Below are positions 1-64,000 of a DNA stretch of 64,000 nucleotides, piece after piece. The translations under genes were made by a program, and so were the position numbers. The stretch covers positions 2,599,205-2,663,204 of the forward strand of contig CP098402.1 in assembly GCA_025916675.1 (NCBI GenBank), given 5' to 3'. Position 1 is the first letter of the stretch. Each line of letters begins with the position of its first letter. The DNA comes from Phycisphaera sp. GTDB lineage: Bacteria > Planctomycetota > Phycisphaerae > Phycisphaerales > UBA1924. The notes beneath the pieces were generated by a model. That model had not been told where the DNA came from. It saw nothing but the letters and a program-made list of their open reading frames with translations, and did no database searches.

Positions 1-507
1 CCCGCGAAACGCCGATCCACCCCCGCCCGCCTCGCGCTCATCGCGTGGCTCGCGTTCGCGCTGATGGCGTCGATGGGGCCGTTTCTGGTGGATGCCGACC
101 TCACTGTAATCGGTAATCGATCCGGATTCGACACGGTCGATGTCGTGATCGGGGGCGGCGCCATCGACGTGCGGTCGGGGAGCTGGCGCAGCGTAATCAG
201 CGCCGTCTTCGACCCATACTTAACCTGGCACCCGAGCGCATCGGATTGGATTGCCTTCGAGCTCTCCCAGGTCATGGCCTATCAGACAGTACACTACTGG
301 GGCGTCAAGTTCCCACCCTGGGCCATCTTGCTTGTGCCCACTCTCTTAGCCCTGACAACCCATCACTTCCTCCGCCATCGCGCCCACCGCAAACTCAATG
401 AGCTCGGCCGCACCCCCTGCCCCACTTGCAACTACGACGCCACCGATCTCACCACCTGCCCCGAATGCGGCGGAACATTAACCTCTCACACGGAGACCCA
501 AACATGA
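1..507 (+). CDS. Zinc-ribbon membrane protein, 5' end outside window
   Basis: The frame is open from the first base of the window, so the true start lies upstream; 168 codons are visible. Two hydrophobic stretches are seen, one at the window edge (around LALIAWLAFALMASMG) and one near visible residue 110 (PPWAILLVPTLLAL). The last 30 residues carry a CxxC…CxxC zinc ribbon (CPTCNYD…CPECGG), a small module common at the ends of planctomycete membrane proteins. The function is unknown. Its stop overlaps the next start as ATGA, so the two genes are probably translated together. Confidence 0.7.
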   Translation, partial: PAKRRSTPARLALIAWLAFALMASMGPFLVDADLTVIGNRSGFDTVDVVIGGGAIDVRSGSWRSVISAVFDPYLTWHPSASDWIAFELSQVMAYQTVHYWGVKFPPWAILLVPTLLALTTHHFLRHRAHRKLNELGRTPCPTCNYDATDLTTCPECGGTLTSHTETQT

Positions 508-956
508 GAACCAACCCGCTCGCGCTGTTTCTTCTCTGCCTCGCCCCGCTCGCCGGCTGCGCCGCCCAAACGAAGCACGCCGAAACCCATGCCCCAGAAG
601 CAGAACCCGCCATGCACATCCACTACCTCGAGATCGTCACCCCCGACGTCGACACCACCTGCGACGCCCTGGCGAGCGCCCACGGCACAACTTTTGGCGA
701 GCCCATCCCCGAGCTCGGCAACGCCCGCATGGCCCCACTCGACGGCGGCGGCAGCATCAGCGTGCGGGCCCCCATGCGCGCGACCGAGGCCCCCGTCGTC
801 CGCCCGTACATCCTGGTCGACGACCTCGCCGCCGCCGTCGAGGCCGCCCGCGCCGCCGGCGCCGAGATCGCGATCCCGGCGATGGAGATCCCCGGCCGCG
901 GCACCATCGCCATCTACATTCTGGGCGGCATCGAGCACGGGCTCTGGCAGGAATAA
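504..956 (+). CDS. VOC/glyoxalase-fold lipoprotein
   Basis: A 150-residue protein. The start is the ATG inside the ATGA overlap with the upstream stop. The N-terminus is a lipoprotein signal (LLCLAPLAGC), so the mature protein is probably membrane-anchored outside the cytoplasm. From about residue 38 the sequence looks like a single vicinal-oxygen-chelate (glyoxalase/bleomycin-resistance) domain: an opening HIHYLEIVTPDVD strand, a central RPYILVDDLAAAVEAARAAG segment and a closing GTIAIYILGG strand. One VOC domain normally dimerises. The substrate cannot be inferred. An exported VOC protein is unusual, because most act in the cytoplasm. Confidence 0.75.
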   Translation: MRTNPLALFLLCLAPLAGCAAQTKHAETHAPEAEPAMHIHYLEIVTPDVDTTCDALASAHGTTFGEPIPELGNARMAPLDGGGSISVRAPMRATEAPVVRPYILVDDLAAAVEAARAAGAEIAIPAMEIPGRGTIAIYILGGIEHGLWQE

Positions 957-1484
957 GCCGGCCGCGCTCGGGTGCTTCTTGGGGTTCGTGTTGTGCTCTT
1001 GGGGGGGTCTTGCACGGTCGACGCTCTGGCGGAGCGGAAGACGGCTGCGCCAGAGCTGCGGTCGGTTGGTTTGTTTTGAGCGCTCGCGTTGCTCGCTTGC
1101 GGCCGCATGAGCGGCCGGGCCCTTGCGGGCCGCGCCGGGGCATGCGCCCTGCGCCGAAGACGGCTGGTGCGGATGCCCCGGCGTTGTTGTGTCGCCTCGG
1201 CGGCGGGCCCAGGCGCCGGGGACATGCGCGGAAGACCGCGGATGCCCCGTCGCCGAGTGCCTTGTGTGGCCGCACGCGTTGGGCTCCTGACGCCGAAGCA
1301 TCCGCCGAGCGAGTCTTCGAGCGAAAGCGCATGCGGGAGGCGCGGCCGCTTCAGCGGCCCGGGCGGTAGCCCGCAAGCGAGCAACGCGAGCGCTCAAGAA
1401 CAACTAACTTGATCGAGCGGAGGCGCGGCCGTCTTCGGCCCCGCCGCAGCGGCGAAGAACCAAGACGCTCCCGGAGCACCACCC
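957..1484. other. Non-coding GC-rich region between convergent genes
   Basis: About 530 bp lies between the VOC lipoprotein and the reverse-strand pentapeptide gene. Several frames are open, but none has a plausible start, signal or family match. The region is dominated by the inverted-repeat element listed separately and by smaller hairpins. I see no RNA gene. Confidence 0.5.
1076..1397. repeat. Inverted-repeat element with perfect 27-bp arms
   Basis: Positions 1076-1102 and 1371-1397 are perfect reverse complements over 27 bp, and the match runs on outward with one indel (TTGTT outside each arm). They enclose about 270 bp of non-coding, very GC-rich DNA. Just inside each arm is a small hairpin built on GGCCGC/GCGGCC, with loop ATGA on the left and TTCA on the right, so the symmetry extends inward. 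Nothing inside looks like a transposase. It may be a small non-autonomous mobile palindromic element. Confidence 0.6.
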
Positions 1485-3149
1485 TCAGAGCAGCGCGTCG
1501 ATGGGCGCGGGCACGGTGGCCGTGAGCACCCAGTGCGCGGCCCGGAAGACGAAGGCCGCCACGGCCAGCCAGAAGAGGACGCGTGCGATGCAGTGCAGGC
1601 GGTAGAGGCCGATGGCCATGAGCGGGAAGTTCTTGTCGTACCGCAGCCAGCACGACGCCATCCACAACCACTCGCGCCACAGACGCGCCGCGCGAGCCGG
1701 CTCGTGCTCGGATGGTTGGAGTTCGTTATCATCCTCCCCGGTAAATCCCAGCACGCGCCGCTTGTACGTCGCGCTGAGCGGGTGCAGCGGGCCGTAGTAG
1801 TCCTCGAGCGATGGCGTAACGCGCGAACGTTCCTCGGCCTCACGCAGGGCGGTGACCCCCGCAGTGTTGACGTCTCCCGCCCCGAAGACCAGCCATCGCC
1901 ACGCGCCGAGCATGACGACCAGGCGGACCACGTTGTACGCCGCGACGATGGCCGTCAGGATGGCGAAGTACCACGCTTCGAGCCCGCCCACCAGCACCCA
2001 CCACGCTGGCGTGGGCGCGTGGTGGCGATCGAAGCGTTCGACGAGCCTCCGCAGTTCCCCGTGCGACAGGTTCTCGACGCGCGGCTCGGCCACGCCGTGC
2101 GTCCCGGCCCCCGGCAGATCGCCCAGGCGCGGCTCGAAGGCGGGCCGGGGCGTGGCCTCGGCGATCGCCGTGTAGGCCCGGTCGATGGCACCGAGGTTGG
2201 ACACGCTCACGACGAACGGCAGGAGGAAGGCGAGGGTGAGGAGCAGGTGCAGGGCGTAACGCGGACCCGTGTAGGTCCGCCGGAGGACCGACCACGGGTC
2301 CGGAGCCGCCCCCTCAATGTGAAGGCGATCGGCGAGGTTTGCATAAACGAGCAATCCGGAAGCGTGGCGAACATCTGCGTGATCGAGAGAGGCCCAACAT
2401 AGATTCGCGTGTTCAAAATGTGTCGAGGTGAGATCTGCGTGTTCGAGGCTCGCATAACCGAGGTACGCGTGTTCGAAGTATGCCGAGTGGTAGTGCCCGT
2501 GATCGAGCGATGCGCCGCCGAGGTACGCATGTTCGAGATGGGTCGAGTAGAGACTTGCGTGTTGGAGAAGGGCCTGGCTGAAGTTTGCGTACTCGAGACG
2601 AGCGTCTCCGAGGTACGCATGTTCGAGGTCAGTCGAGTAGAGGTTTGAGTGTTGAAGATGTACGTGGCTAAGGTTCACGAACTGGAGATGGGCTTCGCTG
2701 AGGTTCGCGAACTCGAGATGGGACTGGATGCCCGAGCCTCTTTGTACTCTAAAGAGTGCCGTCAAGGATGCGTATCGATCTTGGTTGCTCCCACTCGGAT
2801 CCAGTGCGTTTGCACGTTCAATCTCGTAGTGTAGCAGCACGAGCAGCCACCAATCACCACGGAACGGCAGTCCCCAGTTCATGATTGGCTGATGTAACTG
2901 ATTCCTGGCCAACCGGTCGAACGTCTCGTCCCCAAACGCCCTCCGCGCCACGTCCTCGTTGAACGCTTCGGTGCTCTCCTCATCCCGCCGCGCCGGATGG
3001 TCGGGCCCGTAGAACGGGCACACCAGCGGCCCGTCGTAGCACATCGGCCGCCAAGGCGGGCCCTCGGGCAGGCCCGCGACGAAGGCGGGCGTCTCGTCCG
3101 GGCTGGTTGGGGGTGGTGTTGGGGGGCTCGTGGGGGGTTCGTCGGCCAT
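1485..3149 (-). CDS. Pentapeptide-repeat membrane protein
   Basis: A 554-residue protein. After a proline-rich start and an unassigned domain (residues 20-140) comes a run of pentapeptide repeats at about 145-275, with an L or F every fifth residue (units such as LEHAY, LGDAR, FEHAN), which should fold as a right-handed quadrilateral beta-helix. About four hydrophobic segments follow: LHLLLTLAFLLPFVV near 297, a pair near 378-425, and FWLAVAAFVFRAAHWVL at the C-terminus. A soluble beta-helix tethered to a membrane domain fits a scaffold or sensor, but no function is known. The DNA repeats with a 15/30-bp period. Confidence 0.8.
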   Translation of the reverse strand: MADEPPTSPPTPPPTSPDETPAFVAGLPEGPPWRPMCYDGPLVCPFYGPDHPARRDEESTEAFNEDVARRAFGDETFDRLARNQLHQPIMNWGLPFRGDWWLLVLLHYEIERANALDPSGSNQDRYASLTALFRVQRGSGIQSHLEFANLSEAHLQFVNLSHVHLQHSNLYSTDLEHAYLGDARLEYANFSQALLQHASLYSTHLEHAYLGGASLDHGHYHSAYFEHAYLGYASLEHADLTSTHFEHANLCWASLDHADVRHASGLLVYANLADRLHIEGAAPDPWSVLRRTYTGPRYALHLLLTLAFLLPFVVSVSNLGAIDRAYTAIAEATPRPAFEPRLGDLPGAGTHGVAEPRVENLSHGELRRLVERFDRHHAPTPAWWVLVGGLEAWYFAILTAIVAAYNVVRLVVMLGAWRWLVFGAGDVNTAGVTALREAEERSRVTPSLEDYYGPLHPLSATYKRRVLGFTGEDDNELQPSEHEPARAARLWREWLWMASCWLRYDKNFPLMAIGLYRLHCIARVLFWLAVAAFVFRAAHWVLTATVPAPIDALL

Positions 3150-3203
3150 ACCGGCCCGATGCTAGTTCGTGGCTCGGGGCTCAGGGCCGATCCGCGGGCA
3201 GCG

Positions 3204-3393
3204 GCACCCGACCAGGGGCCCCCACCAGTCGGCTCGCGGGGCGGCCCGGCCGACCGGCGATGCGCCCCAGCGGATCGGGGGGCGTCCCTGGTTGGTTGGC
3301 AGGAGCCACCAGTCGATCAGGAAGGGCCGCCAGCAAACTGGTGGCTCTTCCTAATTTTGGGATTGGAGCGCCCACGCCGGTGTTTTCGGACGC
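3204..3393. repeat. 21-bp phased repeat array 1
   Basis: Nine consecutive degenerate 21-bp units can be laid end to end from 3204, 3225, 3246, 3267, 3288, 3309, 3330, 3351 and 3372. Most begin with CC and follow roughly CCANYNGNTNGG with G-rich second halves. Units at 3303-3313 and 3337-3347 also form an 11-bp perfect stem (GAGCCACCAGT/ACTGGTGGCTC). The last unit ends with GTTTTCGGACGC (3382-3393), a 12-mer also found at the end of array 2. All frames are open only because the period is a multiple of three; I do not regard it as coding. Confidence 0.65.
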
Positions 3394-3758
3394 GTCCGGC
3401 CGTGCGAGCCACCCCGATCGAGGGGGAGCGGCGCACGGATCGCACGATTTCTCTGCCCGGTCGCACAACCGGATTTCCTCGCAGGGACCAGCGTTTTTCG
3501 CCTCTACGCCCGCGCCCGCCGGCGGCGCCGGCAAAAAACTTTCGCCAGTTCACGCGTTACCAGTAGAGCCGCCCCTCCATGCCGTCGAAGGTATGTCTGG
3601 CCCGAAAACACCCGGCGAGCCGGGCGGGCCGACTCGGACGGATCGACAGCAGGGGCGACGATCGGCCGCGTGGCCGGGGGCGCCCACCCGCCGGGGCCAC
3701 GCGCGTGGGGCGGCCCGGCGAGACACGACCTCCCACGCCGAAGAAACGGAGCGCCACC
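3394..3758. other. Intergenic, no clear feature
   Basis: This stretch leads from array 1 to the fibronectin-like gene. It holds a GC palindrome near 3520-3535 (GCCGGC…GCCGGC) followed by an A-run, which does not make a terminator in this orientation. I see no gene, and no promoter strong enough to call. Confidence 0.4.
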
Positions 3759-4439
3759 ATGGCCACCAACATGCCCCAGGAACGGGGCGCAGCGTTAGAT
3801 TGGGTCGAGCAGCACATCGAGCCGTGGACGGACAACCAGGCGGCGATCGACTTGAGTGTCGCCCAGGTCGCGGCGATTACGCAACTTGCAACCACCGCCC
3901 GCGAAAAATTGACCGCCGCGGGTGCGGCGCGCCAGGCCGCGAAGAACGCCACCCAAGAGTGGTACGCCGCGGCCGACCAGATGAAGCAGCTCTCGAGCGA
4001 CCTGATCATCGACATCAAGGCCTACGCCCGCGGGGATGGCGGCGAGCAGGTGTACACGCTCGCGCAGATCAACCCCAAGGACCCTCCCGGCGAGGCCCCG
4101 CCCCCGGCCGTGCCCAGCGACATGCGCACGAGCCTGACCAACGAGGGGTTTGTGGCCATGACCTGGAAGGGCAAGGGCCCGACGGGCACGCGTTACCACG
4201 TGCGGCGGCGCCTGCCGAGCGAGAGCGCGTTCGCGTTCCTTGGCGACACCAGCGACAAGAATTTTACTGACGAGACCGTGCCGCAGGGCACCACGCGCGT
4301 GGACTACCAGATCGTCGCGGTGCACACCGACAAGAGCGTGCCGGGCGAGCCGTTCTTCGTGCAGTTTGGTGCGGGCAACAACGACAGCGAGCCGGGCCAG
4401 CAGGACGGGGGCCAGCCCCTGGACTCGAAGGCGGCCTGA
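3759..4439 (+). CDS. Conserved hypothetical protein with fibronectin III-like C-terminus
   Basis: A 226-residue cytoplasmic-looking protein starting MATNMPQE; the upstream in-frame extension is low-complexity and not credible. The first 110 residues are helical and Ala/Gln-rich (QVAAITQLATTAREKL…). A proline-rich linker (GEAPPPAVP) leads to a roughly 80-residue beta domain with fibronectin III character (NEGFVAMTWKG…TRVDYQIVAVHTDKS…), and the tail is disordered. No signal peptide or catalytic motif is visible. Planctomycetes encode many such proteins of unknown role. Confidence 0.7.
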   Translation: MATNMPQERGAALDWVEQHIEPWTDNQAAIDLSVAQVAAITQLATTAREKLTAAGAARQAAKNATQEWYAAADQMKQLSSDLIIDIKAYARGDGGEQVYTLAQINPKDPPGEAPPPAVPSDMRTSLTNEGFVAMTWKGKGPTGTRYHVRRRLPSESAFAFLGDTSDKNFTDETVPQGTTRVDYQIVAVHTDKSVPGEPFFVQFGAGNNDSEPGQQDGGQPLDSKAA

Positions 4440-4615
4440 CTGGCACGGCCAGACTGGCATCGCCAGACGGATCGGTTCCTTTCTTGTATTGGGCCCCGCG
4501 GCGCGTACGTCGTGGGGCCTGTTTCGTGTGTCCGAGCCCGGCCGATCTTGCGGCCTAAGAATGCCCGACCGGCCCCGCCCCGGGGCCCGCAACCCAACCC
4601 AAAGGAGCCCTCCCC

Positions 4616-4996
4616 ATGGCCACCCCCGCACCCGTCGTCCACTTCGAGATCGGCAGCAAGGACCTCGCCAAGACCCGCGAGTTCTATGGCGACCTGCTCG
4701 GCTGGCAGAGCCAGGAGGGCGGCCCCAACATGGCCATGCTCAGCAATTTAGGTTCGTACGCCGAGCCCAAAACAGAGGGCATCGGCGGGCACTTCAGCAG
4801 CCTGGGCCACGAGCCGCACCAGTACGTCACCGTCTACGCCCAGGTCGACGACATCGAAGCAACACTGAAGAAGGCCGAAGAACTCGGCGGCAAGACCGTC
4901 GTCCCCAAGCAGGAGGTTCCCGAGATGGGCTGGTTCGCCTGGTTCGCCGACCCCGAGGGCAACGTCGTCGGGTTGTGGAAGCCGATGAGCAAGTAA
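4616..4996 (+). CDS. VOC family (glyoxalase-like) protein
   Basis: A 126-residue single vicinal-oxygen-chelate domain preceded by a good AGGAG (about 4603). It opens with PVVHFEIGSKDLAKTREFYG, has a central QVDDIEATLKKAEELGGKTV helix, and ends with WFADPEGNVVGLWKP, the classical layout of small glyoxalase/bleomycin-resistance proteins. It is cytoplasmic and probably dimeric. Metal ligands and substrate cannot be fixed by eye. A dispersed repeat follows the stop by five bases. Confidence 0.85.
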   Translation: MATPAPVVHFEIGSKDLAKTREFYGDLLGWQSQEGGPNMAMLSNLGSYAEPKTEGIGGHFSSLGHEPHQYVTVYAQVDDIEATLKKAEELGGKTVVPKQEVPEMGWFAWFADPEGNVVGLWKPMSK

Positions 4997-5001
4997 GAAC
5001 G

Positions 5002-5032
5002 TGGCAATTGGCAATTGGGAGTTGGCAATTGG
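5002..5032 (+). repeat. TTGGCAATTGG-type dispersed repeat, copy 1
   Basis: An A+T-richer block built from GGCAATTGG units (GGCAATTGGCAATTGGGAG then TTGGCAATTGG), five bases after a forward stop and ahead of a convergent reverse gene. A nearly identical block in reverse orientation lies at 7050-7080, also in a convergent gap. Each unit contains the palindrome CCAATTGG or its relative GCAATTGC. Confidence 0.6.
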
Positions 5033-5077
5033 AGAGAGGCCGCCGGCCCCCCTCCGACCAATTACCTATTGCCCCTC

Positions 5078-6106
5078 CTACCCCTCCACCAGCTTCAACG
5101 CCACCAGATCCTGCACGTCCAGCAACCCCACCGGCTTGCCATCGCCATCCACGATCGGCACCTCGTCCTGCCGATACTCGAGCACCAACGCCACCGCGTC
5201 GCGCGCCAGCGCCTCGCTCGAGATCGTCCGTGGGTTCCTCGTCATCACCTCGCCGATGGGCCGATCCAGCTCGGTCCGATCGCGCAGAACGAGCCGCCGC
5301 AAGTCGCCATCGGTAAAGATCCCCGCCAGCTTCCCCTCGGCATCCACGAGCAGGATCGCCCCCGGCCGGCGACCACTGGCCGTCTGCACCGCGTGCTGCG
5401 CCTCGATCACGCTCACGCTCTCGGGCGCGACGGGCAGATGGTCGTGGATCGTGCATCGGGCAATGTCCATCACCGGCCTGAGCGCGCCACCGAGCGCACC
5501 ACCGGGATGCCGCCGCGCAAAATCCGCATCGGTAAACCCCCGCCGCGCCGCCGCCGAGATCGCCAGCGCATCGCCCAGCGCCAGCGTCGCCGTCGTCGAT
5601 GCCGTAGGCGCACTGAACCGCGGGTGCAACGCCTCGTGATCGAGCCCGAGATACAACGGCACCGTCGCCAGCCGGCTCAGCGGGTCGGCCTGCTCACCAT
5701 CCGCCGGCTTCTTCCCCGTGATCGTCACGATCGGCAGCTTGTCCTGCCGGAGCAACCCGCACAGCGCCACCACCTCGGCCGTCTTCCCACTGAACGAGAG
5801 CGCCAGCACCAGATCGCTCGGCCGGAACCGCCCAAGGTCCCCATGGGCCGCCTCGGTCGGGTGCACCAGGTGGCTCGGGATCCCCAGCGATGCCATCGTC
5901 GCGCTGATCTTCGCCCCCACGTGCCCGCTCTTGCCCAGGCCCGTCACCAGCACCGTGCCCCCGCTCTGGGCGCACGTATCGATCATCTCGACCGCCTTGG
6001 CAAAGCCCTCCGGAAGATCGGCGAGCGCCCCCACCGCCGCGGCCTCTTCCCTGAGGAGTTGGCTGGCCAGTTCGAGATGCTCGGAGGTATTCGTCGCGGT
6101 CGTCAT
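5078..6106 (-). CDS. kdsD: Arabinose-5-phosphate isomerase (SIS + two CBS domains)
   Basis: A 342-residue protein starting MTTATNTSEH. It interconverts D-ribulose-5-phosphate and D-arabinose-5-phosphate, the first step to Kdo. The SIS domain covers about 35-190 (GLGKSGHVGAKISATMAS sugar-phosphate loop, HPTEAAHGDLG, LALSFSGKTAEVV, and the ADFARRHPGGALG linker typical of KdsD/KpsF/GutQ). Two CBS domains follow at about 205-275 and 285-340 (LLVDAEGKLAGIFTDGDLRR; VPIVDGDGKPVGLLDVQDL). The length matches the family. It is divergent from scpA with a 39-bp gap. The kdsA gene lies 6 kb away, so the pathway is split. Confidence 0.9.
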   Translation of the reverse strand: MTTATNTSEHLELASQLLREEAAAVGALADLPEGFAKAVEMIDTCAQSGGTVLVTGLGKSGHVGAKISATMASLGIPSHLVHPTEAAHGDLGRFRPSDLVLALSFSGKTAEVVALCGLLRQDKLPIVTITGKKPADGEQADPLSRLATVPLYLGLDHEALHPRFSAPTASTTATLALGDALAISAAARRGFTDADFARRHPGGALGGALRPVMDIARCTIHDHLPVAPESVSVIEAQHAVQTASGRRPGAILLVDAEGKLAGIFTDGDLRRLVLRDRTELDRPIGEVMTRNPRTISSEALARDAVALVLEYRQDEVPIVDGDGKPVGLLDVQDLVALKLVEG

Positions 6107-6145
6107 TGGTGAGGGTATCACGCGAAAACCGTCCTAGACTGGACC

Positions 6146-6967
6146 ATGGACGCCACCGGCCCCGCCATCGCCGTCGACGCCTTCGAGGGGCCCATGGACC
6201 TGCTCCTGCACCTGGTTCGCGTCCACGAGGTCGACATCCACGACATCCCCGTCGCCCTCATCGCCGAGCGGTACATGGAGGCTATTCGAGACCTCACCCG
6301 CATCGACATCGACACCGCCGGCGAGTTCCTGGTCATGGCCGCCACCCTGGCCGAGATCAAGAGCCGCGTCGTCGCCGCCGAGAACCTGAGCCCCGAAGAC
6401 GCCGAACGGGCCCAGCGCGAGCACACCAAGGAAGATAAGCAGCCCGAGGACCCGCGGGCCGAGCTCGTCCGCCAGCTCCTCGAATACAAACGCCTCCGCG
6501 ACCGCGCCGACGCCCTCGAAGAACGCCTGGCCACCTGGCAAAGCCGCGCCCGCGTCGCCCCCGCCCTGCGACCCTCTCGAGACGACGCCGAGGAAGACCT
6601 CGCCCTCGACATGGACGATTTGTCCTTGACCGATTTAGTCGAGGCCTTCGACCGCATCGCCAGCACCATCCAGTTCGACCGCCTGGGCGAGCACACCGTC
6701 ACCGACGACGACACCCCCATCGAGCTCCACCAGGCCGACGCCATCGACCGCCTCGAACGCGCCCGCACCGAAACCGGCAACCCCGCCCTGCCCCTGAGCG
6801 CCCTCTTCACCGGCCGAACCAGAGGCGAAGCCATCGGCATGTTCCTGGCCATCCTCGAACTCATCCGCAACGTCCGCGTCCGCGCGTGGCGGGGCGAAAC
6901 CAACGGCGAAGAACCCGGACAGGTCTGGTTGGGATTGGTCGAGACACAAACCCCCGCCGACAACTAA
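6146..6967 (+). CDS. scpA: Segregation and condensation protein ScpA
   Basis: A 273-residue kleisin that bridges the SMC dimer and ScpB in the bacterial condensin complex. The N-terminal signature is clear (VDAFEGPMDLLLHLVRVHEVDI…IPVALIAERYMEAI…AGEFLVMAATLAEIKSR). The middle is acidic and variable (ERAQREHTKEDKQPED), and a winged-helix C-terminal region is present (PALPLSALFTGRTRGEAIGMFLAILELIRN). The length is typical. scpB and smc are not in the window. The start ATG is close behind the divergent kdsD start. Confidence 0.9.
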   Translation: MDATGPAIAVDAFEGPMDLLLHLVRVHEVDIHDIPVALIAERYMEAIRDLTRIDIDTAGEFLVMAATLAEIKSRVVAAENLSPEDAERAQREHTKEDKQPEDPRAELVRQLLEYKRLRDRADALEERLATWQSRARVAPALRPSRDDAEEDLALDMDDLSLTDLVEAFDRIASTIQFDRLGEHTVTDDDTPIELHQADAIDRLERARTETGNPALPLSALFTGRTRGEAIGMFLAILELIRNVRVRAWRGETNGEEPGQVWLGLVETQTPADN

Positions 6968-7049
6968 GCCCCCCGGCGCCACACCACCCTCCCAACCGAA
7001 CCGGATGCGGAAGCACCCCACCTTCTTTCTCCCTTTCCCTCTCCCTCTT

Positions 7050-7080
7050 CCCAATTGCCAACTGCCCAATGCCAATTGCC
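7050..7080 (-). repeat. TTGGCAATTGG-type dispersed repeat, copy 2
   Basis: The reverse-orientation counterpart of the block at 5002-5032. On the reverse strand it reads GGCAATTGGCATTGGGCAG then TTGGCAATTGGGAAGAGG. It lies between the convergent ends of scpA and the beta-helix dockerin gene. Confidence 0.6.
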
Positions 7081-7088
7081 CTCTGCTC

Positions 7089-9068
7089 TTACGCACACCC
7101 CGCATCGAACTCGTTCTGGAACGCCAGGAAATCAAAGATCGTGAACATGCCATCCCCATCGAAGTCGGCGATGGGGTCGGCGTCGTCGAAAAGATTGAAG
7201 AACTGCAAGAAGTCGAAGATGGTGAGTTCACCATCGCCGTCCAGATCGACGCGGCACGGCACGGCACAATCCATCGCAATCGGATTGAACGACACTATGC
7301 CCTTCGTTGGATCATCGCCGTTGTCGTAGATCATGCCAGCGATCTCGACGAGGTCATCCGTGCCCCAGCACACGCCGGTCGCGTCGATGTCGCTTGCCGA
7401 GCCGTTGTAGATGGCCGAACCCAAGTCGGCACTATTGCCCAACAAGCGATTGAACACGCCGGCCTCGGCGGCCATCGAGAACTCACCGCCCGATCGAACA
7501 TGAATGGCACCGCCCAATCGGGCCGAGTTGTCCTGGAAGCTATTGCCGACCAGCCGCACATCACCGTCCCTGATATTTCCGATCGCTCCGCCGATGTCGG
7601 CCTGGTTCCCACGGAACGTGTTGCTCTCGATGCGCAGGCCGAGCCCGAACGTCACGGCGACCAGATCGATGGCCCCACCCGCGGCTGTTGTACTGTTCTC
7701 AAGGAATTGATTGCCCGCGACGAGAACAGTATCGGGCCGCTCCAGGATGCGCAGGGCACCCGCGCTCTCGGTTGCCGAGTTGTCCCGGAACACATTATCA
7801 ATGACCTGAGCGTTGCGACTGCCCACCGTAAGGCCGCCGCTGAGAACCCCGGTGTTGCCCTCGAACACGCAACCGCGGATGATGATCGTCTCGAGCGCAC
7901 TCGTTGCAGCCACGGCGATGAGTCCACCTCCGGAACTGCTCGCGGCCGAGTTGCCAGTGAACGTGCATTGTTCGACAAGGCAGGTATGTGCATCGTTCGC
8001 CAGGCGGAGCTCGGCACCACCCCCGCTACGCTCACTGGAATTATTTATAAAATGGCATCGTCGGATCTCAATATCTCTACCACCAAAAAAGAGTCCACCC
8101 CCACGGCCAGCTGCCGAGCCAGGCACGTGGTTGTTCTCAAATACGCAGTCCTGAATCCGCCATCCTGAGGCCTGCCAGATGCCAGCACCGCCACCGTTGG
8201 TCGTGGTCCCTCCCAGGTTGTTGTTCCGAAAGACACATCGCTCGAGCAACCCACCGCCACCACCGCGCACGTCAACCGCACCGTTGAGCATGCCCTCGAA
8301 TACACAATCCGTGATGATCGTGACATCGGTAGTGTTGATATCCATGGCGACTTGGGAGTCACGAATCTCAACGTCACTGATCTCGATTCTTGAGTCGTCG
8401 TCCCGATGCGCGGAAGAACTGATCGCAAGGCGGCTGTTGACAATTCGGCCGCCAATCACTCGCACGTCATTGGTGCTGTTGGCCTCGATGCCGCCGAACG
8501 CATCCTGGATATCTACATCGAGCAGCCAAGCCGTTCGATCATCGCTCGGATTGCGGATCGAGATCGCGGGGCCCCCGCCCGTGATGGTCGCATGCTCGAT
8601 GAACGGCGTGGATTCGTTCGCATCGATAGGTGATGCCGCATCGGTGATGTGAACGTGACGCAGGAGGCAGCCACGCACATACCGTCCATCGGTTGTTGCG
8701 ACCGCGTCGAGAGCCGAGTCCTTTATCCCGATGCCGAGCCACACATCTGGCCCCGGAATCAGCGCGGCGAACGTAATCGGTTCGTCGGCGGTGCCATCGG
8801 CGATCAATGCGGCTGGACTTGCACCTACCAGGGGCTCGCCGACCTCGATGCCAGTACCATCGACGAATAACACCTGCACACCGGGCTCGATCGTCAGAGT
8901 GGCAGAATCTCGGACGAAGATTGTTGATGTCACGTGATATGGACTCTCCGCCTGGGTCCAGGTGGTGTCCTCATCGAGCACTCCACCTACGAGCGTTTGA
9001 GAGCGACAGTTGGACGTAAAGAGGAGCATCGCTGCCCACACTGCAAAACACGAAGACCTTGCCATCAT
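7089..9068 (-). CDS. Secreted right-handed beta-helix protein with GC-type dockerin tail
   Basis: A 659-residue exported protein. I prefer the ATG at 9068, which has GGAG six bases upstream, over the in-frame ATG at 9080. A signal peptide (SSCFAVWAAMLLFTSNC) is followed by roughly twenty parallel beta-helix rungs between about residues 60 and 590, visible as repeated phrases such as RCVFRNNNLGG, VFENNHVPG, CHFINNSSERSGGGAEL and NTFRGNQADIGGAI. Such helices bind or cleave polysaccharides, but no catalytic residues stand out. The C-terminus is the dockerin double module starting CRVDLDGDGELTIFDFL and ending FQNEFDAGCA. A neighbouring dockerin gene lies upstream in the same orientation. Confidence 0.85.
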   Translation of the reverse strand: MMARSSCFAVWAAMLLFTSNCRSQTLVGGVLDEDTTWTQAESPYHVTSTIFVRDSATLTIEPGVQVLFVDGTGIEVGEPLVGASPAALIADGTADEPITFAALIPGPDVWLGIGIKDSALDAVATTDGRYVRGCLLRHVHITDAASPIDANESTPFIEHATITGGGPAISIRNPSDDRTAWLLDVDIQDAFGGIEANSTNDVRVIGGRIVNSRLAISSSAHRDDDSRIEISDVEIRDSQVAMDINTTDVTIITDCVFEGMLNGAVDVRGGGGGLLERCVFRNNNLGGTTTNGGGAGIWQASGWRIQDCVFENNHVPGSAAGRGGGLFFGGRDIEIRRCHFINNSSERSGGGAELRLANDAHTCLVEQCTFTGNSAASSSGGGLIAVAATSALETIIIRGCVFEGNTGVLSGGLTVGSRNAQVIDNVFRDNSATESAGALRILERPDTVLVAGNQFLENSTTAAGGAIDLVAVTFGLGLRIESNTFRGNQADIGGAIGNIRDGDVRLVGNSFQDNSARLGGAIHVRSGGEFSMAAEAGVFNRLLGNSADLGSAIYNGSASDIDATGVCWGTDDLVEIAGMIYDNGDDPTKGIVSFNPIAMDCAVPCRVDLDGDGELTIFDFLQFFNLFDDADPIADFDGDGMFTIFDFLAFQNEFDAGCA

Positions 9069-9101
9069 GTGAGACTCCACGCAACTGGAACCAATCGAGA
9101 A

Positions 9102-10433
9102 TCACCCGCACCCAGCGTCGAACTCGTTCTGGAACGCCAGGAAGTCGAACAGCGTCAGGCTGCCGTCGCCGTCGAAGTCGGCCGCCAGGTCGCCCGAGTC
9201 GAACAGGTTCTGGAAAGCCAGGAAGTCGAACAGCGTCAGGCTGCCGTCGCCGTCCAGGTCGGCGCGGCAGGCGTCGTCGCCGGGCCGCCACACGACGAAG
9301 TTGTCCGGCTGGCTGCCGGGGGTCATCACGATGTCGCCGATCTGGGTGATGTCGCCGTCGTCCTCGATGCGGAAGCTGTAGATGCCGCTCATGCCGTCGA
9401 ACGACGTGGAATTGTCGGTGACAAACAGGAACTGGCCGGCCGGCAGCTCGAGCGTGCCCACCGTGCCCAGGTTGCCCTGGCTGCCAACATCGAACGAAAC
9501 ACCAAGCGCCGTCAGCGCGCCCGTCTCGTTGTCGGTCGAGAATCCCTGCACCGTCGCGTCCCGCCCATGCCCGGCGTACACGTAGCGGTTGTCGGGGCTC
9601 ACTGTCACCCACGCGGGCGAATCGCCCGGGCTGATGAAGGGCGAGCCCGGCATGGTCTCGAGCGTGCCGGTCGGGCCCACGCGGAATCCGAGCACATCAT
9701 TGCCCGTGCCGCTGATGCCGCCGCCAGCGTACAACCACTCGCCATTGGGCGCAAGCCACATGTCCAGCGCAAAATTCGGCGACGTAAACACGAACCCCGT
9801 CTCAGAGAGCATGCCATCGGCGTCAACGTCGTAGGCCGTCACGTTCGCCGAGCCGCCGCCGAAGTCCGAGTCCTGCACGAAGATCAGCCGGCGATCGTGG
9901 TCGGCCTCGATGTTGGTGATGAACGTCCCCTCGGCGGTGATGTCGCGCTGCACGAGCGAGCCGGTCATGGGCGAGGCGCCGGGCGTGTAGCGGTACACGC
10001 GCGCGAACGAATCGCCCAGGGCCGACTCAGCCACGGCGATGTACTCGTCGTCGATCCACGCCATGCCCAGCGGCGCGTTGGGCACGCTGAAGGTATCGAT
10101 GACCTCCATCGTGCCATCCGGGGCGATCTCGATGATCGTGAGCTGCTCGGGATCGAGCGCCGTCGCGTGCCCGGTGGCCAGGAAGCTGCCGCCGGGCGAT
10201 AGCGCGATGCCCTCGACGTTCGTGCCCGGCAACGAGCCGGTGCCCGCGGGCCGCTCGTCGATGATGAGGTAATCAACCTGCGCCAGCGCGCCGGTCGCGT
10301 CGGGCTGCAGGCTGGTGATGGCCCCGAGCAGGTTGCCGTTGTTGCCGACGAACACGGTGGGTTCGGTGGCCTGGCCGTACGCGGTGGCGCCGGCGGCAAG
10401 CGTGAGCACGGCGACAGTGGTGATGCGGTTCAT
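9102..10433 (-). CDS. Secreted beta-propeller protein with GC-type dockerin tail
   Basis: A 443-residue exported protein with AGGAG ahead of the ATG and a signal peptide ending ATAYGQA. The body (residues 25-385) is built of YncE/lactonase-like propeller blades: GIALSPGGSFLATGH, GMAWIDDEYIAVAES, MWLAPNGEWLYAGGG, WVTVSPDNRYVYAGH, and PAGQFLFVTDNS. The C-terminal dockerin (CRADLDGDGSLTLFDFL…FDAGCG) has two halves almost identical at DNA level (about 9126-9177 and 9208-9260), which implies recent internal duplication or conversion. A reverse-strand TATGCT at 10469-10474 could be its -10 box, about 29 nt before the start, though no good -35 is visible. It may be a scaffold or an enzyme. Confidence 0.85.
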   Translation of the reverse strand: MNRITTVAVLTLAAGATAYGQATEPTVFVGNNGNLLGAITSLQPDATGALAQVDYLIIDERPAGTGSLPGTNVEGIALSPGGSFLATGHATALDPEQLTIIEIAPDGTMEVIDTFSVPNAPLGMAWIDDEYIAVAESALGDSFARVYRYTPGASPMTGSLVQRDITAEGTFITNIEADHDRRLIFVQDSDFGGGSANVTAYDVDADGMLSETGFVFTSPNFALDMWLAPNGEWLYAGGGISGTGNDVLGFRVGPTGTLETMPGSPFISPGDSPAWVTVSPDNRYVYAGHGRDATVQGFSTDNETGALTALGVSFDVGSQGNLGTVGTLELPAGQFLFVTDNSTSFDGMSGIYSFRIEDDGDITQIGDIVMTPGSQPDNFVVWRPGDDACRADLDGDGSLTLFDFLAFQNLFDSGDLAADFDGDGSLTLFDFLAFQNEFDAGCG

Positions 10434-10569
10434 GGGGAGGTCTCCTCTCTTGGGTGTGAAGATGCTACAGCATAACCGATCGGGATCGAACGGCTAGCCT
10501 GACGACCGCCAAACAACGGCGCGCATTCATGGCTGTGGGTTGGTTTTGCCCGCTATCGGACGTGCTGTG

Positions 10570-11451
10570 TCACGCCGGTGCGACGGCGGCCTGCGCCTCG
10601 TTCGAAACGAGTTCGGCGATGACCTCGCCCACGCTGTACGTCACGGCCTTGCCGGCCAGCAGGACGCGGTCGCCGGCGTCGCTGGTGACGACGTCGCATC
10701 GCAGCTCGCCGCCGCGCTTGGAGACCTGGCGCGCGGCGAGGCGGGTCTTGCCCAGGCGGTTGGCCCAGTAGGGCGCGAGGGCGCAGTGGGCGCTGCCGGT
10801 GACGGGGTCTTCGTCGACGCCCGCGCGCGGGGCGAAGAAACGCGAGACGAAGTCGTGGCTCGCGCCCGGGGCGGTGGCGATGATGCCGTGGGCTTCGATC
10901 TTGCCAAGCTTCTTCATGTCCGGCGCGAGGTCGTGGATGTCGCGTTTGGAATCGAAGACGGCGATGTAGGCGGGGTGGGCGTCGTCTCCCACGCCGATGT
11001 TCTCGGTGGTTTTGTGCAACTCAGCCGGGCTGACGCTGAGGGCTTCGACGATGGCGGCGTCGATATCGCAGGGCGCTGTTGCGCGCGCCGGGAAGTCCAT
11101 GACGATGAGGTCGTCGTCGTGCTGCTTCTCGTGCCAGACGGTGAGCGGGCCGCCGAGGCTCTCGAACGTGAGGCGCTCGACGACCTCGGCTTCGTGGTTC
11201 CACAGCACGTGGGCGGCGGCGAGCGTGGCGTGGCCGCACAGGGGCACCTCGACGGTGGGCGTAAACCAGCGGAGGCGGCGGTCGGCGTTGCCATTACTGG
11301 ATGGGCCGACAAAGACGGTCTCGCTCAGATTCTGCTCGGCGGCCACCTGCTGCATGACCGTATCGCTCGGCCATTGCTCGACCGGGACGACCGCGGCCGG
11401 GTTGCCACCGAAGACGTGGGGGGTGAAGGCGTCGACGTGGTAGATCTTCAT
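10570..11451 (-). CDS. PhzF family isomerase
   Basis: A 293-residue protein. The ATG at 11451 (MKIYHVDAFT) has AAAGGTGG in front of it and fits the family better than the GTG nine bases earlier. PhzF proteins are cytoplasmic double hot-dog-like (DapF-fold) isomerases with a conserved catalytic Glu in the motif EQNLSETVF, which is present near residue 42. GHATLAAAHVL and the C-terminal EDPVTGSAHCALAPYW complete the family signature. Outside phenazine producers the substrate is unknown. No phenazine genes are nearby. Confidence 0.88.
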   Translation of the reverse strand: MKIYHVDAFTPHVFGGNPAAVVPVEQWPSDTVMQQVAAEQNLSETVFVGPSSNGNADRRLRWFTPTVEVPLCGHATLAAAHVLWNHEAEVVERLTFESLGGPLTVWHEKQHDDDLIVMDFPARATAPCDIDAAIVEALSVSPAELHKTTENIGVGDDAHPAYIAVFDSKRDIHDLAPDMKKLGKIEAHGIIATAPGASHDFVSRFFAPRAGVDEDPVTGSAHCALAPYWANRLGKTRLAARQVSKRGGELRCDVVTSDAGDRVLLAGKAVTYSVGEVIAELVSNEAQAAVAPA

Positions 11452-11511
11452 GCGTGCCACCTTTCTATTGCAGTGGCACTCTATGGCACCGACGCGGTGT
11501 CGGTCGGCGGG

Positions 11512-12057
11512 CTACTTGCTGGGCTTCAGCACGGGCCCCAGGCCCAACGCACGCCGGAGGTCGACGATCTGCCCGGCGTGGGTAGCGATGTGGAAGCCCA
11601 TGCGGAGGGCGAGGTCGCTGACGGTGGTCGTTCCCGCGCCCCAGGGGGTCTGGCGGGCGAGGGCGTCGTCGCTCGCGCCGTGTAGAGCGCCGGTCAGGTC
11701 GCGGTGGGCGTCGTGCATGATCTCGATGGCGCGTTCGAGGCCTGGGTAGCGATCGGGATCGTCGGTAGGCGATGAGCCGAAGGCGACGCTCTCGGTGGCG
11801 AAGCGTTGCGCGTCGCCGCGATCGCCCATGACGAAGGCGCCCGGTGACAGTTCGCCCGGCTCGTCGCTGCCATTGACGCGCTGGGTGCAGCGGTGGGCGG
11901 TGAGGGCGAGGTGGCCCAGTGTCCAGGCGGCGTGGTTGGGCAGGGCCGGGGCCTGGCTCGTTCGGTTCGAGTCGTCGAAGCCGGCGAGGAAGCGTTCGAA
12001 GAGGGCCTGGGAGTTCATCAGGTTGTGGGCGAGGAACTCGCCGTGGGCTTGGCTCAT
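11512..12057 (-). CDS. DinB-fold protein
   Basis: A 181-residue four-helix-bundle protein of the DinB/YfiT-like superfamily. The three metal-binding histidines can be placed as the H in WTLGHLALTAH, with later ones in MGFHIATHAGQI. The C-terminal HxxTHxGQI helix is the most family-typical segment. These proteins are often thiol-dependent transferases or hydrolases, but the substrate is not predictable. It follows the PhzF-like gene in orientation, with 60 bp between them, and lies divergent from kdsA. Confidence 0.75.
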   Translation of the reverse strand: MSQAHGEFLAHNLMNSQALFERFLAGFDDSNRTSQAPALPNHAAWTLGHLALTAHRCTQRVNGSDEPGELSPGAFVMGDRGDAQRFATESVAFGSSPTDDPDRYPGLERAIEIMHDAHRDLTGALHGASDDALARQTPWGAGTTTVSDLALRMGFHIATHAGQIVDLRRALGLGPVLKPSK

Positions 12058-12117
12058 GGGTGCTGGGACTCCGGTTTGGTGACCGGCCAGTGTACGGCCG
12101 CGCCGGTACCATCGGGC

Positions 12118-13002
12118 ATGGCAGCAGCACAGGCCCCTTGCGTCATTCCCAATCCGTACGGCCCACCGATCCCCGTGGGTGTTGGGTATCCATTACTTGT
12201 GATTGCCGGGCCTTGCACGCTGGAATCGCTGGAGATGGGGCTTGAAGTTGGGCGGGCGCTCAAGAAGGTGTGCGAGGCGGCGGGGCTGCCGTATGTGTTC
12301 AAAGCGAGTTTTGATAAGGCCAATCGGTCGAGCGCTGCGTCGCCACGGGGGCCCGGGCTGGAGCGGGGGCTGGAGTGGCTCGCGAAGATCGGACAGGAAC
12401 TGGCGTGCCCGGTGACGACGGACATCCACCTGCCCGAGCAGGCCGTTCGCGTTGCCGAAGTGGCCAGCATCATCCAGATCCCGGCGTTCTTGTGCCGGCA
12501 GAGCGACCTGCTGACGGCCGCCGCGGAGGCCGCCGTTCCCAAGAGCGCGGTCGTGAATGTGAAGAAGGGCCAGTTCCTGAGCCCGCGCGAGATGCTCGGG
12601 CCGATCAAGAAGCTGCACGAGGCCGGGTGCGACAACGCGATGCTCACCGAGCGGGGGACGTTCTTTGGGTATCACCGGCTGGTGACCGACTTCATCGGCG
12701 TGGGCGACATGATGGAATTGGATCGCTCGAAGTTCTGCGACCTTGGCCCCGCACCGGTGTGCTTCGACGCCACGCACAGCACGCAGCTGCCGGGCAACGG
12801 CGAGCAGACCGGCGGGCGGCCCGAGCGGAGCCCCATGCTCGCGGCGGCGGCGGTGGTGGCGGGTGTGCAGGCGTTGTTCATCGAGAGCCACCCGGAGCCG
12901 GGCAAGGCTTGGAGCGATGGGGCGACGCAGTTGCCTATTGAGACGGCGGCGGCGTTGATTACGCAGGCGGCGGGGTTGCGGGCGGCGATGGGCTCAAATT
13001 AG
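12118..13002 (+). CDS. kdsA: 3-deoxy-8-phosphooctulonate synthase
   Basis: A 294-residue cytoplasmic enzyme that condenses phosphoenolpyruvate with D-arabinose-5-phosphate to Kdo-8-phosphate, the committed step of the LPS inner core. The TIM-barrel markers are intact: LVIAGPCTLES, YVFKASFDKANRSS, the VTTDIHLPEQA segment, the NVKKGQFLSP strand, TERGTFFGYHRLVTD, and a PVCFDATHSTQLPG C-terminal loop. I chose the ATG at 12118 because the longer upstream frame is antisense to the DinB gene. It works with the KdsD-type isomerase at 5078-6106. Confidence 0.93.
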   Translation: MAAAQAPCVIPNPYGPPIPVGVGYPLLVIAGPCTLESLEMGLEVGRALKKVCEAAGLPYVFKASFDKANRSSAASPRGPGLERGLEWLAKIGQELACPVTTDIHLPEQAVRVAEVASIIQIPAFLCRQSDLLTAAAEAAVPKSAVVNVKKGQFLSPREMLGPIKKLHEAGCDNAMLTERGTFFGYHRLVTDFIGVGDMMELDRSKFCDLGPAPVCFDATHSTQLPGNGEQTGGRPERSPMLAAAAVVAGVQALFIESHPEPGKAWSDGATQLPIETAAALITQAAGLRAAMGSN

Positions 13003-13003
13003 T

Positions 13004-13032
13004 TTGGAGAAACCGACCCGTTGTGGTATGCT
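13004..13032 (+). promoter_or_regulatory. Sigma-70-type promoter for small dockerin protein
   Basis: TTGGAG (13004-13009), a 17-bp spacer and TATGCT (13027-13032) start two bases after the kdsA stop. Predicted initiation near 13039 would leave a leader of about 20 nt containing AAGGAGGAG. This implies independent expression of the dockerin gene from kdsA. Confidence 0.55.
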
Positions 13033-13059
13033 GGGCAGAGGCCCAAGGAGGAGTCTGCC

Positions 13060-13746
13060 ATGCGCTGGATCATGATCGCCCTTTGTACGCTCCTGCCGAC
13101 ACTCGCCCACGCGCAGGATCCCGATCCGAGGTACGTCATCCACATCGAGGTCGATCGGCCGGTGCTTGAGCCGGGGGAGAGCGCGACGATCGAGTTGCGG
13201 TGTGGGTTCGACTCCGATGCGTTCTGGGCAATCAACGGCGTCTACACCAGTTTAACAGGCTTTCAGCACGCTGGCATGGTGAGCAACCTGGAGATTCTCC
13301 AGCCGCTGCGGGGACCGGGAACACGCGAGGGCGTTTTCGACGGAGAAACCGTGACGGAAATCATCGCGGGTCAGATCCAGTCGCCGACCGCCGCAATTCT
13401 GGCCGACCCCGCGGACCCCGCTCCGCTCTGGCGTGGCGTGTTTACGGCGGATGAAACCGGTGAATTGCAACTCTCGACAATCACAGCTCGCTACCACGTC
13501 TTCCTGGAGATGTACGAGTACTGGAACGAGGACAAGATCGACGAGCTGATCGAGGGCTCGGCCACCATCACCATCGTCCCCTGCCGCGCCGACTTCAATG
13601 GCGACGGTGTGGCCGACATCTTCGACTTCCTGGCATTCTTCAACGCCTTCGACGCCGGCGACCCGCTGGCCGACTTCGACTTCGACGGCGAGCTGACGGT
13701 GTTCGATTTTCTGGCGTTCCAGAACCGGTTCGATCTTGGGTGCTGA
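13060..13746 (+). CDS. Small secreted protein with GC-type dockerin tail
   Basis: A 228-residue exported protein with a strong Shine-Dalgarno (AAGGAGGAG at 13045-13053) and a signal peptide ending TLAHAQ. The body, about residues 20-170, is a beta-rich domain I do not recognise (YVIHIEVDRPVLEPGESATIEL…). It resembles bacterial secreted Ig-like or cohesin-like beta sandwiches in feel only, and I would not assign it. The dockerin begins CRADFNGDGVADIFDFL and ends exactly at the stop with FDLGC. Its second calcium loop has D-x-D-F-D-G in place of D-x-D-G-D-G. Confidence 0.8.
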   Translation: MRWIMIALCTLLPTLAHAQDPDPRYVIHIEVDRPVLEPGESATIELRCGFDSDAFWAINGVYTSLTGFQHAGMVSNLEILQPLRGPGTREGVFDGETVTEIIAGQIQSPTAAILADPADPAPLWRGVFTADETGELQLSTITARYHVFLEMYEYWNEDKIDELIEGSATITIVPCRADFNGDGVADIFDFLAFFNAFDAGDPLADFDFDGELTVFDFLAFQNRFDLGC

Positions 13747-13776
13747 GGCGGCCATGGATCGCGGCGGGCGGTCTGC

Positions 13777-13965
13777 CCATCGCGTGCGGCATCGCTCCCG
13801 TCGCGTCAGGAAGCGTCTCCACCGCGTTTGGGAGGGCGGCCACCACGTTCGCGAGGGCGGCCGCCGCGTTGGGTGGGGCGTCCATCGCGTCAGGAATGGC
13901 TCCCACCGCGTTCGGGAGCCTTCCGATCGCGGTCGGAAGGGTTCCTGAATCGCGTTTTCGGACGC
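13777..13965. repeat. 21-bp phased repeat array 2
   Basis: Nine adjoining 21-bp units start at 13777, 13798, 13819, 13840, 13861, 13882, 13903, 13924 and 13945. The consensus is close to CCACCGCGTTCGGGAGGGCTC, and a tenth, poorer unit may precede them. The final unit ends GTTTTCGGACGC (13954-13965), the same terminal 12-mer as array 1. It fills the gap between the dockerin gene and lgt. Translation gives heptads in every frame (for example LPNAVGA-like on the reverse strand), but there is no start, ribosome site or codon logic to support a protein. Confidence 0.7.
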
Positions 13966-14055
13966 ACACAGGGCGATCCCTCCAACAAACACCGATCAAA
14001 TCTCGAGGGGCAACACCGGCGGCGGGGCGGGGCCCACGTCCGCTAAACTCTGGCC

Positions 14056-15285
14056 ATGACGCCAACCTTGGCCCCCACACTCGCCCCCACGCTCGCCGCC
14101 TGGCTGCACGATCTGGACCCCGTCGCCCTCCGCCTAGGGCCGGCGACCATCTATTGGTACGGCGTCTCGTACGTCGTGGGCTTCGCCCTGGCGTGGGTGC
14201 TGCTGCGGGTGGCGGCGTGGCGGGGGATGACGCCCGTCCCCGGGGCCGCGATCGGCGACGTGGTGCTGTTCGGGGGCATCGGCGGGGTCATCGGCGGGCG
14301 CGTTGGGTACCTCTTGATCTACAACCCGGCGCTCTTGGGAGAGTTCACGAACTCGTTCCCGTTCTGGCAGGCGCTCAACATTGCGCGGGGGGGCATGGCC
14401 AGCCACGGGGGCATGGTGGGCGTGCTGCTGGGGTTGCTGCTGCTGGGGCGCGTGCTGAGGAAGCGGGCGGAGAAGGAGGGCCTGCCCGAGCTGGCGAGGG
14501 TGCCAAGCCTGCACCTGGTTGACTTGGCGGTGGCGGTGGTGCCGATCGGATTGATGTGCGGGCGGCTGGCGAACTTCGTGAATGGGGAGCTGCTGGGCAG
14601 GGTCGTGGCGGGACCGGGCGAGCCGGCACCGGGGTGGGCTGTGCGCTTCCCGCAAGAGATCCTGTCGCGCGGGCAGACCGGGGAGATCAGCGACGCCCAG
14701 ATCCACGCGGCGGCCGAGGCGGTGGGGATGAGCTCGCTGGAGATGATGGTCGAGGCCGGCCAGGAGCGATTCGTTGTCGCGTATACCCAGCTCATGGAGA
14801 CGCTGCGCGGTGGCGGGCCCGACGCGGCCGGCGCGGCGAACTTCATGCACGGCTTCCTGAACGCGCGGCACCCGAGCCAGCTCTACCAGGCGGCCGTCGA
14901 GGGGCCGCTGCTGCTGCTGGCGCTGTTCATCGTGTGGATGAAGCCACGCGTGGCTGGCGTGGTGACGGCGTGGTTCATGATGCTCTACGGCGTGGGGCGG
15001 ATCTTCACCGAGTTCTACCGGCTGCCCGATGCCGACTTTGCGAACGCGCGGCCGATGGGGCTGAGCCGGGGGCAGTGGCTGAGTGTTGCCTTAGTGGCTG
15101 GGGGCGTGGGGCTGCTGGTGTACGTCATCGTGCGGGCGCGCAGGAAGCGGGCGGCGGGCGAGTCAGTGCCGCGGTTCGGCGGGTGGCTCAGTCCCGTCTT
15201 TGCGTCGGCCCCCAGCGTCAGCGGGCCGGCCAAGCAGCGAGACGCCGATGGTCGCGGCGCAGCCGAGGGCGACAAGGCCGAGTGA
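14056..15285 (+). CDS. lgt: Prolipoprotein diacylglyceryl transferase
   Basis: A 409-residue inner-membrane enzyme that moves diacylglycerol from phosphatidylglycerol onto the lipobox cysteine of prolipoproteins. About seven hydrophobic segments are present. Family motifs are clear: IYWYGVSYVVGF at the first helix, GGMASHGGMVGVLLG with the essential histidine, CGRLANFVNGELLGR, and HPSQLYQAAVEG. The loop between NGELLGR and HPSQLY is long for the family, and the protein carries a basic, disordered C-terminal tail. That tail overlaps the convergent DUF368 gene by 123 bp. Several lipoproteins in this window are candidate substrates. Confidence 0.92.
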   Translation: MTPTLAPTLAPTLAAWLHDLDPVALRLGPATIYWYGVSYVVGFALAWVLLRVAAWRGMTPVPGAAIGDVVLFGGIGGVIGGRVGYLLIYNPALLGEFTNSFPFWQALNIARGGMASHGGMVGVLLGLLLLGRVLRKRAEKEGLPELARVPSLHLVDLAVAVVPIGLMCGRLANFVNGELLGRVVAGPGEPAPGWAVRFPQEILSRGQTGEISDAQIHAAAEAVGMSSLEMMVEAGQERFVVAYTQLMETLRGGGPDAAGAANFMHGFLNARHPSQLYQAAVEGPLLLLALFIVWMKPRVAGVVTAWFMMLYGVGRIFTEFYRLPDADFANARPMGLSRGQWLSVALVAGGVGLLVYVIVRARRKRAAGESVPRFGGWLSPVFASAPSVSGPAKQRDADGRGAAEGDKAE

Positions 15286-16215
15286 GGCGGCGATCTGGAG
15301 GCCATCGGGTGCGAAGGCCCGGGTTGGCCAGTCCTTGGGCTCGACCTGTGCGGCGGTCTCTTCGGTGAGCACCGTGCCCTCAAACGTGTCCCCGGGCTGG
15401 GGTGCGATGGCCTCGCGGAATGGGTACAGCCCCGCCGGCGCGCCGAGGAGCAGGCCGAGGAGGACGGCGAGGGTGGCCTTCTCGTAGCGGTGCAGCAGCC
15501 AGCGGAGGAGGTTGCTGACGCCGGCGATGCCCACGACGACGCCGAAGCCGATGGGGATGACGACGACCAGGGCGTCCAGGTCGCCGCGGGCGAGGTCCTT
15601 GATGGCGGTGACGACCGCCTCGTACTGGCCGAGCAGCAAGAGGAGGTAGGCCCCGCTGACGCCGGGGAGGACCATGGCCGCCGCGCCGGCCGCGCCGGCG
15701 ATGGCGAGCATGGGCCAGTTGGAGTTGCCGCCGCTGCTGGCCGCGCTGGTGCCGGTCTCCTGGACGAACACGATGGCCAGCATCCCGACCAGGCCCACCA
15801 GCGCGAACGCGATGGTGCGGGCGCATATCGGCCGCACGAGGGCCCAGAGGGCCGGCACGCCGCCGATGGTCAGGCCGATGAACAAGGCGTACATGGCCCA
15901 GCGGTGGTGCTCGAGGCCGTAGGACACGGGCCGGGCCCCCAGGGCGATGGCCGCCCCGGCCGCGACGACGATGAGGCCCAGGGTGAGGATGGTCTTGACG
16001 CTGAGCTTGAGGCGCGTGGCGTCGCTGACGGCGTCGACGAAGCGGCGGTAGACCCCCGCGGCCACCAGCATGGTGCCGCCGCTGATGCCCGGGACGAGGT
16101 TGGCCAGGCCCATGAGGGCGCCGCCCACCAGCAGCCTGACCGCGGGCAGGCGGGTGGGCTCGGTTTCGATGGGCGGGTTGTCGGTGGGCTTCTGTTTGAT
16201 GGGTGGGGCTCCCAT
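15163..16215 (-). CDS. DUF368 membrane protein, probable undecaprenyl-phosphate translocase (PopT-like)
   Basis: A 350-residue polytopic protein starting MGAPPIKQKP. The DUF368 hallmark opens the hydrophobic part (LLVGGALMGLANLVPGISGGTM near residue 30) and recurs as a second GxSGG-type motif in the internal repeat (MVLPGVSGAYLLLLLGQYE). DUF368 proteins have been shown to return the lipid carrier C55-P across the membrane for cell-wall and polysaccharide synthesis. The tail (GRPADAGGRRKDG) is disordered and runs antisense into the end of lgt. It is divergent from galE with a 51-bp gap. Confidence 0.85.
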   Translation of the reverse strand: MGAPPIKQKPTDNPPIETEPTRLPAVRLLVGGALMGLANLVPGISGGTMLVAAGVYRRFVDAVSDATRLKLSVKTILTLGLIVVAAGAAIALGARPVSYGLEHHRWAMYALFIGLTIGGVPALWALVRPICARTIAFALVGLVGMLAIVFVQETGTSAASSGGNSNWPMLAIAGAAGAAAMVLPGVSGAYLLLLLGQYEAVVTAIKDLARGDLDALVVVIPIGFGVVVGIAGVSNLLRWLLHRYEKATLAVLLGLLLGAPAGLYPFREAIAPQPGDTFEGTVLTEETAAQVEPKDWPTRAFAPDGLQIAASLGLVALGCAATIGVSLLGRPADAGGRRKDGTEPPAEPRH

Positions 16216-16266
16216 GTGGCGGGCTCTACCATCGGCCCGGATCGAATGGCGACGATAGGAGACGAG

Positions 16267-17283
16267 ATGGCGATTCTGGTGACGGGGGCGGCGGGGTATA
16301 TCGGGTCGCACGCGGTCCAGCGGCTGCTGGTGGGCGGGCACACGGTGGTCGGGCTGGACAACATGGGGCGGGGCAATGCCGGGGCCGTGGACGCTCTCAG
16401 GGAACTCGGCGGGGAAAAGTTCCGCTTTGAGCGGGCCGACACGACCGACCGGAGCCGCCTGGAGCGGTTGATGGTGGAGCACCATGTCGATGCGGTACTG
16501 CACTTTGCGGCGCTGAGCCTGGTGGGCGAGAGCGTGCTGCGTCCGTTGGAGTACCACCGCAACAACAGCCTGGTGCCACTGCTGGAGGCCATCCGCGACG
16601 CGCGGGTGAAGCGGCTGGTGTTCTCGTCGACGTGCGCGGTGTACGGGCAGCCGCCGAGTACGCCGGTGACCGAGGACGCGCCCTTTGCGCCGCTGAGCCC
16701 GTATGGCACGAGCAAGCTGCACGGCGAGAATGTGCTCGACGACTTCCTGGAAGCTCGCAAGCACCAGAGTTCCCCCTTTGCGTTCGCGGCGCTGCGGTAC
16801 TTCAACGTGGCCGGGTGCGACCGCACGGGCGTGCTGGGCGAGGACCACGAGCCGCACAGCCACGTCATCCCGATCGTTCTCGAGGTCGCGCTGGGCAAGC
16901 GCGACAAGATCACGATCTTTGGCGAGGACTACGACACGCCCGACGGCACGTGCATCCGCGATTACATCCACGTCGAGGATCTGGTCGACGCGCACCTGCG
17001 TGTGCTCGAAGCTTTAGAGGACGGCGAGAGCCGGCGGTACAACCTTGGCATCGGCAAGGGGTACTCGGTGAAGGACATCATCGAGAGCTGCCGGCGCGTG
17101 ACCGGGCACGCCATCCCCGCCGAAACCGGGCCGCGGCGGCCGGGCGATCCGCCGGCGCTGTTCGCCGATCCGGGGAAGGTGCAGGAGGAGTTGGGCTGGA
17201 CCGCCGAGATCACCGAGCTCGACGCGATCATCGAGTCGGCCTGGAAATGGATGAAGGCGAATCCCGAAGGATATACGGCATGA
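16267..17283 (+). CDS. galE: UDP-glucose 4-epimerase
   Basis: A 338-residue cytoplasmic short-chain dehydrogenase/reductase. The start ATG at 16267 has AGGAG six bases upstream. The NAD-binding GAAGYIGSH motif is at residue 8, SSTCAVYG carries the catalytic Ser/Thr, PYGTSKLHGE the Tyr-xxx-Lys pair, and YFNVAG and IRDYIHVEDLVDAH are standard GalE signatures. It provides UDP-galactose for LPS or exopolysaccharide. The last codon overlaps the next start as ATGA, so the hydrolase downstream is translationally coupled. Confidence 0.93.
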   Translation: MAILVTGAAGYIGSHAVQRLLVGGHTVVGLDNMGRGNAGAVDALRELGGEKFRFERADTTDRSRLERLMVEHHVDAVLHFAALSLVGESVLRPLEYHRNNSLVPLLEAIRDARVKRLVFSSTCAVYGQPPSTPVTEDAPFAPLSPYGTSKLHGENVLDDFLEARKHQSSPFAFAALRYFNVAGCDRTGVLGEDHEPHSHVIPIVLEVALGKRDKITIFGEDYDTPDGTCIRDYIHVEDLVDAHLRVLEALEDGESRRYNLGIGKGYSVKDIIESCRRVTGHAIPAETGPRRPGDPPALFADPGKVQEELGWTAEITELDAIIESAWKWMKANPEGYTA

Positions 17284-18521
17284 CACGGCTGCTGACCATC
17301 GTGATGGTGTTCGCCTGCGCGTTCGTCGCGCTTGGCGATCCGGACATTGATTTTCTCGCGCCGGCCTGGCCCCCTCGGGCGTTCGAGGCCGAGCTTGGCG
17401 CGAAGGGTGTGGTGCTCGAACTGGGCGGGGATCCGAAGCGGTACCAGTCGTTGCAGGTCGGCTTCTTCATGGACCGGCCCGGGGCGCCCGGCGCGGCCCA
17501 GCACGCGAGGATGCTGCTCGACTCGGTCGGCGATGCGTCTGCCGGCGTGCTGCCCGAGGACGTGCCGCAAGAGGAGTACAACGCCCTGGTGTTCGAGGTC
17601 GCTCCCGCCCTTGCACAGGTGCAGGCCGAGGGTGGGGTGCGCACGCTGCTGTTTGTCTCGCTACGTGAGGGCTCCCACGACATCGAACGCACGTGGATGG
17701 CGTGCGAGCCGGCGAGGACCGAGGACGTGCGCGGCGTCACGGTGATCGTGCCGGGCACGTTCGGGTATCCGCCCGAGTTGTACGAGAAGTGGTCCGACGA
17801 TCTTCGCGGTCGGGGCTGGAGCGTGCTGCGGTTGCTGAGCCAGCCGTCGCGGTTTACCGAGCAGATCTTGATTGATGTCGAGGCTCGTGAGGGAGCCAAG
17901 GAAGGGACGGCGTTTGCCGAGCACGCCGACGATCGGACCGCCGAGTGTGCGTACGCGGTGGAGGCGGGCATCAGGCACATGACGCAACTGGACGGGCGGT
18001 TGGAGGGCAAGCCGCGTGCGATATTGGGCTTCAGCGGCGGGGCGATCCTGGCGCCGGCGGTGGTGGCGCGCAACCCCGCAGCGTACGAGACGGTCGTGCT
18101 TGTTGCCGGCGGGGCCAACGCGGCGGGCATCAGCATCGACAGCACGTTCATGAAGCAATTCATCAAGTCGGTGTTCTTCACGTTCAAGGGCGAGGACGAG
18201 GCAGCCGACCGGGCGGCGTTCGAGGAGGCGTACCTGGAGCGCGCGACGCTCGATGCGTACCACGCGGCCGCACGGTTCGATGACGACACGCGGGTGCTGG
18301 TGGTCGATGGATCATTCGATAAGGCGGTGCCGTTCGCGTCGAGCGGGCTGATGGTCGAGCGATTCGAGGCGGGCGGGATCACCCCCGTGCGGCGTACGTA
18401 TCCCACGAATCACGTGATGCTGTTCTTGTCGCTGAGCGAGATGATCGGGCAGGTGAACGAGTGGATTGATGGCGGGGAATTGGGGCTGCCGCCGGGGCAA
18501 GAGGCGCAAGGAGCGCCCTAA
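17280..18521 (+). CDS. Exported alpha/beta-hydrolase-like protein
   Basis: A 413-residue protein starting inside the galE stop (ATGA). The signal peptide is MTRLLTIVMVFACAFVALG. The second half looks like an alpha/beta hydrolase: VTVIVPGTFGYP for the first core strand, a nucleophile elbow AILGFSGGAILAP, a late acid in VLVVDGSFDKAVP and a histidine in YPTNHVMLF. This is a full putative Ser-Asp-His triad. The first 130 residues are a separate region without a match. The substrate is unknown; coupling to galE hints at carbohydrate or envelope metabolism. Confidence 0.7.
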   Translation: MTRLLTIVMVFACAFVALGDPDIDFLAPAWPPRAFEAELGAKGVVLELGGDPKRYQSLQVGFFMDRPGAPGAAQHARMLLDSVGDASAGVLPEDVPQEEYNALVFEVAPALAQVQAEGGVRTLLFVSLREGSHDIERTWMACEPARTEDVRGVTVIVPGTFGYPPELYEKWSDDLRGRGWSVLRLLSQPSRFTEQILIDVEAREGAKEGTAFAEHADDRTAECAYAVEAGIRHMTQLDGRLEGKPRAILGFSGGAILAPAVVARNPAAYETVVLVAGGANAAGISIDSTFMKQFIKSVFFTFKGEDEAADRAAFEEAYLERATLDAYHAAARFDDDTRVLVVDGSFDKAVPFASSGLMVERFEAGGITPVRRTYPTNHVMLFLSLSEMIGQVNEWIDGGELGLPPGQEAQGAP

Positions 18522-18533
18522 GATGTCCTGAAT

Positions 18534-19529
18534 ATGGACGCCCTTGTCAGCCCATACCACTTCACGACGCGCGAGGCGCCGGTCATGGCCGCCGTGCTGC
18601 TGGCCGATCGTGTGTTCACGCTTCTGCCCTCGCCCAATGGCCTGGGGGCCACCGCCGCGCGATCGGCGGCGGATCGGGTGCCCGAATACCTCGACATGAT
18701 CCGCAGCTGGCGTTGGAGCCAGCCGCTGTGGGAGGCGGGCGTGGTGCTGCCCTCGGTCGATGAGCTGACGAATCCCGCCGCCGAGATGGCCAGCGCGTGG
18801 AAACGGCTGACGACCGACCCGGCGTGCGCGGCGCTTGGGCCGTTGATGCGGCTCGATTTATTTGGCACCGAAGACGATTACCTGCAAGCCGTGGCTCAGG
18901 ACGTGCTGCGGGCGGGACCCGACCCGGGCGTGAGCGTGCCGGTGATGCTTGGGCTCGACCGCTACGCGGCGCGGCACGCGTTGACGGTGGTGCGGCCCGA
19001 GCCGAGCAGTGTGGTGCAGAAGGCCGAGCAACGGCTGAGCATCCGGCGTGATCGTTTTGCGTTGGTGGTGCCGGTGTTGTTGCAGGCCGACTCGGACAGC
19101 ATCGTGATCGCGCGGGACATGCTGGAGCCGGAGCTTGAAGCGTTGCGTTCGGCGATGGACGCGGCGGTGGATGCGTTGAATCTGGCGCCCGTGCGTTCGC
19201 CTGGGCCGGGTCCCGAGCGTGACGCGTGGTGCGCCCGGGCCCGTGAGGCGGCCGAGCGGTACACCGACGCGTTCGATGCTCATCTGCCCGAGATCGCCGC
19301 GTGCCAGGACGATGATGCGCCGGCGCTCATGCGCGGGCTGGTGAGCGTGACGCTGAGCACGCTGCCCGTTGACGTGGTGTTGCACGCCAGCACGCTGGCT
19401 ACCCAGAAGATGGGTTCGCGGGCCGCACGAACGGTATCCCCTAACGAGCTGGCGCCCCCCGACGAGCTCGCCAGCGCGAGCGTGTCGTCGATGGTGGTCC
19501 GCGTGATGAGCAAAGATGCCGCCGCCTGA
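18534..19529 (+). CDS. Conserved hypothetical protein
   Basis: A 331-residue protein I do not recognise. It has no signal peptide or membrane segment, and it is mainly alpha-helical, with acidic and Ala-rich stretches ([20 protein letters not shown]). It starts 12 bp after the hydrolase stop, and its end overlaps the DUF255 gene by 14 bp, so all of 16267-21855 may be one transcript. No catalytic motif stands out. Confidence 0.6.
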
Positions 19530-21855
19530 GACCCAAACTCCCAACGCGCTGATCGACGAGAGCAGCCCGTATCTCCTCCAGCATGCGCACAACCCGGTGC
19601 CGTGGATGCCGTGGGGTGAGGCAGCCTTCGCCGAGGCGCGACGGCGGGACGTGCCGATCTTCTTGAGCATCGGCTACGCGACGTGCTACTGGTGCCACGT
19701 GATGGAGCGGGAGAGCTTTGAGAGCCACGCCGTCGCGAATGCGATGGCCGACCGCTTCGTGTGCGTGAAGGTCGACCGCGAGGAGCGGCCCGACATCGAC
19801 GAGGCGTACATGGCCGCCACGCAGATCATGACCGGCAGCGGCGGGTGGCCCATGAGCGTGTTCCTCGAGCCCGCCAAGGGCCGGCCGTTCTGGGCGGGCA
19901 CGTACTTTCCGCCCGAGCCGATGCATGGGCGGCCGAGCTTCGTGGAGGTGCTCGAAGGCGTCTCGTCGGCGTGGAACAACCAACGCGATGAGGTGATGGA
20001 GCAGGCCGAGCGTTTGGCGGAGGCCGTGGGCGATGGGCTGAACGCGCGTGTGGGTGATCGCATCGATGTGGGGCCACAGGCGATCGCTGAGGCGTTGCGG
20101 ACGCTGCTGACGATGGTCGATCGCACCAACGGCGGTTTTGGTGGGGCACCGAAGTTTCCTCAGCCGGTGTACCTTGAGTTGCTGCTGGCGGCGCGAGACT
20201 CGGCGGATGATGCCACGAAGCAGGCCAGCGACGTCGTGCTGAAGCAGACCCTTGATCGCATGATGGTGGGTGGCATTTACGACCACGTCGGCGGTGGGTT
20301 CCATCGGTACGCCGTGGATGCGACGTGGACGGTGCCACACTTCGAGAAGATGCTGTACGACAACGGACAACTGCTGGCGGCGTATGCGCGGGCGTCGCGG
20401 GTATTCGGGGATGCCGGGTATGCGCACGTGGCCCGCGGCATCGTGGCGTGGGCCGAGCGGGAGATGCTGCTGGACGCGGACGGCTATGCGAGCGCGCTGG
20501 ACGCTGAAGTGGATGGACGTGAGGGGCTGAATTATCTCTGGACCGCCGACGAGGTTCGTGCGGTGCTCGATGGTGAGGATGCGGACCTCGCGGTCTCGTT
20601 GTATGGCCTCGATCGCGGGCCGAACTTCCAGGACCCCCACCACCCCGAATCGCCGCCGTCGAACGTGCTGCGGCTGGATGAGCGGCTTGAGCAGCACGAC
20701 GACGCCAACATCCGCGATCGGCTCGACTCGATCAACGCGGCACTGCTGGCCGTGCGTGACGAGCGGAAAGCGCCGTTGCGCGACGACAAGTGCCTGGCGG
20801 CGTGGAACGCGATGATGCTGCATGGCTTGGCGTCGGCAGCGATCAACCTGGATGATGCGGATTTGCTCGCGAAGGCCGAGCGGACGGCGGTGTTCTTGCA
20901 GGAGTGCATGCTGGGCGAGGACGGCCTGCCCGTGCGGAGCTGGCGCGGCGGCAAGAGCACGATTCCGGGGTTCCTTGAGGACGCGGCATGGTGTGTGCGG
21001 GGGCTGGCCGAACTGGCGCGGGCGCGGATCGTCTTGGAGGCGGGCGACCCGAAAGACGCGATCGATGCGGCCACGTCGATGCTGGACGCGGCGCTCCGAA
21101 CGTTTTGTGAGCCCGATCAGCCGGGCGTGCTGTACGACACGCGGAACGCTGAGTTGTTCGTGCGCGGGCGTAGCACCTACGACGGGGCGACGCCTTGTGC
21201 GCACTCGGTGTTGCAGCACGCGATGGCGGCGCTGCACGAGCTTGCGCCGGAATCGGGCGTGCTGGACCACGCGAGGGCCGTGCTGCGGGCGATGTCGCCG
21301 GCGATTGCCGAATCTCCGTTGGGCACGGCGGGGTCGACGGCGGCGTTGCTGCGATTCATGCGGCAGGATCAGTCACTGGCCGAAGAGGTCATCGACGCCG
21401 AGTTAGAACGTGTGCGTTCGCTGCCCGAGCCGGTGGACGAGGGCTTCACGCCGGTTGAGATCTACGCGAGCGGTGATCGCGTGGCGCTTGGGCCCGATTT
21501 GCCCGCCGAGTTCCATCTGGTGGTTCGGATCAAGGAAGGGTGGCACGTCTACGCCGCCGAACCGGGCCAAGCCGAGCTGCCGCCGCTGCGAGTGAGCGTG
21601 CATGGCGGCGCGGGCGTGCGTGTGTACGCCGACTATCCGAAGGGCACGCCTTGGGCGCACGACGAGAGTGTGCTGGTGCATGAGGGCGAGGTCGAGTTCC
21701 CCGTCGCGCTCGAGCTCGAGGGCGAGTGGTCGGGGCGGCCCATTCTCGTGGTGAGCTACCAGGCGTGCGATGACGCGCGGTGCCTGCCGGTGCGCACGGT
21801 CGAGCTCGACGTGGCGATCGACCGCGAGGGTGAGGGTGAGCTGGGCGTCGACTAG
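19516..21855 (+). CDS. DUF255/YyaL-type thioredoxin-fold protein fused to a DsbD-alpha-like domain
   Basis: A 779-residue protein. Residues 8-170 are the DUF255 thioredoxin-like domain ([19 protein letters not shown]; CxxC as [39 protein letters not shown]). Residues 180-630 form the six-hairpin alpha/alpha toroid typical of YyaL and SPATA20 ([20 protein letters not shown]…). The last 120 residues are extra: a DsbD N-terminal-like beta domain ([20 protein letters not shown]…[13 protein letters not shown]) with a cysteine pair. Family members usually stop near 690 residues. No signal peptide is visible, so a redox partner role would be cytoplasmic; this is odd for a DsbD-alpha module. Confidence 0.85.
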
Positions 21856-22685
21856 CGGGCCTGCATGAGGGCCGCAACGCGCTTCTCGGTGGGCGGGTGC
21901 GACGCGAACAGGTTGCTCAGGGTCTTGCCGCCGGTGAGCGGCTCGATGATGAACAGGTTGTTCTGCGCGGGGTTGGGGTTCTGCATCGGGATGCGCTTGG
22001 AGTACATCTCGAGCTTGCGCAACGCGCCGATGAGCCCGTCGGGCGAGCCGGCGATGGCGGCACCGTGAGCATCGGCCACGAACTCGCGCGAGCGGCTGAG
22101 CATGGCCTTGATGACCGCCGCGCCGACCGCGCCCAGCAGGATGGCACCGATGGCGAACAGCGGATTGCCGCCCTCGCGGTTGCCGCCGCCGAAGAACATC
22201 ATGCCGTAGGCCAGCATGCCCATGAGCCCGCCCACCGTGGCGGCGACGGTGCTGGTGAGCGTGTCTCGGTTCTTGACGTGCGCCAGCTCGTGGGCCATGA
22301 CGCCGGCGAGCTCGTCGCGTGAGAGCAGTTGCAACGCGCCCTCGGTGACGGCAACGGCGGCGTGCTTGGGGCTGCGGCCGGTCGCGAAGGCGTTGGGTGC
22401 CTGATGCGGGCACACGTACACGCGGGGCATGGGCAGGCCGGCTCGCTGGCGCAGGTCGTCGACGAGTTCGAACAACTGGCCGCTGGTGACCTCGCGACCG
22501 CGCATGGACTTGATGGCGATGCTGCCCGAGAAGAAGAACGCGGCGAAGTTCATGATGATGGCGAAGACCAGGGCGGGCACGATGGCGTTCGGGCCACCGA
22601 GGGCGAAACCGACGCCGACCACGAGGGCCATCAACGCGCCGAGCAGCAGCACGGTCTTGGTGTTGTTCACGAAAGCAACGGACAT
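21852..22685 (-). CDS. htpX: M48 membrane zinc protease HtpX
   Basis: A 277-residue inner-membrane metalloprotease that degrades misfolded membrane proteins. The start ATG at 22685 has GAAGGAG upstream. There are two N-terminal hydrophobic segments ([37 protein letters not shown]), the zinc motif HELAHV preceded by GVMA, two further hydrophobic segments, and the third ligand Glu in [31 protein letters not shown] is the usual substrate-groove strand. Its stop shares the tetranucleotide CTAG with the stop of the convergent DUF255 fusion gene. Confidence 0.92.
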
Positions 22686-22763
22686 GATGAACACTCCTTC
22701 ACCCAAGCAAACCTCTCGGGCGCACGAACTGTTCTGGCATACGCCGGACCAACGCGAATGTTC

Positions 22764-23621
22764 TTACGGAGCGGGCTCGACCGCCCCTGGGGCCTCGATG
22801 GGCTTGTCGGCCTGGCGCTTGCTGAACGCGTCGGCCGCCATTCTGGCAGCCACGATGAGCAACGCGATCGACACGACCAGCCGCACGGCCTGCAACGGCA
22901 GGCGGTGCGTGAGGGCCGCCCCCAATCGCGCGCCAAAGAACGCGGTGGGCGAGAGGGCGGCGGCGATGATGAGCGCGTCGATCACGCTGCGGCCGTGCTC
23001 GGGGCCGAGGGTTGCCAGCTTGAGCGACGCGCCGACGACGGCGGTCAGCACCATGACCGCCGAACTGGTGGCGATGGCGTTGCGGATCGGCATCTTGCAG
23101 AACACCTGCAGCATGGGCACCATGAGCACACCGCCGCCGATGCCGAGCAGGCCCGCGACCATGCCCGTCGCCAGGCCGATGACGCCGAGGCGCACGACGT
23201 GGATCTGCTGGCCTTCCTGCTCGGGCTCGGGCGTCTTGCGGAAGTAGCGGCCGATGGTCATGAGGGCGTAGGCGGCGATGAAGGCGGCCAGGATGGCGCG
23301 CAGCGTGAGCCCCTGGATCTCGTTGGAGATCAGCACGCCGGCGACGATGGAGATCGCCATGGCCGGCAGGATGACCCGCAGGGCCCCGTAATTGATCGCC
23401 TTGGCCTTGCGGTGCCGCAGGGCGGCGGGGAAGGACACGACGACGTTGACCACCATGGCGGCGGCCATGAACATGTGGTGGGCGCTGTTGGGGTCGGGGT
23501 CGTAGACGAAGACGGCCAGGGCGGGCAGCATGATCATGGATCCGCCGATGCCCGCCAATCCGCCTAACACGCCGGCGAAGGCGCCAATAACCAGGCAGAT
23601 GATGATTTCTGTAGGGGTCAT
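22764..23621 (-). CDS. Sulfite exporter TauE/SafE family permease
   Basis: A 285-residue polytopic membrane protein starting MTPTEIII; the longer frame upstream is not hydrophobic and is unlikely. About eight transmembrane helices fall in two halves, each opening with the family motif (GAFAGVLGGLAGIGGSMIMLPAL; GMVAGLLGIGGGVLMVPML). The family moves organosulfur anions such as sulfite, sulfoacetate or taurine, mostly outward; the substrate here is unknown. A short hairpin (23656-23672, AAGCGAG/CTCGCTT) lies in the presumed leader. Confidence 0.85.
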   Translation of the reverse strand: MTPTEIIICLVIGAFAGVLGGLAGIGGSMIMLPALAVFVYDPDPNSAHHMFMAAAMVVNVVVSFPAALRHRKAKAINYGALRVILPAMAISIVAGVLISNEIQGLTLRAILAAFIAAYALMTIGRYFRKTPEPEQEGQQIHVVRLGVIGLATGMVAGLLGIGGGVLMVPMLQVFCKMPIRNAIATSSAVMVLTAVVGASLKLATLGPEHGRSVIDALIIAAALSPTAFFGARLGAALTHRLPLQAVRLVVSIALLIVAARMAADAFSKRQADKPIEAPGAVEPAP

Positions 23622-23907
23622 GCGGGCCAACGGTAGGGAAACTGGGTGTCTCTCGAAGCGAGTTTCTCGCTTTTGGCTGGGGTCGGGGCACTTTGCCTTC
23701 AGCCACGGACGCGGATTGCCGACGTCGTCCGAGAACGGGAACTGCCCGTTGGCAGACCGGATCGCCAAACGCCCCTACGGTGGGGCAAGAACGTGAGCCG
23801 GTCGGTCCCCAGGGGGTGGTGCCCCAGGGACCGGAACTGAAGATCGGGTGGAGCCTTGGGGCGTGGTGGCCCCATTCACTCGGTCGGCCGGCAAGCGGAG
23901 ACCGGTG
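23622..23907. promoter_or_regulatory. Divergent intergenic region with strong hairpins
   Basis: This 280-bp gap separates the TauE/SafE permease (reverse) from the 3D-domain gene (forward). Two hairpins are seen. One at 23656-23672 has a 7-bp stem with loop TTT. A larger one at 23803-23833 has a CGGTCCC/GGGACCG outer stem and a GGGG/CCCC inner stem around TGGTG. The second is about 70 nt upstream of the 3D-domain start and may shape its leader. I see no known riboswitch core. Confidence 0.4.
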
Positions 23908-24714
23908 GTGGTACAGAAAACCGAAGACATGATCGTGCGCCAGCGGCGCGTGGTGGGCGTTGACGCCCCCGTGGCCCAGTCGCGCCCCGTCGGGTTCGTC
24001 GAGCCCGCTCACGACCTTCCCGAGGCCAAGCCCATCCAGGCCGCCCCCATGCAAGACATGGTGGGCCTGGCCGGCACGACCGCCCGCCGCGGGTGGAAGC
24101 CCAGCGGCGGCGTGCTCTGGCTCGTTGGCGCGGTGCTGACCGTCGCGACGGCCATCACGGCCAAGCAGCTCGGCCCGGTGAGCCCGATGGCGGCCATCGA
24201 GCCGGCCAAAACCGTTCAGGTCGCCGACGAGGCCGCTTCGATCAAATCGGACGCCCAGACTGCCGCTCTGGCGACACCCGCCTTCGCGTTTACGACGCTG
24301 GCCAGCGACATCGAGCCGGGCACCAGCACACGTTGGTTTAATGGCCGGCCCGTGCGTCCGGCCCGCACGATCACCATGAAGGTGACGGCGTACTCGGCCG
24401 ACGCGGCGTCGTGCTACCCCTTCGCCGACGGCCAGACCGCGACGCTGCACTCGGTGGAGGCCAACGGCGGGTTTTTGGTTGCAGCCGACACCGACCTGCT
24501 GCCCTTCGGCACGATGCTGAGCATCGAGGGCTACAACGGAGGCAAGGTCGTGCCCGTGCTCGATCGCGGCGGCGCGATCAAGGGCAATCGCCTCGACCTT
24601 CTCTTCCCCAGCCACAAGGCGGCCCTCGAGTGGGGCGTCAAGAACCTCGACGTGGTGGTGTGGGAATACGCCGACGGCAAGCCGGCGGTTGATCCCCGCA
24701 AGCAGCGGTCGTAA
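23908..24714 (+). CDS. 3D-domain (double-psi beta-barrel) membrane-anchored protein
   Basis: About 268 residues. No ATG fits well: GTG at 23905 or 23908 follows GCGGAG, while the next ATG is at 23929. One membrane segment (GGVLWLVGAVLTVATAITA, near residue 60) would place the rest outside. The C-terminal 110 residues are a 3D domain, named for its three Asp (VTAYSADAASCYPFADG…VAADTDLLPFGTMLSIEGY…VPVLDRGGAIKGNRLDLLFPSH). This double-psi barrel is found in MltA-like and Rpf/YocH-type murein-active proteins. A role in peptidoglycan turnover is an inference. A strong terminator follows. Confidence 0.8.
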   Translation: MVQKTEDMIVRQRRVVGVDAPVAQSRPVGFVEPAHDLPEAKPIQAAPMQDMVGLAGTTARRGWKPSGGVLWLVGAVLTVATAITAKQLGPVSPMAAIEPAKTVQVADEAASIKSDAQTAALATPAFAFTTLASDIEPGTSTRWFNGRPVRPARTITMKVTAYSADAASCYPFADGQTATLHSVEANGGFLVAADTDLLPFGTMLSIEGYNGGKVVPVLDRGGAIKGNRLDLLFPSHKAALEWGVKNLDVVVWEYADGKPAVDPRKQRS

Positions 24715-24738
24715 GCACGAGAGAGACTGACCAACGAA

Positions 24739-24765
24739 AACGCCCACGCGAACCGCGTGGGCGTT
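24739..24765. terminator. Bidirectional intrinsic terminator
   Basis: A perfect 12-bp stem (AACGCCCACGCG/CGCGTGGGCGTT) with a 3-nt loop lies between the convergent 3D-domain and floA genes. On the reverse strand it runs into TTTTCGTT and on the forward strand into GTTCATTT, so it can serve both transcripts. Confidence 0.85.
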
Positions 24766-24790
24766 GTTCATTTCCATTGTCGCGAATTCA

Positions 24791-25810
24791 CTATTCGCGC
24801 TGCTTGCGGTCTTTGGATTCGTCGCCGGCGATGGAGCCGCGCATCGAGGTGTCGGCCTGGATGTTCTGCATGCGGTAATAGTCCATGACGCCCATGTTGC
24901 CGCCGCGGAAGGCGTCGGCCATGGCCTTGGGCACCTCGGCCTCGGCCAGCACGACGGTCGCGCGGTTCTTCTGCTCTTCGGCCCGGAACTCCTGCTCGGC
25001 GGCGACGGCCATGGCGCGGCGCTTCTCGGCCTCGGCCTGGGCGCGCTTCTTGTCGGCCTCGGCCTGGTCGGTCTGGAGTTTGGCGCCAATGTTCTCGCCC
25101 ACGTCGATGTCGGCGATGTCGATCGATAGGATCTCGAACGCGGTGCCGGCGTCGAGGCCCTTGTCCATCACCACCTTCGAGATGTTGTCGGGATTCTCAA
25201 GCACGGCCTTGTGGTTCTGGGCCGAGCCGATGGTGGTGACGATGCCCTCGCCCACGCGGGCGATGATGGTCTCTTCGGTCGCACCACCGACCAGGCGGGC
25301 CAGGTTGGTTCGCACCGTCACGCGGGCCTTGGCCTTGAGCTGGATGCCGTCCTGGGCCACGGCGTCGATGGTCGTGCGTGGCTGGTTGGCACCGGGACAG
25401 TCGATGACCTTAGGGTTCACGCTGGTGTTCACGGCGTCGAGGATGTCGCGGCCGGCCAGGTCGATGGCGGCGGCGACGTCCCACGGCAGCTCGATGCGGG
25501 CGTTGCTGGCGGCGATCATGGCGCTCACGACGTTGGGCACGCGGCCGCCAGCCAGGTAGTGGGTCTCGAGCTGGTCGGTCGAGATATTGAGCCTCGCCTT
25601 GGCCGCCCGGATGCGGCTGAAGACGATAACGTTCATGTCGACTTTTCGCAGCCACATGCCGATCAGGGCGCCGAAGCTGACCTTGGCCTCGGACACGTAG
25701 GCCTGGATCCACAGCTTGATGAAGCGTCCGAGGATCGCGACGATGGCGATCGCCACGATCAGGAGGACCACGCCGATCGCAATCCAGACACCGTTCGGAA
25801 TTCCGCCCAT
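24791..25810 (-). CDS. floA: Flotillin-like protein FloA (SPFH family)
   Basis: A 339-residue protein. The start ATG at 25810 has GGAGG eight bases upstream and beats the GTG at 25819. One N-terminal membrane hairpin ([20 protein letters not shown]) is followed by the SPFH domain ([55 protein letters not shown]) and a charged coiled coil ([20 protein letters not shown]). This matches the FloA/YqfA class, which organises membrane microdomains and oligomerises. It is third in an nfeD-nfeD-floA operon, the conserved partnership for this family. Confidence 0.92.
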
Positions 25811-25950
25811 ACCAGACACCTCCAGGGTCGGGCCGAAATCCTGGCCCGAAGCGCACTATAAGCCCCGTCCACCTGCCTGCAAGCCCTCGGGCTCGGGCAA
25901 GGGGAGGTTCCTGCTCGGTATGGGTTGCTCCGGATCGGATCGGTGAGCGG

Positions 25951-26451
25951 TCAGGCGTCGATCTGGCGGACCTTGAGCTGGATGCCGTCGGCCGAGACGA
26001 CCTTCACCCGGGCGTCCTTGGCGATGTATCCGCTCTCGGCGACGGCGTCGTGGCGCTGGCCCTCGATCTTGACCACGCCGATGGGACGCAGGTCGGTCTG
26101 GGCGTTGCCCTCCTGGCCGACGAGCGCCACGCGCTGGGCGAGGGAGGCGTTGGCCTGGGCGGCCTCGGGGCCGTGCGGGTCGGGGTTGCTCAGGATCAGG
26201 CCCTTGCCGATGGGCGTGTAGGGCAGCACTTTGAAGCCGAAGTACGTCGCCGCCGGTGCGATGACGATCACGGCGAGCATGCCCGAGACCCCCCAGGCGG
26301 TCTCGTAGGTCCACAGGCAGACGACGCCGGCGATGGCCACGACGAGCGCGACGATGCCGATGATGCCCGCGCTGGGGATGAAGAATTCCATCACGCCAAG
26401 CAGAGCGGCCACGCCCAGCAGCAGCAATCCCCAGACGAGCATCGGGTCCAT
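25951..26451 (-). CDS. Short NfeD family membrane protein
   Basis: A 166-residue protein with three or four N-terminal transmembrane helices (LVWGLLLLGVAALLGVMEFF; IIGIVALVVAIAGVVCLW; SGMLAVIVIAPAATYFGF) and a C-terminal OB-fold (DLRPIGVVKIEGQRHDAVAESGYIAKDARVKVVSADG). It matches the short NfeD class that lacks the protease. Its start overlaps the stop of the long NfeD gene by one base (TGATG). It is expected to bind FloA in the membrane. Confidence 0.88.
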   Translation of the reverse strand: MDPMLVWGLLLLGVAALLGVMEFFIPSAGIIGIVALVVAIAGVVCLWTYETAWGVSGMLAVIVIAPAATYFGFKVLPYTPIGKGLILSNPDPHGPEAAQANASLAQRVALVGQEGNAQTDLRPIGVVKIEGQRHDAVAESGYIAKDARVKVVSADGIQLKVRQIDA

Positions 26452-28301
26452 CAGGCCTCCTCCGATCGGGGTGCGGGTGTTGTTTCTAGCCCCGGGGCCT
26501 CATCGGTCGGCTCGACCACCACGCTGAAGGCTGTTGACTCGACCACGCGGACGCGCTGGCCCTGCTCGATGATTGGGCCGACGGATACCACGTCGACCAG
26601 TTCTTCGCCGAAGCGGGCCCGACCCGAGGGCCGCAGTGTGCCGATGGCCTCACCCACCGCGCCGACGGCCAGCTCGGTCTTTGGCGCCGAGATGGCCATG
26701 GCCTCGAAGAACGAGGGGTTGTCGTCGTCGCCCTCGATGGGCACGGAGCGCAGGATGAGCCGGTTGAGCCCCGGGATGCGCCCGAGGTTCTTGGCGAAGA
26801 GGAAGATGATCACGCCGGCGCTCGAAAGCGAGAGCAGCAGCACGACCACGCCGGTGAGCAGGTCGCCCGAGGTCTGGAAGCCCCCACCGCCCGTGAACGT
26901 GCCGAGCAGGCCCACGAACACGAGCACCGCGCCGATGACCCCCGGCACGCCCAGCCCGGGCACGACGAAGATCTCGACGAGCACGAGCAGCACGCCCAGG
27001 CCCAGAGCGGCGAACTCCCACCACCCGGCCATGCCCACCATCGCAGCGGGCGCGAGCAGGCCGATGAGCGCGAGCAGGCCGATCGCGCCGGGCACACCCA
27101 GGCCCGGGCTGGCCATCTCGATGAAGAAGCCCACCAACACGGCGACGATCAGGATGCCTTTGACCACCGGGTTGGACATGAACCTGGCGATGATCATCCA
27201 CACGCTCTCCTCGTATCGCACGAGGGATGACGCGCCGAAGTAGGCCTTGAGCTGCTCGTCGTTTCGGACCACGTCGGTGGCCACACCATACCGCACGAGT
27301 TGCTCGCTGGTCATGGTGACCGGGGCCTTGCCGTCGGTGACGTAGGCCACCACCTTCCAGCGGCCGCGGTCGCCCTCGCTCAGCGTCACGCGCTCTGTCG
27401 GCACGGCCAGCCCGCGGCTGAGCGTCTGGTCGGCGTCGAGGCCTTCGAGCCGGGGGCCCGCGGGGCGGAAGGCGGTGGGGTCGCTCGGATCGACCGGTGC
27501 GCCTGCTGCGGGCTCGGGTGTCTCGGCGGACGTTTGTCCGGTGCCCGCCGAGGGGATCTGCGGCGTGCGGGCCTCCTGGGGCTCGCCGAACAACAGACGG
27601 TATTCTGCGAGATCGATGAACATGCGCTCGCCGATGGGCTGGCCCTCGGGCCCGACGCGGGTGCGCTCAATCATCCAGAGCTCGACGCCCAGCGAGACGA
27701 AGCCCTGCACGAGCTTCTCGTCGTAGCCGTTGCGGCGGGCCGAATCGACGAGGTCGACCAGCAGCGGCGCGAGGATCTTCTGGCGTTCCTCTTCGGAGAG
27801 TTGCTGCAAGCCCAGGATCATCGAGACCTGGATAGGGATGGCGTCGCCCAGCGTGCCGGGGTCGTTGGTGACGATGTCGTCGCAGGCCATGGCGATGATG
27901 GCCCCGCCGCTGTACGCCGTGGTGTTCACCCAGGCCACGACGGTGGGCACCTGGCTGGTCTTGAGCAGGTCGCTGATCTCCAGCACCGCCCCGACTTCGC
28001 CGCCTGGGGTGTCGAGTTCGATCACGACCGCCTGGGCGCCCTCGCCTTGGGCACGCTCGAGCCGCTGCTCGAGGCCCTTCATGGTGAAGCGGTCGATGGC
28101 GGTGCGGATGGGCAGGAGCACCACCTTGTCGGCCTGCCGTGTGGCGGGCACGGAGGTTATCGGGGCGGCCTGACCATCAGAGTCGGAATCCTGGGCCAGC
28201 CCCACTTGGGTGGCCGCGAGGCACAGCATCGCCATCGCGGTGGCCACCATGCGGATGGCCCGCCAGCGGCCGGTCGTGTTGGAGTCTGCCATGGGCTTCA
28301 T
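26451..28301 (-). CDS. Long NfeD protein: ClpP-class membrane serine protease
   Basis: About 616 residues from the ATG at 28301; the next ATG, nine bases on, is equally possible. The signal peptide (MVATAMAMLCLAATQVGLA) leads into a ClpP/SppA-class protease domain (VVLLPIRTAIDRFTMKGLEQRLERA; VIELDTPGGEVGAV; NTTAYSGGAIIAMACDDI with the likely nucleophile Ser). Four to five transmembrane helices and a C-terminal OB-fold follow. A long acidic, proline-rich insert sits in the middle (about residues 230-300). These proteases act on stomatin or flotillin partners, consistent with floA downstream. A reverse-strand TATACT just upstream (about 28313-28318) is a weak -10 candidate. Confidence 0.88.
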   Translation of the reverse strand: MKPMADSNTTGRWRAIRMVATAMAMLCLAATQVGLAQDSDSDGQAAPITSVPATRQADKVVLLPIRTAIDRFTMKGLEQRLERAQGEGAQAVVIELDTPGGEVGAVLEISDLLKTSQVPTVVAWVNTTAYSGGAIIAMACDDIVTNDPGTLGDAIPIQVSMILGLQQLSEEERQKILAPLLVDLVDSARRNGYDEKLVQGFVSLGVELWMIERTRVGPEGQPIGERMFIDLAEYRLLFGEPQEARTPQIPSAGTGQTSAETPEPAAGAPVDPSDPTAFRPAGPRLEGLDADQTLSRGLAVPTERVTLSEGDRGRWKVVAYVTDGKAPVTMTSEQLVRYGVATDVVRNDEQLKAYFGASSLVRYEESVWMIIARFMSNPVVKGILIVAVLVGFFIEMASPGLGVPGAIGLLALIGLLAPAAMVGMAGWWEFAALGLGVLLVLVEIFVVPGLGVPGVIGAVLVFVGLLGTFTGGGGFQTSGDLLTGVVVLLLSLSSAGVIIFLFAKNLGRIPGLNRLILRSVPIEGDDDNPSFFEAMAISAPKTELAVGAVGEAIGTLRPSGRARFGEELVDVVSVGPIIEQGQRVRVVESTAFSVVVEPTDEAPGLETTPAPRSEEA

Positions 28302-28363
28302 GTCGGTATGCAGTATATTGCCCTTGTCGCGCGTGCCCGTGTGATACCCATACGTTCGGCTCT

Positions 28364-28921
28364 TTACGTATTGGTATCCCGTCCGGTTTGTTCCACCGAC
28401 CACGCCATCCGGTCTTCGCGGCAGTCGATATGCACGCAGAACAGCCCCGGCAGGCCGGTGCGGTCGGCATCAGGACGGGCCAGATGCTCGTGATCGTGGC
28501 CGTCGACCATGGGCCAGATGACCTTCCGGTCGCTCTCGGGCAGGGGTAGGGCGGCCACCGCGCCCGGCTCGAACCACCGCAGGCGGCCCTCGGCGATGTC
28601 AACCTCGGGCACCTCGACGGGCCCCAGCACGCGGAAGTAGAACATGAGCCAGTGGCCCTTGCCTTCGAAGGCCCGCTCGCTGATCAGGCCCATGAGGTGC
28701 AAGCGCTCGATGGGCACGTCGATGCCGGCCTCTTCCTGAATCTCACGCCGGGCGCACTGGTGCGGAGATTCCCCAAGGGCGGTATCGAGCTTGCCGCCGA
28801 TGGGTGAGCACAGGCCCAAGTTGGGCGATTTTTTGCGCTCGATGAGCAGGAGGCGGCCGGCGGCGTCGCGCAGGTCGCAGAGGCAGGCAAGCTTGTAGGG
28901 CAATTCGGGGGTGTTGGTCAT
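28364..28921 (-). CDS. Nudix hydrolase
   Basis: A 185-residue protein starting MTNTPELPYK. The Nudix box is present near residues 43-66 and ends in the canonical REIQEEAGI; the glycine-to-glutamate segment (GKLDTALGE) is two residues longer than the strict consensus. It opens LACLCDLRDAAGRLLLIERKK, as in 8-oxo-dGTP or ADP-ribose-type enzymes, and hydrolyses nucleoside diphosphate linkages. The exact substrate is unknown. It lies 62 bp upstream of nfeD and may be co-transcribed with it. Confidence 0.88.
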   Translation of the reverse strand: MTNTPELPYKLACLCDLRDAAGRLLLIERKKSPNLGLCSPIGGKLDTALGESPHQCARREIQEEAGIDVPIERLHLMGLISERAFEGKGHWLMFYFRVLGPVEVPEVDIAEGRLRWFEPGAVAALPLPESDRKVIWPMVDGHDHEHLARPDADRTGLPGLFCVHIDCREDRMAWSVEQTGRDTNT

Positions 28922-29246
28922 ATCGGGGAGCGAGGCTAGACAGCGGTAACGCGGAGGGCCCAAAAAAAGAGATCCGCCCCGGGTGGTGCCGGGGCGGATC
29001 GGGTGGCTCGCAGCAAAGTGGTGGTGGGAACTGCCGCGGAGCCGGTGGTGTCTTGATGTCGGGGCCCCGGGGCGTGCCCGAGAGCCCCCACGAGAGAGGG
29101 AGGAGAGAGATGCCTTTCGAGACCATTTCGAGACCACGCCGGGGCTCGTCCGTGAGCCCCTCGCACAACCGCGTGGGTCGCCCGCAGCCTTGCGGGCCTC
29201 GAAATGCGCTGGATCGCCTGTTAGAACGACCCGCGCCCGATAGGTG
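28922..29246. other. Intergenic between mraZ transcript end and Nudix gene
   Basis: About 325 bp without a credible gene. It contains the reverse-strand terminator at 28961-29000 and a smaller GCCCGCA/TGCGGGC hairpin near 29178-29196. It is probably the 3' untranslated part of the mraZ transcript plus the promoter area of the Nudix gene. Confidence 0.5.
28961..29000 (-). terminator. Intrinsic terminator downstream of mraZ
   Basis: An 11-bp perfect stem (GATCCGCCCCG/CGGGGCGGATC) with an 8-nt loop is followed on the reverse strand by TCTTTTTTTG. It should end a transcript arriving from mraZ, about 390 nt after its stop, and insulate the Nudix-nfeD-floA genes. Confidence 0.85.
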
Positions 29247-29396
29247 TCAGCCGGGGCTGACCCCCCTCTCTCTCCGACAGCCGCTGGCGTCGGCGAACCG
29301 AACGCCGGAGTCTGTTGTGGCCGGGGTGCGGCGTCCTGCCGCGTCCCGGCCCGGTTTGGGGCGGTGAGCGTCCGTGGTGCTCACTTGGGCGTTCAT
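29247..29396 (-). CDS. Small uncharacterised ORF coupled to mraZ
   Basis: A 49-residue frame (MNAQVSTTDAHRP…RRERGVSPG). Its ATG overlaps the mraZ stop as ATGA, the position normally held by rsmH (mraW). It is hydrophilic, Arg-rich and unlike RsmH or FtsL. Its stop codon lies within a perfect 7-bp hairpin (GTCAGCC/GGCTGAC). It may be a real small protein or a chance frame. Confidence 0.35.
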   Translation of the reverse strand: MNAQVSTTDAHRPKPGRDAAGRRTPATTDSGVRFADASGCRRERGVSPG

Positions 29397-29836
29397 TTCG
29401 AGTCGACCTTTCGGACCAGGTTGGGCAAGTCGGCGAAGCGCCTTGCTCGATCCGCTTGCCAGCCGTCCTGGTCGTGGATCTCCAGCCGGTTGCGCACGCC
29501 GACGACCACCACCGCACGCCCGAGCCCGGTCATCTCCAGGTGCTCCTTGGGCAGCATGATCCGGCCTTGTGCGTCGACCGTGAGCATCTCGGCCAGGCCA
29601 TACAGCGTGGCTTCGAGTTCGCTCTGGTCCTCGTTGGGCGTCAGGCTCTCGGCGCTCTGCTCGGCCAGCCGGTGGAAGGTCTTGGCCGGGTAGAGCCTGA
29701 GGATGCCGTTGGGCCAGGGGACGCAGTACCACTGGTCGCCCTGGGTTTCCGGATCCCATTGGGCCCGGTGCTTCTTGGGCAGGGACAGACGCTGTTTCGC
29801 GTCGATCGCGTGCTCGGCATGTCCGGTGAAGAGCAT
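29393..29836 (-). CDS. mraZ: Transcriptional regulator MraZ
   Basis: A 147-residue protein from the ATG at 29836 (MLFTGHAEHAIDAKQRLSLP), which matches the universal MraZ start; a GTG four codons earlier is possible. There are two SpoVT-AbrB-like domains, each with a D-A-K/Q-G/Q-R-L/I core (AIDAKQRLSLPKKHR; TVDAQGRIMLPKEHLE). MraZ forms ring oligomers that bind spaced TGGG repeats and represses its own division/cell-wall operon. Here rsmH, ftsL and the rest of the dcw cluster do not follow, so the regulator is separated from its usual targets. Confidence 0.92.
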   Translation of the reverse strand: MLFTGHAEHAIDAKQRLSLPKKHRAQWDPETQGDQWYCVPWPNGILRLYPAKTFHRLAEQSAESLTPNEDQSELEATLYGLAEMLTVDAQGRIMLPKEHLEMTGLGRAVVVVGVRNRLEIHDQDGWQADRARRFADLPNLVRKVDSK

Positions 29837-29869
29837 CGGGTTGGGCACTCACGAGGGCCATCGGATGGG

Positions 29870-29898
29870 ATTATGACCCACTTTGACCCACAATGCAA
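29870..29898 (-). promoter_or_regulatory. mraZ promoter with embedded MraZ box
   Basis: On the reverse strand TTGCAT (29898-29893) and CATAAT (29875-29870) are separated by exactly 17 bp. The spacer contains two TGGGT repeats five bases apart (29890-29886 and 29880-29876), the signature of an MraZ operator. Weaker repeats in the same 10-bp phase lie upstream (TGTTG, GGGCA). Binding there would block RNA polymerase, so the layout predicts tight autorepression. Confidence 0.75.
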
Positions 29899-30049
29899 CA
29901 CTTTCTGCCCCCGATTTCGGCATTTCTTCAATTTTTTGTTGAGCCGATCTCTTTTTATCCACATTTTGATTGGGAGATGTTCAGAATTATCACCCCCGGG
30001 ATCCATTCCAGGCGCGATCCGTACACAAGGGCTCAACCCAAGTCCGGGA

Positions 30050-30568
30050 ATGCATGTGCAAAAGACGAATACGGAATTCACACAGCCCGGGCTGATCGTC
30101 GAGGCCTGCGACCGGCTCCATACCGGGTTGTTCCTGCTTTCGGCCCTGCACGACCACGCCCGGGCTGGCACGCTGGCCATCGGTGTCCACCTGTGCGCCT
30201 TCGACCCCATCTTGCTGTGCGTGCCGGTGAGGCGGGGGCATCGCATCGAGCCGCTGATCCGCGATTCGCGCTCGTTTGCGGTGTGCAGCGTGCCAGTGGC
30301 CGACCGGGCATTGCGCCGCCGGTTCGAGGAGCATCCATCGGCCGAGGAATACCACGATCCATTCGACGCCGTCCCGGTGATGCGATTGGAGACGGGCGCG
30401 CCGGTGCTCCGGTCGAGCACGCTTGCGTTCGACTGTGAGGTTGTCCGGCACATCGACATGGACGCCGATCACGAGCTTTATATCGGTCGTGTGGTGGCCG
30501 CGCGCATCAATGGCGATGCTCCGCCGCCCGCGCGGGCGTCGGAGATCGGGCAGTTGCACACGGACTGA
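30050..30568 (+). CDS. Flavin reductase-like (FMN-binding split barrel) protein
   Basis: A 172-residue protein starting MHVQKTNTEF. The overall pattern is that of the flavin reductase/PNPOx-like split barrel: GLFLLSALHDHARAGTLAIGVHLCAFDPILLCVPVRRGHRIEPLIRDSRSFAVCSV corresponds to the conserved strands and the phosphate-binding loop, and VVRHIDMDADHELYIGRVVAARIN to the C-terminal strands. It probably binds FMN. The electron partner is unknown. The upstream 150 bp is unusually A+T-rich and holds the divergent mraZ promoter. Confidence 0.75.
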   Translation: MHVQKTNTEFTQPGLIVEACDRLHTGLFLLSALHDHARAGTLAIGVHLCAFDPILLCVPVRRGHRIEPLIRDSRSFAVCSVPVADRALRRRFEEHPSAEEYHDPFDAVPVMRLETGAPVLRSSTLAFDCEVVRHIDMDADHELYIGRVVAARINGDAPPPARASEIGQLHTD

Positions 30569-30572
30569 GTCC

Positions 30573-30959
30573 TCAACCGGGTTCGACGGCTTGGCGCATC
30601 TCTTCGCCGCGCTCGATCAGGGCTTCGGCGGCGTCTTGCTCGACCGAAACGGCTTCGAGGTCGTAGTGCCAGCGGATCCTGGTCTCGATGGGCAGCGGCA
30701 GGATGATGAAGTCGATGGGTGGGTACTCGTACCACGGGGCGTTGGCCCAGGGGGCGGCGGCCAGGGGCTGGTAGCCGTCCTTGCGGAGGCGCAGGTCGTA
30801 CTGCCCGTAGTAGCGGAAGCCGACCTCGAGGGGGGTTGCGCCGACCTCGACGCCGTTGAGGGTGACCAGGGCACCGGGGGGCTCGCTGGTGACCACGATG
30901 GTGCGCGAGGTGCAGCCGGCCAGAAAGATCGCGAGTGTGAGGAAGAGAAGACCCCTCAC
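30573..30959 (-). CDS. PEGA-domain lipoprotein
   Basis: About 128 residues from the GTG at 30959, which gives a compact lipoprotein signal (RGLLFLTLAIFLAGC). A longer frame to 31052 would read through a REP element. The mature part opens with a PEGA-type surface domain (TIVVTSEPPGALVTLNGVEVGATPLEV…LRLRKDGYQPL) followed by a short unassigned tail. It follows lptB in the same orientation, so an outer-membrane or cell-surface role is reasonable. Upstream GGAGAGGG supplied by the REP sequence may serve as the ribosome-binding site. Confidence 0.75.
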   Translation of the reverse strand: MRGLLFLTLAIFLAGCTSRTIVVTSEPPGALVTLNGVEVGATPLEVGFRYYGQYDLRLRKDGYQPLAAAPWANAPWYEYPPIDFIILPLPIETRIRWHYDLEAVSVEQDAAEALIERGEEMRQAVEPG

Positions 30960-31029
30960 CCCAGCCCTCTCCCCGCAGACGAGGAGAGGGAGGAAGAGTG
31001 AAGAACCCCGCGCTTGCGCTTGGGGCTCG
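30953..31029. repeat. REPIN-like pair of palindromic repeats
   Basis: Two hairpin repeats lie in series. At 30953-30993, CCCTCTCC/GGAGAGGG (30965-30972 and 30983-30990) is flanked by CCCTCACCCCAG, the look of widespread bacterial REP elements. At 31006-31029, CCCC…CGCTTGCGC…GGGGCTCG resembles the copy inside priA at 46388-46411. They sit between lptB and the PEGA lipoprotein and overlap the start of the latter. Confidence 0.6.
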
Positions 31030-31048
31030 GAAGGAGAAGGGCGAGCGA

Positions 31049-31864
31049 TCACGGCCTGGGCTCCGTGGCGGTGCCGTTGCCGCCCTCGCGGCGGCGGCGA
31101 CGCCGGTTCGAGGGCGGGGCGTCGGCCACGGCGTCGAACTCGTCGCCGCGGAACAAGCCGCCTAAGTAGGTCTGGCGGACGAGCTCGTTCTTGATGAGCG
31201 GGCCGGGGGCGCCCTCGGCGAAGACCTTGCCGTCGTTGATGATGTAGGCCCGGTCGCAGACCTTGAGGGTCTGGTGGACGTTATGGTCGGTGATGAGGCA
31301 GGCGATGCCGGCGTCGCGGAGGGTGTGGATCTCGTGCTGGAGGTCCTCGACGGCGATGGGGTCGACGCCGCTGAAGGGCTCGTCGAGCATGATGATGCGA
31401 GGGTTGGTGACCAGGGCGCGGGCGATCTCGAGCTTGCGACGCTCGCCGCCCGAGCAGGTGCGGGCCTTTTCCTTGGTCTTCTTGACCAGACCGAAACGGT
31501 CGAGCAGCTCGCCGGCCCGCTGCTTGCGCTCCTTCCGAGAGATGGGCAGGGTCTCGAGGATGGCCAGCAGGTTCTGCTCGCAGGTGAGGCGTTGGAAGAC
31601 GCTGGGCTCCTGGCTGAGGTAGCCCATGCCCAGGCGGGCCCGCTTGTACATGGGCAGGGGGGCGACGTCCTGCCCATCGAAGTGGACGCTGCCCTCGTCG
31701 GCGGCGAGCATGCCGATGGTCATGCGGAAGCTGGTGGTCTTGCCGGCGCCGTTGCGGCCCAGGAGGCCGACGATCTCGGCCTGGTCGACGGCGAAGCTGA
31801 CGCCGCGCACGACCTCGCGCCCGTTGAAGCTCTTGTGCAGGTTGGTCGCTTCGAGCAGGGGCAC
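31049..31864 (-). CDS. lptB: LPS export ABC transporter ATPase LptB
   Basis: A 271-residue cytoplasmic ATPase that powers extraction of LPS from the inner membrane with LptFG. The GTG at 31864 (PLLEATNLHKSF) matches the family start. Walker A is GLLGRNGAGKTTSF, the signature is TCSGGERRKLEIARAL (Cys in place of the usual Leu), Walker B IIMLDEPFSGVDP, and the H-loop LITDHNVHQTL. GMGYLSQEPSVFQRLT is the LptB-type Q-loop. It adds a basic C-terminal tail (NRRRRRREGG). lptA, lptC, lptF and lptG are not nearby. It works downstream of the Kdo genes in this window. Confidence 0.92.
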   Translation of the reverse strand: MPLLEATNLHKSFNGREVVRGVSFAVDQAEIVGLLGRNGAGKTTSFRMTIGMLAADEGSVHFDGQDVAPLPMYKRARLGMGYLSQEPSVFQRLTCEQNLLAILETLPISRKERKQRAGELLDRFGLVKKTKEKARTCSGGERRKLEIARALVTNPRIIMLDEPFSGVDPIAVEDLQHEIHTLRDAGIACLITDHNVHQTLKVCDRAYIINDGKVFAEGAPGPLIKNELVRQTYLGGLFRGDEFDAVADAPPSNRRRRRREGGNGTATEPRP

Positions 31865-31892
31865 GTGCAGGAGTCTATGGAGACGCGGGAGG

Positions 31893-32744
31893 TCAGGAAA
31901 GCGAGCCGAGATCCCAGGATGGGGCTCCCTGGCCCAGCAATTCTGCCAGCCTCCGCTGGTCTGGCTCGAAGACCTGCACCATGCGATCGATGGACGATGG
32001 GCTGGGGTGGCTCGGGCGTGGCGGAGGGGCGTCGCTGGTGGCCCGGTGGGCCGCACGCCTGAGGCCCTGGGGCACGAGCGGTCGAACGAGCCGGCGGTAC
32101 GCGGGCAGCCGGGCCAGCCGCTGGGCCAGCGGGCGCTGCCGGCGGATGCCGCTGGTCTGGTGGGCGGGGGCTTGTGGCGGGGCTTGCTCGGGCGTTGGGT
32201 CGGCACCGACGAAGTGGGCGACCTGGCGGGCGACCTCGGTTCGGTTCTTGATGTAGTGCTCGAACTTGACGGGCAGGAGGCGATCGAGGCCAAAGGTTTC
32301 GAGCCAGGGCTCGAGCTGGTAGGCGTAGCGGCTGCCGTCGATGAAGTAGGGGTTGCGTTCCAGTTCGGCATCGAAGTCGAGCGAGCCCCACCCCATCGCG
32401 GCGTCGAAGTGGTGGTGGCTGATGGCCCGGGCGATGGGATGGCGCATGATGTAGACCAGCCGCAGGTCTGGCCCGAGTACTTCTTTGGCTCGGGAGGCGA
32501 CCTCGCCGAAGTGCGGCCGCAGCGTGTATTGCGCGCTCGCGTCGACGCCGGCGACATCCGGGGGCAGGCCCGCGTACGCGTTCGCGTACGCGTCGCGACC
32601 GGCTTGGGTGAGTACGTCATCGGTCAGCAGGTTGTCGGGTTCCTTGCCGGCGGGGAACGCGAAGCCGCGCATGGCCCGCAGATCCTCGTACAGGGACGAT
32701 GTGCCGGCCTTCATGGCCCCGATGATGAGCAGCTTTGGGCCCAT
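31893..32744 (-). CDS. Sulfotransferase family protein
   Basis: A 283-residue protein starting MGPKLLIIGAMKAGTSSL. The 5'-phosphosulfate loop for the PAPS donor is IIGAMKAGTSSLYEDL, and the 3'-phosphate motif is LVYIMRHPIARAISHHHF. EVLGPDLRLVYIMRHP and a later DRLLPVKFEHYI strand match Sulfotransfer_1/heparan N-sulfotransferase-like enzymes. It would transfer sulfate to a carbohydrate or lipid acceptor, and sulfated polysaccharides are common in marine planctomycetes. The C-terminal third is Pro/Arg-rich. It lies 28 bp upstream of lptB in the same orientation. Confidence 0.82.
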   Translation of the reverse strand: MGPKLLIIGAMKAGTSSLYEDLRAMRGFAFPAGKEPDNLLTDDVLTQAGRDAYANAYAGLPPDVAGVDASAQYTLRPHFGEVASRAKEVLGPDLRLVYIMRHPIARAISHHHFDAAMGWGSLDFDAELERNPYFIDGSRYAYQLEPWLETFGLDRLLPVKFEHYIKNRTEVARQVAHFVGADPTPEQAPPQAPAHQTSGIRRQRPLAQRLARLPAYRRLVRPLVPQGLRRAAHRATSDAPPPRPSHPSPSSIDRMVQVFEPDQRRLAELLGQGAPSWDLGSLS

Positions 32745-32770
32745 TGGCCCAAGTGTACTGCCCGGCGGGC

Positions 32771-33274
32771 TCAGGCGAACTGCTGCTCGGCTGTCTTGGG
32801 CTGAGGGGCCTTGAGGAATCGCAGGCACATGGGGTAGCGGTAGTAGCGGCCCTTAGCGGCGGCCACGCTGGCCAGGATGGGAAACAGCAGGCCGTAGATG
32901 AGCAGGAAGGGCGCGAAGAAGATCAGGCCGATGCCCAGGGTAAAGATGGCGACCAACGCGGTGCCCACGACCGAGTAGAGGACGTAGGTCAGGGCGTAGT
33001 TGAACATCTCGCGGCCGTGGTCGGCCACGAACGGACGTTCCTTGCCCGGAACGTGCATGACATACAGGCCCCAGACGATGCCGAGCGGTGCGAGCGTGCC
33101 GCTGGTGATGACGGTGGCCAGCAGGGGACCGAGGTGGGTCCACAGGCCCCACTGGCAATCTTCGTCGGTTGCGTCCTGGTAGACGTAGTGCTTGCCGTCC
33201 ATGGTGGAGCCGTCCGCTGGGGGCTGGTTCTTGGAGTCGGGACCGATGTTCATGGCGAAGGCGGCGGCGTGCAT
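32771..33274 (-). CDS. DUF4870-type membrane protein
   Basis: A 167-residue protein from the ATG at 33274, which has GAGGAG upstream. After a 45-residue hydrophilic N-terminus come three or four hydrophobic helices (HLGPLLATVITSGTLAPLGIVWGLYV; FNYALTYVLYSVVGTALVAIFTLGIGLIFF; LLIYGLLFPILASVAAA) and a short polar tail. The pattern matches DUF4870/Tic20-like proteins of unknown function. Confidence 0.7.
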   Translation of the reverse strand: MHAAAFAMNIGPDSKNQPPADGSTMDGKHYVYQDATDEDCQWGLWTHLGPLLATVITSGTLAPLGIVWGLYVMHVPGKERPFVADHGREMFNYALTYVLYSVVGTALVAIFTLGIGLIFFAPFLLIYGLLFPILASVAAAKGRYYRYPMCLRFLKAPQPKTAEQQFA

Positions 33275-33427
33275 GGCCACTCCTCGGGGGCTGAAGGCTC
33301 GCGGGCCCCAGAACCGGGCCGGGGACACCCCATTGTTGGGCGGCCGGGCGGCGGGGTTTCAGCGGGAAATGTGGTCGATCGTGGGCCATCCCAAAGCCCG
33401 CGGGCCCGAGAACCCGAAGAATGCCCC

Positions 33428-34270
33428 GTGCGAGGCGTGATTGCTGGCTGGTTGTGGGTCTGCCTGGTGCTCGTGCTGTTCGTCGGCGGCGGCTGCGCGA
33501 TGGGGCCCGAGACCGTGAGCCGGTGGCCCGATGCCTCGGGCCGGACCGAGGCGGTGCCGGGGCAGGACGTGGTGGCGGTGCGGGTGGCGGTCGATCCGGT
33601 GCTGGCACCCCTGCTGCGGACGCTCGAGCCGCTGTACGAGGGGGCACGACCTGGGGTGGACTTGGTCGTCTATGAAGGCGCACGGACCGGGCGGATGGAC
33701 CAGGCCGAGTGGCTCTCGATGCGGCTGGAGCGTGGGGCCGAGGCCGACGCGTACCTGAGCGAGAGCGGGCACGGGCTCGATGAACTGACCCGGGCGCCCG
33801 AGGGGCGCGCTGCGTGGCTGGGCAACACGCTGGCGGTGGTCGTGCCGAAGGGATCGCAGCTCGACCGGCGGGAGCTGGCGCTGCGGCGGGCACCGGTGCA
33901 CGTCGCGCTGGAGCGGACGGCGCTGGGTCGTTGGACGCGGGCGTCGCTGCGCGAGAGCGGGCTGTGGGGCGAGGTGTCGCTGGCGTCGGGGAACTTTGAC
34001 GGCGGCGAGGCGATCGTCGAGCGGGTGTCGTATTTCGCGAAGCGGCCGACGCCCGAGGAGTCTTTCGGCATCGTATTCGGGAGTGATGCCGACGCGAGCC
34101 GGGTGCGGATCGTGGGGTATCTCGACCAGCCGCGGGGTGACGCGACGATCCATCACGTGGCGTGGTTCAGCGAGGCGGGGGCGGACTTGGCGCAATGGCT
34201 GCTGGCCGATGGCGGGGCGCGGGCGGCAGCCGAGCGTGCGGGGTTCGTCGTTGCCGAGACGCCGCGGTGA
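33428..34270 (+). CDS. ModA-like substrate-binding lipoprotein
   Basis: About 280 residues from the GTG at 33428; no in-frame ATG fits. A lipoprotein signal (VCLVLVLFVGGGC) precedes a type-II periplasmic-binding fold: VAVRVAVDPVLAPLLRTLEPLYEG, LVVYEGART, GAEADAYLSES, WLGNTLAVVVPKG, and SFGIVFGSDADASRVRIVGYLDQP in the last third. This resembles molybdate/tungstate-type receptors. No permease or ATPase is adjacent, so transport is unproven. Its stop overlaps the next start (GTGA). Confidence 0.65.
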   Translation: MRGVIAGWLWVCLVLVLFVGGGCAMGPETVSRWPDASGRTEAVPGQDVVAVRVAVDPVLAPLLRTLEPLYEGARPGVDLVVYEGARTGRMDQAEWLSMRLERGAEADAYLSESGHGLDELTRAPEGRAAWLGNTLAVVVPKGSQLDRRELALRRAPVHVALERTALGRWTRASLRESGLWGEVSLASGNFDGGEAIVERVSYFAKRPTPEESFGIVFGSDADASRVRIVGYLDQPRGDATIHHVAWFSEAGADLAQWLLADGGARAAAERAGFVVAETPR

Positions 34271-36330
34271 GCGCGAGCGGGGGTGTGAATCTAACTTCCA
34301 AGCAATTGGCCGGGCTGTTGGTGGGCGCGTTGGTCGTTGGCGTGCTGGGCGTGAGTGCGATTGGTGTTGGCGGAGTTTGGCTGGCCACGGTCATTGGTGT
34401 GGCGTCGGTGTGGTTGGCTTCGGGGGCGCTGGCGGGGGCGTATGTGGCCGGGGCCTGGGGCTTGGGTGTCGCAGCGCTGCGGTGGATGGAGGATCGGGCG
34501 AGTGCGGCTTGGCTAGCGCCGGCGGTGGGACTTGGGATCATGCTGGCTTTGAGCCATGGATTGGGCGTGCTTGGCGCGTTCGAGTGGTTTGGGACTGGCG
34601 GGCGGCGGGTCGTCGCGGGGCTGCCGATCGGCGCGGGGCTCGTGCTGCTGGCGATGGACCTGATGAAGCGGCGGGCGGGCGAGGGGGCCAGCGTGCATCC
34701 GGTCACGCTAGCAGCGGTGCCGGGGCTGGCGCTCTTGATCGTCGCGGCGGCGAGCCCGCCGGGGTGGTTGTGGGCCAGCGAGGGGCTGGGGTACGACACC
34801 AGGAGCTATCACGCGCAGCTACCGGCCGAGTGGCTGGCGGAGGGGCGGCTGTGGCCTCTTGAGCACAACGTGTATTCGTACTTGCCGGGATACATAGAGG
34901 CGGCGTTTTACCACCTGGCGGCGATCGTGGGCACGCATCCGGCGGCCGGTACGGGCGTTGTGTTGCTGGCGTTCCAGTGCCTGAGCGCGGTGGTGATGGT
35001 GCTGGCGGTGGTGCTGATCGGGCGGGTGTGCTGGGTGGCGATCCCTCGTGAGTTGCAAGAAAAAGCCGGTGGCGTGGCAACGGCCGTGGCGGCGCTGGTG
35101 CTGGCCACGCCCTGGATGCTCGTGACCGGCAGCCTGGCGTACAACGAGCCGGCGGTGCTGGCGCTGGGAGCGGGGGCGATGCTGGCGGTGCTGTCGAGCA
35201 CCACATCGCACACGGTGCGGTGGGTGCTGGCGGCGTTCCTTGTTGGCTCGGCGTGCGGGGCGAAGCCGACGGCGTTATTCATGGTGGGGCCGGTTGTGGG
35301 CGCAATGCTGGTGGCGACCACGCCGGCGCGTGCGTGGGCGGGGTGCATTGGCTTGGGGGTCGTGGTCGGTCTGGTGACGCTGCTGCCGTGGCTGGTGCGC
35401 AACGAGGTGGCGGCGGGGAACCCGGTGTTCCCACAGCTGGCTTCGGTGTTTGGTGAGGGGCACTGGACGAGCGAGCAGCACGCGCGGTGGGCGAGCGGGC
35501 ACGTGTTTGGCGGGTCGGTGGTCGATCGCGTGAGACTGCTGCTGCTGCCCGATCCGAGTGGGCCTCACCTGGGTGGGACGTCGATGCGTGGGTTGTTGCA
35601 CCCGCACTGGGGATTGATGGGCGTCGTGTGTCTCGGGGCCGCGGTTGTGGCGCCGTTCGTGCGCCGGAATGCGGTGGTCGTGGCGTTGGCGATGGGCCTG
35701 GGGTTGCAGATCGTCGCTTGGCTTGCGCTCACGCACGTGCAGAGCCGGTTCTTGGTGCCGGTAGTGCTGGCGGGTGCGCCGTTGATTGCTGTCGTGCTGG
35801 CGAGGCTTGGTGGCAAGGGTGTGTGGGTAGCGGTGGTCCTTGCTGTCGTGCAGGGCGGCTGGGGGGTGTGGGCGTACTCGAAGGAAGGCCTAGGCAAGCC
35901 CGGGCTGATGATCGCGCCGGGAGTGGTCGTGTCTACGGGCGAGCTCGACCCGAAGGGCTCGCCGCAGGGCATGGTGAATTTCGGGCTGCCGCACGGACCG
36001 GGGCGGGTGCTGCTGGTTGGCGATAGTGCGCCGTTGTACGTTGTGCGTGGACCGATGTACGCCACCACGTGGGACGCCGGTTTGCTGGTGGAGGTCGTCG
36101 AGGCGAATCCCGATGACGCGGCGGCCCAGGCGGTGGCGCTCAAGGCGCGAGGCGTGCGTTGGCTGGTGATCGACGAGATGGAGCTGAGCCGGTTGCGTGA
36201 GTCGGGTTGGTTGCACGAGTCTCTCACGCCGCAAGCGGTCGGTGAGCTTGCGGCACAAGGGGCGCCGCTGGGATATTGGCCGGGACCTGGGGCGCTTGGG
36301 CGTATCCTCATCGATCTCGGCCCGCTCTAA
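34267..36330 (+). CDS. GT-C-like polytopic membrane protein (putative glycosyltransferase)
   Basis: A 687-residue protein starting at the GTG inside the upstream stop. About 12-14 transmembrane helices are visible. The segment after the third or fourth helix (GYDTRSYHAQLPAEWLAEGRLW, HNVYSYLPGYIEAAFYHLAAIVG) carries the acidic and aromatic residues expected in the first luminal loop of GT-C enzymes such as ArnT or PMT, which use polyprenyl-phosphate sugars. A soluble C-terminal domain (about residues 560-680) follows. A sugar-transfer role is an inference from fold and neighbours (flippase-like protein next). Confidence 0.6.
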   Translation: MSASGGVNLTSKQLAGLLVGALVVGVLGVSAIGVGGVWLATVIGVASVWLASGALAGAYVAGAWGLGVAALRWMEDRASAAWLAPAVGLGIMLALSHGLGVLGAFEWFGTGGRRVVAGLPIGAGLVLLAMDLMKRRAGEGASVHPVTLAAVPGLALLIVAAASPPGWLWASEGLGYDTRSYHAQLPAEWLAEGRLWPLEHNVYSYLPGYIEAAFYHLAAIVGTHPAAGTGVVLLAFQCLSAVVMVLAVVLIGRVCWVAIPRELQEKAGGVATAVAALVLATPWMLVTGSLAYNEPAVLALGAGAMLAVLSSTTSHTVRWVLAAFLVGSACGAKPTALFMVGPVVGAMLVATTPARAWAGCIGLGVVVGLVTLLPWLVRNEVAAGNPVFPQLASVFGEGHWTSEQHARWASGHVFGGSVVDRVRLLLLPDPSGPHLGGTSMRGLLHPHWGLMGVVCLGAAVVAPFVRRNAVVVALAMGLGLQIVAWLALTHVQSRFLVPVVLAGAPLIAVVLARLGGKGVWVAVVLAVVQGGWGVWAYSKEGLGKPGLMIAPGVVVSTGELDPKGSPQGMVNFGLPHGPGRVLLVGDSAPLYVVRGPMYATTWDAGLLVEVVEANPDDAAAQAVALKARGVRWLVIDEMELSRLRESGWLHESLTPQAVGELAAQGAPLGYWPGPGALGRILIDLGPL

Positions 36331-36333
36331 CGC

Positions 36334-37395
36334 ATGGAACCAGCACCGCCACAAACCGATCCCGAAGCGTCACCGCCCGCGTCGCGGTCGGGGGTGCGCA
36401 TCGCGGTGCAGGCCGTTGGCTTTCTCATTGGGCTGGGGTTGCTTGGATGGTGCGTCCGGCTGGCGCTCAGCGAGGACAACCGCGAGGCGCTGGGGAAGCT
36501 GGCCGACGCGCCGCCGGGTTCGTTGGCGGCGCTGATTGGGCTCAGCGTGGTGGGTGTGACGGCCAACGGGCTGATCTTCTGGGCGGCGCTGCGGCCGGTA
36601 CGGCGGATCAAGCCGCTGGACGTCGTCGCGACGAATTCGCTCGCGACCTTCCTGGCCAACCTGCCGTTCAAGATCGGGCTGCTGGCGCGCATCGCCATCC
36701 ACAACCGGCGTGACAAGGTGCCGATGGCGATGATCTTCGGCTGGTTTGGCGCGGTGACGGCGACATTGGTGCTGACCAGTGCGTCGCTGCTGGTGGCCGG
36801 CGTGCTGCGAGATGTTCTCGGCCGGTGGACGGTGCCGGTGGCGATCGTGCTGATGGTGGTGCTGTCGGCCGTGATGGTCGTGATCGCCAAGCGATTGAGC
36901 GGCGAGCGCGGGCATAGGCGGCTGAGCCGGCTCATCGGTCGGTTTGGCGGCAGGCGGGCACTGCGGCTGGCGCGGTCGCAGGTGATCCGTGAGCTGCATA
37001 TGGGGCTGGACATGCTGGCCAGCGGGCGGTGGGTGGCGGCGGTCGTGGCCTTCCGGTGTGTGGACTTCGGCGCGCAGGCGTGGCGGTGGGTCGTGGCGGG
37101 CGAGCTGGTGGGCACCGACGTGTCGTTCACCGATGGGCTGCTGATCTCGGGCGGGCACTACGTGGCCGGGGCGCTCTCGCCGGTGGGCATGCTGGGTTTT
37201 CGCGAGGGGGCGGCGATGGGCATGGCCGAGCTCTTGGGGCTGGACGGCGGCGTGTTCGCGCCCATCGCGCTGCTGACCGCCGGCGCGGAGCTCGTGGTCG
37301 TGATCGCGGCGGCTGGGCTGGCGATCGCGTGGCTCCGGCTCGATCGGGTGCTGACCTCCCGCTTCGGCCGCACACAAGGCCAGCCGGGGGCGTAG
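36334..37395 (+). CDS. Lysylphosphatidylglycerol synthase TM-like / flippase-like protein
   Basis: A 353-residue polytopic protein with about eight hydrophobic helices. The pattern matches the LPG_synthase_TM (YbhN/AglD-like) family: a first helix after a proline-rich cytoplasmic start (VQAVGFLIGLGLLGWCVRLAL), a conserved region NSLATFLANLPFKIGLLARIA, and the late signature GALSPVGMLGFREGAAMGMAELLG. Members are implicated in moving lipid-linked compounds across membranes. It begins three bases after the GT-C-like gene, which supports a joint role in envelope glycolipids. Confidence 0.72.
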   Translation: MEPAPPQTDPEASPPASRSGVRIAVQAVGFLIGLGLLGWCVRLALSEDNREALGKLADAPPGSLAALIGLSVVGVTANGLIFWAALRPVRRIKPLDVVATNSLATFLANLPFKIGLLARIAIHNRRDKVPMAMIFGWFGAVTATLVLTSASLLVAGVLRDVLGRWTVPVAIVLMVVLSAVMVVIAKRLSGERGHRRLSRLIGRFGGRRALRLARSQVIRELHMGLDMLASGRWVAAVVAFRCVDFGAQAWRWVVAGELVGTDVSFTDGLLISGGHYVAGALSPVGMLGFREGAAMGMAELLGLDGGVFAPIALLTAGAELVVVIAAAGLAIAWLRLDRVLTSRFGRTQGQPGA

Positions 37396-37404
37396 CCTCG
37401 GCAC

Positions 37405-39087
37405 ATGCGGATCGCCCTGGCACCCATCAACCCGACTATTGGAGACCTCGCGGGAAACGTGAAGCTCATCGGGGCGGCCGTGCGCGAGGCCGGTGCGGTT
37501 GATCTGGTGGTGCTGCCCGAGCTTGCGGTGTGCGGGTATCCGCCTCGGGACTTGTTGCACGAACCGGGATTCGTGGCGGCGTGCCGGGACCACGCGAATT
37601 CGCTGGCGAGGCTGAGCGCGGGCGGGCCGGCGATCGTGGTGGGCTGCCCGGTGCAGGATGGGCCGGGGGTGCGCAACGCGTTGCTGGTGTTTCGCGATGG
37701 CGAGTTGACAGAGACATACTTCAAGCGGTTGCTGCCGACGTACGACGTGTTTGATGAGGATCGGTACTTCGTTGCGGGCGAGGAAGCGTGCGTGATCGAT
37801 GTCGCTGGCCGGCGTGTGGGGTTGGCGATCTGCGAAGACCTGTGGATGGGCCAGGACGCGGGCGAGCACTGGCGGTACGTGGGCAAGGGCGACCCGGTCG
37901 AGGCGCTTGTTGGGGCGGGGGCAGACATCATCGTCGCGCCGTCGGCGAGCCCGTTTGTCGAGGGCAAGCACGAGCGGCACCTGGCGCTCGTGGGCGGGCA
38001 CGCGGAGCGGCATGGGGTGTGGGTGCTGGGCGTGAATCAAGCGGGGGCCAATGACGACCTGATATTTGACGGGCACGCGATCGCGTTCGATCCGAAGGGC
38101 GCGTTGCGGGCGGCGGGGCCGAGGTTTGGGAACGGGCCAACGTTTGTGGATCTCTCGGAAGCCGGTGCGAGTGCGCATGATCCCATGCTCGATGCGGGCG
38201 CGGACGTGGCGTTGGGTGAGGCGTTGGCGCTGGGCGTGCGCGACTATCTGCGCAAGACCGGGTTCGGGCGCGTGATCATCGGGCTGAGCGGCGGGATCGA
38301 TTCTGCCGTGACGTGCTCGATTGCGGCGATGGCGATCGGGGCCGAGAACGTGCTGGGCGTGGCGATGCCCGGGCCGTACTCGTCGGACCATGCGTTCGAT
38401 GATGCGCGGGCGCTCGCCGAGAACATGGGTGTGCAACTGGTGACGCTTCCGATTGCCGAGCCGATGGCGGGGTTCCGTGGCACGCTCGATGGAGCGTTCT
38501 CCGAGATTGGCGCGTCGAAGCTGGGCGAGAAGCGGCCGGACATCACCGAAGAGAACTTGCAGAGCCGGCTGCGCGGGACGGCGATCATGGCGCTGAGCAA
38601 CCGGCTTGGGGCGCTCGTGCTGACGACGGGCAACAAGACCGAGCTTGCGGTGGGCTATTGCACGCTGTACGGCGACATGAATGGGGCACTCGCGCCGCTG
38701 GCTGACCTTCCGAAGCTGCGGGTGTACGAGCTGGCGCGGGCGATGAACGCGAAGCCTCAGGCGTTCGGGTTCGAGAGACCACCAATTCCTGAGAATACGA
38801 TCGAGAAGCCGCCGAGCGCGGAGCTAGCGCCGGATCAGCGTGATGATGACACGCTGCCGGCGTATGAGGTGCTGGATCGGATCGTGGAATTGCGGGGGGT
38901 CCGGCGGCTTGGTGTTGAGCGGATCGCGGCCGAGACGGGGTGCGACGAGCAGGTCGTAGCCCGGATGTGCCGGCTGATCGCGATCAACGAGCACAAGCGG
39001 TGGCAGTATGTGGTGGCGTTGAAGGTCACGCCCGTGGCGTTCGGGCCCGGGCGGCGGATGCCCATCGCCCAGGGTTGGATCGGGTAA
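37405..39087 (+). CDS. nadE: Glutamine-dependent NAD+ synthetase
   Basis: A 560-residue cytoplasmic enzyme that amidates deamido-NAD+, the last step of NAD synthesis. The N-terminal nitrilase domain (1-255) has the Glu-Lys-Cys triad: Glu in VVLPELAVCGYPPRD, Lys in YFKRLLPTYDVFDE, Cys in GLAICEDLWM. The C-terminal ATP-pyrophosphatase domain starts near residue 270, with GLSGGIDSAVTCSI as P-loop and later TGNKTELAVGYCTLYGDM. The length is typical of the two-domain class. It is followed 18 bp later by panB. Confidence 0.93.
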   Translation: MRIALAPINPTIGDLAGNVKLIGAAVREAGAVDLVVLPELAVCGYPPRDLLHEPGFVAACRDHANSLARLSAGGPAIVVGCPVQDGPGVRNALLVFRDGELTETYFKRLLPTYDVFDEDRYFVAGEEACVIDVAGRRVGLAICEDLWMGQDAGEHWRYVGKGDPVEALVGAGADIIVAPSASPFVEGKHERHLALVGGHAERHGVWVLGVNQAGANDDLIFDGHAIAFDPKGALRAAGPRFGNGPTFVDLSEAGASAHDPMLDAGADVALGEALALGVRDYLRKTGFGRVIIGLSGGIDSAVTCSIAAMAIGAENVLGVAMPGPYSSDHAFDDARALAENMGVQLVTLPIAEPMAGFRGTLDGAFSEIGASKLGEKRPDITEENLQSRLRGTAIMALSNRLGALVLTTGNKTELAVGYCTLYGDMNGALAPLADLPKLRVYELARAMNAKPQAFGFERPPIPENTIEKPPSAELAPDQRDDDTLPAYEVLDRIVELRGVRRLGVERIAAETGCDEQVVARMCRLIAINEHKRWQYVVALKVTPVAFGPGRRMPIAQGWIG

Positions 39088-39105
39088 GGCCCCTAGGATG
39101 ATGGC

Positions 39106-39945
39106 GTGAGCACGGTTGGTTCGATCATCGAGGGCGCGTCTCGCAAGCCGGTTACCCTGGCGACTCTGGGGGGCATGGCATCGCGGGGCGAGGCGTTCGC
39201 GTGCCTGACGTGCTACGACGCGTCGACGGCCAGGCTGCTCGAGCAGGCGGGCGTGCATCTGCTGCTCGTGGGCGATACGGCGGCCGAGGTGGTTCTCGGA
39301 CTGCCTCGCACGATCGACATGCCCTTCGAGATCTTGCTCGCGCTGACGGCGGCCGTGAAGCGCGGCGCGCCCAACACGGTGGTGATGGGCGATATGCCCT
39401 TTATGAGCTATCAAGCGAACGCGGATACGGCGCTCGAGAACGCGGGGCGTTTTCTGGTTGAGGGCAAGGCCGACATCATCAAGCTGGAGGCCGACGCGAG
39501 CTTTGCGCCGTTGGTGAGGCGGATGGCCTCAGCGGGCATCCCCGTGTGCGCGCACGTGGGGAGCAAGCCCCAGCACGTGGCGATGACCAGCGGGTACAAG
39601 GCCCAGGGGCGGACGCGCGACGATGCGGATCGGATCTTGAACGACGCCCGGGCCTTGGAAGAGGCCGGGGCTGTGATGCTGCTGGTCGAGGCGGTGCCGA
39701 GCGAGGTGGCCGACGAGCTGGTGGCCAAGGCCCGGGTGCCGGTGATCGGCATCGGTGCGGGTACGAGCTGCCACGGGCAGGTGGTGGTGCTTCACGACGT
39801 TATGGGTCTCCTGGAGAAGACCCCGGGATTAGCCGACCCCGTGGCGAACCTTGGGCCGGAGATCCGCGAAGCGGCTATGCAATGGGTGCGTCGGGTGGCC
39901 GAAAGAGACTTTGGCGGCAAGACGTTCACGATGCGGAGCGAATAG
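39106..39945 (+). CDS. panB: 3-methyl-2-oxobutanoate hydroxymethyltransferase
   Basis: A 279-residue cytoplasmic enzyme adding a hydroxymethyl group from methylene-tetrahydrofolate to ketoisovalerate, the first step to pantothenate. The start is GTG 39106, behind AGGATG. Motifs: FACLTCYDASTARLLEQAG, LVGDTAAEVVLG, VVMGDMPFMSYQ, KLEADASF, CAHVGSKPQ, and the catalytic-base region MLLVEAVPSEVA. The length is slightly above the usual 265. Its neighbour nadE suggests a cofactor-synthesis pair; other pan genes are absent. Confidence 0.92.
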   Translation: MSTVGSIIEGASRKPVTLATLGGMASRGEAFACLTCYDASTARLLEQAGVHLLLVGDTAAEVVLGLPRTIDMPFEILLALTAAVKRGAPNTVVMGDMPFMSYQANADTALENAGRFLVEGKADIIKLEADASFAPLVRRMASAGIPVCAHVGSKPQHVAMTSGYKAQGRTRDDADRILNDARALEEAGAVMLLVEAVPSEVADELVAKARVPVIGIGAGTSCHGQVVVLHDVMGLLEKTPGLADPVANLGPEIREAAMQWVRRVAERDFGGKTFTMRSE

Positions 39946-40051
39946 GCCCCGCCGGACACCGGCCCTTGGGGCATCTGGAGGGGAACAAGCCCCGATTTTC
40001 GAGGCTTGGTGTTTCCGGACCGGGATTGCTCGGACGACTCGGAGGCGATTC

Positions 40052-41464
40052 ATGAGACGATTCATCACCCTTGGACCGGCCGCGGTGGTGCTGCTGACGG
40101 CGCTGGCGGCGCTGCTGGCGGCACCCGAGATCGTCCGGCGGACCGAGGCCGAGCAGGCCATCGCACAAGTCCAGCTCGCGCGGCAGGAGCTTGTCCAGGA
40201 CGACATCCTGCTGCGGATCAATCGCGCGAATCGCGCGATCGCGCGGTCGGTCGAGCCGGGGGTGGTCCACCTGATGGCGGCCAGCCGGTACCGGGCGGGC
40301 GCAGCCGGCTCGGGCTGGGTGTACGACGATGACGGGCACATCCTGACGAACGCGCACGTGGTTGGCGGGGCGGACCGCGTGAGCGTGCAGCTCTACACCG
40401 GGCGCGTGATGACCGCCGACGTGGTGGGCGTTGACGTGTTCACCGATATCGCGGTCTTGAAGGCCGAAGACGCGACGGGCATGATCGCCCTGCCGCGCGC
40501 GACCGACGAGATGCCCCAGCAGGGCGACCGGGTGTTCGCGTTCGGGTCGCCGTTCAACTTCAAGTTTTCGATGAGCGAGGGCATCGTGAGCGGGCTGGGG
40601 CGCGATCCCAACACCGGGGCGGCGGGCAGTGCGTTCACGAACTTCATCCAGACCGACGCGGCGGTGAACCCGGGCAACTCGGGCGGGCCGCTCATCGACG
40701 TGCGGGGGCGCGTGATCGGCATGAACGTGGCGATCGCCACGGGCAGGTCGGGCGACTCGCTGGCCAACCCGAGCGAGGGGCAGAGCGCGGGCATCAGCTT
40801 TGCGATCCCACTGCCGACGATCGAGTCGGTGGCCGACCAGCTCATCGAGACCGGTCACGTGGCACGCGGGCGGCTTGGCATCGCGTTCGGTGGGTTCGGT
40901 CGTTCGCGGGCCATCGTGGATGGTGACGACTTTGTGGGTATGGGCGTGCTGGTAGGCCAGGTGACCGACGGTGGCCCGGCCGAGCGCGCGGGCATCCTGG
41001 CCAATGACATCATCGAGAGCATCGGCGGGCAGGCCGTGCCGAACTCCCAGATCTTGCGGGCCGTGGTGAACACGATGCGGCCGGGCAAGGCACTGGACGT
41101 GCGAGTGTGGCGGCGCGGCGAGCCCATCGAGACCACCGTCGTGCTCGACGAGCTCGACGCCCTCAATGCGATCGGCGGGCCGACCGAGCAGATATTGGAT
41201 GATTACCTCGGCCTGGACATCATGGTCGACAACGGCGGGCGTGTCTACGTCCAGCGGACGAAGGACGACTCGCTGGCCAAGCGGGCGGGGCTCCAGCCGG
41301 GGCAGCAGATCATGGCCGTCGGCGGTGTGACCGTCGACAGCTACGAGGACTTCCTGAATGCCATCGGTCGTTCACGCGTCTCGCTCGGCCGGACCACGAC
41401 GTTTCTTGTGCAGCCCCGGGGCGACGAGGATACGCGCGAGATCACGATCCATCGGCGTCGCTAG
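40052..41464 (+). CDS. HtrA/Deg-type periplasmic serine protease
   Basis: A 470-residue protein with GGAGG upstream of the ATG and an N-terminal signal or membrane anchor (VVLLTALAALLAAPEI). The trypsin-like domain holds the full triad: His in ILTNAHVVGG, Asp in VFTDIAVLK, Ser in NPGNSGGPLID. Two PDZ domains follow (MGVLVGQVTDGGPAERAGIL; RVYVQRTKDDSLAKRAGLQPG). It should cleave damaged envelope proteins. The trigger loop and a short coiled-coil before the protease domain (TEAEQAIAQVQLARQEL) are visible. Its stop shares CTAG with the convergent gene. Confidence 0.88.
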   Translation: MRRFITLGPAAVVLLTALAALLAAPEIVRRTEAEQAIAQVQLARQELVQDDILLRINRANRAIARSVEPGVVHLMAASRYRAGAAGSGWVYDDDGHILTNAHVVGGADRVSVQLYTGRVMTADVVGVDVFTDIAVLKAEDATGMIALPRATDEMPQQGDRVFAFGSPFNFKFSMSEGIVSGLGRDPNTGAAGSAFTNFIQTDAAVNPGNSGGPLIDVRGRVIGMNVAIATGRSGDSLANPSEGQSAGISFAIPLPTIESVADQLIETGHVARGRLGIAFGGFGRSRAIVDGDDFVGMGVLVGQVTDGGPAERAGILANDIIESIGGQAVPNSQILRAVVNTMRPGKALDVRVWRRGEPIETTVVLDELDALNAIGGPTEQILDDYLGLDIMVDNGGRVYVQRTKDDSLAKRAGLQPGQQIMAVGGVTVDSYEDFLNAIGRSRVSLGRTTTFLVQPRGDEDTREITIHRRR

Positions 41465-42237
41465 TTCTTCGCGGCGATCCGGATGGTAACGTCTGTGCCG
41501 AAGGGTGGCGTGAGCTCGGGGTGGGCGATCCATTCGGGCGGCTGGATGAACGAGTCGGGGCTGATGGCCATCCGGAGCGCTACGAGTTCGGTGCCGAAGG
41601 TGTGCAGGCCGATGGTGAGGCCTTCGCTATCGGCGGCGTAGTCGCTTCCGTTTTCGATCAACGAGCCCGCGAAGACCCACTGGGGTGTTTCGCCGAGAGA
41701 TTGTTCATCGAACGCCTCGCCCGTGTCGGCGTGGGTGATGTAGTGGGCGATCGGGTTGCCGGGGGCGGGCTGTTCCGCGATGCGGTAGGTGATGCGGACC
41801 GGATCACCCGTTGCCGGCGTCGCGATGGCGGATTGGCCGTCCCAGATGATCCCGGCGGGGGCTCCGGGTTCCAGGCCGATGGTGAGCAACGCGGCGTGGA
41901 TGGTGCTGGGACGCACGCTGGTGACCATGAGGGCCTCGTGGTCCTTGCCGCTGGCGGGCGTGACGGCGATGCACTCAAGGTAGCGGATGAGGGTGTAGCC
42001 GGTGCGGTCTTGCTCGCGCACGTCGATGGGGACAAAGCCGTCGAGTTCGATCCAGCGTTCGGTGCGGTTGAGGCGGAGGCCTTGGGCGAGGGTGACGGTT
42101 TGCGATGGTTCGGGCGCTGGCGGTCGTTCGGTATCGCGCGCCACGGGGCCGGGCTCTGGCGGGGCGGGGTCAATCGGCTTGGGTGGGCTGCACGCGCCCA
42201 GGGTTAGCAGCGATCCAGCGATGCACCAGGTCAGCAA
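41461..42237 (-). CDS. YdjY-domain-like lipoprotein
   Basis: About 258 residues. No ATG or GTG fits; a TTG at 42237 would give a lipoprotein signal (LTWCIAGSLLTLGAC) and overlaps the end of murD by 68 bp. The mature part begins with a proline-rich stretch and then the YdjY-type domain (ERWIELDGFVPIDVREQD, YLECIAVTPASGKDHEALMV, STIHAALLTIGLEPGAP). Such domains are frequent in planctomycete secreted proteins of unknown role. The unusual start makes the 5' end uncertain. Confidence 0.6.
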   Translation of the reverse strand: MLTWCIAGSLLTLGACSPPKPIDPAPPEPGPVARDTERPPAPEPSQTVTLAQGLRLNRTERWIELDGFVPIDVREQDRTGYTLIRYLECIAVTPASGKDHEALMVTSVRPSTIHAALLTIGLEPGAPAGIIWDGQSAIATPATGDPVRITYRIAEQPAPGNPIAHYITHADTGEAFDEQSLGETPQWVFAGSLIENGSDYAADSEGLTIGLHTFGTELVALRMAISPDSFIQPPEWIAHPELTPPFGTDVTIRIAAKN

Positions 42238-43501
42238 ACTTGTCGCCGCGCTCTTCGTAATTTGTGAACTGGTCCCACGAGGCGCAGCCGGGGCTGAGCA
42301 GGACGGCGTGGTTCTCGCTGGCCTCCCCCACTGCTGCTCGGAACGCTTCATCAAGTGTACCATGGCGCGCGACCTTCCCGCCGGCCGTGAGTTTGCAGAT
42401 GCCTGGGCCGGTCGCTCCGATGGTATGGAGCGAGCCGATGGTGCGCGATATGGCGGAGATGGGCGAGAGGTCGACGCCCTTGTCGGCCCCGCCGGCGATG
42501 AGGTGGATGTTGGTTTTTGGGATGCGATCGGCCAGGGCATCGACAGCGAGCGCCACGGCCTGGGGCGTGGTGCACTTGCTGTCGTTGTAGAACGAGACGC
42601 CAGCATGAGTAGCGACGAGTTGGAGGCGGTGCGGGAGGCCGGGGAAGTTTGTGATAGCGCGAATCATCGCTTCGCGGTCGTGCGGGATGCCGAGGCGTTC
42701 GAGTGTGGCGGTGGCGGCAGCAAGGGCCGTGGCGGCGTTGGCTTGGTTGTGCGAGCCGGGCAGCGCGAGGCGGGGCAGGTCATCGGTCGGGCGCACGCGG
42801 GTGGCGGTGGTGAGGTCGGGCCAGAGGTCGGTCAGGAGCAGGTCGCCCGGTTGCTGGTGGGCGGCGATGTGGCGTTTGCTCTGCTCGTAATGCTCGATGG
42901 TCTCGTGCCAGTCGAGGTGGTTGGGGGCGAGGTTGGTGACGACGGCGGTGCCCGGGGACCAGTTCGCTTGGCCGAGCCAGTGGAGCATGAAGCTGGAGAG
43001 TTCGAGGACGATGAAGTCGTTCGGCTGGATGTCGGCTTCGAGGAGCGAGCCGCCGATGTTACCTCCCAGGTGCACACGCTGGTCGGCGGCTTCGTGGGCG
43101 CGAGCGAGCATGGCGCTGGTCGTGCTCTTGCCGGCGGTGCCGGTGACGCCGATGATGCGGGTGCGATCGGGGAGGCGTTCGATGGCCAAGCCGATCTCGG
43201 TGGTGATAGGCACGCCGGCGTTCTGGGCTGCGTTGAGGTAGGCGTTGGTCCAGGGCTTCGCGACCGCGGGGCTGGCGACGACGAGGTCGGGGCTGGTGAA
43301 GTCGGCCTCGACGTGCTCGCCCACGCGGGTCTCGATGCCTTCGGGGAGTTCGGCTAACGGGCCGGCGAGCGTGTCAGCATCGGCCAGGTCGGTTACAAAA
43401 ACTTTCGCGCCTTGGGTGTGCAACCACTTCGCCACGCCTAGCCCACCGCCAAAACGGCCAAGGCCCATGACGGTAATGCGCTGGCCGGTGAGGTCTCGCA
43501 C
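42170..43501 (-). CDS. murD: UDP-N-acetylmuramoyl-L-alanine:D-glutamate ligase
   Basis: A 443-residue cytoplasmic Mur ligase. It starts at GTG directly after the TAA of the upstream transaminase. N-terminal UDP-binding Rossmann region (GLGRFGGGLGVAKWL), ATP P-loop GVTGTAGKSTTSAML, NLAPNHLDWH, the C-terminal FYNDSKCTTPQA and LIAGGADKGVDL are all present, and the length fits. It adds D-glutamate to the murein precursor. It stands apart from any dcw cluster and directly behind a D-amino-acid transaminase, which can make its substrate. Confidence 0.92.
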   Translation of the reverse strand: MRDLTGQRITVMGLGRFGGGLGVAKWLHTQGAKVFVTDLADADTLAGPLAELPEGIETRVGEHVEADFTSPDLVVASPAVAKPWTNAYLNAAQNAGVPITTEIGLAIERLPDRTRIIGVTGTAGKSTTSAMLARAHEAADQRVHLGGNIGGSLLEADIQPNDFIVLELSSFMLHWLGQANWSPGTAVVTNLAPNHLDWHETIEHYEQSKRHIAAHQQPGDLLLTDLWPDLTTATRVRPTDDLPRLALPGSHNQANAATALAAATATLERLGIPHDREAMIRAITNFPGLPHRLQLVATHAGVSFYNDSKCTTPQAVALAVDALADRIPKTNIHLIAGGADKGVDLSPISAISRTIGSLHTIGATGPGICKLTAGGKVARHGTLDEAFRAAVGEASENHAVLLSPGCASWDQFTNYEERGDKFADLVHRWIAANPGRVQPTQAD

Positions 43502-44374
43502 TTAGCCGACCGCGACGGCTTCTTTGGCGGTTTCAACTTGCGCTCGGCAGTCGCCCATCACCAGGTCGAGCAGGCGCTGGGCGTGGGGGCCGGGCGTGCC
43601 GGTGCCCACGGGCTTGCCGTCGACGCTCAGGGCGCTGGTGACGATGCTGGTGGTGCCCACGAGCATGACCTCGTCGGCCCGCAGCAGCTCGTCGACGCCC
43701 ACGGGGCGTTCGATGATGCCGGGATCGAGGGCGAGGCAGCGGGCCCGGGTGGCGCCCTCGAGGATGGAGGCGCTGTCGAGCGAGGGGGTGGCGAGTTTGC
43801 CGTCGACCGAGATGATGATATTGCTGGCGCAGGCCTCGGTCAGCAGGCCGTCCTTGTGCATGGCGACCTCCTGGGCGCCCTGGGCCTGGGCGTCGTAGGC
43901 GGCCAGCACGTTGCCCAGCAGGCTGATGCTCTTGAGGTGGCCGCGGTCCCAGCGGCGGTCTTGGACCAGCGCGAGGGTGGTCGTGGGCGGGTGGCGGTAG
44001 TGCGACATCTCGGGCTGGGGCGTGGCGAAGGCGAAGACGGTGGGCTCGCCCTGCTTGGCCATCGTTCGGGCTCGCACGGGCTCGCCGGGCGGCGGGCAGC
44101 CGCGGGTGACCTGGACGTACATGAAGGCGTCGGTGATGTCGTTGCGGCGGCAGAGGTCGAGGCAAATCTCGGGGAGGTGGCGGGCGTCCCAGTGCACCCG
44201 GCCCTCGGCCAGGCCGCCGGCCATGCGGCTGACGTGGCGGTCGGGGCAGATGACGGTGCTGTCGAAGACGCGGACGCCCTCGTAGACGCCGTCGCCGAAA
44301 AGGAAGCCGCGGTCGAAGACGCCGATGTGGGCTTCGTGGGCGGGGAGGAACTTGCCGTTGAGGTAGACGATCAC
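43502..44374 (-). CDS. dat: Class IV aminotransferase, D-alanine aminotransferase-like
   Basis: A 290-residue PLP enzyme. MIVYLNGKFLPAHEAHIGVF and FDRGFLFGDGVYEGVRV are typical of D-amino-acid transaminases. YVQVTRG is the substrate-loop motif, and LKSISLLGNVLA contains the PLP lysine. EVAMHKDGLLTEACASNI is the family's cofactor loop. D-alanine + 2-oxoglutarate gives D-glutamate + pyruvate, so it can feed MurD, whose start codon touches this stop. Branched-chain (IlvE) or PabC activity cannot be excluded by eye. Confidence 0.82.
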   Translation of the reverse strand: MIVYLNGKFLPAHEAHIGVFDRGFLFGDGVYEGVRVFDSTVICPDRHVSRMAGGLAEGRVHWDARHLPEICLDLCRRNDITDAFMYVQVTRGCPPPGEPVRARTMAKQGEPTVFAFATPQPEMSHYRHPPTTTLALVQDRRWDRGHLKSISLLGNVLAAYDAQAQGAQEVAMHKDGLLTEACASNIIISVDGKLATPSLDSASILEGATRARCLALDPGIIERPVGVDELLRADEVMLVGTTSIVTSALSVDGKPVGTGTPGPHAQRLLDLVMGDCRAQVETAKEAVAVG

Positions 44375-44437
44375 GGGAGAGAGTATCGACGTTTCGGGGA
44401 AAGGCGAATCAGAGAACGTCAGGGGGATTGCCCGGCG

Positions 44438-46858
44438 CTACCAGATGCTGACCGGGTCGACGTCGACGGCCACGTGGGCATCGCTGACCAGGCCGTGCTC
44501 GGCGCGGATCTTGAGCAGGCCGTCGCGCAGGATGCCGGCGCTGGCGGCGTAGACCTCGAGGCCGACGCGGTACTCATCGTGGGCGCGTTCGAGGGGGGCG
44601 GGGGCGGGGCCTTCGACCCTGGCCTTGTCGCCGAAGGCGTCGTGCAGGCGCTGGGCGATGGCGTGGGCGCGGGCCTCGGCCTTGTCGTAGTGGCGGTCTC
44701 TCGCCACGATCCAGGCGGCGCGGGTGAAGGGGGGCAGGTGGGCGTGCTGCCTGACCTCGAGTTCGTCCTTGGCGAAGCGTTCGTAGTCGTGGGCTGCGGC
44801 GGCCTGGATGCTGGGCAGGTCGGGGCTGAGGGTCTGCACGATGACGCGGCCGGGCTTGGTGCCCCGGCCCGCGCGGCCGGCGACCTGGCTGACGAGCTGG
44901 AAGGTGCGCTCCTGGCAGCGCCAGTCGGCGATGCCCAGAGCAGTATCGGCGTCGACGACGCCGACCAATCTAATGTTTGGGAAGTCGAGGCCCTTGGCGA
45001 TCATCTGGGTGCCCAATAAAACCTTGATCGACCCGTCGGCGATGCGGGTGAGCACGCCCTGGTAGTCGGCGGCGCGGTTCATGGTGTCGCCGTCCATGCG
45101 GGCGATCTCGGACTCGCGCAGGCCGATCATGTCAACCAATTCGTCTTCGAGGCGCTGCGTGCCGCGGCCGAGGAGGATGGTCTTCTTGGCGCACACCGGG
45201 CAACTCTTGGGCATCATCTGCTCGGCCAGGCAGTGGTGGCAGCGGACGAGCCCGCGGCGGCTCATGACGCCCTTGCGGTGGAAGACCATGGCGGCCGAGC
45301 AGGAGTCGCAGTTGAGCGTCCAGCCGCACATGGCGTCGGGGCAAGCGACGACGCGGGCGAAGCCGCGGCGGTTGAGGAGCATGACGGCCTGGCCGCCATC
45401 GTCGAGAGTCTGCCTGAGCGCGATTTCTAAAGTTGGGCCCAGCAACTCCATACGGTGGCCACGCTGCCTGCTCGCTTTACGCTCCTCGGCGAGATCGACG
45501 ACCTCGACCATGGGCAGGCCGGCCGAGCCGGGGGCGCGTGTTGGCATGCGCCAGAGTGTCGAGCGGTTGAGCTGCGCGTTGCGCCAGCTCTCCAAGCTCG
45601 GGGTTGCCGAACCGAGGAGCACGGGGCAGCCCTCGATCTGGGCCCGCTTGATGGCGGCGTCGCGGCCGTGGTATCGCGGGGCCTGGTCCTGCTTGTAGTC
45701 GCTGGCGTGTTCTTCGTCGACGACAATGAGACCAACATTGGTGAGCGGTGCGAAGAGGGCGGATCGTGGGCCGACGACAACGCGGGCGAGGCCACGCGAG
45801 ACGGCGTCCCAGGCGCGGTGGCGCTGGCCGGCGCTGAGGCCCGAGTGCAAGACCGCCACGCCGCGCTCGCCGAGTTGCGGCGCGAACCGTGCGATGAAGC
45901 GCGACGAGAGCTGGGGTGTGAGCGCGATCTCGGGGACGAGGACGATGCCGGATTTACCCGACGCCAGCACGCGGTCGAGCAGTTGCAGGTAGACCTCGGT
46001 CTTGCCGGAGCCGGTGACGCCGAAGAGGAGGTGGGTGGAGAACCCTTCCAATGGCACCCCGTCGATCACGGCTTCTTGTTCTTGTGTTGGTGTGGGCGCG
46101 GGGGTGGTATCGAGGGCCAGGGGCGTGGCGTCTTGCGTGCGCGCGACGACGTCGGTGAGGGTGATTTCTTCGAGCAGGCCCAGGGTCACGAGGCGGCGGA
46201 TGGGGCTGGCGTTCTTGAGTCCGAGGCGGTGAACGAGGTCGCGTTCTTCGAGGGGCCAGGCGTCGGCGGGGATCTCGCCCAAGCCTACGAACGCCTTCTT
46301 GGTCGTGGGTGGGAGCTTCAATGAGCCCCCGGCGCGAGCGGGGGGAATGGCCGTCGGATCTCCCCCCTCGTCCTTCGGACGTTGGTGTCCCCTCGCTTGC
46401 GCGAGGGGCTCGTTGGGGGTGGGCTCGGATGGCCGCAGCGCCACACGCTCTTTCCGCCCCACCGCCTTCTTGACGGCCGCGGGCAGCATGGCGGCCAGGG
46501 TCATGCCCAGGGGGCAGGCGTAGTACTCGGCGATCCATCGTCCCAGTTCGAGCACGCCCTCGGGCAGCCTCGCGTCGCTCACCGCGAGCAGGCGGCGAAC
46601 CTTGCTGGGGTCGAAGCCATCGAGCAGTTCGGCCCCGCCCACGCCGACGATGACGCCGCGGGTGGGCGTGCCACCCTTGCCGCCTCTGCCTAAGGGAGCC
46701 ATGCACGCGCGGCCGACGAGCGCGTTGGCGGCTTCCTCGCTCTCGGCGGGCGGGGCGTAGGTCAGGGTCTTGCCGTCGATGGAACGCTCGAGGGCGACGG
46801 CGAGGAAGGGGCCGGCGGGGGTTGGGCGGTCGTCCTTGAAGAGGCCGGGTGCGGTCAC
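44438..46858 (-). CDS. priA: Primosomal replication-restart helicase PriA
   Basis: About 806 residues from the GTG at 46858. The N-terminal DNA-binding domain (PFLAVALERSIDGKTLTYAPP…RGVIVGVGG) is followed by a proline-rich linker that contains a REPIN-like insertion (residues 150-179). Then come the helicase core (GVTGSGKTEVYLQLLDR; DEEH box VVDEEHASDYKQD; SATPSLES; QVAGRAGRG) and paired zinc Cys clusters (CPDAMCGWTLNCDSCSAAM; CHHCLAEQMMPKSCPVC). It restarts stalled forks. A second copy of its 5' end lies beyond the next gene (48725-48895), so its own promoter region may be recent. Confidence 0.92.
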   Translation of the reverse strand: MTAPGLFKDDRPTPAGPFLAVALERSIDGKTLTYAPPAESEEAANALVGRACMAPLGRGGKGGTPTRGVIVGVGGAELLDGFDPSKVRRLLAVSDARLPEGVLELGRWIAEYYACPLGMTLAAMLPAAVKKAVGRKERVALRPSEPTPNEPLAQARGHQRPKDEGGDPTAIPPARAGGSLKLPPTTKKAFVGLGEIPADAWPLEERDLVHRLGLKNASPIRRLVTLGLLEEITLTDVVARTQDATPLALDTTPAPTPTQEQEAVIDGVPLEGFSTHLLFGVTGSGKTEVYLQLLDRVLASGKSGIVLVPEIALTPQLSSRFIARFAPQLGERGVAVLHSGLSAGQRHRAWDAVSRGLARVVVGPRSALFAPLTNVGLIVVDEEHASDYKQDQAPRYHGRDAAIKRAQIEGCPVLLGSATPSLESWRNAQLNRSTLWRMPTRAPGSAGLPMVEVVDLAEERKASRQRGHRMELLGPTLEIALRQTLDDGGQAVMLLNRRGFARVVACPDAMCGWTLNCDSCSAAMVFHRKGVMSRRGLVRCHHCLAEQMMPKSCPVCAKKTILLGRGTQRLEDELVDMIGLRESEIARMDGDTMNRAADYQGVLTRIADGSIKVLLGTQMIAKGLDFPNIRLVGVVDADTALGIADWRCQERTFQLVSQVAGRAGRGTKPGRVIVQTLSPDLPSIQAAAAHDYERFAKDELEVRQHAHLPPFTRAAWIVARDRHYDKAEARAHAIAQRLHDAFGDKARVEGPAPAPLERAHDEYRVGLEVYAASAGILRDGLLKIRAEHGLVSDAHVAVDVDPVSIW
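46323..46411. repeat. REPIN-like inverted pair inside priA
   Basis: Two imperfect inverted copies of a 23-24-bp GC palindrome sit at 46323-46345 and 46388-46411, about 40 bp apart. The second reads CCCCTCGCTTGCGCGAGGGG with GCTC after it, and the first is close to its reverse complement. They lie in frame within the PriA interdomain linker and encode a Pro/Gly/Ala-rich insert. A related single copy is at 31006-31029. Confidence 0.6.
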
Positions 46859-46881
46859 CCGAGAGGGTATGGGCCGTCCCC

Positions 46882-48696
46882 CTAGGACTCGCACCCCGCG
46901 TCGAACGCGTCCTGGAACGCCAGGAAATCGAACAGCGTCAGCTCGCCGTCGCCATCGAAGTCGGCCTGGGGGTCGCCGTCCTGGAAGAGGTTGAAGAAGG
47001 CCAAAAAATCGAAGACCGTCAGCACGCCGTCCCCATCGAGGTCGGCCGGGCAGCCTCGCACACTCCGCCCGTACACCACGTAGGTCGAGCCTGCCCAGGA
47101 GCTCCCGCGCGGGCTCGCCCACGGTGCTCCGACGATCAGGTCGGCCATGCCATCTCCGTTGATGTCGCCCGCCGACGCGATGGACGTGCCGGCCTCATCG
47201 CGCTCCGACTCGCCATCGAGCCGCAAGCCGATCCGGCCATCGAGGCTCGCGAGCCCGATCGTTGCGGGGAATACGTCTCCGGCGGGTCCGTTGCGTCCGA
47301 ACAGCACGAAGCCGGCACCGGGGGGTCTCGGGTCTCCCTCCCACGGGCCGGGCGCGCCGATGGCCAGGTCATCGATGCCGTCGCCGTTGAGGTCGCCCGC
47401 CAAGGCGACCGAGGTGCCGCTGCGATCGAACGCGTCGGCGCCGTCGATGCGGAATCCGTCCAAGCCATCGAGGGACGCGAGTTCGAGGTCGAGCGGGAAC
47501 GCGTGGCCTGCTCTGCTGTCGCGGCCGAAGACCACGAAGCTCGCGCCCGCCGTGGCCAGGCCTCCGGCATCGGTGCTATACGCGCCGATGATCACGTCGT
47601 CGATGCCGTCGGCATTGACATCGCCAGCCCCGGCAACGGAATACCCGCTGCTCGTGCGGTAGTCGGCGTCGTTGAGGCGGAAGCCGTTGATGCCATCGAG
47701 GTCGGCCACGCTGAGCACGCTCGTGAATGCATGGCTCGCATCCTGGCCAAAGACCACGAACGTTGACCTGCTGTTGGATGCACCGATGATGACGTCGCCG
47801 ACACCATCGGCGTTGAGGTCGCCAGCCGACGAAACGGCGAAGCCGGTGAAAGACAGCTCGGACACGCCGTTGATGCGGAACCCGTTGGAGCCGTCCAGCG
47901 ACTCCAGGCCGAAGGCCGCGGGGAACGCGCCGGCGGTCTTGGTATCGCGGCCAAAGACGATGTAGGCCGACCCCGCGTCGGTAAAGCCGCCGATGTTCGT
48001 GAATGGCGCGCCAATGACCATGTCATCGATGCCGTCGCCGTTCACGTCGCCCGCCGCGGCGACGCTTCGGCCGACCGAGTCTGTAGGGCTTTCTCCGTCC
48101 ATGCGAAAGCCATCGGTGCCGTCCAGCGATGCCAGATCGAGCCGTGCGGGGAACGCGGCCCCGGTCGCGAATTCCCTGCCAAAGACGACATAGCTCGAGC
48201 CAGAATCAAAGACGGCACGGAGATCCTCTCGCGGGGCGCCGATGATCAGGTCGTCGATGCCATCGCCGTTCACGTCGCCCGCCGACGCGACCGAGCGACC
48301 CGTCCACGCGGTCTCGGACACGCCATCGAGGCGGAAGCCGTCGACGCCGTCCAGCGATTCGAGTGGGAGACGCGCGGGGAATGGAGCGCCAGCCGTGCCG
48401 TCACGACCGAACACCACGAAGGCCGATCCGGGGAGATAGCTCGACCAGCCCCCGTAGGCACCGATCACGAAGTCATCGAACCCGTCACCGTTGAGGTCGC
48501 CCGCCGAGGCGACCGAAGAGCCGCTTAGGCGGAGCTCATCGACGCCGTCCAACCGGAAGCCGAGCGCGCCGTCGAGCGCGCCGAGTTCGAGAACAGATGG
48601 AAAGGGTTCGGACAATGGCCCCTGGGCGACCGCGAAGCCGGCCAAACCTGAAGTCATCACAATCGCGCCCACGCGTTGGGTGGTTGCTCTTCGCAT
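46882..48696 (-). CDS. Secreted FG-GAP (integrin-like propeller) protein with GC-type dockerin tail
   Basis: A 604-residue exported protein with signal peptide ending GLAGFAVAQG. Seven to eight FG-GAP repeats fill residues 30-540, each carrying a calcium loop such as SAGDLNGDGFDDFVIGAY or SAGDVNGDGIDDLIIGAP spaced about 63 residues apart. These form a seven-bladed integrin-alpha-like propeller. The dockerin begins CPADLDGDGVLTVFDFL and ends DAFDAGCES. The gene lies between priA and a remnant copy of the priA 5' end, which suggests it arrived between duplicated ends. A surface-binding role is inferred. Confidence 0.85.
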   Translation of the reverse strand: MRRATTQRVGAIVMTSGLAGFAVAQGPLSEPFPSVLELGALDGALGFRLDGVDELRLSGSSVASAGDLNGDGFDDFVIGAYGGWSSYLPGSAFVVFGRDGTAGAPFPARLPLESLDGVDGFRLDGVSETAWTGRSVASAGDVNGDGIDDLIIGAPREDLRAVFDSGSSYVVFGREFATGAAFPARLDLASLDGTDGFRMDGESPTDSVGRSVAAAGDVNGDGIDDMVIGAPFTNIGGFTDAGSAYIVFGRDTKTAGAFPAAFGLESLDGSNGFRINGVSELSFTGFAVSSAGDLNADGVGDVIIGASNSRSTFVVFGQDASHAFTSVLSVADLDGINGFRLNDADYRTSSGYSVAGAGDVNADGIDDVIIGAYSTDAGGLATAGASFVVFGRDSRAGHAFPLDLELASLDGLDGFRIDGADAFDRSGTSVALAGDLNGDGIDDLAIGAPGPWEGDPRPPGAGFVLFGRNGPAGDVFPATIGLASLDGRIGLRLDGESERDEAGTSIASAGDINGDGMADLIVGAPWASPRGSSWAGSTYVVYGRSVRGCPADLDGDGVLTVFDFLAFFNLFQDGDPQADFDGDGELTLFDFLAFQDAFDAGCES

Positions 48697-48724
48697 GCTA
48701 TGCCCTTCTGGAGCGCGGCTTGCT

Positions 48725-48895
48725 TCACCGGCTCTCTTCGTCCGCGAATTTCGACACTCTGCATTGATCTTGTGCAGACAAATCGGTCACGATCGGAGCG
48801 AACTCGGTCAGGGTCTTGTCATCGATGGAGCGCTCGAGGGCGACGGCGAGGAAAGGGCCCGGGGGTGATTCTTCGCTAAACAGTTCTTTGCTCAC
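48725..48895 (-). pseudogene. Duplicated 5' fragment of priA
   Basis: A 56-codon frame from GTG 48895 reads SKELFSEESPPGPFLAVALE…, and 19 residues (GPFLAVALERSIDxKTLT) match the start of PriA. The DNA match is about 47 bp with four differences (48812-48858 against 46770-46816). After the match the frame diverges and stops. The reading frame has kept its start, so it might still be translated, but it lacks every helicase motif. It lies just upstream of the FG-GAP gene. Confidence 0.65.
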
Positions 48896-48923
48896 ATCGG
48901 GCAATGCACAGCCGGAGCGAGGC

Positions 48924-51683
48924 TCACCGGCACCCATCCTCGAACGCCCCCTGGAAGCACAGGAAGTCGAAGATATCGATCGAACCGTCGCCGGTGCAGT
49001 CGGCGGCGGGTTCGCCGGCCATGAAGGCGCTCTGGAAGCAGAGGAAGTCGAGGATGTCGAGGGTGCCCGAGCGGTCGCAGTCGGCGATGCACACCGACTC
49101 GCAGGCGTCGGGGATGGCGTTGGCGTTGCGGTCGAGCGGGCCGGGCATGAAGTCGAAGCCCTTGGGGTGGTCGAGCTTCGAGTCTCCGCCCTGGACGTAG
49201 GCGAAGGTGAGCTTGCCGCTGACGCCGTCGTATTGGAAGATGTGGGGGCGGGTCAGGTGCAGGCCGGCGGTGTGCGGGCCGAGTTCGCCGGCGGGCGGGG
49301 GTGCCGTGCGGGCGTGCAGGTTGGCGCTGCTGACGTAGACGTTGCCGTCGGGGCCGAGGCGCAGGCCCCAGGGGTGGCGCAGCTTGAAGTTGAGATCCCC
49401 TTCGTTCCACTGGCCGATCAGGGTACCAGTGTCGGCGTGGAACTCGTAGATGCCCCCGTGGATCCAGTATTCACATGCCACCAGACAGCGCACGCCCTGG
49501 CCCGCCGGTCGCGGCAGGAACAGGATGCCCCGCGGCTCGCGGATCGTGCGCGGGTCCGGATCGGGCTCGATCGTGATGAACACGCGAACGAACGCGCCCG
49601 AGTCGCGATCGAACTCGAGCACGCGGGCATCGTCGGTTGTGACAAAGAGGTTGCCTTCGGGCTTGAACGCCATGGCCCGGGGGCCGACCAAGCCGCCCGC
49701 ACCCGCCTCGATGAACACGCCTCGGAACGCCCCGGTGTCAAGGTCGTACCTCAGCACGGCATCACCGCCCTGGTCGGCCACCAGCAGCGAGCCATCGGGG
49801 GCGAACGCCATGGCCGAGGGCGCGACGAGGCCGCCCGAACCGGGTCGCACGAGGTGGCGGACGTACACGCCCTCGCGGTCGAGCTCGACCACGCTGGCGT
49901 TGCCCGCGTCGGCTACGAGCACGCGGCGGTCGGTGGTGATGAGCACGTCGGTGGGATCGACCAGGACGTTCTCGCCCGCCTCGGCGCGGAGCACGCCGCT
50001 GCGGTAGTGGTACTCCTTGACCATGCCATCGCCCGAGGACACGGCCCAGAGGCTGTGGGCATGGTCGAGGGCGTCGATGTCCATGATGCCGTCGCCGTCG
50101 CAATCCTGGGTGGCGTCGAGCACGCCGTCGCGGTCGATGTCGAGGCTCATGTCGCGGAAGATGTCGGTCCAGTCGGGCACGCCGTTGCCGTCGCGGTCGG
50201 CCTGGCACTCGTCGGGGATGCCGTCGCCGTTCTCGTCGTTGCCATTGGCGATGTCCAGGTCGTCGGGGATGCCGTTGGCATTGCAATCGGGCTCGCACTC
50301 ATCAGGGATGCCGTTGAGGTTGAGGTCGCTGCTGCTTCCGGCGGCGATGTCTTCGGTGTCGAGGATGCCATTCGCATTGCAGTCTTCGCATTCGTCTGGA
50401 ATGCCGTTGGCGTTGGCGTCCTGGCTTGTGCCCATCATGATGTCGAGGGTGTCGTCGAGGTAGTTCTGGTTGCAATCGAATACGAGTCGGCGCGGGCTGC
50501 AGTCGTTGATCTCTTGACGCATGCGCGTGTGGTAGTGCAGGTCGGTGAGGGCGGCACGCCCGCTGAACGTCTGGGCGCAGTAGCTCTGGATGGTGCCCCG
50601 CTGGGGTCGCGAATCGGCGATATCGCACCGATCGACTCCGCGGTCGTGGGTGTGTGGTGCGCCGAGGTTGTGGCCGATTTCGTGAGCGGCGATGCGGATG
50701 TCCTGGTTGAAGATACCGGGGCTGGTTGGGCTTGACATCTGGCCCGTGGCGTACGCAACCCAGGAATCCGAACCACAGATTCGTGCTCGTCCGCCTGCGC
50801 TCGCATCTTTCCGTCCACTCATCAGTTGGGCGACATCTCGATCGATCTCGCGGGGGATAGCACCGGGGAATGTCGCACCGGTGGGCTCGTACGGATCGCT
50901 CGCGCGCGTGATGAATAGGCGCAGGAAGATGAGGTCGAGTCGCACGTTCACGTCTCGTATCGTGAGATCGCTGGTGGTGGCGTAGAGCTGGGCGAGATAG
51001 GTGAGTGCGGCGCGCTCGTCGTTGAAGAGCTCGTAGAACGCGAAGTCGCTGTCGACCGCCAGCCGCGCCATGCGCAGGCCGCCGGCCGGTGCGGGCGTGT
51101 AGGGGCCGACGGGCGCGATGCTGTCGTGCGTACCGGTGGCGGTGCCACACAGGGTCGGGGCGATCTGCGGGCCGAAGGTGCCCGCCGCCTCGAACACGAC
51201 GATCTGGCCTTCGCCCAGCGCGACGCCGCCATTACGCGGGTCCCCGCCGTTGGATGAGACCACGTACGTGGGTTGGCTCGCTCCCATTTCGATTCGGCCG
51301 ATGGTCGAGCCGTCCGCAACGCTCAGGAAGACGTGCGAACCGGGGCGGCCCTCGACAGATCCGCGCCAGAAGGTGATGGAAGCGGGATCAAAGTCGGCCG
51401 GGCGCTGGCCGGCCTCATCGACGACGACGATGCGAGCGCCGGGGGCAAACACGCGGAAGGGCTCGAGGTTGAGGTCGGCCGTGGCTCCGTCGGGCAGTGG
51501 GAAGCGTGCGAAGCGCACCGCTTCTCGCCTGGCAAGCGGCGCCGCATCGATGCTGGTGACGGCCACGCCCGAAGCCTGCGTCGACTGGCGGGCGAATTCG
51601 ACCGTTGTTTGGTCGGCCGCCACGCCGGTACTGGCGAACATGAACGACGCGACGGCGGCGCAGAGGGAGGTATGGAGCTTCAT
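48924..51683 (-). CDS. Secreted reprolysin-like metalloprotease with six-Cys GC-type dockerin
   Basis: A 919-residue protein from the ATG at 51683 (MKLHTSLCAAVASFMFAST, signal peptide). A prodomain (residues 35-200) precedes an M12B-type metalloprotease with zinc site AAHEIGHNLGAPHTHD. Where its tandem paralogue has Met in the Met-turn (GTIMSYC), this protein has Gln (GTIQSYC). Calcium-rich thrombospondin-3-like repeats follow (NANGIPDECEDCNANG…), then NHL-type propeller blades (VLITTDRRVLVADAGN; AMAFAPDGSLLVADQG). The dockerin carries extra Cys in both halves (DFLCFQ, ADCTGDG). It is a likely exo-protease or matrix-binding enzyme. Confidence 0.85.
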   Translation of the reverse strand: MKLHTSLCAAVASFMFASTGVAADQTTVEFARQSTQASGVAVTSIDAAPLARREAVRFARFPLPDGATADLNLEPFRVFAPGARIVVVDEAGQRPADFDPASITFWRGSVEGRPGSHVFLSVADGSTIGRIEMGASQPTYVVSSNGGDPRNGGVALGEGQIVVFEAAGTFGPQIAPTLCGTATGTHDSIAPVGPYTPAPAGGLRMARLAVDSDFAFYELFNDERAALTYLAQLYATTSDLTIRDVNVRLDLIFLRLFITRASDPYEPTGATFPGAIPREIDRDVAQLMSGRKDASAGGRARICGSDSWVAYATGQMSSPTSPGIFNQDIRIAAHEIGHNLGAPHTHDRGVDRCDIADSRPQRGTIQSYCAQTFSGRAALTDLHYHTRMRQEINDCSPRRLVFDCNQNYLDDTLDIMMGTSQDANANGIPDECEDCNANGILDTEDIAAGSSSDLNLNGIPDECEPDCNANGIPDDLDIANGNDENGDGIPDECQADRDGNGVPDWTDIFRDMSLDIDRDGVLDATQDCDGDGIMDIDALDHAHSLWAVSSGDGMVKEYHYRSGVLRAEAGENVLVDPTDVLITTDRRVLVADAGNASVVELDREGVYVRHLVRPGSGGLVAPSAMAFAPDGSLLVADQGGDAVLRYDLDTGAFRGVFIEAGAGGLVGPRAMAFKPEGNLFVTTDDARVLEFDRDSGAFVRVFITIEPDPDPRTIREPRGILFLPRPAGQGVRCLVACEYWIHGGIYEFHADTGTLIGQWNEGDLNFKLRHPWGLRLGPDGNVYVSSANLHARTAPPPAGELGPHTAGLHLTRPHIFQYDGVSGKLTFAYVQGGDSKLDHPKGFDFMPGPLDRNANAIPDACESVCIADCDRSGTLDILDFLCFQSAFMAGEPAADCTGDGSIDIFDFLCFQGAFEDGCR

Positions 51684-51716
51684 GGTATTCACTCTCGCTG
51701 GGGTGGCGGCTGGCAT

Positions 51717-54470
51717 TTACGGGCATCCATCCATGAACGCGGCCTGGAAGCACAGGAAATCGAACACGTCGAACGAGCCGTCGCCCGTGCAGTCGGCGAT
51801 GGGCTCGCGGGCATCGAAGGAGGTCTGGAAGCACAAGAAGTCGAAGATGCCCAGCTCGCCGTCGCCATCGCAGTCTGCGGTGCACAGCGACTCGCATTCG
51901 TCGGGCACGCCGTTGCGGTTGCGGTCATCGCTGCGGCCGTCGGCGATGTCGCAGGCGTCTGGGATGCGGTTGAGGTTGCAGTCGTGGGCGTCGCCGGGGA
52001 CGAAGTCGAAGCCGGTGGGCGTGGTCGTGGCGGCGTCGACTCCGGCGACCAGGGCCAGGAAGATCGAGCCCGACGTGGCGTCGAAGCCGAGGATGGCCGG
52101 CGGGAAGAGCAGCGGAGAGGAACCCGCCGAGGCGCGGTGGATGCTGGCGTAGACCACGCCGTCGGGGCCCAGGCGCAGGGCCCAGGGGTCGGCCAGCCGA
52201 CCCCGCCACGTACCGACGCTGAACTGGCCAACATATGCGCCGGTGTCGGCGTCGAACTCCATGATGGCGTCGGTTTCCATGTCGGCGACGAGGAATCGCC
52301 AGGTGCCCGCTTCGAGGCCGGGGACGAACAGGATGCCGCGGCTCTGGGCGATGCCGCCATCGCCAGGCTGCACGAACTGGCGGACGTGCGCGCCGGTCAC
52401 GCCGTCATACTCGACCACGCCGCTATTGTCGGTTCCGACGAATAGGTTGCCGCTGGGGCCGAAGATCAATGAGTACGGCTCGATCAGACCGCCCGCTCCA
52501 GATCCAACGAGATCACCCAACGAAGATCCGGTCGCGAGGTCGTAGCGGCGCACCGCATTGGCGTCGCGATCGGCGACGAGCAACTCGCCATCTATCCCAA
52601 TCGCCATGGCAGTGGGATAGATGAGCCCGCCGGTGCCGGTCGTGACAAGATCGCGCACGAAGGCACCGTCGAGGTCAAACTCAACGATCCGCGCGTCGGC
52701 ACCGCTGGCGACGAGCACGCGGCGATCGGGCGTGACCAGCACGTCCATCGGCTCGCTGAGCAGGCCGTCGGCGGAGGTCGAGCGGAGCACGCCGGTCTGG
52801 AAGTGGTGGCCGTTGACGGTGTTGCGGTCCAGATCGGCGGTCCAGGTGTTGTGGGCGTGGTCCATCGCGATGACGTCGGACACGCCGTCGCCGTCGCAGT
52901 CCTGGCAGGCGTCGAGGATTGCGTCGCGGTCGAGGTCGAGCGACATGTCGTTGACGATGTCGACCCAATCGAAGACGCCGTTGCCGTCGCAGTCGGCCTG
53001 GCACTCGTCGGGGATGGCGTCGCCGTTGGCGTCCTGGCTGACGCCGTCGGCGATGTCCTGGTCGTCGGGCACGCCGTTGGCGTTGCAGTCGGGCTCGCAC
53101 TCGTCGGGGATGCCGTTCTCATTGAGATCGAGGCTCGTGCCGCTGGCGATGTCGGCGTCGTCGAGCACGCCGTTGCCGTTGCAATCTTCGCACTCGTCGG
53201 GGATGCCGTTTCCGTTGGTGTCCGTGCTGCGGCCGCTGGCGATGTCAAGGGCGTCGGCGATGTGGTTCTGGTTGCAGTCGAAGTGGAGTCGACGCGAAAC
53301 ACAGTCGCGGATGCGATCCCGCAGGCCTGCGTGGAAGTGCATATCCCGCAGCGCGGCGCCGCCGCTGAAGGTCGTACTGCAGTAGCTCATGATCGTGCCG
53401 CGTCGGGGCTGGGACGACGCGGTTGCGCACTCGTCGATGCCGTACTGGTGGGTGTGCCCGGTGCCCAGGCTGTGGCCGAGCTCGTGCAGCACGACGCCGA
53501 TGTCGTGGTTGAAGACGGTAGGGATCGAGGTGTCGGAGAGTCGGCCGATGCCATACCCCACCCACGAGGCAGTCGCGCAGATGCCCGCGGCCTGCCCACC
53601 GTACGGCGCATCCTTGCGCCCGGACATGAGCTGGGACACGTCGTACACCACGCCCGGTGGGATCTGCGGGTAGCCCACACCCCGCTCATAGGGATGATCG
53701 CGAGTCGTCCATACACGAAGAAACACGAGGTCGAGCCGGACGCCGGTGTCGCGGATGAAGACGTCGCTCGCGGCGGCGTACATCTGGGCGAGGAAGGTCA
53801 GGGCCGCGCGCTCGTGCTCGAACAACTGGTACATCGCGTAGTCGGCATCGACCGCCAGTTTGGCCATCCGCAGACCGCGCACCATGGGGCCGTAGGTCGG
53901 GCCGAGCACCGAGCCCGGCCCATCGCCCCCGGGCGGGGGGTCGAGGTTCGCGGGCCCGACGGGCACGATGCCGACGCCGCAGGGAGACGGCGCGAGATCG
54001 GCGGCCATACCGACTTTTTGCCGGTATACCACAATCTCCGCCGGATCGCCCCCGCTCGAACTGATGGCGTACGTCGGCCGGCTCGCACCCAACTCGACCC
54101 GACCGACCGTCGAGCCCTCCGCAACCGACAGGAACACATGCGAGCCCGGATAGCCCGAGACCGTGCCCCGCCAGAACGCGATGGACGATGGATCGAAATC
54201 GGCCGGCCGCTCGCCGGCCCCGTCGGCGACCACCACCCGGGCATCGGGCGCGAACACGCCGAAGGGCTCAAGGACGAGGTCGACCTGGGTTCCATCGGGC
54301 AGGGGGAATCGCTCGAGGATCGCCGACTCGCCGGCCAGGGCGTCACGGTCTAGGGTGAGCACCACACCGGGTGTTGCCGGCGACCACCGACCGTCCTGTG
54401 CCCGGGCGTGCCCGACCAGCACCAGAACGCACACGCACGCCGCGATCGCGGCCGCCAGCCGATGCACCAT
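51717..54470 (-). CDS. Secreted reprolysin-like metalloprotease with six-Cys GC-type dockerin
   Basis: A 917-residue paralogue of the preceding gene, with GGGGAGG ahead of the ATG. The signal peptide (AAAIACVCVLVLVGHARA in sense) leads to a prodomain (RFPLPDGTQVDLVLEPFG; FWRGTVSGYPGSHVFL) and an intact metzincin site (VVLHELGHSLGTGHTH) with Met-turn RRGTIMSYC. The Ca-binding repeats, propeller and dockerin order is the same, ending FMDGCP. The two genes lie 33 bp apart and are probably one operon derived by tandem duplication. A reverse-strand TATATT at 54517-54512 could be the -10 box. Confidence 0.86.
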   Translation of the reverse strand: MVHRLAAAIAACVCVLVLVGHARAQDGRWSPATPGVVLTLDRDALAGESAILERFPLPDGTQVDLVLEPFGVFAPDARVVVADGAGERPADFDPSSIAFWRGTVSGYPGSHVFLSVAEGSTVGRVELGASRPTYAISSSGGDPAEIVVYRQKVGMAADLAPSPCGVGIVPVGPANLDPPPGGDGPGSVLGPTYGPMVRGLRMAKLAVDADYAMYQLFEHERAALTFLAQMYAAASDVFIRDTGVRLDLVFLRVWTTRDHPYERGVGYPQIPPGVVYDVSQLMSGRKDAPYGGQAAGICATASWVGYGIGRLSDTSIPTVFNHDIGVVLHELGHSLGTGHTHQYGIDECATASSQPRRGTIMSYCSTTFSGGAALRDMHFHAGLRDRIRDCVSRRLHFDCNQNHIADALDIASGRSTDTNGNGIPDECEDCNGNGVLDDADIASGTSLDLNENGIPDECEPDCNANGVPDDQDIADGVSQDANGDAIPDECQADCDGNGVFDWVDIVNDMSLDLDRDAILDACQDCDGDGVSDVIAMDHAHNTWTADLDRNTVNGHHFQTGVLRSTSADGLLSEPMDVLVTPDRRVLVASGADARIVEFDLDGAFVRDLVTTGTGGLIYPTAMAIGIDGELLVADRDANAVRRYDLATGSSLGDLVGSGAGGLIEPYSLIFGPSGNLFVGTDNSGVVEYDGVTGAHVRQFVQPGDGGIAQSRGILFVPGLEAGTWRFLVADMETDAIMEFDADTGAYVGQFSVGTWRGRLADPWALRLGPDGVVYASIHRASAGSSPLLFPPAILGFDATSGSIFLALVAGVDAATTTPTGFDFVPGDAHDCNLNRIPDACDIADGRSDDRNRNGVPDECESLCTADCDGDGELGIFDFLCFQTSFDAREPIADCTGDGSFDVFDFLCFQAAFMDGCP

Positions 54471-54567
54471 CTGGAACCTCCCCTACCGGGCCAGCGCGGC
54501 CCCTGGCCATCAATATACCACAAGACCCGCCAACGGTGGCACCGATTTTGGTCCCATCCGGCGAGAT

Positions 54568-55062
54568 TCAGTTGTCTGGGTCGTCGTCGCCCACCCGCTG
54601 GGCGGTCTTGTCCAGCCGGTTGGCCAGCAGCACGATCAGGACGAGCACGGCGATGGTGAGCGCGACGGACACGAGCCCGAGCCCGGCGGCCGCCCCCGCG
54701 GCGGCGATGGCCCACAGGCCAGCAGCGGTGGTCAGCCCCTTGACCTGGCCTTTGGACTGGATGATGGCCCCCGCCCCGAGAAAACCCACGCCGCCGACGA
54801 TGGCCGAGATGATGCGCGTCGCGTGGCCCGCGCTCGACTCGGCGTGGATGAGCATGTACTCGAACAGCTCGGTGCTCATGAGCGCGAAGCCGGCGGCCCC
54901 CAGCGAGACCATCGCGTAGGTGCGCAGGCCGGCGAAGTGGCCCTTGCTCTCCCGCTCGAAGCCGGCGACGCCGCCGAAGACGACGGCCAGGACGAGGCGG
55001 AGCGGGCCGTGGTACCACTCATCGGGGGATTGCATGGCGGTGCCGAAGAGGGTTTCGAGCAT
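54568..55062 (-). CDS. MgtC/SapB family membrane protein
   Basis: A 164-residue protein with four to five transmembrane helices and the family signature (LAVVFGGVAGFERESKGHFAGLRTYAMVSLGAAGFAL…GVGFLGAGAIIQSKGQVKGLTTAAGLWAIAAAG). The length fits the short class lacking the C-terminal ACT domain. Members are linked to magnesium stress and, in some bacteria, ATP-synthase modulation; the role here is unknown. It lies between dockerin genes but shares none of their features. The direct repeats at 55131-55190 lie upstream of its start. Confidence 0.9.
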   Translation of the reverse strand: MLETLFGTAMQSPDEWYHGPLRLVLAVVFGGVAGFERESKGHFAGLRTYAMVSLGAAGFALMSTELFEYMLIHAESSAGHATRIISAIVGGVGFLGAGAIIQSKGQVKGLTTAAGLWAIAAAGAAAGLGLVSVALTIAVLVLIVLLANRLDKTAQRVGDDDPDN

Positions 55063-55130
55063 GCCCAGAGGCTAGCGCGATCCGAACAATCGGCCCTCTC
55101 GGCATCGATTCTCGGGATTCCAGTGTACGC

Positions 55131-55190
55131 GGACGTTCCACGTCTTTATGCGGACGTTTCACGTCCTGTATTTGGACGTTGCGGCGTTCG
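55131..55190. promoter_or_regulatory. Three direct copies of a GACGT-ACGTC operator-like motif
   Basis: GGACGTTCCACGTC (55131-55144) and GGACGTTTCACGTC (55152-55165) each contain a GACGT/ACGTC inverted repeat with a 3-4-nt centre. A degraded third copy (GGACGTTGCGGCG, from 55174) follows. Their starts are 21 and 22 bp apart, i.e. on the same face of the helix. They lie about 70 bp upstream of mgtC and could be a regulator-binding cluster for either divergent gene. Confidence 0.5.
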
Positions 55191-55258
55191 ATCGTCCCCC
55201 ACGAGCCGTCAGGCACCGGGCAGCATCCGAATCGATTCGCCGGCAGAATTTTTCGCAC

Positions 55259-55281
55259 GCGGTACATGGTCCATGTACCGC
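55259..55281. promoter_or_regulatory. 23-bp perfect palindrome
   Basis: GCGGTACATGG and CCATGTACCGC flank a central T and are exact reverse complements over 11 bp. The site lies immediately before array 3. It looks like a dimeric repressor or activator site, or the left boundary of the array; no T-run follows, so it is not a terminator. Confidence 0.5.
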
Positions 55282-55284
55282 CGC

Positions 55285-55431
55285 GGATGGAGCATCGAAG
55301 GCCGCGCGCGGGCCATGCGCGGCGTCGCATGGATCGTTCGTGGCGTCCGATGGACCATGCGAGGCCGCGCGTGGGTTGCGCGCGGCCTCGCATGGATCGC
55401 GTGCGACCGCGCGCGGCCCATCGCGGGCCCG
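55285..55431. repeat. 21-bp phased repeat array 3
   Basis: Seven 21-bp units start at 55285, 55306, 55327, 55348, 55369, 55390 and 55411 (pattern GCATGGATCGTTCGTGGCGTC). The consensus differs from arrays 1 and 2 (GC-start rather than CC-start), but the period and upstream-of-gene position are the same. After the last unit TTGGGGACGCAC resembles the GTTTTCGGACGC block that ends the other arrays. All frames give heptad translations (such as GVAWIVR) without a start or ribosome site. Confidence 0.6.
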
Positions 55432-55503
55432 CTTGGGGACGCACCACGCTGGCGAGAGTCCCCGGCGGTCGCCGCCAAGGCGGCCCAACGTGCGGAGAAA
55501 ACC

Positions 55504-55532
55504 TTGTGCCACCCGAGAAATTCCGGTACACT
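55504..55532 (+). promoter_or_regulatory. Sigma-70-type promoter for beta-helix dockerin gene
   Basis: TTGTGC (55504-55509), 17-bp spacer, TACACT (55527-55532). Predicted initiation near 55539 leaves a leader of about 48 nt with GAAGGAGAG (55573-55581) before the ATG at 55587. Confidence 0.55.
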
Positions 55533-55586
55533 GGCCAACAAGGGCCGCCGGCAATCGGCTGGTTCGCCCCTGCGAAGGAGAGACCC

Positions 55587-57575
55587 ATGACCTGCACAAG
55601 CACCCACACCATCACACCCCGCCCCCGCACGCCCCTGGCCTTGCTGGCCGGTGCCGGGATCTGCCTGGCCTTCTCGGCCGCCCACGCCCAGGCGACTATT
55701 GAGTGGGCCATGCCCGTGGATGGCGAATTTGGCGTGGCGGGCAACTGGCTGCCCATGATGGTGCCCGGGGCGGTGGATACTGCGGTGCTAGGCGGTGCCG
55801 GGCCGTATCTGGTAACCTTGGGGGCACCGACGCTCGTTGACACGGTCCTGCTGTCGAACCCCGAGGCGTCGCTGCTCGTCCGGCCCGGCGCGGCGCTGAC
55901 CGTTGGGGGGCTCACGGGCACCGGGGCGTTGCTCATCAGCGACGGCACGAGCACCAGCGCCGCGGAGCTTCTGGTCGAGGACCGCGCGACCATCGACGCT
56001 GACATCCGCTTGGACGGGACGAGGTCGGACCGAGCCCGGATCGTCGGGCTTGGCACGTCGCACACACTCGGCCCGAATGCGGTGATCACGGCCCCTGACG
56101 GGTCCAGCGGCTCCATCACCGGGCCATGGACCAGCGAGGCGACGATCATCAAGGACGGGCCGGGAACCTTCAACCTCAGCGGTTTGAACGTCATCGGCGG
56201 CACGCTGCGCAGCAGCGGCGGCGGGCAACTGGTCCTCTTCAACGCCAAGGTGACCGACGCAACAATCGAGGTCGGGCCGGACTACCGGTTGTTGACGAAC
56301 CAGGACACGATCGTCTCGGATTCCACCATCGTGGGCGACTTCACCATCCGCAGCGGGCAAGACATCACCTTCGGCGACGGCGTGGTGGTGCAGGAGGGCC
56401 TCTTCATCAACGAGCCCGACGCAGCCGGCGTTGCCCGGCTCTTCGTCCAGGAGGGAGTGACGCTTAATGAACCGATCCGGCTGGAGGGCTCGCGGGGCGG
56501 CCAGCTCATCGGGCTCGGCGATGTGCACTTCCTCGGGCCCGACGCGGTCATCACGGGCACGACCGGGGCCATCGTCGGGCCGTGGACCAGCGAGGCGACG
56601 ATCCTTAACGACGGGCCGGGGGGTTTCACGCTCTCGGGCCTGAACGTCGTGGGCGGCACGCTGCGCAGCAGCGGCGGCGGGCGGCTGGACATCGCCGGCG
56701 CGACGATCACCAATGCGACCATCGAGGCCGGGCCGGGCAGCATCTTTCGAACCACCGTGACCACCAACATCTCGAACTCCACCATCGTGGGCGACTACAC
56801 GATCCTGAGCGGGGGCCGCCTCACGTTCGGCCGCGGCGTGGTGCTCCAGGGCGACCTGACCATCAACGCGCCCGGGGTTGCCGCCCAGACGCAGCTCTAC
56901 GTGGAGAACCGCGTGACGCTCAACACCCCGATCCGGCTGGCGGGCAGCGAGGGCGAGCTCTTCGGCCTCGGCAGCCAGCACACGCTGGGGCCCGACGTTG
57001 TCCTCACGGGCTCGAGCGGCAAGCTGACCGGGCCGTGGACCAGCGAAGGGACGATTTCCATGGGCGACGCGACCAGCCCCGTTGGCCTCCTGGAGTTCGG
57101 CGGGCCGGTCCTAAACATGACCCCGAGCTCGCGCACTGTGATCGACGTGGCGGGCACGGCCGACGACCAGTTCGACCGCTTCGAGGGTGTTGGTTTTCCC
57201 GGGGACCCGGTCACCGCCGTGATCACGCTGGACGGCAGCCTCCAGGTCGGCTTCGTCCACGACTACGCGCCCGACGGGCGCGACCGGTTCGAGATCGTCC
57301 GCGCGGCGGCCGTCGATGGCACGTTCGCCAGCACCAACATCGAGCCGGTTGGCTCCATCGGCCCGGCCCACGTGGTCTACACCGGCGACTCGGTCATCGT
57401 CGTCATCTGCGCCGCCGACCGCGACGGCGACGGGGAGCTGACCATCTTCGACTTCCTGGCCTTCCAGAACCTGTTCGACGCGGGCGACCCGCGGGCGGAC
57501 CTGGACGAGGACGGGCAGCTCACGATTTTTGATTTTTTGGTGTTCCAGAACCGCTTCAGTGCGGGCTGCGGCTGA
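55587..57575 (+). CDS. Secreted beta-helix/autotransporter-like repeat protein with GC-type dockerin tail
   Basis: A 662-residue exported protein. The signal peptide ends FSAAHAQA. The body (35-605) is built of long beta-helix repeats with two near-identical blocks about 150 residues apart (GPWTSEATIIKDGPGTFNLS, then GPWTSEATILNDGPGGFTLS) and a partial third (GPWTSEGTI). It resembles autotransporter-associated beta-helices and the passenger-like repeats of planctomycete surface proteins. The dockerin starts CAADRDGDGELTIFDFL; the second loop reads DLDEDG in place of DxDGDG. The strong ribosome site and promoter argue for good expression. Confidence 0.83.
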   Translation: MTCTSTHTITPRPRTPLALLAGAGICLAFSAAHAQATIEWAMPVDGEFGVAGNWLPMMVPGAVDTAVLGGAGPYLVTLGAPTLVDTVLLSNPEASLLVRPGAALTVGGLTGTGALLISDGTSTSAAELLVEDRATIDADIRLDGTRSDRARIVGLGTSHTLGPNAVITAPDGSSGSITGPWTSEATIIKDGPGTFNLSGLNVIGGTLRSSGGGQLVLFNAKVTDATIEVGPDYRLLTNQDTIVSDSTIVGDFTIRSGQDITFGDGVVVQEGLFINEPDAAGVARLFVQEGVTLNEPIRLEGSRGGQLIGLGDVHFLGPDAVITGTTGAIVGPWTSEATILNDGPGGFTLSGLNVVGGTLRSSGGGRLDIAGATITNATIEAGPGSIFRTTVTTNISNSTIVGDYTILSGGRLTFGRGVVLQGDLTINAPGVAAQTQLYVENRVTLNTPIRLAGSEGELFGLGSQHTLGPDVVLTGSSGKLTGPWTSEGTISMGDATSPVGLLEFGGPVLNMTPSSRTVIDVAGTADDQFDRFEGVGFPGDPVTAVITLDGSLQVGFVHDYAPDGRDRFEIVRAAAVDGTFASTNIEPVGSIGPAHVVYTGDSVIVVICAADRDGDGELTIFDFLAFQNLFDAGDPRADLDEDGQLTIFDFLVFQNRFSAGCG

Positions 57576-57630
57576 GCCTGGCGCTCTACCCTATCGGCAG
57601 CACGCCGAACCCAGGGAGGGCACCCGCCCC

Positions 57631-58833
57631 ATGCCCACGACCCCGACCCAGACCGCTCCTGACCCCAAGCCGAACGACACCCCTATGCCCCGGGCCCGCC
57701 TGGCCCTGGCCGACGGGGCGCTCTTCGTCGGCGGCGGCTTCGGCGACACGGGCGCGAGCGTCACCACCGGGGAGATCGTGTTCAACACGGCCATGGCGGG
57801 GTACCAGGAGTCGCTGACCGACCCGAGCTATCGCGGGCAGATATTGGTGCAGACCTTCCCGCTCATCGGCAACACCGGGGCCAACGGCTACGACATGGAG
57901 AGCCCGCGCATCCAGGCGGCGGGGCTGGTGATCCGTGAGTTGGCTCGGCTCCACAGCAACTACCGCGCGACCAAGACGCTGAGCGAGTTCCTCGACGAGC
58001 ACGGCGTCCTCGGCATCGCGGGCATCGACACGCGGGCCCTGACGCGGCGCATCCGCTCGGGCGGTGCGATGGGCGCGGCGATGACGGCCGACGACACGAT
58101 CGGCGACGCCGAACTCGTCAAGATGGCGCGGGGTGTCGGCTCGATGGCCGGGCAGAACCTGGCCGCCGATGTAAGCCCGCGTGCCACGACGCGCGTCGAG
58201 CCGGGGCATCGGCTGTGGCGTCTTGCTCCGGCCGAGACGAGTGGCAAGACGTACAAGGTCGTCGCGCTCGACTGTGGCGCGAAGCGTGCGATCTACGACC
58301 AGTTGTTGGAGCGGGGGTGCGAGGTCGTAGCCGTGCCCTTCGACACGCCGGCCGCCGCGTTGCTGGAAATCCTCGATGACGAGAATGCCGACGGGTTGTT
58401 CATCAGCAACGGGCCGGGCGATCCGGCGGCCGTCAGGGCGACGATCGAAACGCTGCGCGCGATACTCAAGCAGCGTGCGGCGCTGCCGACCTTCGGCATC
58501 TGCCTGGGCAACCAGTTGCTGGCGCTCGCGGTCGGCGCAAAGACGTACAAGCTCAAGTTCGGGCATCGGGGTGCCAACCAGCCCGTGTTCCACTCGGCAA
58601 CGGGCCACGTGGAGATCACCAGCCAGAACCACGGCTTCGCGGTGGATGCCGAATCGCTGGCGGCGGTCGGCGGCGAGGTGACGCACACGCACCTGAACGA
58701 CAGCACGGTCGCGGGCTTCCGATTGAAGGATCGACCGGTGTTCGCCGTGCAGCACCACCCCGAGGCGAGCCCTGGGCCGCACGAGAGTGATTACTTGTTT
58801 GATGCGTTCATTGCGGCCATGGACACTCGCTGA
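57631..58833 (+). CDS. carA: Carbamoyl-phosphate synthase small subunit
   Basis: A 400-residue glutamine amidotransferase that supplies ammonia to CarB for arginine and pyrimidine synthesis. It starts at ATG 57631 with GGGAGG upstream. N-terminal CPSase_sm domain (GEIVFNTAMAGYQESLTDPSY; LSEFLDEHGVLGIAGIDTRALTRRIR), and a C-terminal class-I amidotransferase with nucleophile FGICLGNQLLALAVGA and the His/Glu pair in QHHPEASPGPHE. carB is not in the window. The N-terminus (MPTTPTQTAPDPKPNDT) is longer than usual and disordered. Confidence 0.93.
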   Translation: MPTTPTQTAPDPKPNDTPMPRARLALADGALFVGGGFGDTGASVTTGEIVFNTAMAGYQESLTDPSYRGQILVQTFPLIGNTGANGYDMESPRIQAAGLVIRELARLHSNYRATKTLSEFLDEHGVLGIAGIDTRALTRRIRSGGAMGAAMTADDTIGDAELVKMARGVGSMAGQNLAADVSPRATTRVEPGHRLWRLAPAETSGKTYKVVALDCGAKRAIYDQLLERGCEVVAVPFDTPAAALLEILDDENADGLFISNGPGDPAAVRATIETLRAILKQRAALPTFGICLGNQLLALAVGAKTYKLKFGHRGANQPVFHSATGHVEITSQNHGFAVDAESLAAVGGEVTHTHLNDSTVAGFRLKDRPVFAVQHHPEASPGPHESDYLFDAFIAAMDTR

Positions 58834-59035
58834 GTTCGCGAACACGGCGAAACATGACAACTTCTTCATCTTACGGCCTTTCGGCCTGCGGTTGATCGCC
58901 GCGAGCACTTGCCGTAGTGTCTCTTGCACTCGGTTATTGTGCGCCGTTTCAACGGCCTGGAGAGAGTTGCACACCATCGTGTGATCGTTTCGTCACTGCG
59001 CCCGCACCGCTGGGTGCGGATCGAAGGAGGAACAC
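58834..59035. other. Intergenic with leader hairpin
   Basis: About 200 bp, partly A+T-richer. A 7-bp stem (CCGCACC/GGTGCGG) with loop GCTG near 59001-59017 precedes AAGGAGGAAC and the methyltransferase start by about 10 nt, so it could modulate translation. I see no promoter strong enough to call. Confidence 0.35.
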
Positions 59036-59821
59036 ATGACAGCATCTACCACTCGATCGGGCGTAATCAGCGTGTCCGATCTCGACGAAGCGATCAGCAC
59101 ACTCGAATTTGCCCTGCCCGTGGCCGAGGACGCGATGACCCAGGACGAAGAATGGGCGGTCGTGCGTGTCGACAAGGAGTGGCGCCGCGTGCGCCTGCAC
59201 GATTACGACGAGGTCTTCGTGGTTCCAGGCCTGTACGAGAAGTGGGTATACCACGCCCTCAAGTGCGCGTCGCCGAGCAAGGTCGTAGACCTACTGAGCC
59301 GTGCGATGGAAGAAGCCGGCGAAGACCCTACCGACCTGAGGGTGCTGGATCTTGGCGCGGGCAACGGTTACGTGGGTGAAGAACTTGCGAAGATCGGCGT
59401 GGATCATCTCGTGGGTGCCGACATCTGCCCCCAGGCCGCCGAGGCGACCGAGCGTGACCGTCCGGGGCTGTATCGCGACTACGCGGTGGGCGACATCACC
59501 GACCCGCCAGTGGAAGCGAAGGCGGTGCTCGACGCGCACGATTTCAACGCGCTGGTGTGCGTCGCGGCGCTCGGCTTCGGCGACATCCCCACCGAGGTGT
59601 TCATGGCGGCGTTCGACCGCGTGAGCACGGGCGGCTGGGTCGCGTTTAACATCAAGAGCGACTTCCTGGACAACGCCGACTCGAGCGGATTTGCTCGGAT
59701 GATTCGCGAGATGATCGAGAGCGGGAAGATCGAATTGGCGGCGCGTGACCGCTACGTCCACCGCCTTGCGCCCGATGGCGGCAAGCTGATGTACGAGGCG
59801 ATCATCGGTCGCAAGCGGTAG
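59036..59821 (+). CDS. SAM-dependent methyltransferase
   Basis: A 261-residue cytoplasmic protein with AAGGAGG six to twelve bases ahead of the ATG. Class-I methyltransferase motif I is VLDLGAGNGYVGEEL (near residue 102), followed by VGADICPQAAEAT for the acidic ribose contact and a plausible motif IV (ALVCVAALGFGDIP). The first 90 residues are an extra domain. The substrate is unknown. It is followed convergently by an exported protein with only 3 bp between the stops. Confidence 0.82.
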   Translation: MTASTTRSGVISVSDLDEAISTLEFALPVAEDAMTQDEEWAVVRVDKEWRRVRLHDYDEVFVVPGLYEKWVYHALKCASPSKVVDLLSRAMEEAGEDPTDLRVLDLGAGNGYVGEELAKIGVDHLVGADICPQAAEATERDRPGLYRDYAVGDITDPPVEAKAVLDAHDFNALVCVAALGFGDIPTEVFMAAFDRVSTGGWVAFNIKSDFLDNADSSGFARMIREMIESGKIELAARDRYVHRLAPDGGKLMYEAIIGRKR

Positions 59822-59824
59822 GCG

Positions 59825-60889
59825 TCACTGCGGATCGGATGCCGGCTCGGTGTTCGGTTCGGTACCTGGCTCTTGCTCATCCGCTCCGGGCTCGGGCTCG
59901 GGCGATTCGATGGGCTCTCCACCCTCAAGATACCGCTGGAACGCGTCGGCGATGTCGACATCGAGCCCAGCACGGCGGGCCTCTTCGAGGCGCTGCTCGT
60001 GGGTGCGATTGGGCAGTTCTTCCTGCGTGAGGACGATGGCGGCGAGCCACGACGAGGCGGTGCGCTGGATGCCGGCGTATCGCTGCACCTCGCGCTGGAC
60101 CTTGCGCCAGGACGCCAGCGAATCGATGGTGTCGCGGCCGATGGGCTCGAAGGCCATCTCCGGGTCGCCCGTGTACGCACGAGAAATGAGCGCGATGCCG
60201 AGTTCGGTCCGGCCGTCGAGCAGCATCGCGACACCCAGCAAACGCTCGGCCTGGCGATCACCCTCGTTGACCAGCACGTGCTCGGTCAGGAACTCGATGG
60301 CCTGGTCGGCGTTGCCCGCGCTGAGGGCCCTCGCACCCAACTCTCGCGCGCTCACGCGGTCGGCTTCGTTGAGTTCGACGGGCTCCTGTGGATCCACCTC
60401 GTTGGTGCTGACGCCGGTGCGATCGATGACGATGACCGTGGGGCTCTGGACGACCTGCCGGCGCGTGGGCGCGTCGTACGGGTCGTAGCCGCGGTAGCGG
60501 TAGTAGCTGCCATTGTGGATGAAGTAGGGCGAGCGATTGACAAACACGATGTTTCGGCGGCCGAAGTGGTGGTCATCGTGAAATACGCCGCCGAGGTGGA
60601 GGCGGCCGTACACGTCACCAACGCTGCCCCCGATGGAGATGCCCCCGCCATGGTGGAAGATGCGGCCGTGCGAGCGGTGGAAGCCGCGCGGGGCGATGTT
60701 CGAGGGGCCGGCGAAGTCGGGCGTGTCTTGGCGGACGTTTCGGTTGGCCTGGCTCTCGGCGATCATGCGCAGGGCGTTCTGGCCCGCGTCGCGGCGGGGG
60801 CTCTTAGCCCGCACACCCTGCTGGGCCAGGGATTGGGAGGCGGCGCCGGCGACGAGGAGGACGGCGAGTGTGGTTGTGACGGCACGCAT
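59825..60889 (-). CDS. Exported protein with TPR-like C-terminal half
   Basis: A 354-residue protein with signal peptide MRAVTTTLAVLLVAGAASQSLA and GGAAGG upstream. The first half is His/Gly/Tyr-rich (GGGISIGGSVGDVYGRLHLG…NGSYYRYRGYDPYDAP), a texture seen in exported planctomycete proteins that may face the surface or bind metals. The second half (ARELGARALSAGNADQAIEFLTEHVLVNEGDRQAERLLGVAMLLDGR) reads as two or three TPR helices. A proline/glutamate tail ends it. The function is unknown. Confidence 0.7.
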   Translation of the reverse strand: MRAVTTTLAVLLVAGAASQSLAQQGVRAKSPRRDAGQNALRMIAESQANRNVRQDTPDFAGPSNIAPRGFHRSHGRIFHHGGGISIGGSVGDVYGRLHLGGVFHDDHHFGRRNIVFVNRSPYFIHNGSYYRYRGYDPYDAPTRRQVVQSPTVIVIDRTGVSTNEVDPQEPVELNEADRVSARELGARALSAGNADQAIEFLTEHVLVNEGDRQAERLLGVAMLLDGRTELGIALISRAYTGDPEMAFEPIGRDTIDSLASWRKVQREVQRYAGIQRTASSWLAAIVLTQEELPNRTHEQRLEEARRAGLDVDIADAFQRYLEGGEPIESPEPEPGADEQEPGTEPNTEPASDPQ

Positions 60890-61053
60890 TGGGTTGGCCT
60901 TCCTTCGAGGGAGCCGGGTGCGAAACGGATCGGTCAGAGTCCCGTACCGGCCGACCTAGCCTTCGGCTGCATCGAAACCGGCTGGAAGTGTGAACTCCCG
61001 CGTGGGGGTTTTCCTTCCTGAGAGCGTATCAGGATCGTGAGGAACGCAGAACG

Positions 61054-61716
61054 ATGGCACCGTACACGCACCGGATCGTTCTGATGTCAGTTCTCGGAGC
61101 CTGCCTGCTGCTGGCCGCCTGCGGCGTCGGGCCCGACCGGGTCTCGATCGAGAGCATCAGGCCTACGGGCGACCAGACCGGCGGGCGGCTCTCGCACCGC
61201 CCCACCATCGTGGCCTACCGCAGCGAGGGGCGATCGCACGCGGAGATATTGGCGACCGACCTGCCCATCGAAGCACTCGACCCGGCCCTCGGCTTCGATG
61301 GGCTCAGCGGGCAGATCACGCGCGTGCGGCTGTTTGCCGTACCCATCGCCGGCAAGTCGTCGCTGTCGAGCGCAGCGGCCAATACCGTGATCCAGCACGC
61401 GGTCATCAACGACGGGGTGCTGGTGGTCTACAGCGGCTCGGGGCTGCTGCGCCCGAGCGACCGGCCCGGTGCCGACACCCTGGCGGGCACGCTCGACCGC
61501 GGCACCGTTCGCATGACGCGCGCCAGTGGTGGCGTGCTCGACCCGATCGGCACGGCGCGCGTTGACCTGGCACTCACCGCGCCGCTCGACGCGCCGCTGG
61601 CGGCGCTGATCGCCGCCCGGCTCGACCAGATCATTGAGAAAACCGCGCCCGTGCGATCCGAGGGGGATCAGACGGACGCGGCCGGTTCTGAGAGCGTTGG
61701 TGAGCCTGGGCCTTAG
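61054..61716 (+). CDS. Hypothetical lipoprotein
   Basis: A 220-residue protein with a lipoprotein signal (VLMSVLGACLLLAACG). The mature part is beta-rich with conserved-looking segments (HAEILATDLPIEALDP, RVRLFAVPIAGKSSL, NDGVLVVYSGSGLLRP) but I do not recognise a family. The stop overlaps the convergent M43 gene by four bases (TTAG). It lies divergent from the TPR-like gene. Confidence 0.7.
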   Translation: MAPYTHRIVLMSVLGACLLLAACGVGPDRVSIESIRPTGDQTGGRLSHRPTIVAYRSEGRSHAEILATDLPIEALDPALGFDGLSGQITRVRLFAVPIAGKSSLSSAAANTVIQHAVINDGVLVVYSGSGLLRPSDRPGADTLAGTLDRGTVRMTRASGGVLDPIGTARVDLALTAPLDAPLAALIAARLDQIIEKTAPVRSEGDQTDAAGSESVGEPGP

Positions 61717-62855
61717 CATCCGCTGGCGAAGAAGCCCTGGAACTCGAGGAAGTCGAAAATCGTGAGCGATCCGTCACCGTCGAGATCGGCCGCGGCATCG
61801 CCCGTGCTGAACAGGTTCTGGAACTCGAGGAAATCGAAGACGTTCAGCACTCCAAAGGGCTCGGCCAGATCGGCGGGTGAGCAGCCGGCAGATCCGGTGC
61901 TGTACACGTCTGGGCGGTAGTTCTCGATCGTGCACCGCATGCGTCGGGCCTGGATGGGCGTGAACTTGTTCATGCACCGGTCGTCGGAGTAGTCCATGTA
62001 GTTGTCGAACGGTGCGGGCAGACCGCAGCTCGAACGTGAGCCCGGACACCCAAACGTGGGGCTGCTCTCGCCATTTGTATCGCAGATCAGGTCGCCCGTG
62101 GTGTTGCAACTGCTGGTCGATCCGCAGCCACCGCTGAACGTGTGCAAGAGGCCTAAATAATGCCCAACTTCGTGCGTCGCGGTGCGCCCCAGGTCGAATG
62201 GGCGGAGTGGCGAGCTCCTGCCAAAAGCCGAGTGCAGCACGACCACGCGGTCGGCATCGTCGCCCACGATGCCACCCTGCGGCAGGTCGGGCACATAGCC
62301 CAGCGCGCCCGAGGCGCTGTTGGTGTAGATATTGAGGTATCGGTTGGTGTCCCAGGCGAGCGTCTGCCAATAGCGGCCGCTGTCGTTGTACCAGGTGTTG
62401 TTGGTGCTGTTGGTGATGCCGTCGGTGGGGTTGCCGTCGGGATCTTCGGTGGCCAGGTAGAACTCGATGCCCGTGTCGGTGCCCGGCGCGCCGAGCGTGC
62501 CGGCGATGGCGCGGAAGTCCTCGTTGAGGATGTCGATCTGCGAGCGGACGCGGGCATCGGGTATGAATCCGGTGCCGTCGGTGCGCTGGATGACGTGGAC
62601 GACCACAGGGATGCGGTACACACCCTGGCTGGGGTCGTAGGCCTCGTCGGGGTTGGTCCGCGTGAACGAACAATCGCTCGGCACGTCGATACCGGGCAAC
62701 AGCCACGGATCGGGCGTCAGGCAGCGGGTGTGCTCCTGCTGGAAGTACTGCCCGAAAGCCACGGGGTCAGCGGGCTGGGCTTCCTGAGCAAGAGACGTGG
62801 ACGAGAAAACAGCAGCGACGCAGGCAGCGCCGGCGAAAGCACAACGGCTCGGCAT
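61713..62855 (-). CDS. Secreted M43 (pappalysin-like) metalloprotease with GC-type dockerin tail
   Basis: A 380-residue exported protein with GGGGAGG before the ATG and signal peptide ending SSTSLAQ. The protease domain (about 75-305) has the zinc site ATHEVGHYLGLLHTF and Met-turn NYMDYSDDRCMNKFT, with the Cys-rich insert typical of cytophagalysin/ulilysin. It would process extracellular proteins. The first half of the dockerin has lost its calcium loop (CSPADLAEPFGVLNVFDFLE instead of DxDGDG), while the second is normal (DLDGDGSLTIFDFLE…ASGC). Confidence 0.87.
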   Translation of the reverse strand: MPSRCAFAGAACVAAVFSSTSLAQEAQPADPVAFGQYFQQEHTRCLTPDPWLLPGIDVPSDCSFTRTNPDEAYDPSQGVYRIPVVVHVIQRTDGTGFIPDARVRSQIDILNEDFRAIAGTLGAPGTDTGIEFYLATEDPDGNPTDGITNSTNNTWYNDSGRYWQTLAWDTNRYLNIYTNSASGALGYVPDLPQGGIVGDDADRVVVLHSAFGRSSPLRPFDLGRTATHEVGHYLGLLHTFSGGCGSTSSCNTTGDLICDTNGESSPTFGCPGSRSSCGLPAPFDNYMDYSDDRCMNKFTPIQARRMRCTIENYRPDVYSTGSAGCSPADLAEPFGVLNVFDFLEFQNLFSTGDAAADLDGDGSLTIFDFLEFQGFFASGC

Positions 62856-63007
62856 GGTGGACCTCCCCAGTCCGCTTCAACCAGCCGGGGCGGACAGGCC
62901 CGGGCATCGGAATGGGGGTGTATACGCGGAACACGGGCGGCTGTTTCCGGCATTCATCGCCGATCAGGCCCGAGAACGGGATATCAAGTGTGAGGACCCC
63001 GCGGTGC

Positions 63008-64000
63008 TCAACCGCCGGCGGCGTCGTTGATGGCCTTTCGCGAAGCCTCGGCCTGCTCGACGATGTCTTCTGGAGGGAACGCGAAGGGAGAATTAGCAAA
63101 GTGGTCGCCCGGATTTCTGGGAAGTCCAAGCGGCGGTCCGATCATCGGAACGCGCCGCCGAACGCCGCCGAACGCCCTGAACTCGAAGGGCTTGTCCGTC
63201 GGGGCATGGAGCAGCATGGTGGCGTTGCTGCCGCGGAGATCTCGCAGGCGGGTCTTGGGGTTGCCGAGGTAGACGTAGGAGCAGTGATCGCGGATCCACT
63301 GGGCGTCAGGGATCTGTGTGACGCTGGCCTCGTTCTCATCGGCCCGGATAAGGAACACACGCGCGGGCTCGCGCTCGTGGATGCCCCAGAGGCCATCGAT
63401 GTATGGCATGACCTCGCCCAGGTCCGGCGGCAGGAACCCCTGGTTGGCGCGCGCGTAGGCGGCGATGGCCTTGCTCAGAATGCGCAGGTCGTGCATCGCG
63501 TCGTTAAGCGGTGGCAGCGGATCCCCATCGCGAATGGTCTCGAACAGGTCGCGGGCCTCATGCACTCGCACCTCGAGTAGTTCGCTCTCGGCCGTGTCCG
63601 CTCGGCCATCCGCCGTCGCGAACGCCAGACGGCGAACGTGCTGTCGCTTGCGGCGATCGGGCGCTTCCACCCAAGCATCGGCCCTGGCATGGAGCATCAC
63701 CGTGAAGATGGGGTTCGGCACCCGCCAGAGGTTGGTACCAAGCGCGTCGCTGCGCCACATGCTGCGGGCGTTAATCCACTGGTCGCGTTCGGCTCGGCCT
63801 TCTGGAGTGTCCTCGAACTCAGGGAGGAAGGTGTTGCCGCGTGCCTTGGGCGAGAGGTACACGCGCAGGCGGTCCTTGTCGGCCTTGCCTTCGCGACGCG
63901 GGTTGTCGGGCAGGAACTCGAATGTCGCGGCCCAGTCTTTCGGAGCGATACCGTCGTGTTGCGCGGCATGGGCGATCATGGCTTGGGCAAGGAGGCCGGC
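63008..64000 (-). CDS. Hypothetical exported protein, 5' end outside window
   Basis: The frame runs open to the window edge (330 codons visible). The last visible N-terminal codons (AGLLAQA, then MIAHAAQ) look like the end of a signal peptide, so the start is upstream. The protein is hydrophilic with mixed alpha/beta content (WAATFEFLPDNPRREG; RIRDGDPLPPLNDAMHDLRIL-like helices in sense). The segment EREPARVFLIRADENEASVTQI and a Gly/Pro tail are the most distinctive parts, and I do not recognise a family. No neighbour context is available. Confidence 0.55.
   Translation of the reverse strand, partial: AGLLAQAMIAHAAQHDGIAPKDWAATFEFLPDNPRREGKADKDRLRVYLSPKARGNTFLPEFEDTPEGRAERDQWINARSMWRSDALGTNLWRVPNPIFTVMLHARADAWVEAPDRRKRQHVRRLAFATADGRADTAESELLEVRVHEARDLFETIRDGDPLPPLNDAMHDLRILSKAIAAYARANQGFLPPDLGEVMPYIDGLWGIHEREPARVFLIRADENEASVTQIPDAQWIRDHCSYVYLGNPKTRLRDLRGSNATMLLHAPTDKPFEFRAFGGVRRRVPMIGPPLGLPRNPGDHFANSPFAFPPEDIVEQAEASRKAINDAAGG

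Follow-up and report, generated by a model that had tools for sequence, protein, structure and literature searches.

Integrase-driven islands displace and restore the end of a gene, leaving the intact gene on one side and the displaced end on the other. Insertion with homology on one side only, known as homology-facilitated illegitimate recombination (HFIR), has been described in competent bacteria (Acinetobacter, Streptococcus pneumoniae and Pseudomonas stutzeri), as well as in E. coli conjugation, for which a frequency of 3e-10 per recipient is given (PMC3240628); the process is reported to be rare in experiments (PMC3240628, PMC5361080). In the T6SS clusters of Vibrio cholerae, insertion of effector-immunity modules is accompanied by displaced remnants, for which the authors suggest an HFIR-like mechanism that they call rare (PMC5361080). 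Transformation of S. pneumoniae is described as producing merodiploids with tandem duplications of about 100–900 kb (PMC3784515).

Here, a stretch of 64,000 nucleotides from a Phycisphaera sp. genome (the window) was analysed, and we lean, with little better than even confidence, towards reading the locus upstream of its priA gene as the scar of one additive gene acquisition by one-sided, homology-anchored insertion (HFIR). On the minus strand the order is a metalloprotease/dockerin gene (48924–51716), an open frame of 56–59 aa (48725–48895/48904; the fragment), an FG-GAP/dockerin gene (46882–48696) and priA (44438–46858). The comparison set consisted of six congeners (G001–G006) and the window genome (G000), giving 7 priA genes and 21 pairs. 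The features are as follows.

44438–46858, minus strand: priA, intact copy, 806 aa, GTG start at 46858 (TIGR00595, 529.9 bits against a cut-off of 230.35; PF17764, PF18074, PF00270)
46698–46872, minus strand: G001-like patch at the priA 5' end, probably recombinant, limits approximate (codon alignment, shuffles)
46760–46813, minus strand: inner copy of the 54-bp core common to priA and the fragment (50/54)
48806–48859, minus strand: outer copy of the same 54-bp core (50/54)
46859–46881, minus strand: 23-nt spacer from the FG-GAP stop to the priA start, containing CCATACCCT (46864–46872); putative promoter role
46882–48696, minus strand: FG-GAP-repeat protein with a GC-type dockerin C-terminus, 604 aa; inserted accessory gene (PF01839, NF041540)
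48725–48904, minus strand: priA 5'-end relic (GTG at 48895, possible TTG at 48904), open to 48725 (alignment, protein search, shuffles)
48924–51716, minus strand: reprolysin-like metalloprotease with a GC-type dockerin end (Pfam, NCBIfam)
51717–54470, minus strand: reprolysin-like paralogue adjoining the 48924–51716 gene (Pfam; dockerin model at 27.9 against 29 bits, just under the cut-off)

The initial annotation had placed a dockerin gene between two priA 5' segments, and this arrangement was found at 46882–48696. The intact priA passed the PriA equivalog cut-off (TIGR00595, 529.9 vs 230.35) and starts at the GTG at 46858 as proposed, although the sequence quoted for its beginning, PFLAVALERSIDGKTLT, starts at about residue 18. 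The FG-GAP protein contained seven PF01839 stretches (Pfam), and its dockerin end passed the curated cut-off of NCBIfam model NF041540 (E 8.9e-13, 48.4 vs 29 bits), with no Pfam dockerin match at E 0.01. Only 23 nt separate its stop from the priA start, and 28 nt separate the fragment stop from its ATG. The fragment itself begins 19–28 nt past the metalloprotease stop, which is the ancestral position of priA (the corresponding spacers in G004 and G005 are 30 and 28 nt). There was no recombinase in the insert, where the FG-GAP gene is the sole gene recognised by Pfam, and none of the 25 inverted pairs listed, out of 41, brackets it; by these two features the insert does not classify as a transposon or integrase element.

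Aligned base by base, the two 5' segments shared 54 ungapped bp (46760–46813 and 48806–48859) with 50/54 identities, not a long repeat, and 3 of the 4 differences were silent as read from codons. Within the window, blastn reported this match as 63 bp at 90% (E 1.8e-16), and ~2e-13 matches of 50/54 would be expected there by chance if bases are modelled, simply, as independent; no third place in the 3.6-Mb genome resembled the core at E ≤ 0.001. Upstream of the core, in the leader, similarity falls off at once (17/36 identical to priA), and the likeness is recognisable only as peptide (VSKELFSEESPPGP vs VTAPGLFKDDRPTPAGP; 67/20000 shuffles scored equally). Past LT(E/Y), the frame of the fragment departs from that of priA, and the window alignment gave no convincing similarity between the two. 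Thus the earlier description of the fragment as almost the same protein and DNA sequence applies to the 54 bp at 50/54; the leader is no more than peptide-like and the frame diverges. The similarity to priA ends inside the fragment; a non-homologous joint at this border of the insert is putative. The fragment retains the GTG at 48895, as was noted initially, and an in-frame TTG at 48904 (LPD...) could be an older start. It looks like a stump without evident role that is decaying, in agreement with what had been proposed for the outer copy.

The fragment is a mosaic relative to the window priA, with a contrast between leader (17/36) and core (50/54; P 2.5e-6) that is sharper than between orthologues. 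The divergence of its core from the window priA was indistinguishable from that between orthologues (110/126; P 0.44), whereas its leader matched more poorly than the leaders of orthologues match each other (59/84; P 0.02). Core identities were 50/54 to the window gene, 49/54 to G001, 45/53 to G004 and 46/53 to G005, and the leader was about equidistant from all congeners (41–58%). In a tree of the short 5' segment the fragment had a long branch and grouped with G006 (support 46), a placement that the tree does not settle.

An uninterrupted priA locus, which the initial annotation had suggested looking for in related genomes, was present in four of the six congeners. In G002, G003, G004 and G005 the metalloprotease/dockerin gene and priA are direct neighbours, and neither an FG-GAP gene nor a fragment intervenes; this empty site is the arrangement expected before an HFIR event. 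G001 has a different insert of 3.26 kb between the metalloprotease gene and priA (the contig has a coverage of 1.1, and the insert needs confirmation), while in G006 no metalloprotease gene of that type was found in the 13.8 kb fetched upstream of priA. No FG-GAP gene directly preceded priA in any of the six congeners (0/6), and the donor was not found among them. As a protein query, the fragment had priA as its best match in 5 of 6 congeners, while in G002 it reached priA at E 0.18 and had no better match, and matches in the six congeners beyond priA were at E 0.098 or worse. At the DNA level, 7 genomes in a draw of 120 from the family gave matches: the window genome in both the fragment and priA, G004 and G005 in priA, and a further four over no more than 29–39 bp, at E 6e-4 or worse. 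The fragment being an independent conserved gene, which had been named as an observation that would refute the initial reading, was therefore not seen in these genomes.

The G001 insert (L033, 7279–10539) consists of small ORFs and lies at the same metalloprotease–priA junction, beside the priA 5' patch that G001 shares with the window genome; none of its four scanned ORFs reached a Pfam cut-off. It was also considered as the replaced ancestor and rejected, its matches elsewhere in the 7 genus genomes being all short and partial. Dockerin-ended sequences were also observed on the other side of priA in G003 (L035, 16631–17509) and G004 (L036, 16273–16455), before the next gene, which we take to be an ilvE-like aminotransferase. 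It seems that the priA neighbourhood has gained dockerin-ended genes more than once.

The first 46 codons of the window priA were 95.7% identical to G001 in the codon alignment (6/138 nt differed), compared to 85.0% for the rest of the gene (328/2190 differed). This is the reverse of the other species pairs, in all of which (20/20) the 5' part was less alike than the rest. With G004 as the third sequence, informative sites divided 24:4 in the 5' part vs 137:289 in the rest (Fisher P 2e-8), and the same contrast with G005 gave P 2e-7. Among 144 windows along the alignment the first had the lowest ratio, which 0/2000 codon-column shuffles reached. The patch, of ~150 bp, directly follows the insert, as a homologous anchor with exchange at one insert border would leave it. 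Most likely, the first ~150 bp of the window priA were exchanged with a G001-like lineage. In trees, the 5' part put the window gene beside G001 (support 75, weak) and the rest put it outside G001, G004 and G005 (support 49, weak). Because the rest of priA places the window species outside these three, import into the window genome is weakly favoured as the direction.

The word CCATACCCT lies 5 nt before the priA GTG in the window and, at the same distance, before priA in G001, G004 and G005 (3 of 6 congeners); it is absent from the fragment and from the priA genes of G002, G003 and G006. A sigma-70 consensus scan did not flag this spacer. We regard the 23-nt spacer as promoter-like and a promoter role as putative. 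Since only 3 of 6 congeners have CCATACCCT, its absence from the fragment is weak evidence on which copy is native.

Within priA itself, the linker contains a stretch (window positions 46315–46425) that is in frame and partly palindromic (z −1.9 for the single-strand DNA fold), and the window PriA is 806 aa long vs 775–776 in G001, G004 and G005. The stretch holds a ~30-bp motif (around CCCCTCGCGCAAGCGAGGGG) that occurs in 8 further places in the genome and also in G001, G003 and G006, with one of the G003 matches falling inside the G003 priA. The motif appears to be a REP-like repeat, dispersed in the genome, that has gone into a protein-coding gene.

The bracketing by two priA 5' ends, the empty site in congeners, the lack of an independent gene like the fragment and the G001-like patch were all observed directly. 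We favour HFIR because a foreign patch follows the insert, a native stump precedes it and marks of a mobile element are lacking. The ancestral state would have been the metalloprotease/dockerin gene followed directly by priA, and the donor would have been linear DNA from a relative, carrying an FG-GAP/dockerin gene and then the 5' end of that relative's priA. The priA end of this DNA would have paired with the recipient priA, a crossover within priA would have swapped about the first 150 bp and the spacer for the donor version, and the other end would have been attached by an illegitimate joint at about codon 30–35 of the former priA 5' end. The patch and the FG-GAP gene would in this way have entered together. 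The product would read metalloprotease, native priA 5' stump, FG-GAP gene and intact priA with a donor 5' end, in which the intact gene retains a start and a promoter-like spacer and the stump may decay. The inner priA 5' end accordingly looks imported in sequence comparisons, and the outer fragment has the appearance of the native end that stayed next to the metalloprotease gene, because it lies at the ancestral place and its core has diverged as far as orthologues have (P 0.44). The direction of transfer, the linear form of the DNA, the illegitimate joint and the uptake route are parts of this scheme that we infer. ComEC and DprA domains are encoded in the genome; both also score in the E. 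coli and B. subtilis controls and are not diagnostic of competence.

Several observations count against HFIR: an FG-GAP gene before priA was not found in the six congeners, the closest relatives of the FG-GAP protein are only 54–55% identical and lie at other loci, G001 has a different insert, and HFIR is an infrequent event in experiments. G001 itself is unsupported as the source of the FG-GAP gene, with a best match of 47% over nearly the whole length. Moreover, a native end undergoing even decay does not predict the contrast between leader and core (P 2.5e-6). HFIR does not fully account for this contrast, which would be explained by crossing over or conversion within the core. The fragment mosaic, with its unlike leader and near-identical core that ends abruptly, would follow from a Campbell-type single crossover in the core, by which a circular molecule with the FG-GAP gene plus a short stretch of priA 5' sequence entered the native priA and left flanking direct repeats; the patch in the intact gene, however, spans leader and core to about codon 50, and the switch points differ unless an extra gene conversion is added, making this route unlikely in our view. 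A tandem duplication of a segment of the genome's own chromosome, after which insertion or rearrangement brought in the FG-GAP gene and the outer copy decayed, is consistent with the core being nearest to the window priA (50/54, next to 49/54, 45/53 and 46/53 for G001, G004 and G005). Such a duplication should leave one contiguous segment alike over the shared length, whereas the leader matched at 17/36, the core at 50/54 and nothing was recognisable beyond; it also leaves the G001-like patch unexplained and needs a second event for the FG-GAP gene. Uneven decay could in principle mask a tandem duplication, which we nonetheless hold to be distinctly unlikely. The origin by duplication or insertion that was proposed initially stands insofar as an FG-GAP-free arrangement exists, but in its plain tandem form it clashes with the leader and the G001-like patch.

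The opposite assignment of the two ends, in which the intact priA 5' end is native and was passed to G001 while the fragment arrived with the FG-GAP gene from a third species, would fit both the nearly equal distance of the fragment leader from all congeners (41–58%) and the weak tree supports for the direction of the patch. It is highly improbable given that the fragment occupies the native position beside the metalloprotease gene and that its core is closest to the window gene. That the fragment is an independent small gene, as its open frame with a GTG start might suggest, or resembles priA by chance is scarcely credible: the chance expectation is ~2e-13, no second copy better than E 0.098 occurred in any of the six congeners (6/6), and among the 7 of 120 family genomes with DNA matches only the window genome had the fragment, four matches being of 29–39 bp at E 6e-4 or worse. 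Both versions were rejected, the first on the congener and family searches, which return priA or weak matches, and the second on the expectation. A crossover between the two dockerin-ended genes, metalloprotease and FG-GAP, at their 3' ends was disfavoured, as the dockerin modules there are only 61% alike (repeat family D4).

Whether dockerin genes generally spread between housekeeping genes by such events, as the initial annotation suggested, was addressed with 41 FG-GAP stretches (21 from this genus, including the window, and 20 from other genera; part of the FG-GAP loci found) and 20 controls. Direct repeats of ≥ 40 bp, ≥ 80% identity and ≥ 300 bp apart were scanned for, excluding pairs within one called gene or overlapping FG-GAP or metalloprotease matches. 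The scan gave 11 pairs in 9/41 FG-GAP stretches vs 1 pair in 1/20 controls. A relic of a neighbouring gene was recognised in 3/41 FG-GAP stretches (the window, L102 and L150) vs 0/20 controls (P 0.54), a count for which the repeat pairs in L087, L095, L142, L151, L153 and control L129 were read in less depth than the others; the general claim is thus unsupported. The repeat in L090 was rejected as a neighbour-gene relic, being a repeated dockerin-gene tail. A protein relic scan found L102 at its first limit, which misses the window owing to an upstream extension of priA by the gene caller; the window and L150 were found with a looser N-terminal limit, applied to the FG-GAP stretches, with the controls scanned at the first limit. 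Further rows appeared in these scans, also in controls, and most of them were attributed to paralogues or to dockerin ends. In control L129, a row at the stretch edge (266–454) was 36% identical to the N-terminus encoded by an adjacent gene.

In L102 (G005:C1:1450000-1464000; repeats at 5333–5522 and 7998–8187) a ketosynthase gene is followed by an FG-GAP gene and a decayed ketosynthase 3' end, which matches its own copy at 156/190 and that of G004 at 137/189. Because G000 and G004 have the ketosynthase/FG-GAP pair as well, but no relic, this relic probably does not mark entry of the FG-GAP gene, which would be older. Ahead of the ketosynthase relic lies a weak match to the N-terminus of the dockerin gene that comes next. 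L150 (G082:C17:30000-45000) has a 148-bp direct repeat (98%; 3208–3355 and 6538–6685) that brackets an M28 peptidase gene and a gene of no assigned function, not the adjacent FG-GAP gene. It contains the end of a DJ-1/PfpI gene and a palindrome with a T run, read as a putative terminator, and 52–60 bp of it are present once more between the two bracketed genes. Probably only the window relic marks the entry of an FG-GAP gene. We consider it very unlikely that one-anchored additive recombination, leaving a stump and a foreign patch per entry, is a common route by which large families of secreted FG-GAP/GC-dockerin genes come to lie between Phycisphaeraceae housekeeping genes. Separately, the C-terminal modules of neighbouring genes in L098 (10262–10427/13623–13788; dockerin modules, by position) and L039 (5531–5734/7008–7211) were 93–96% identical in DNA, which suggests conversion or exchange of gene ends.

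Among the papers listed by full-text searches, judged by titles and the starts of abstracts, none had a title on such scars at dockerin genes, which is no claim of absence from print. At present the window locus offers a single, fairly well resolved instance of a process already known. It documents in nature the entry of an accessory gene into the space before an important housekeeping gene, which stayed unbroken, in a lineage known through metagenome assemblies; a scan for gene acquisitions that lack mobile-element marks would become possible should the pattern prove general. The locus resembles an integrase island in having the intact gene restored on one side and the displaced end on the other, and differs in that its insert is one ordinary gene in which no integrase was seen. 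Like S. pneumoniae merodiploids, which illustrate that transformation can leave duplicated segments as direct repeats, it holds a repeated segment, but this is a short 5' end compared to about 100–900 kb (PMC3784515). With the V. cholerae T6SS clusters it shares an anchored event that adds an accessory gene and pushes older sequence aside as a remnant; there, immunity genes are displaced into an array, whereas in the window a housekeeping gene has left its 5' end as the stump (PMC5361080). The closest likeness is to HFIR as PMC3240628 describes it, with one homologous anchor, one illegitimate end and linear DNA added next to the anchor, the difference being that here the event is known from its product alone, in a Phycisphaeraceae lineage known from MAGs.
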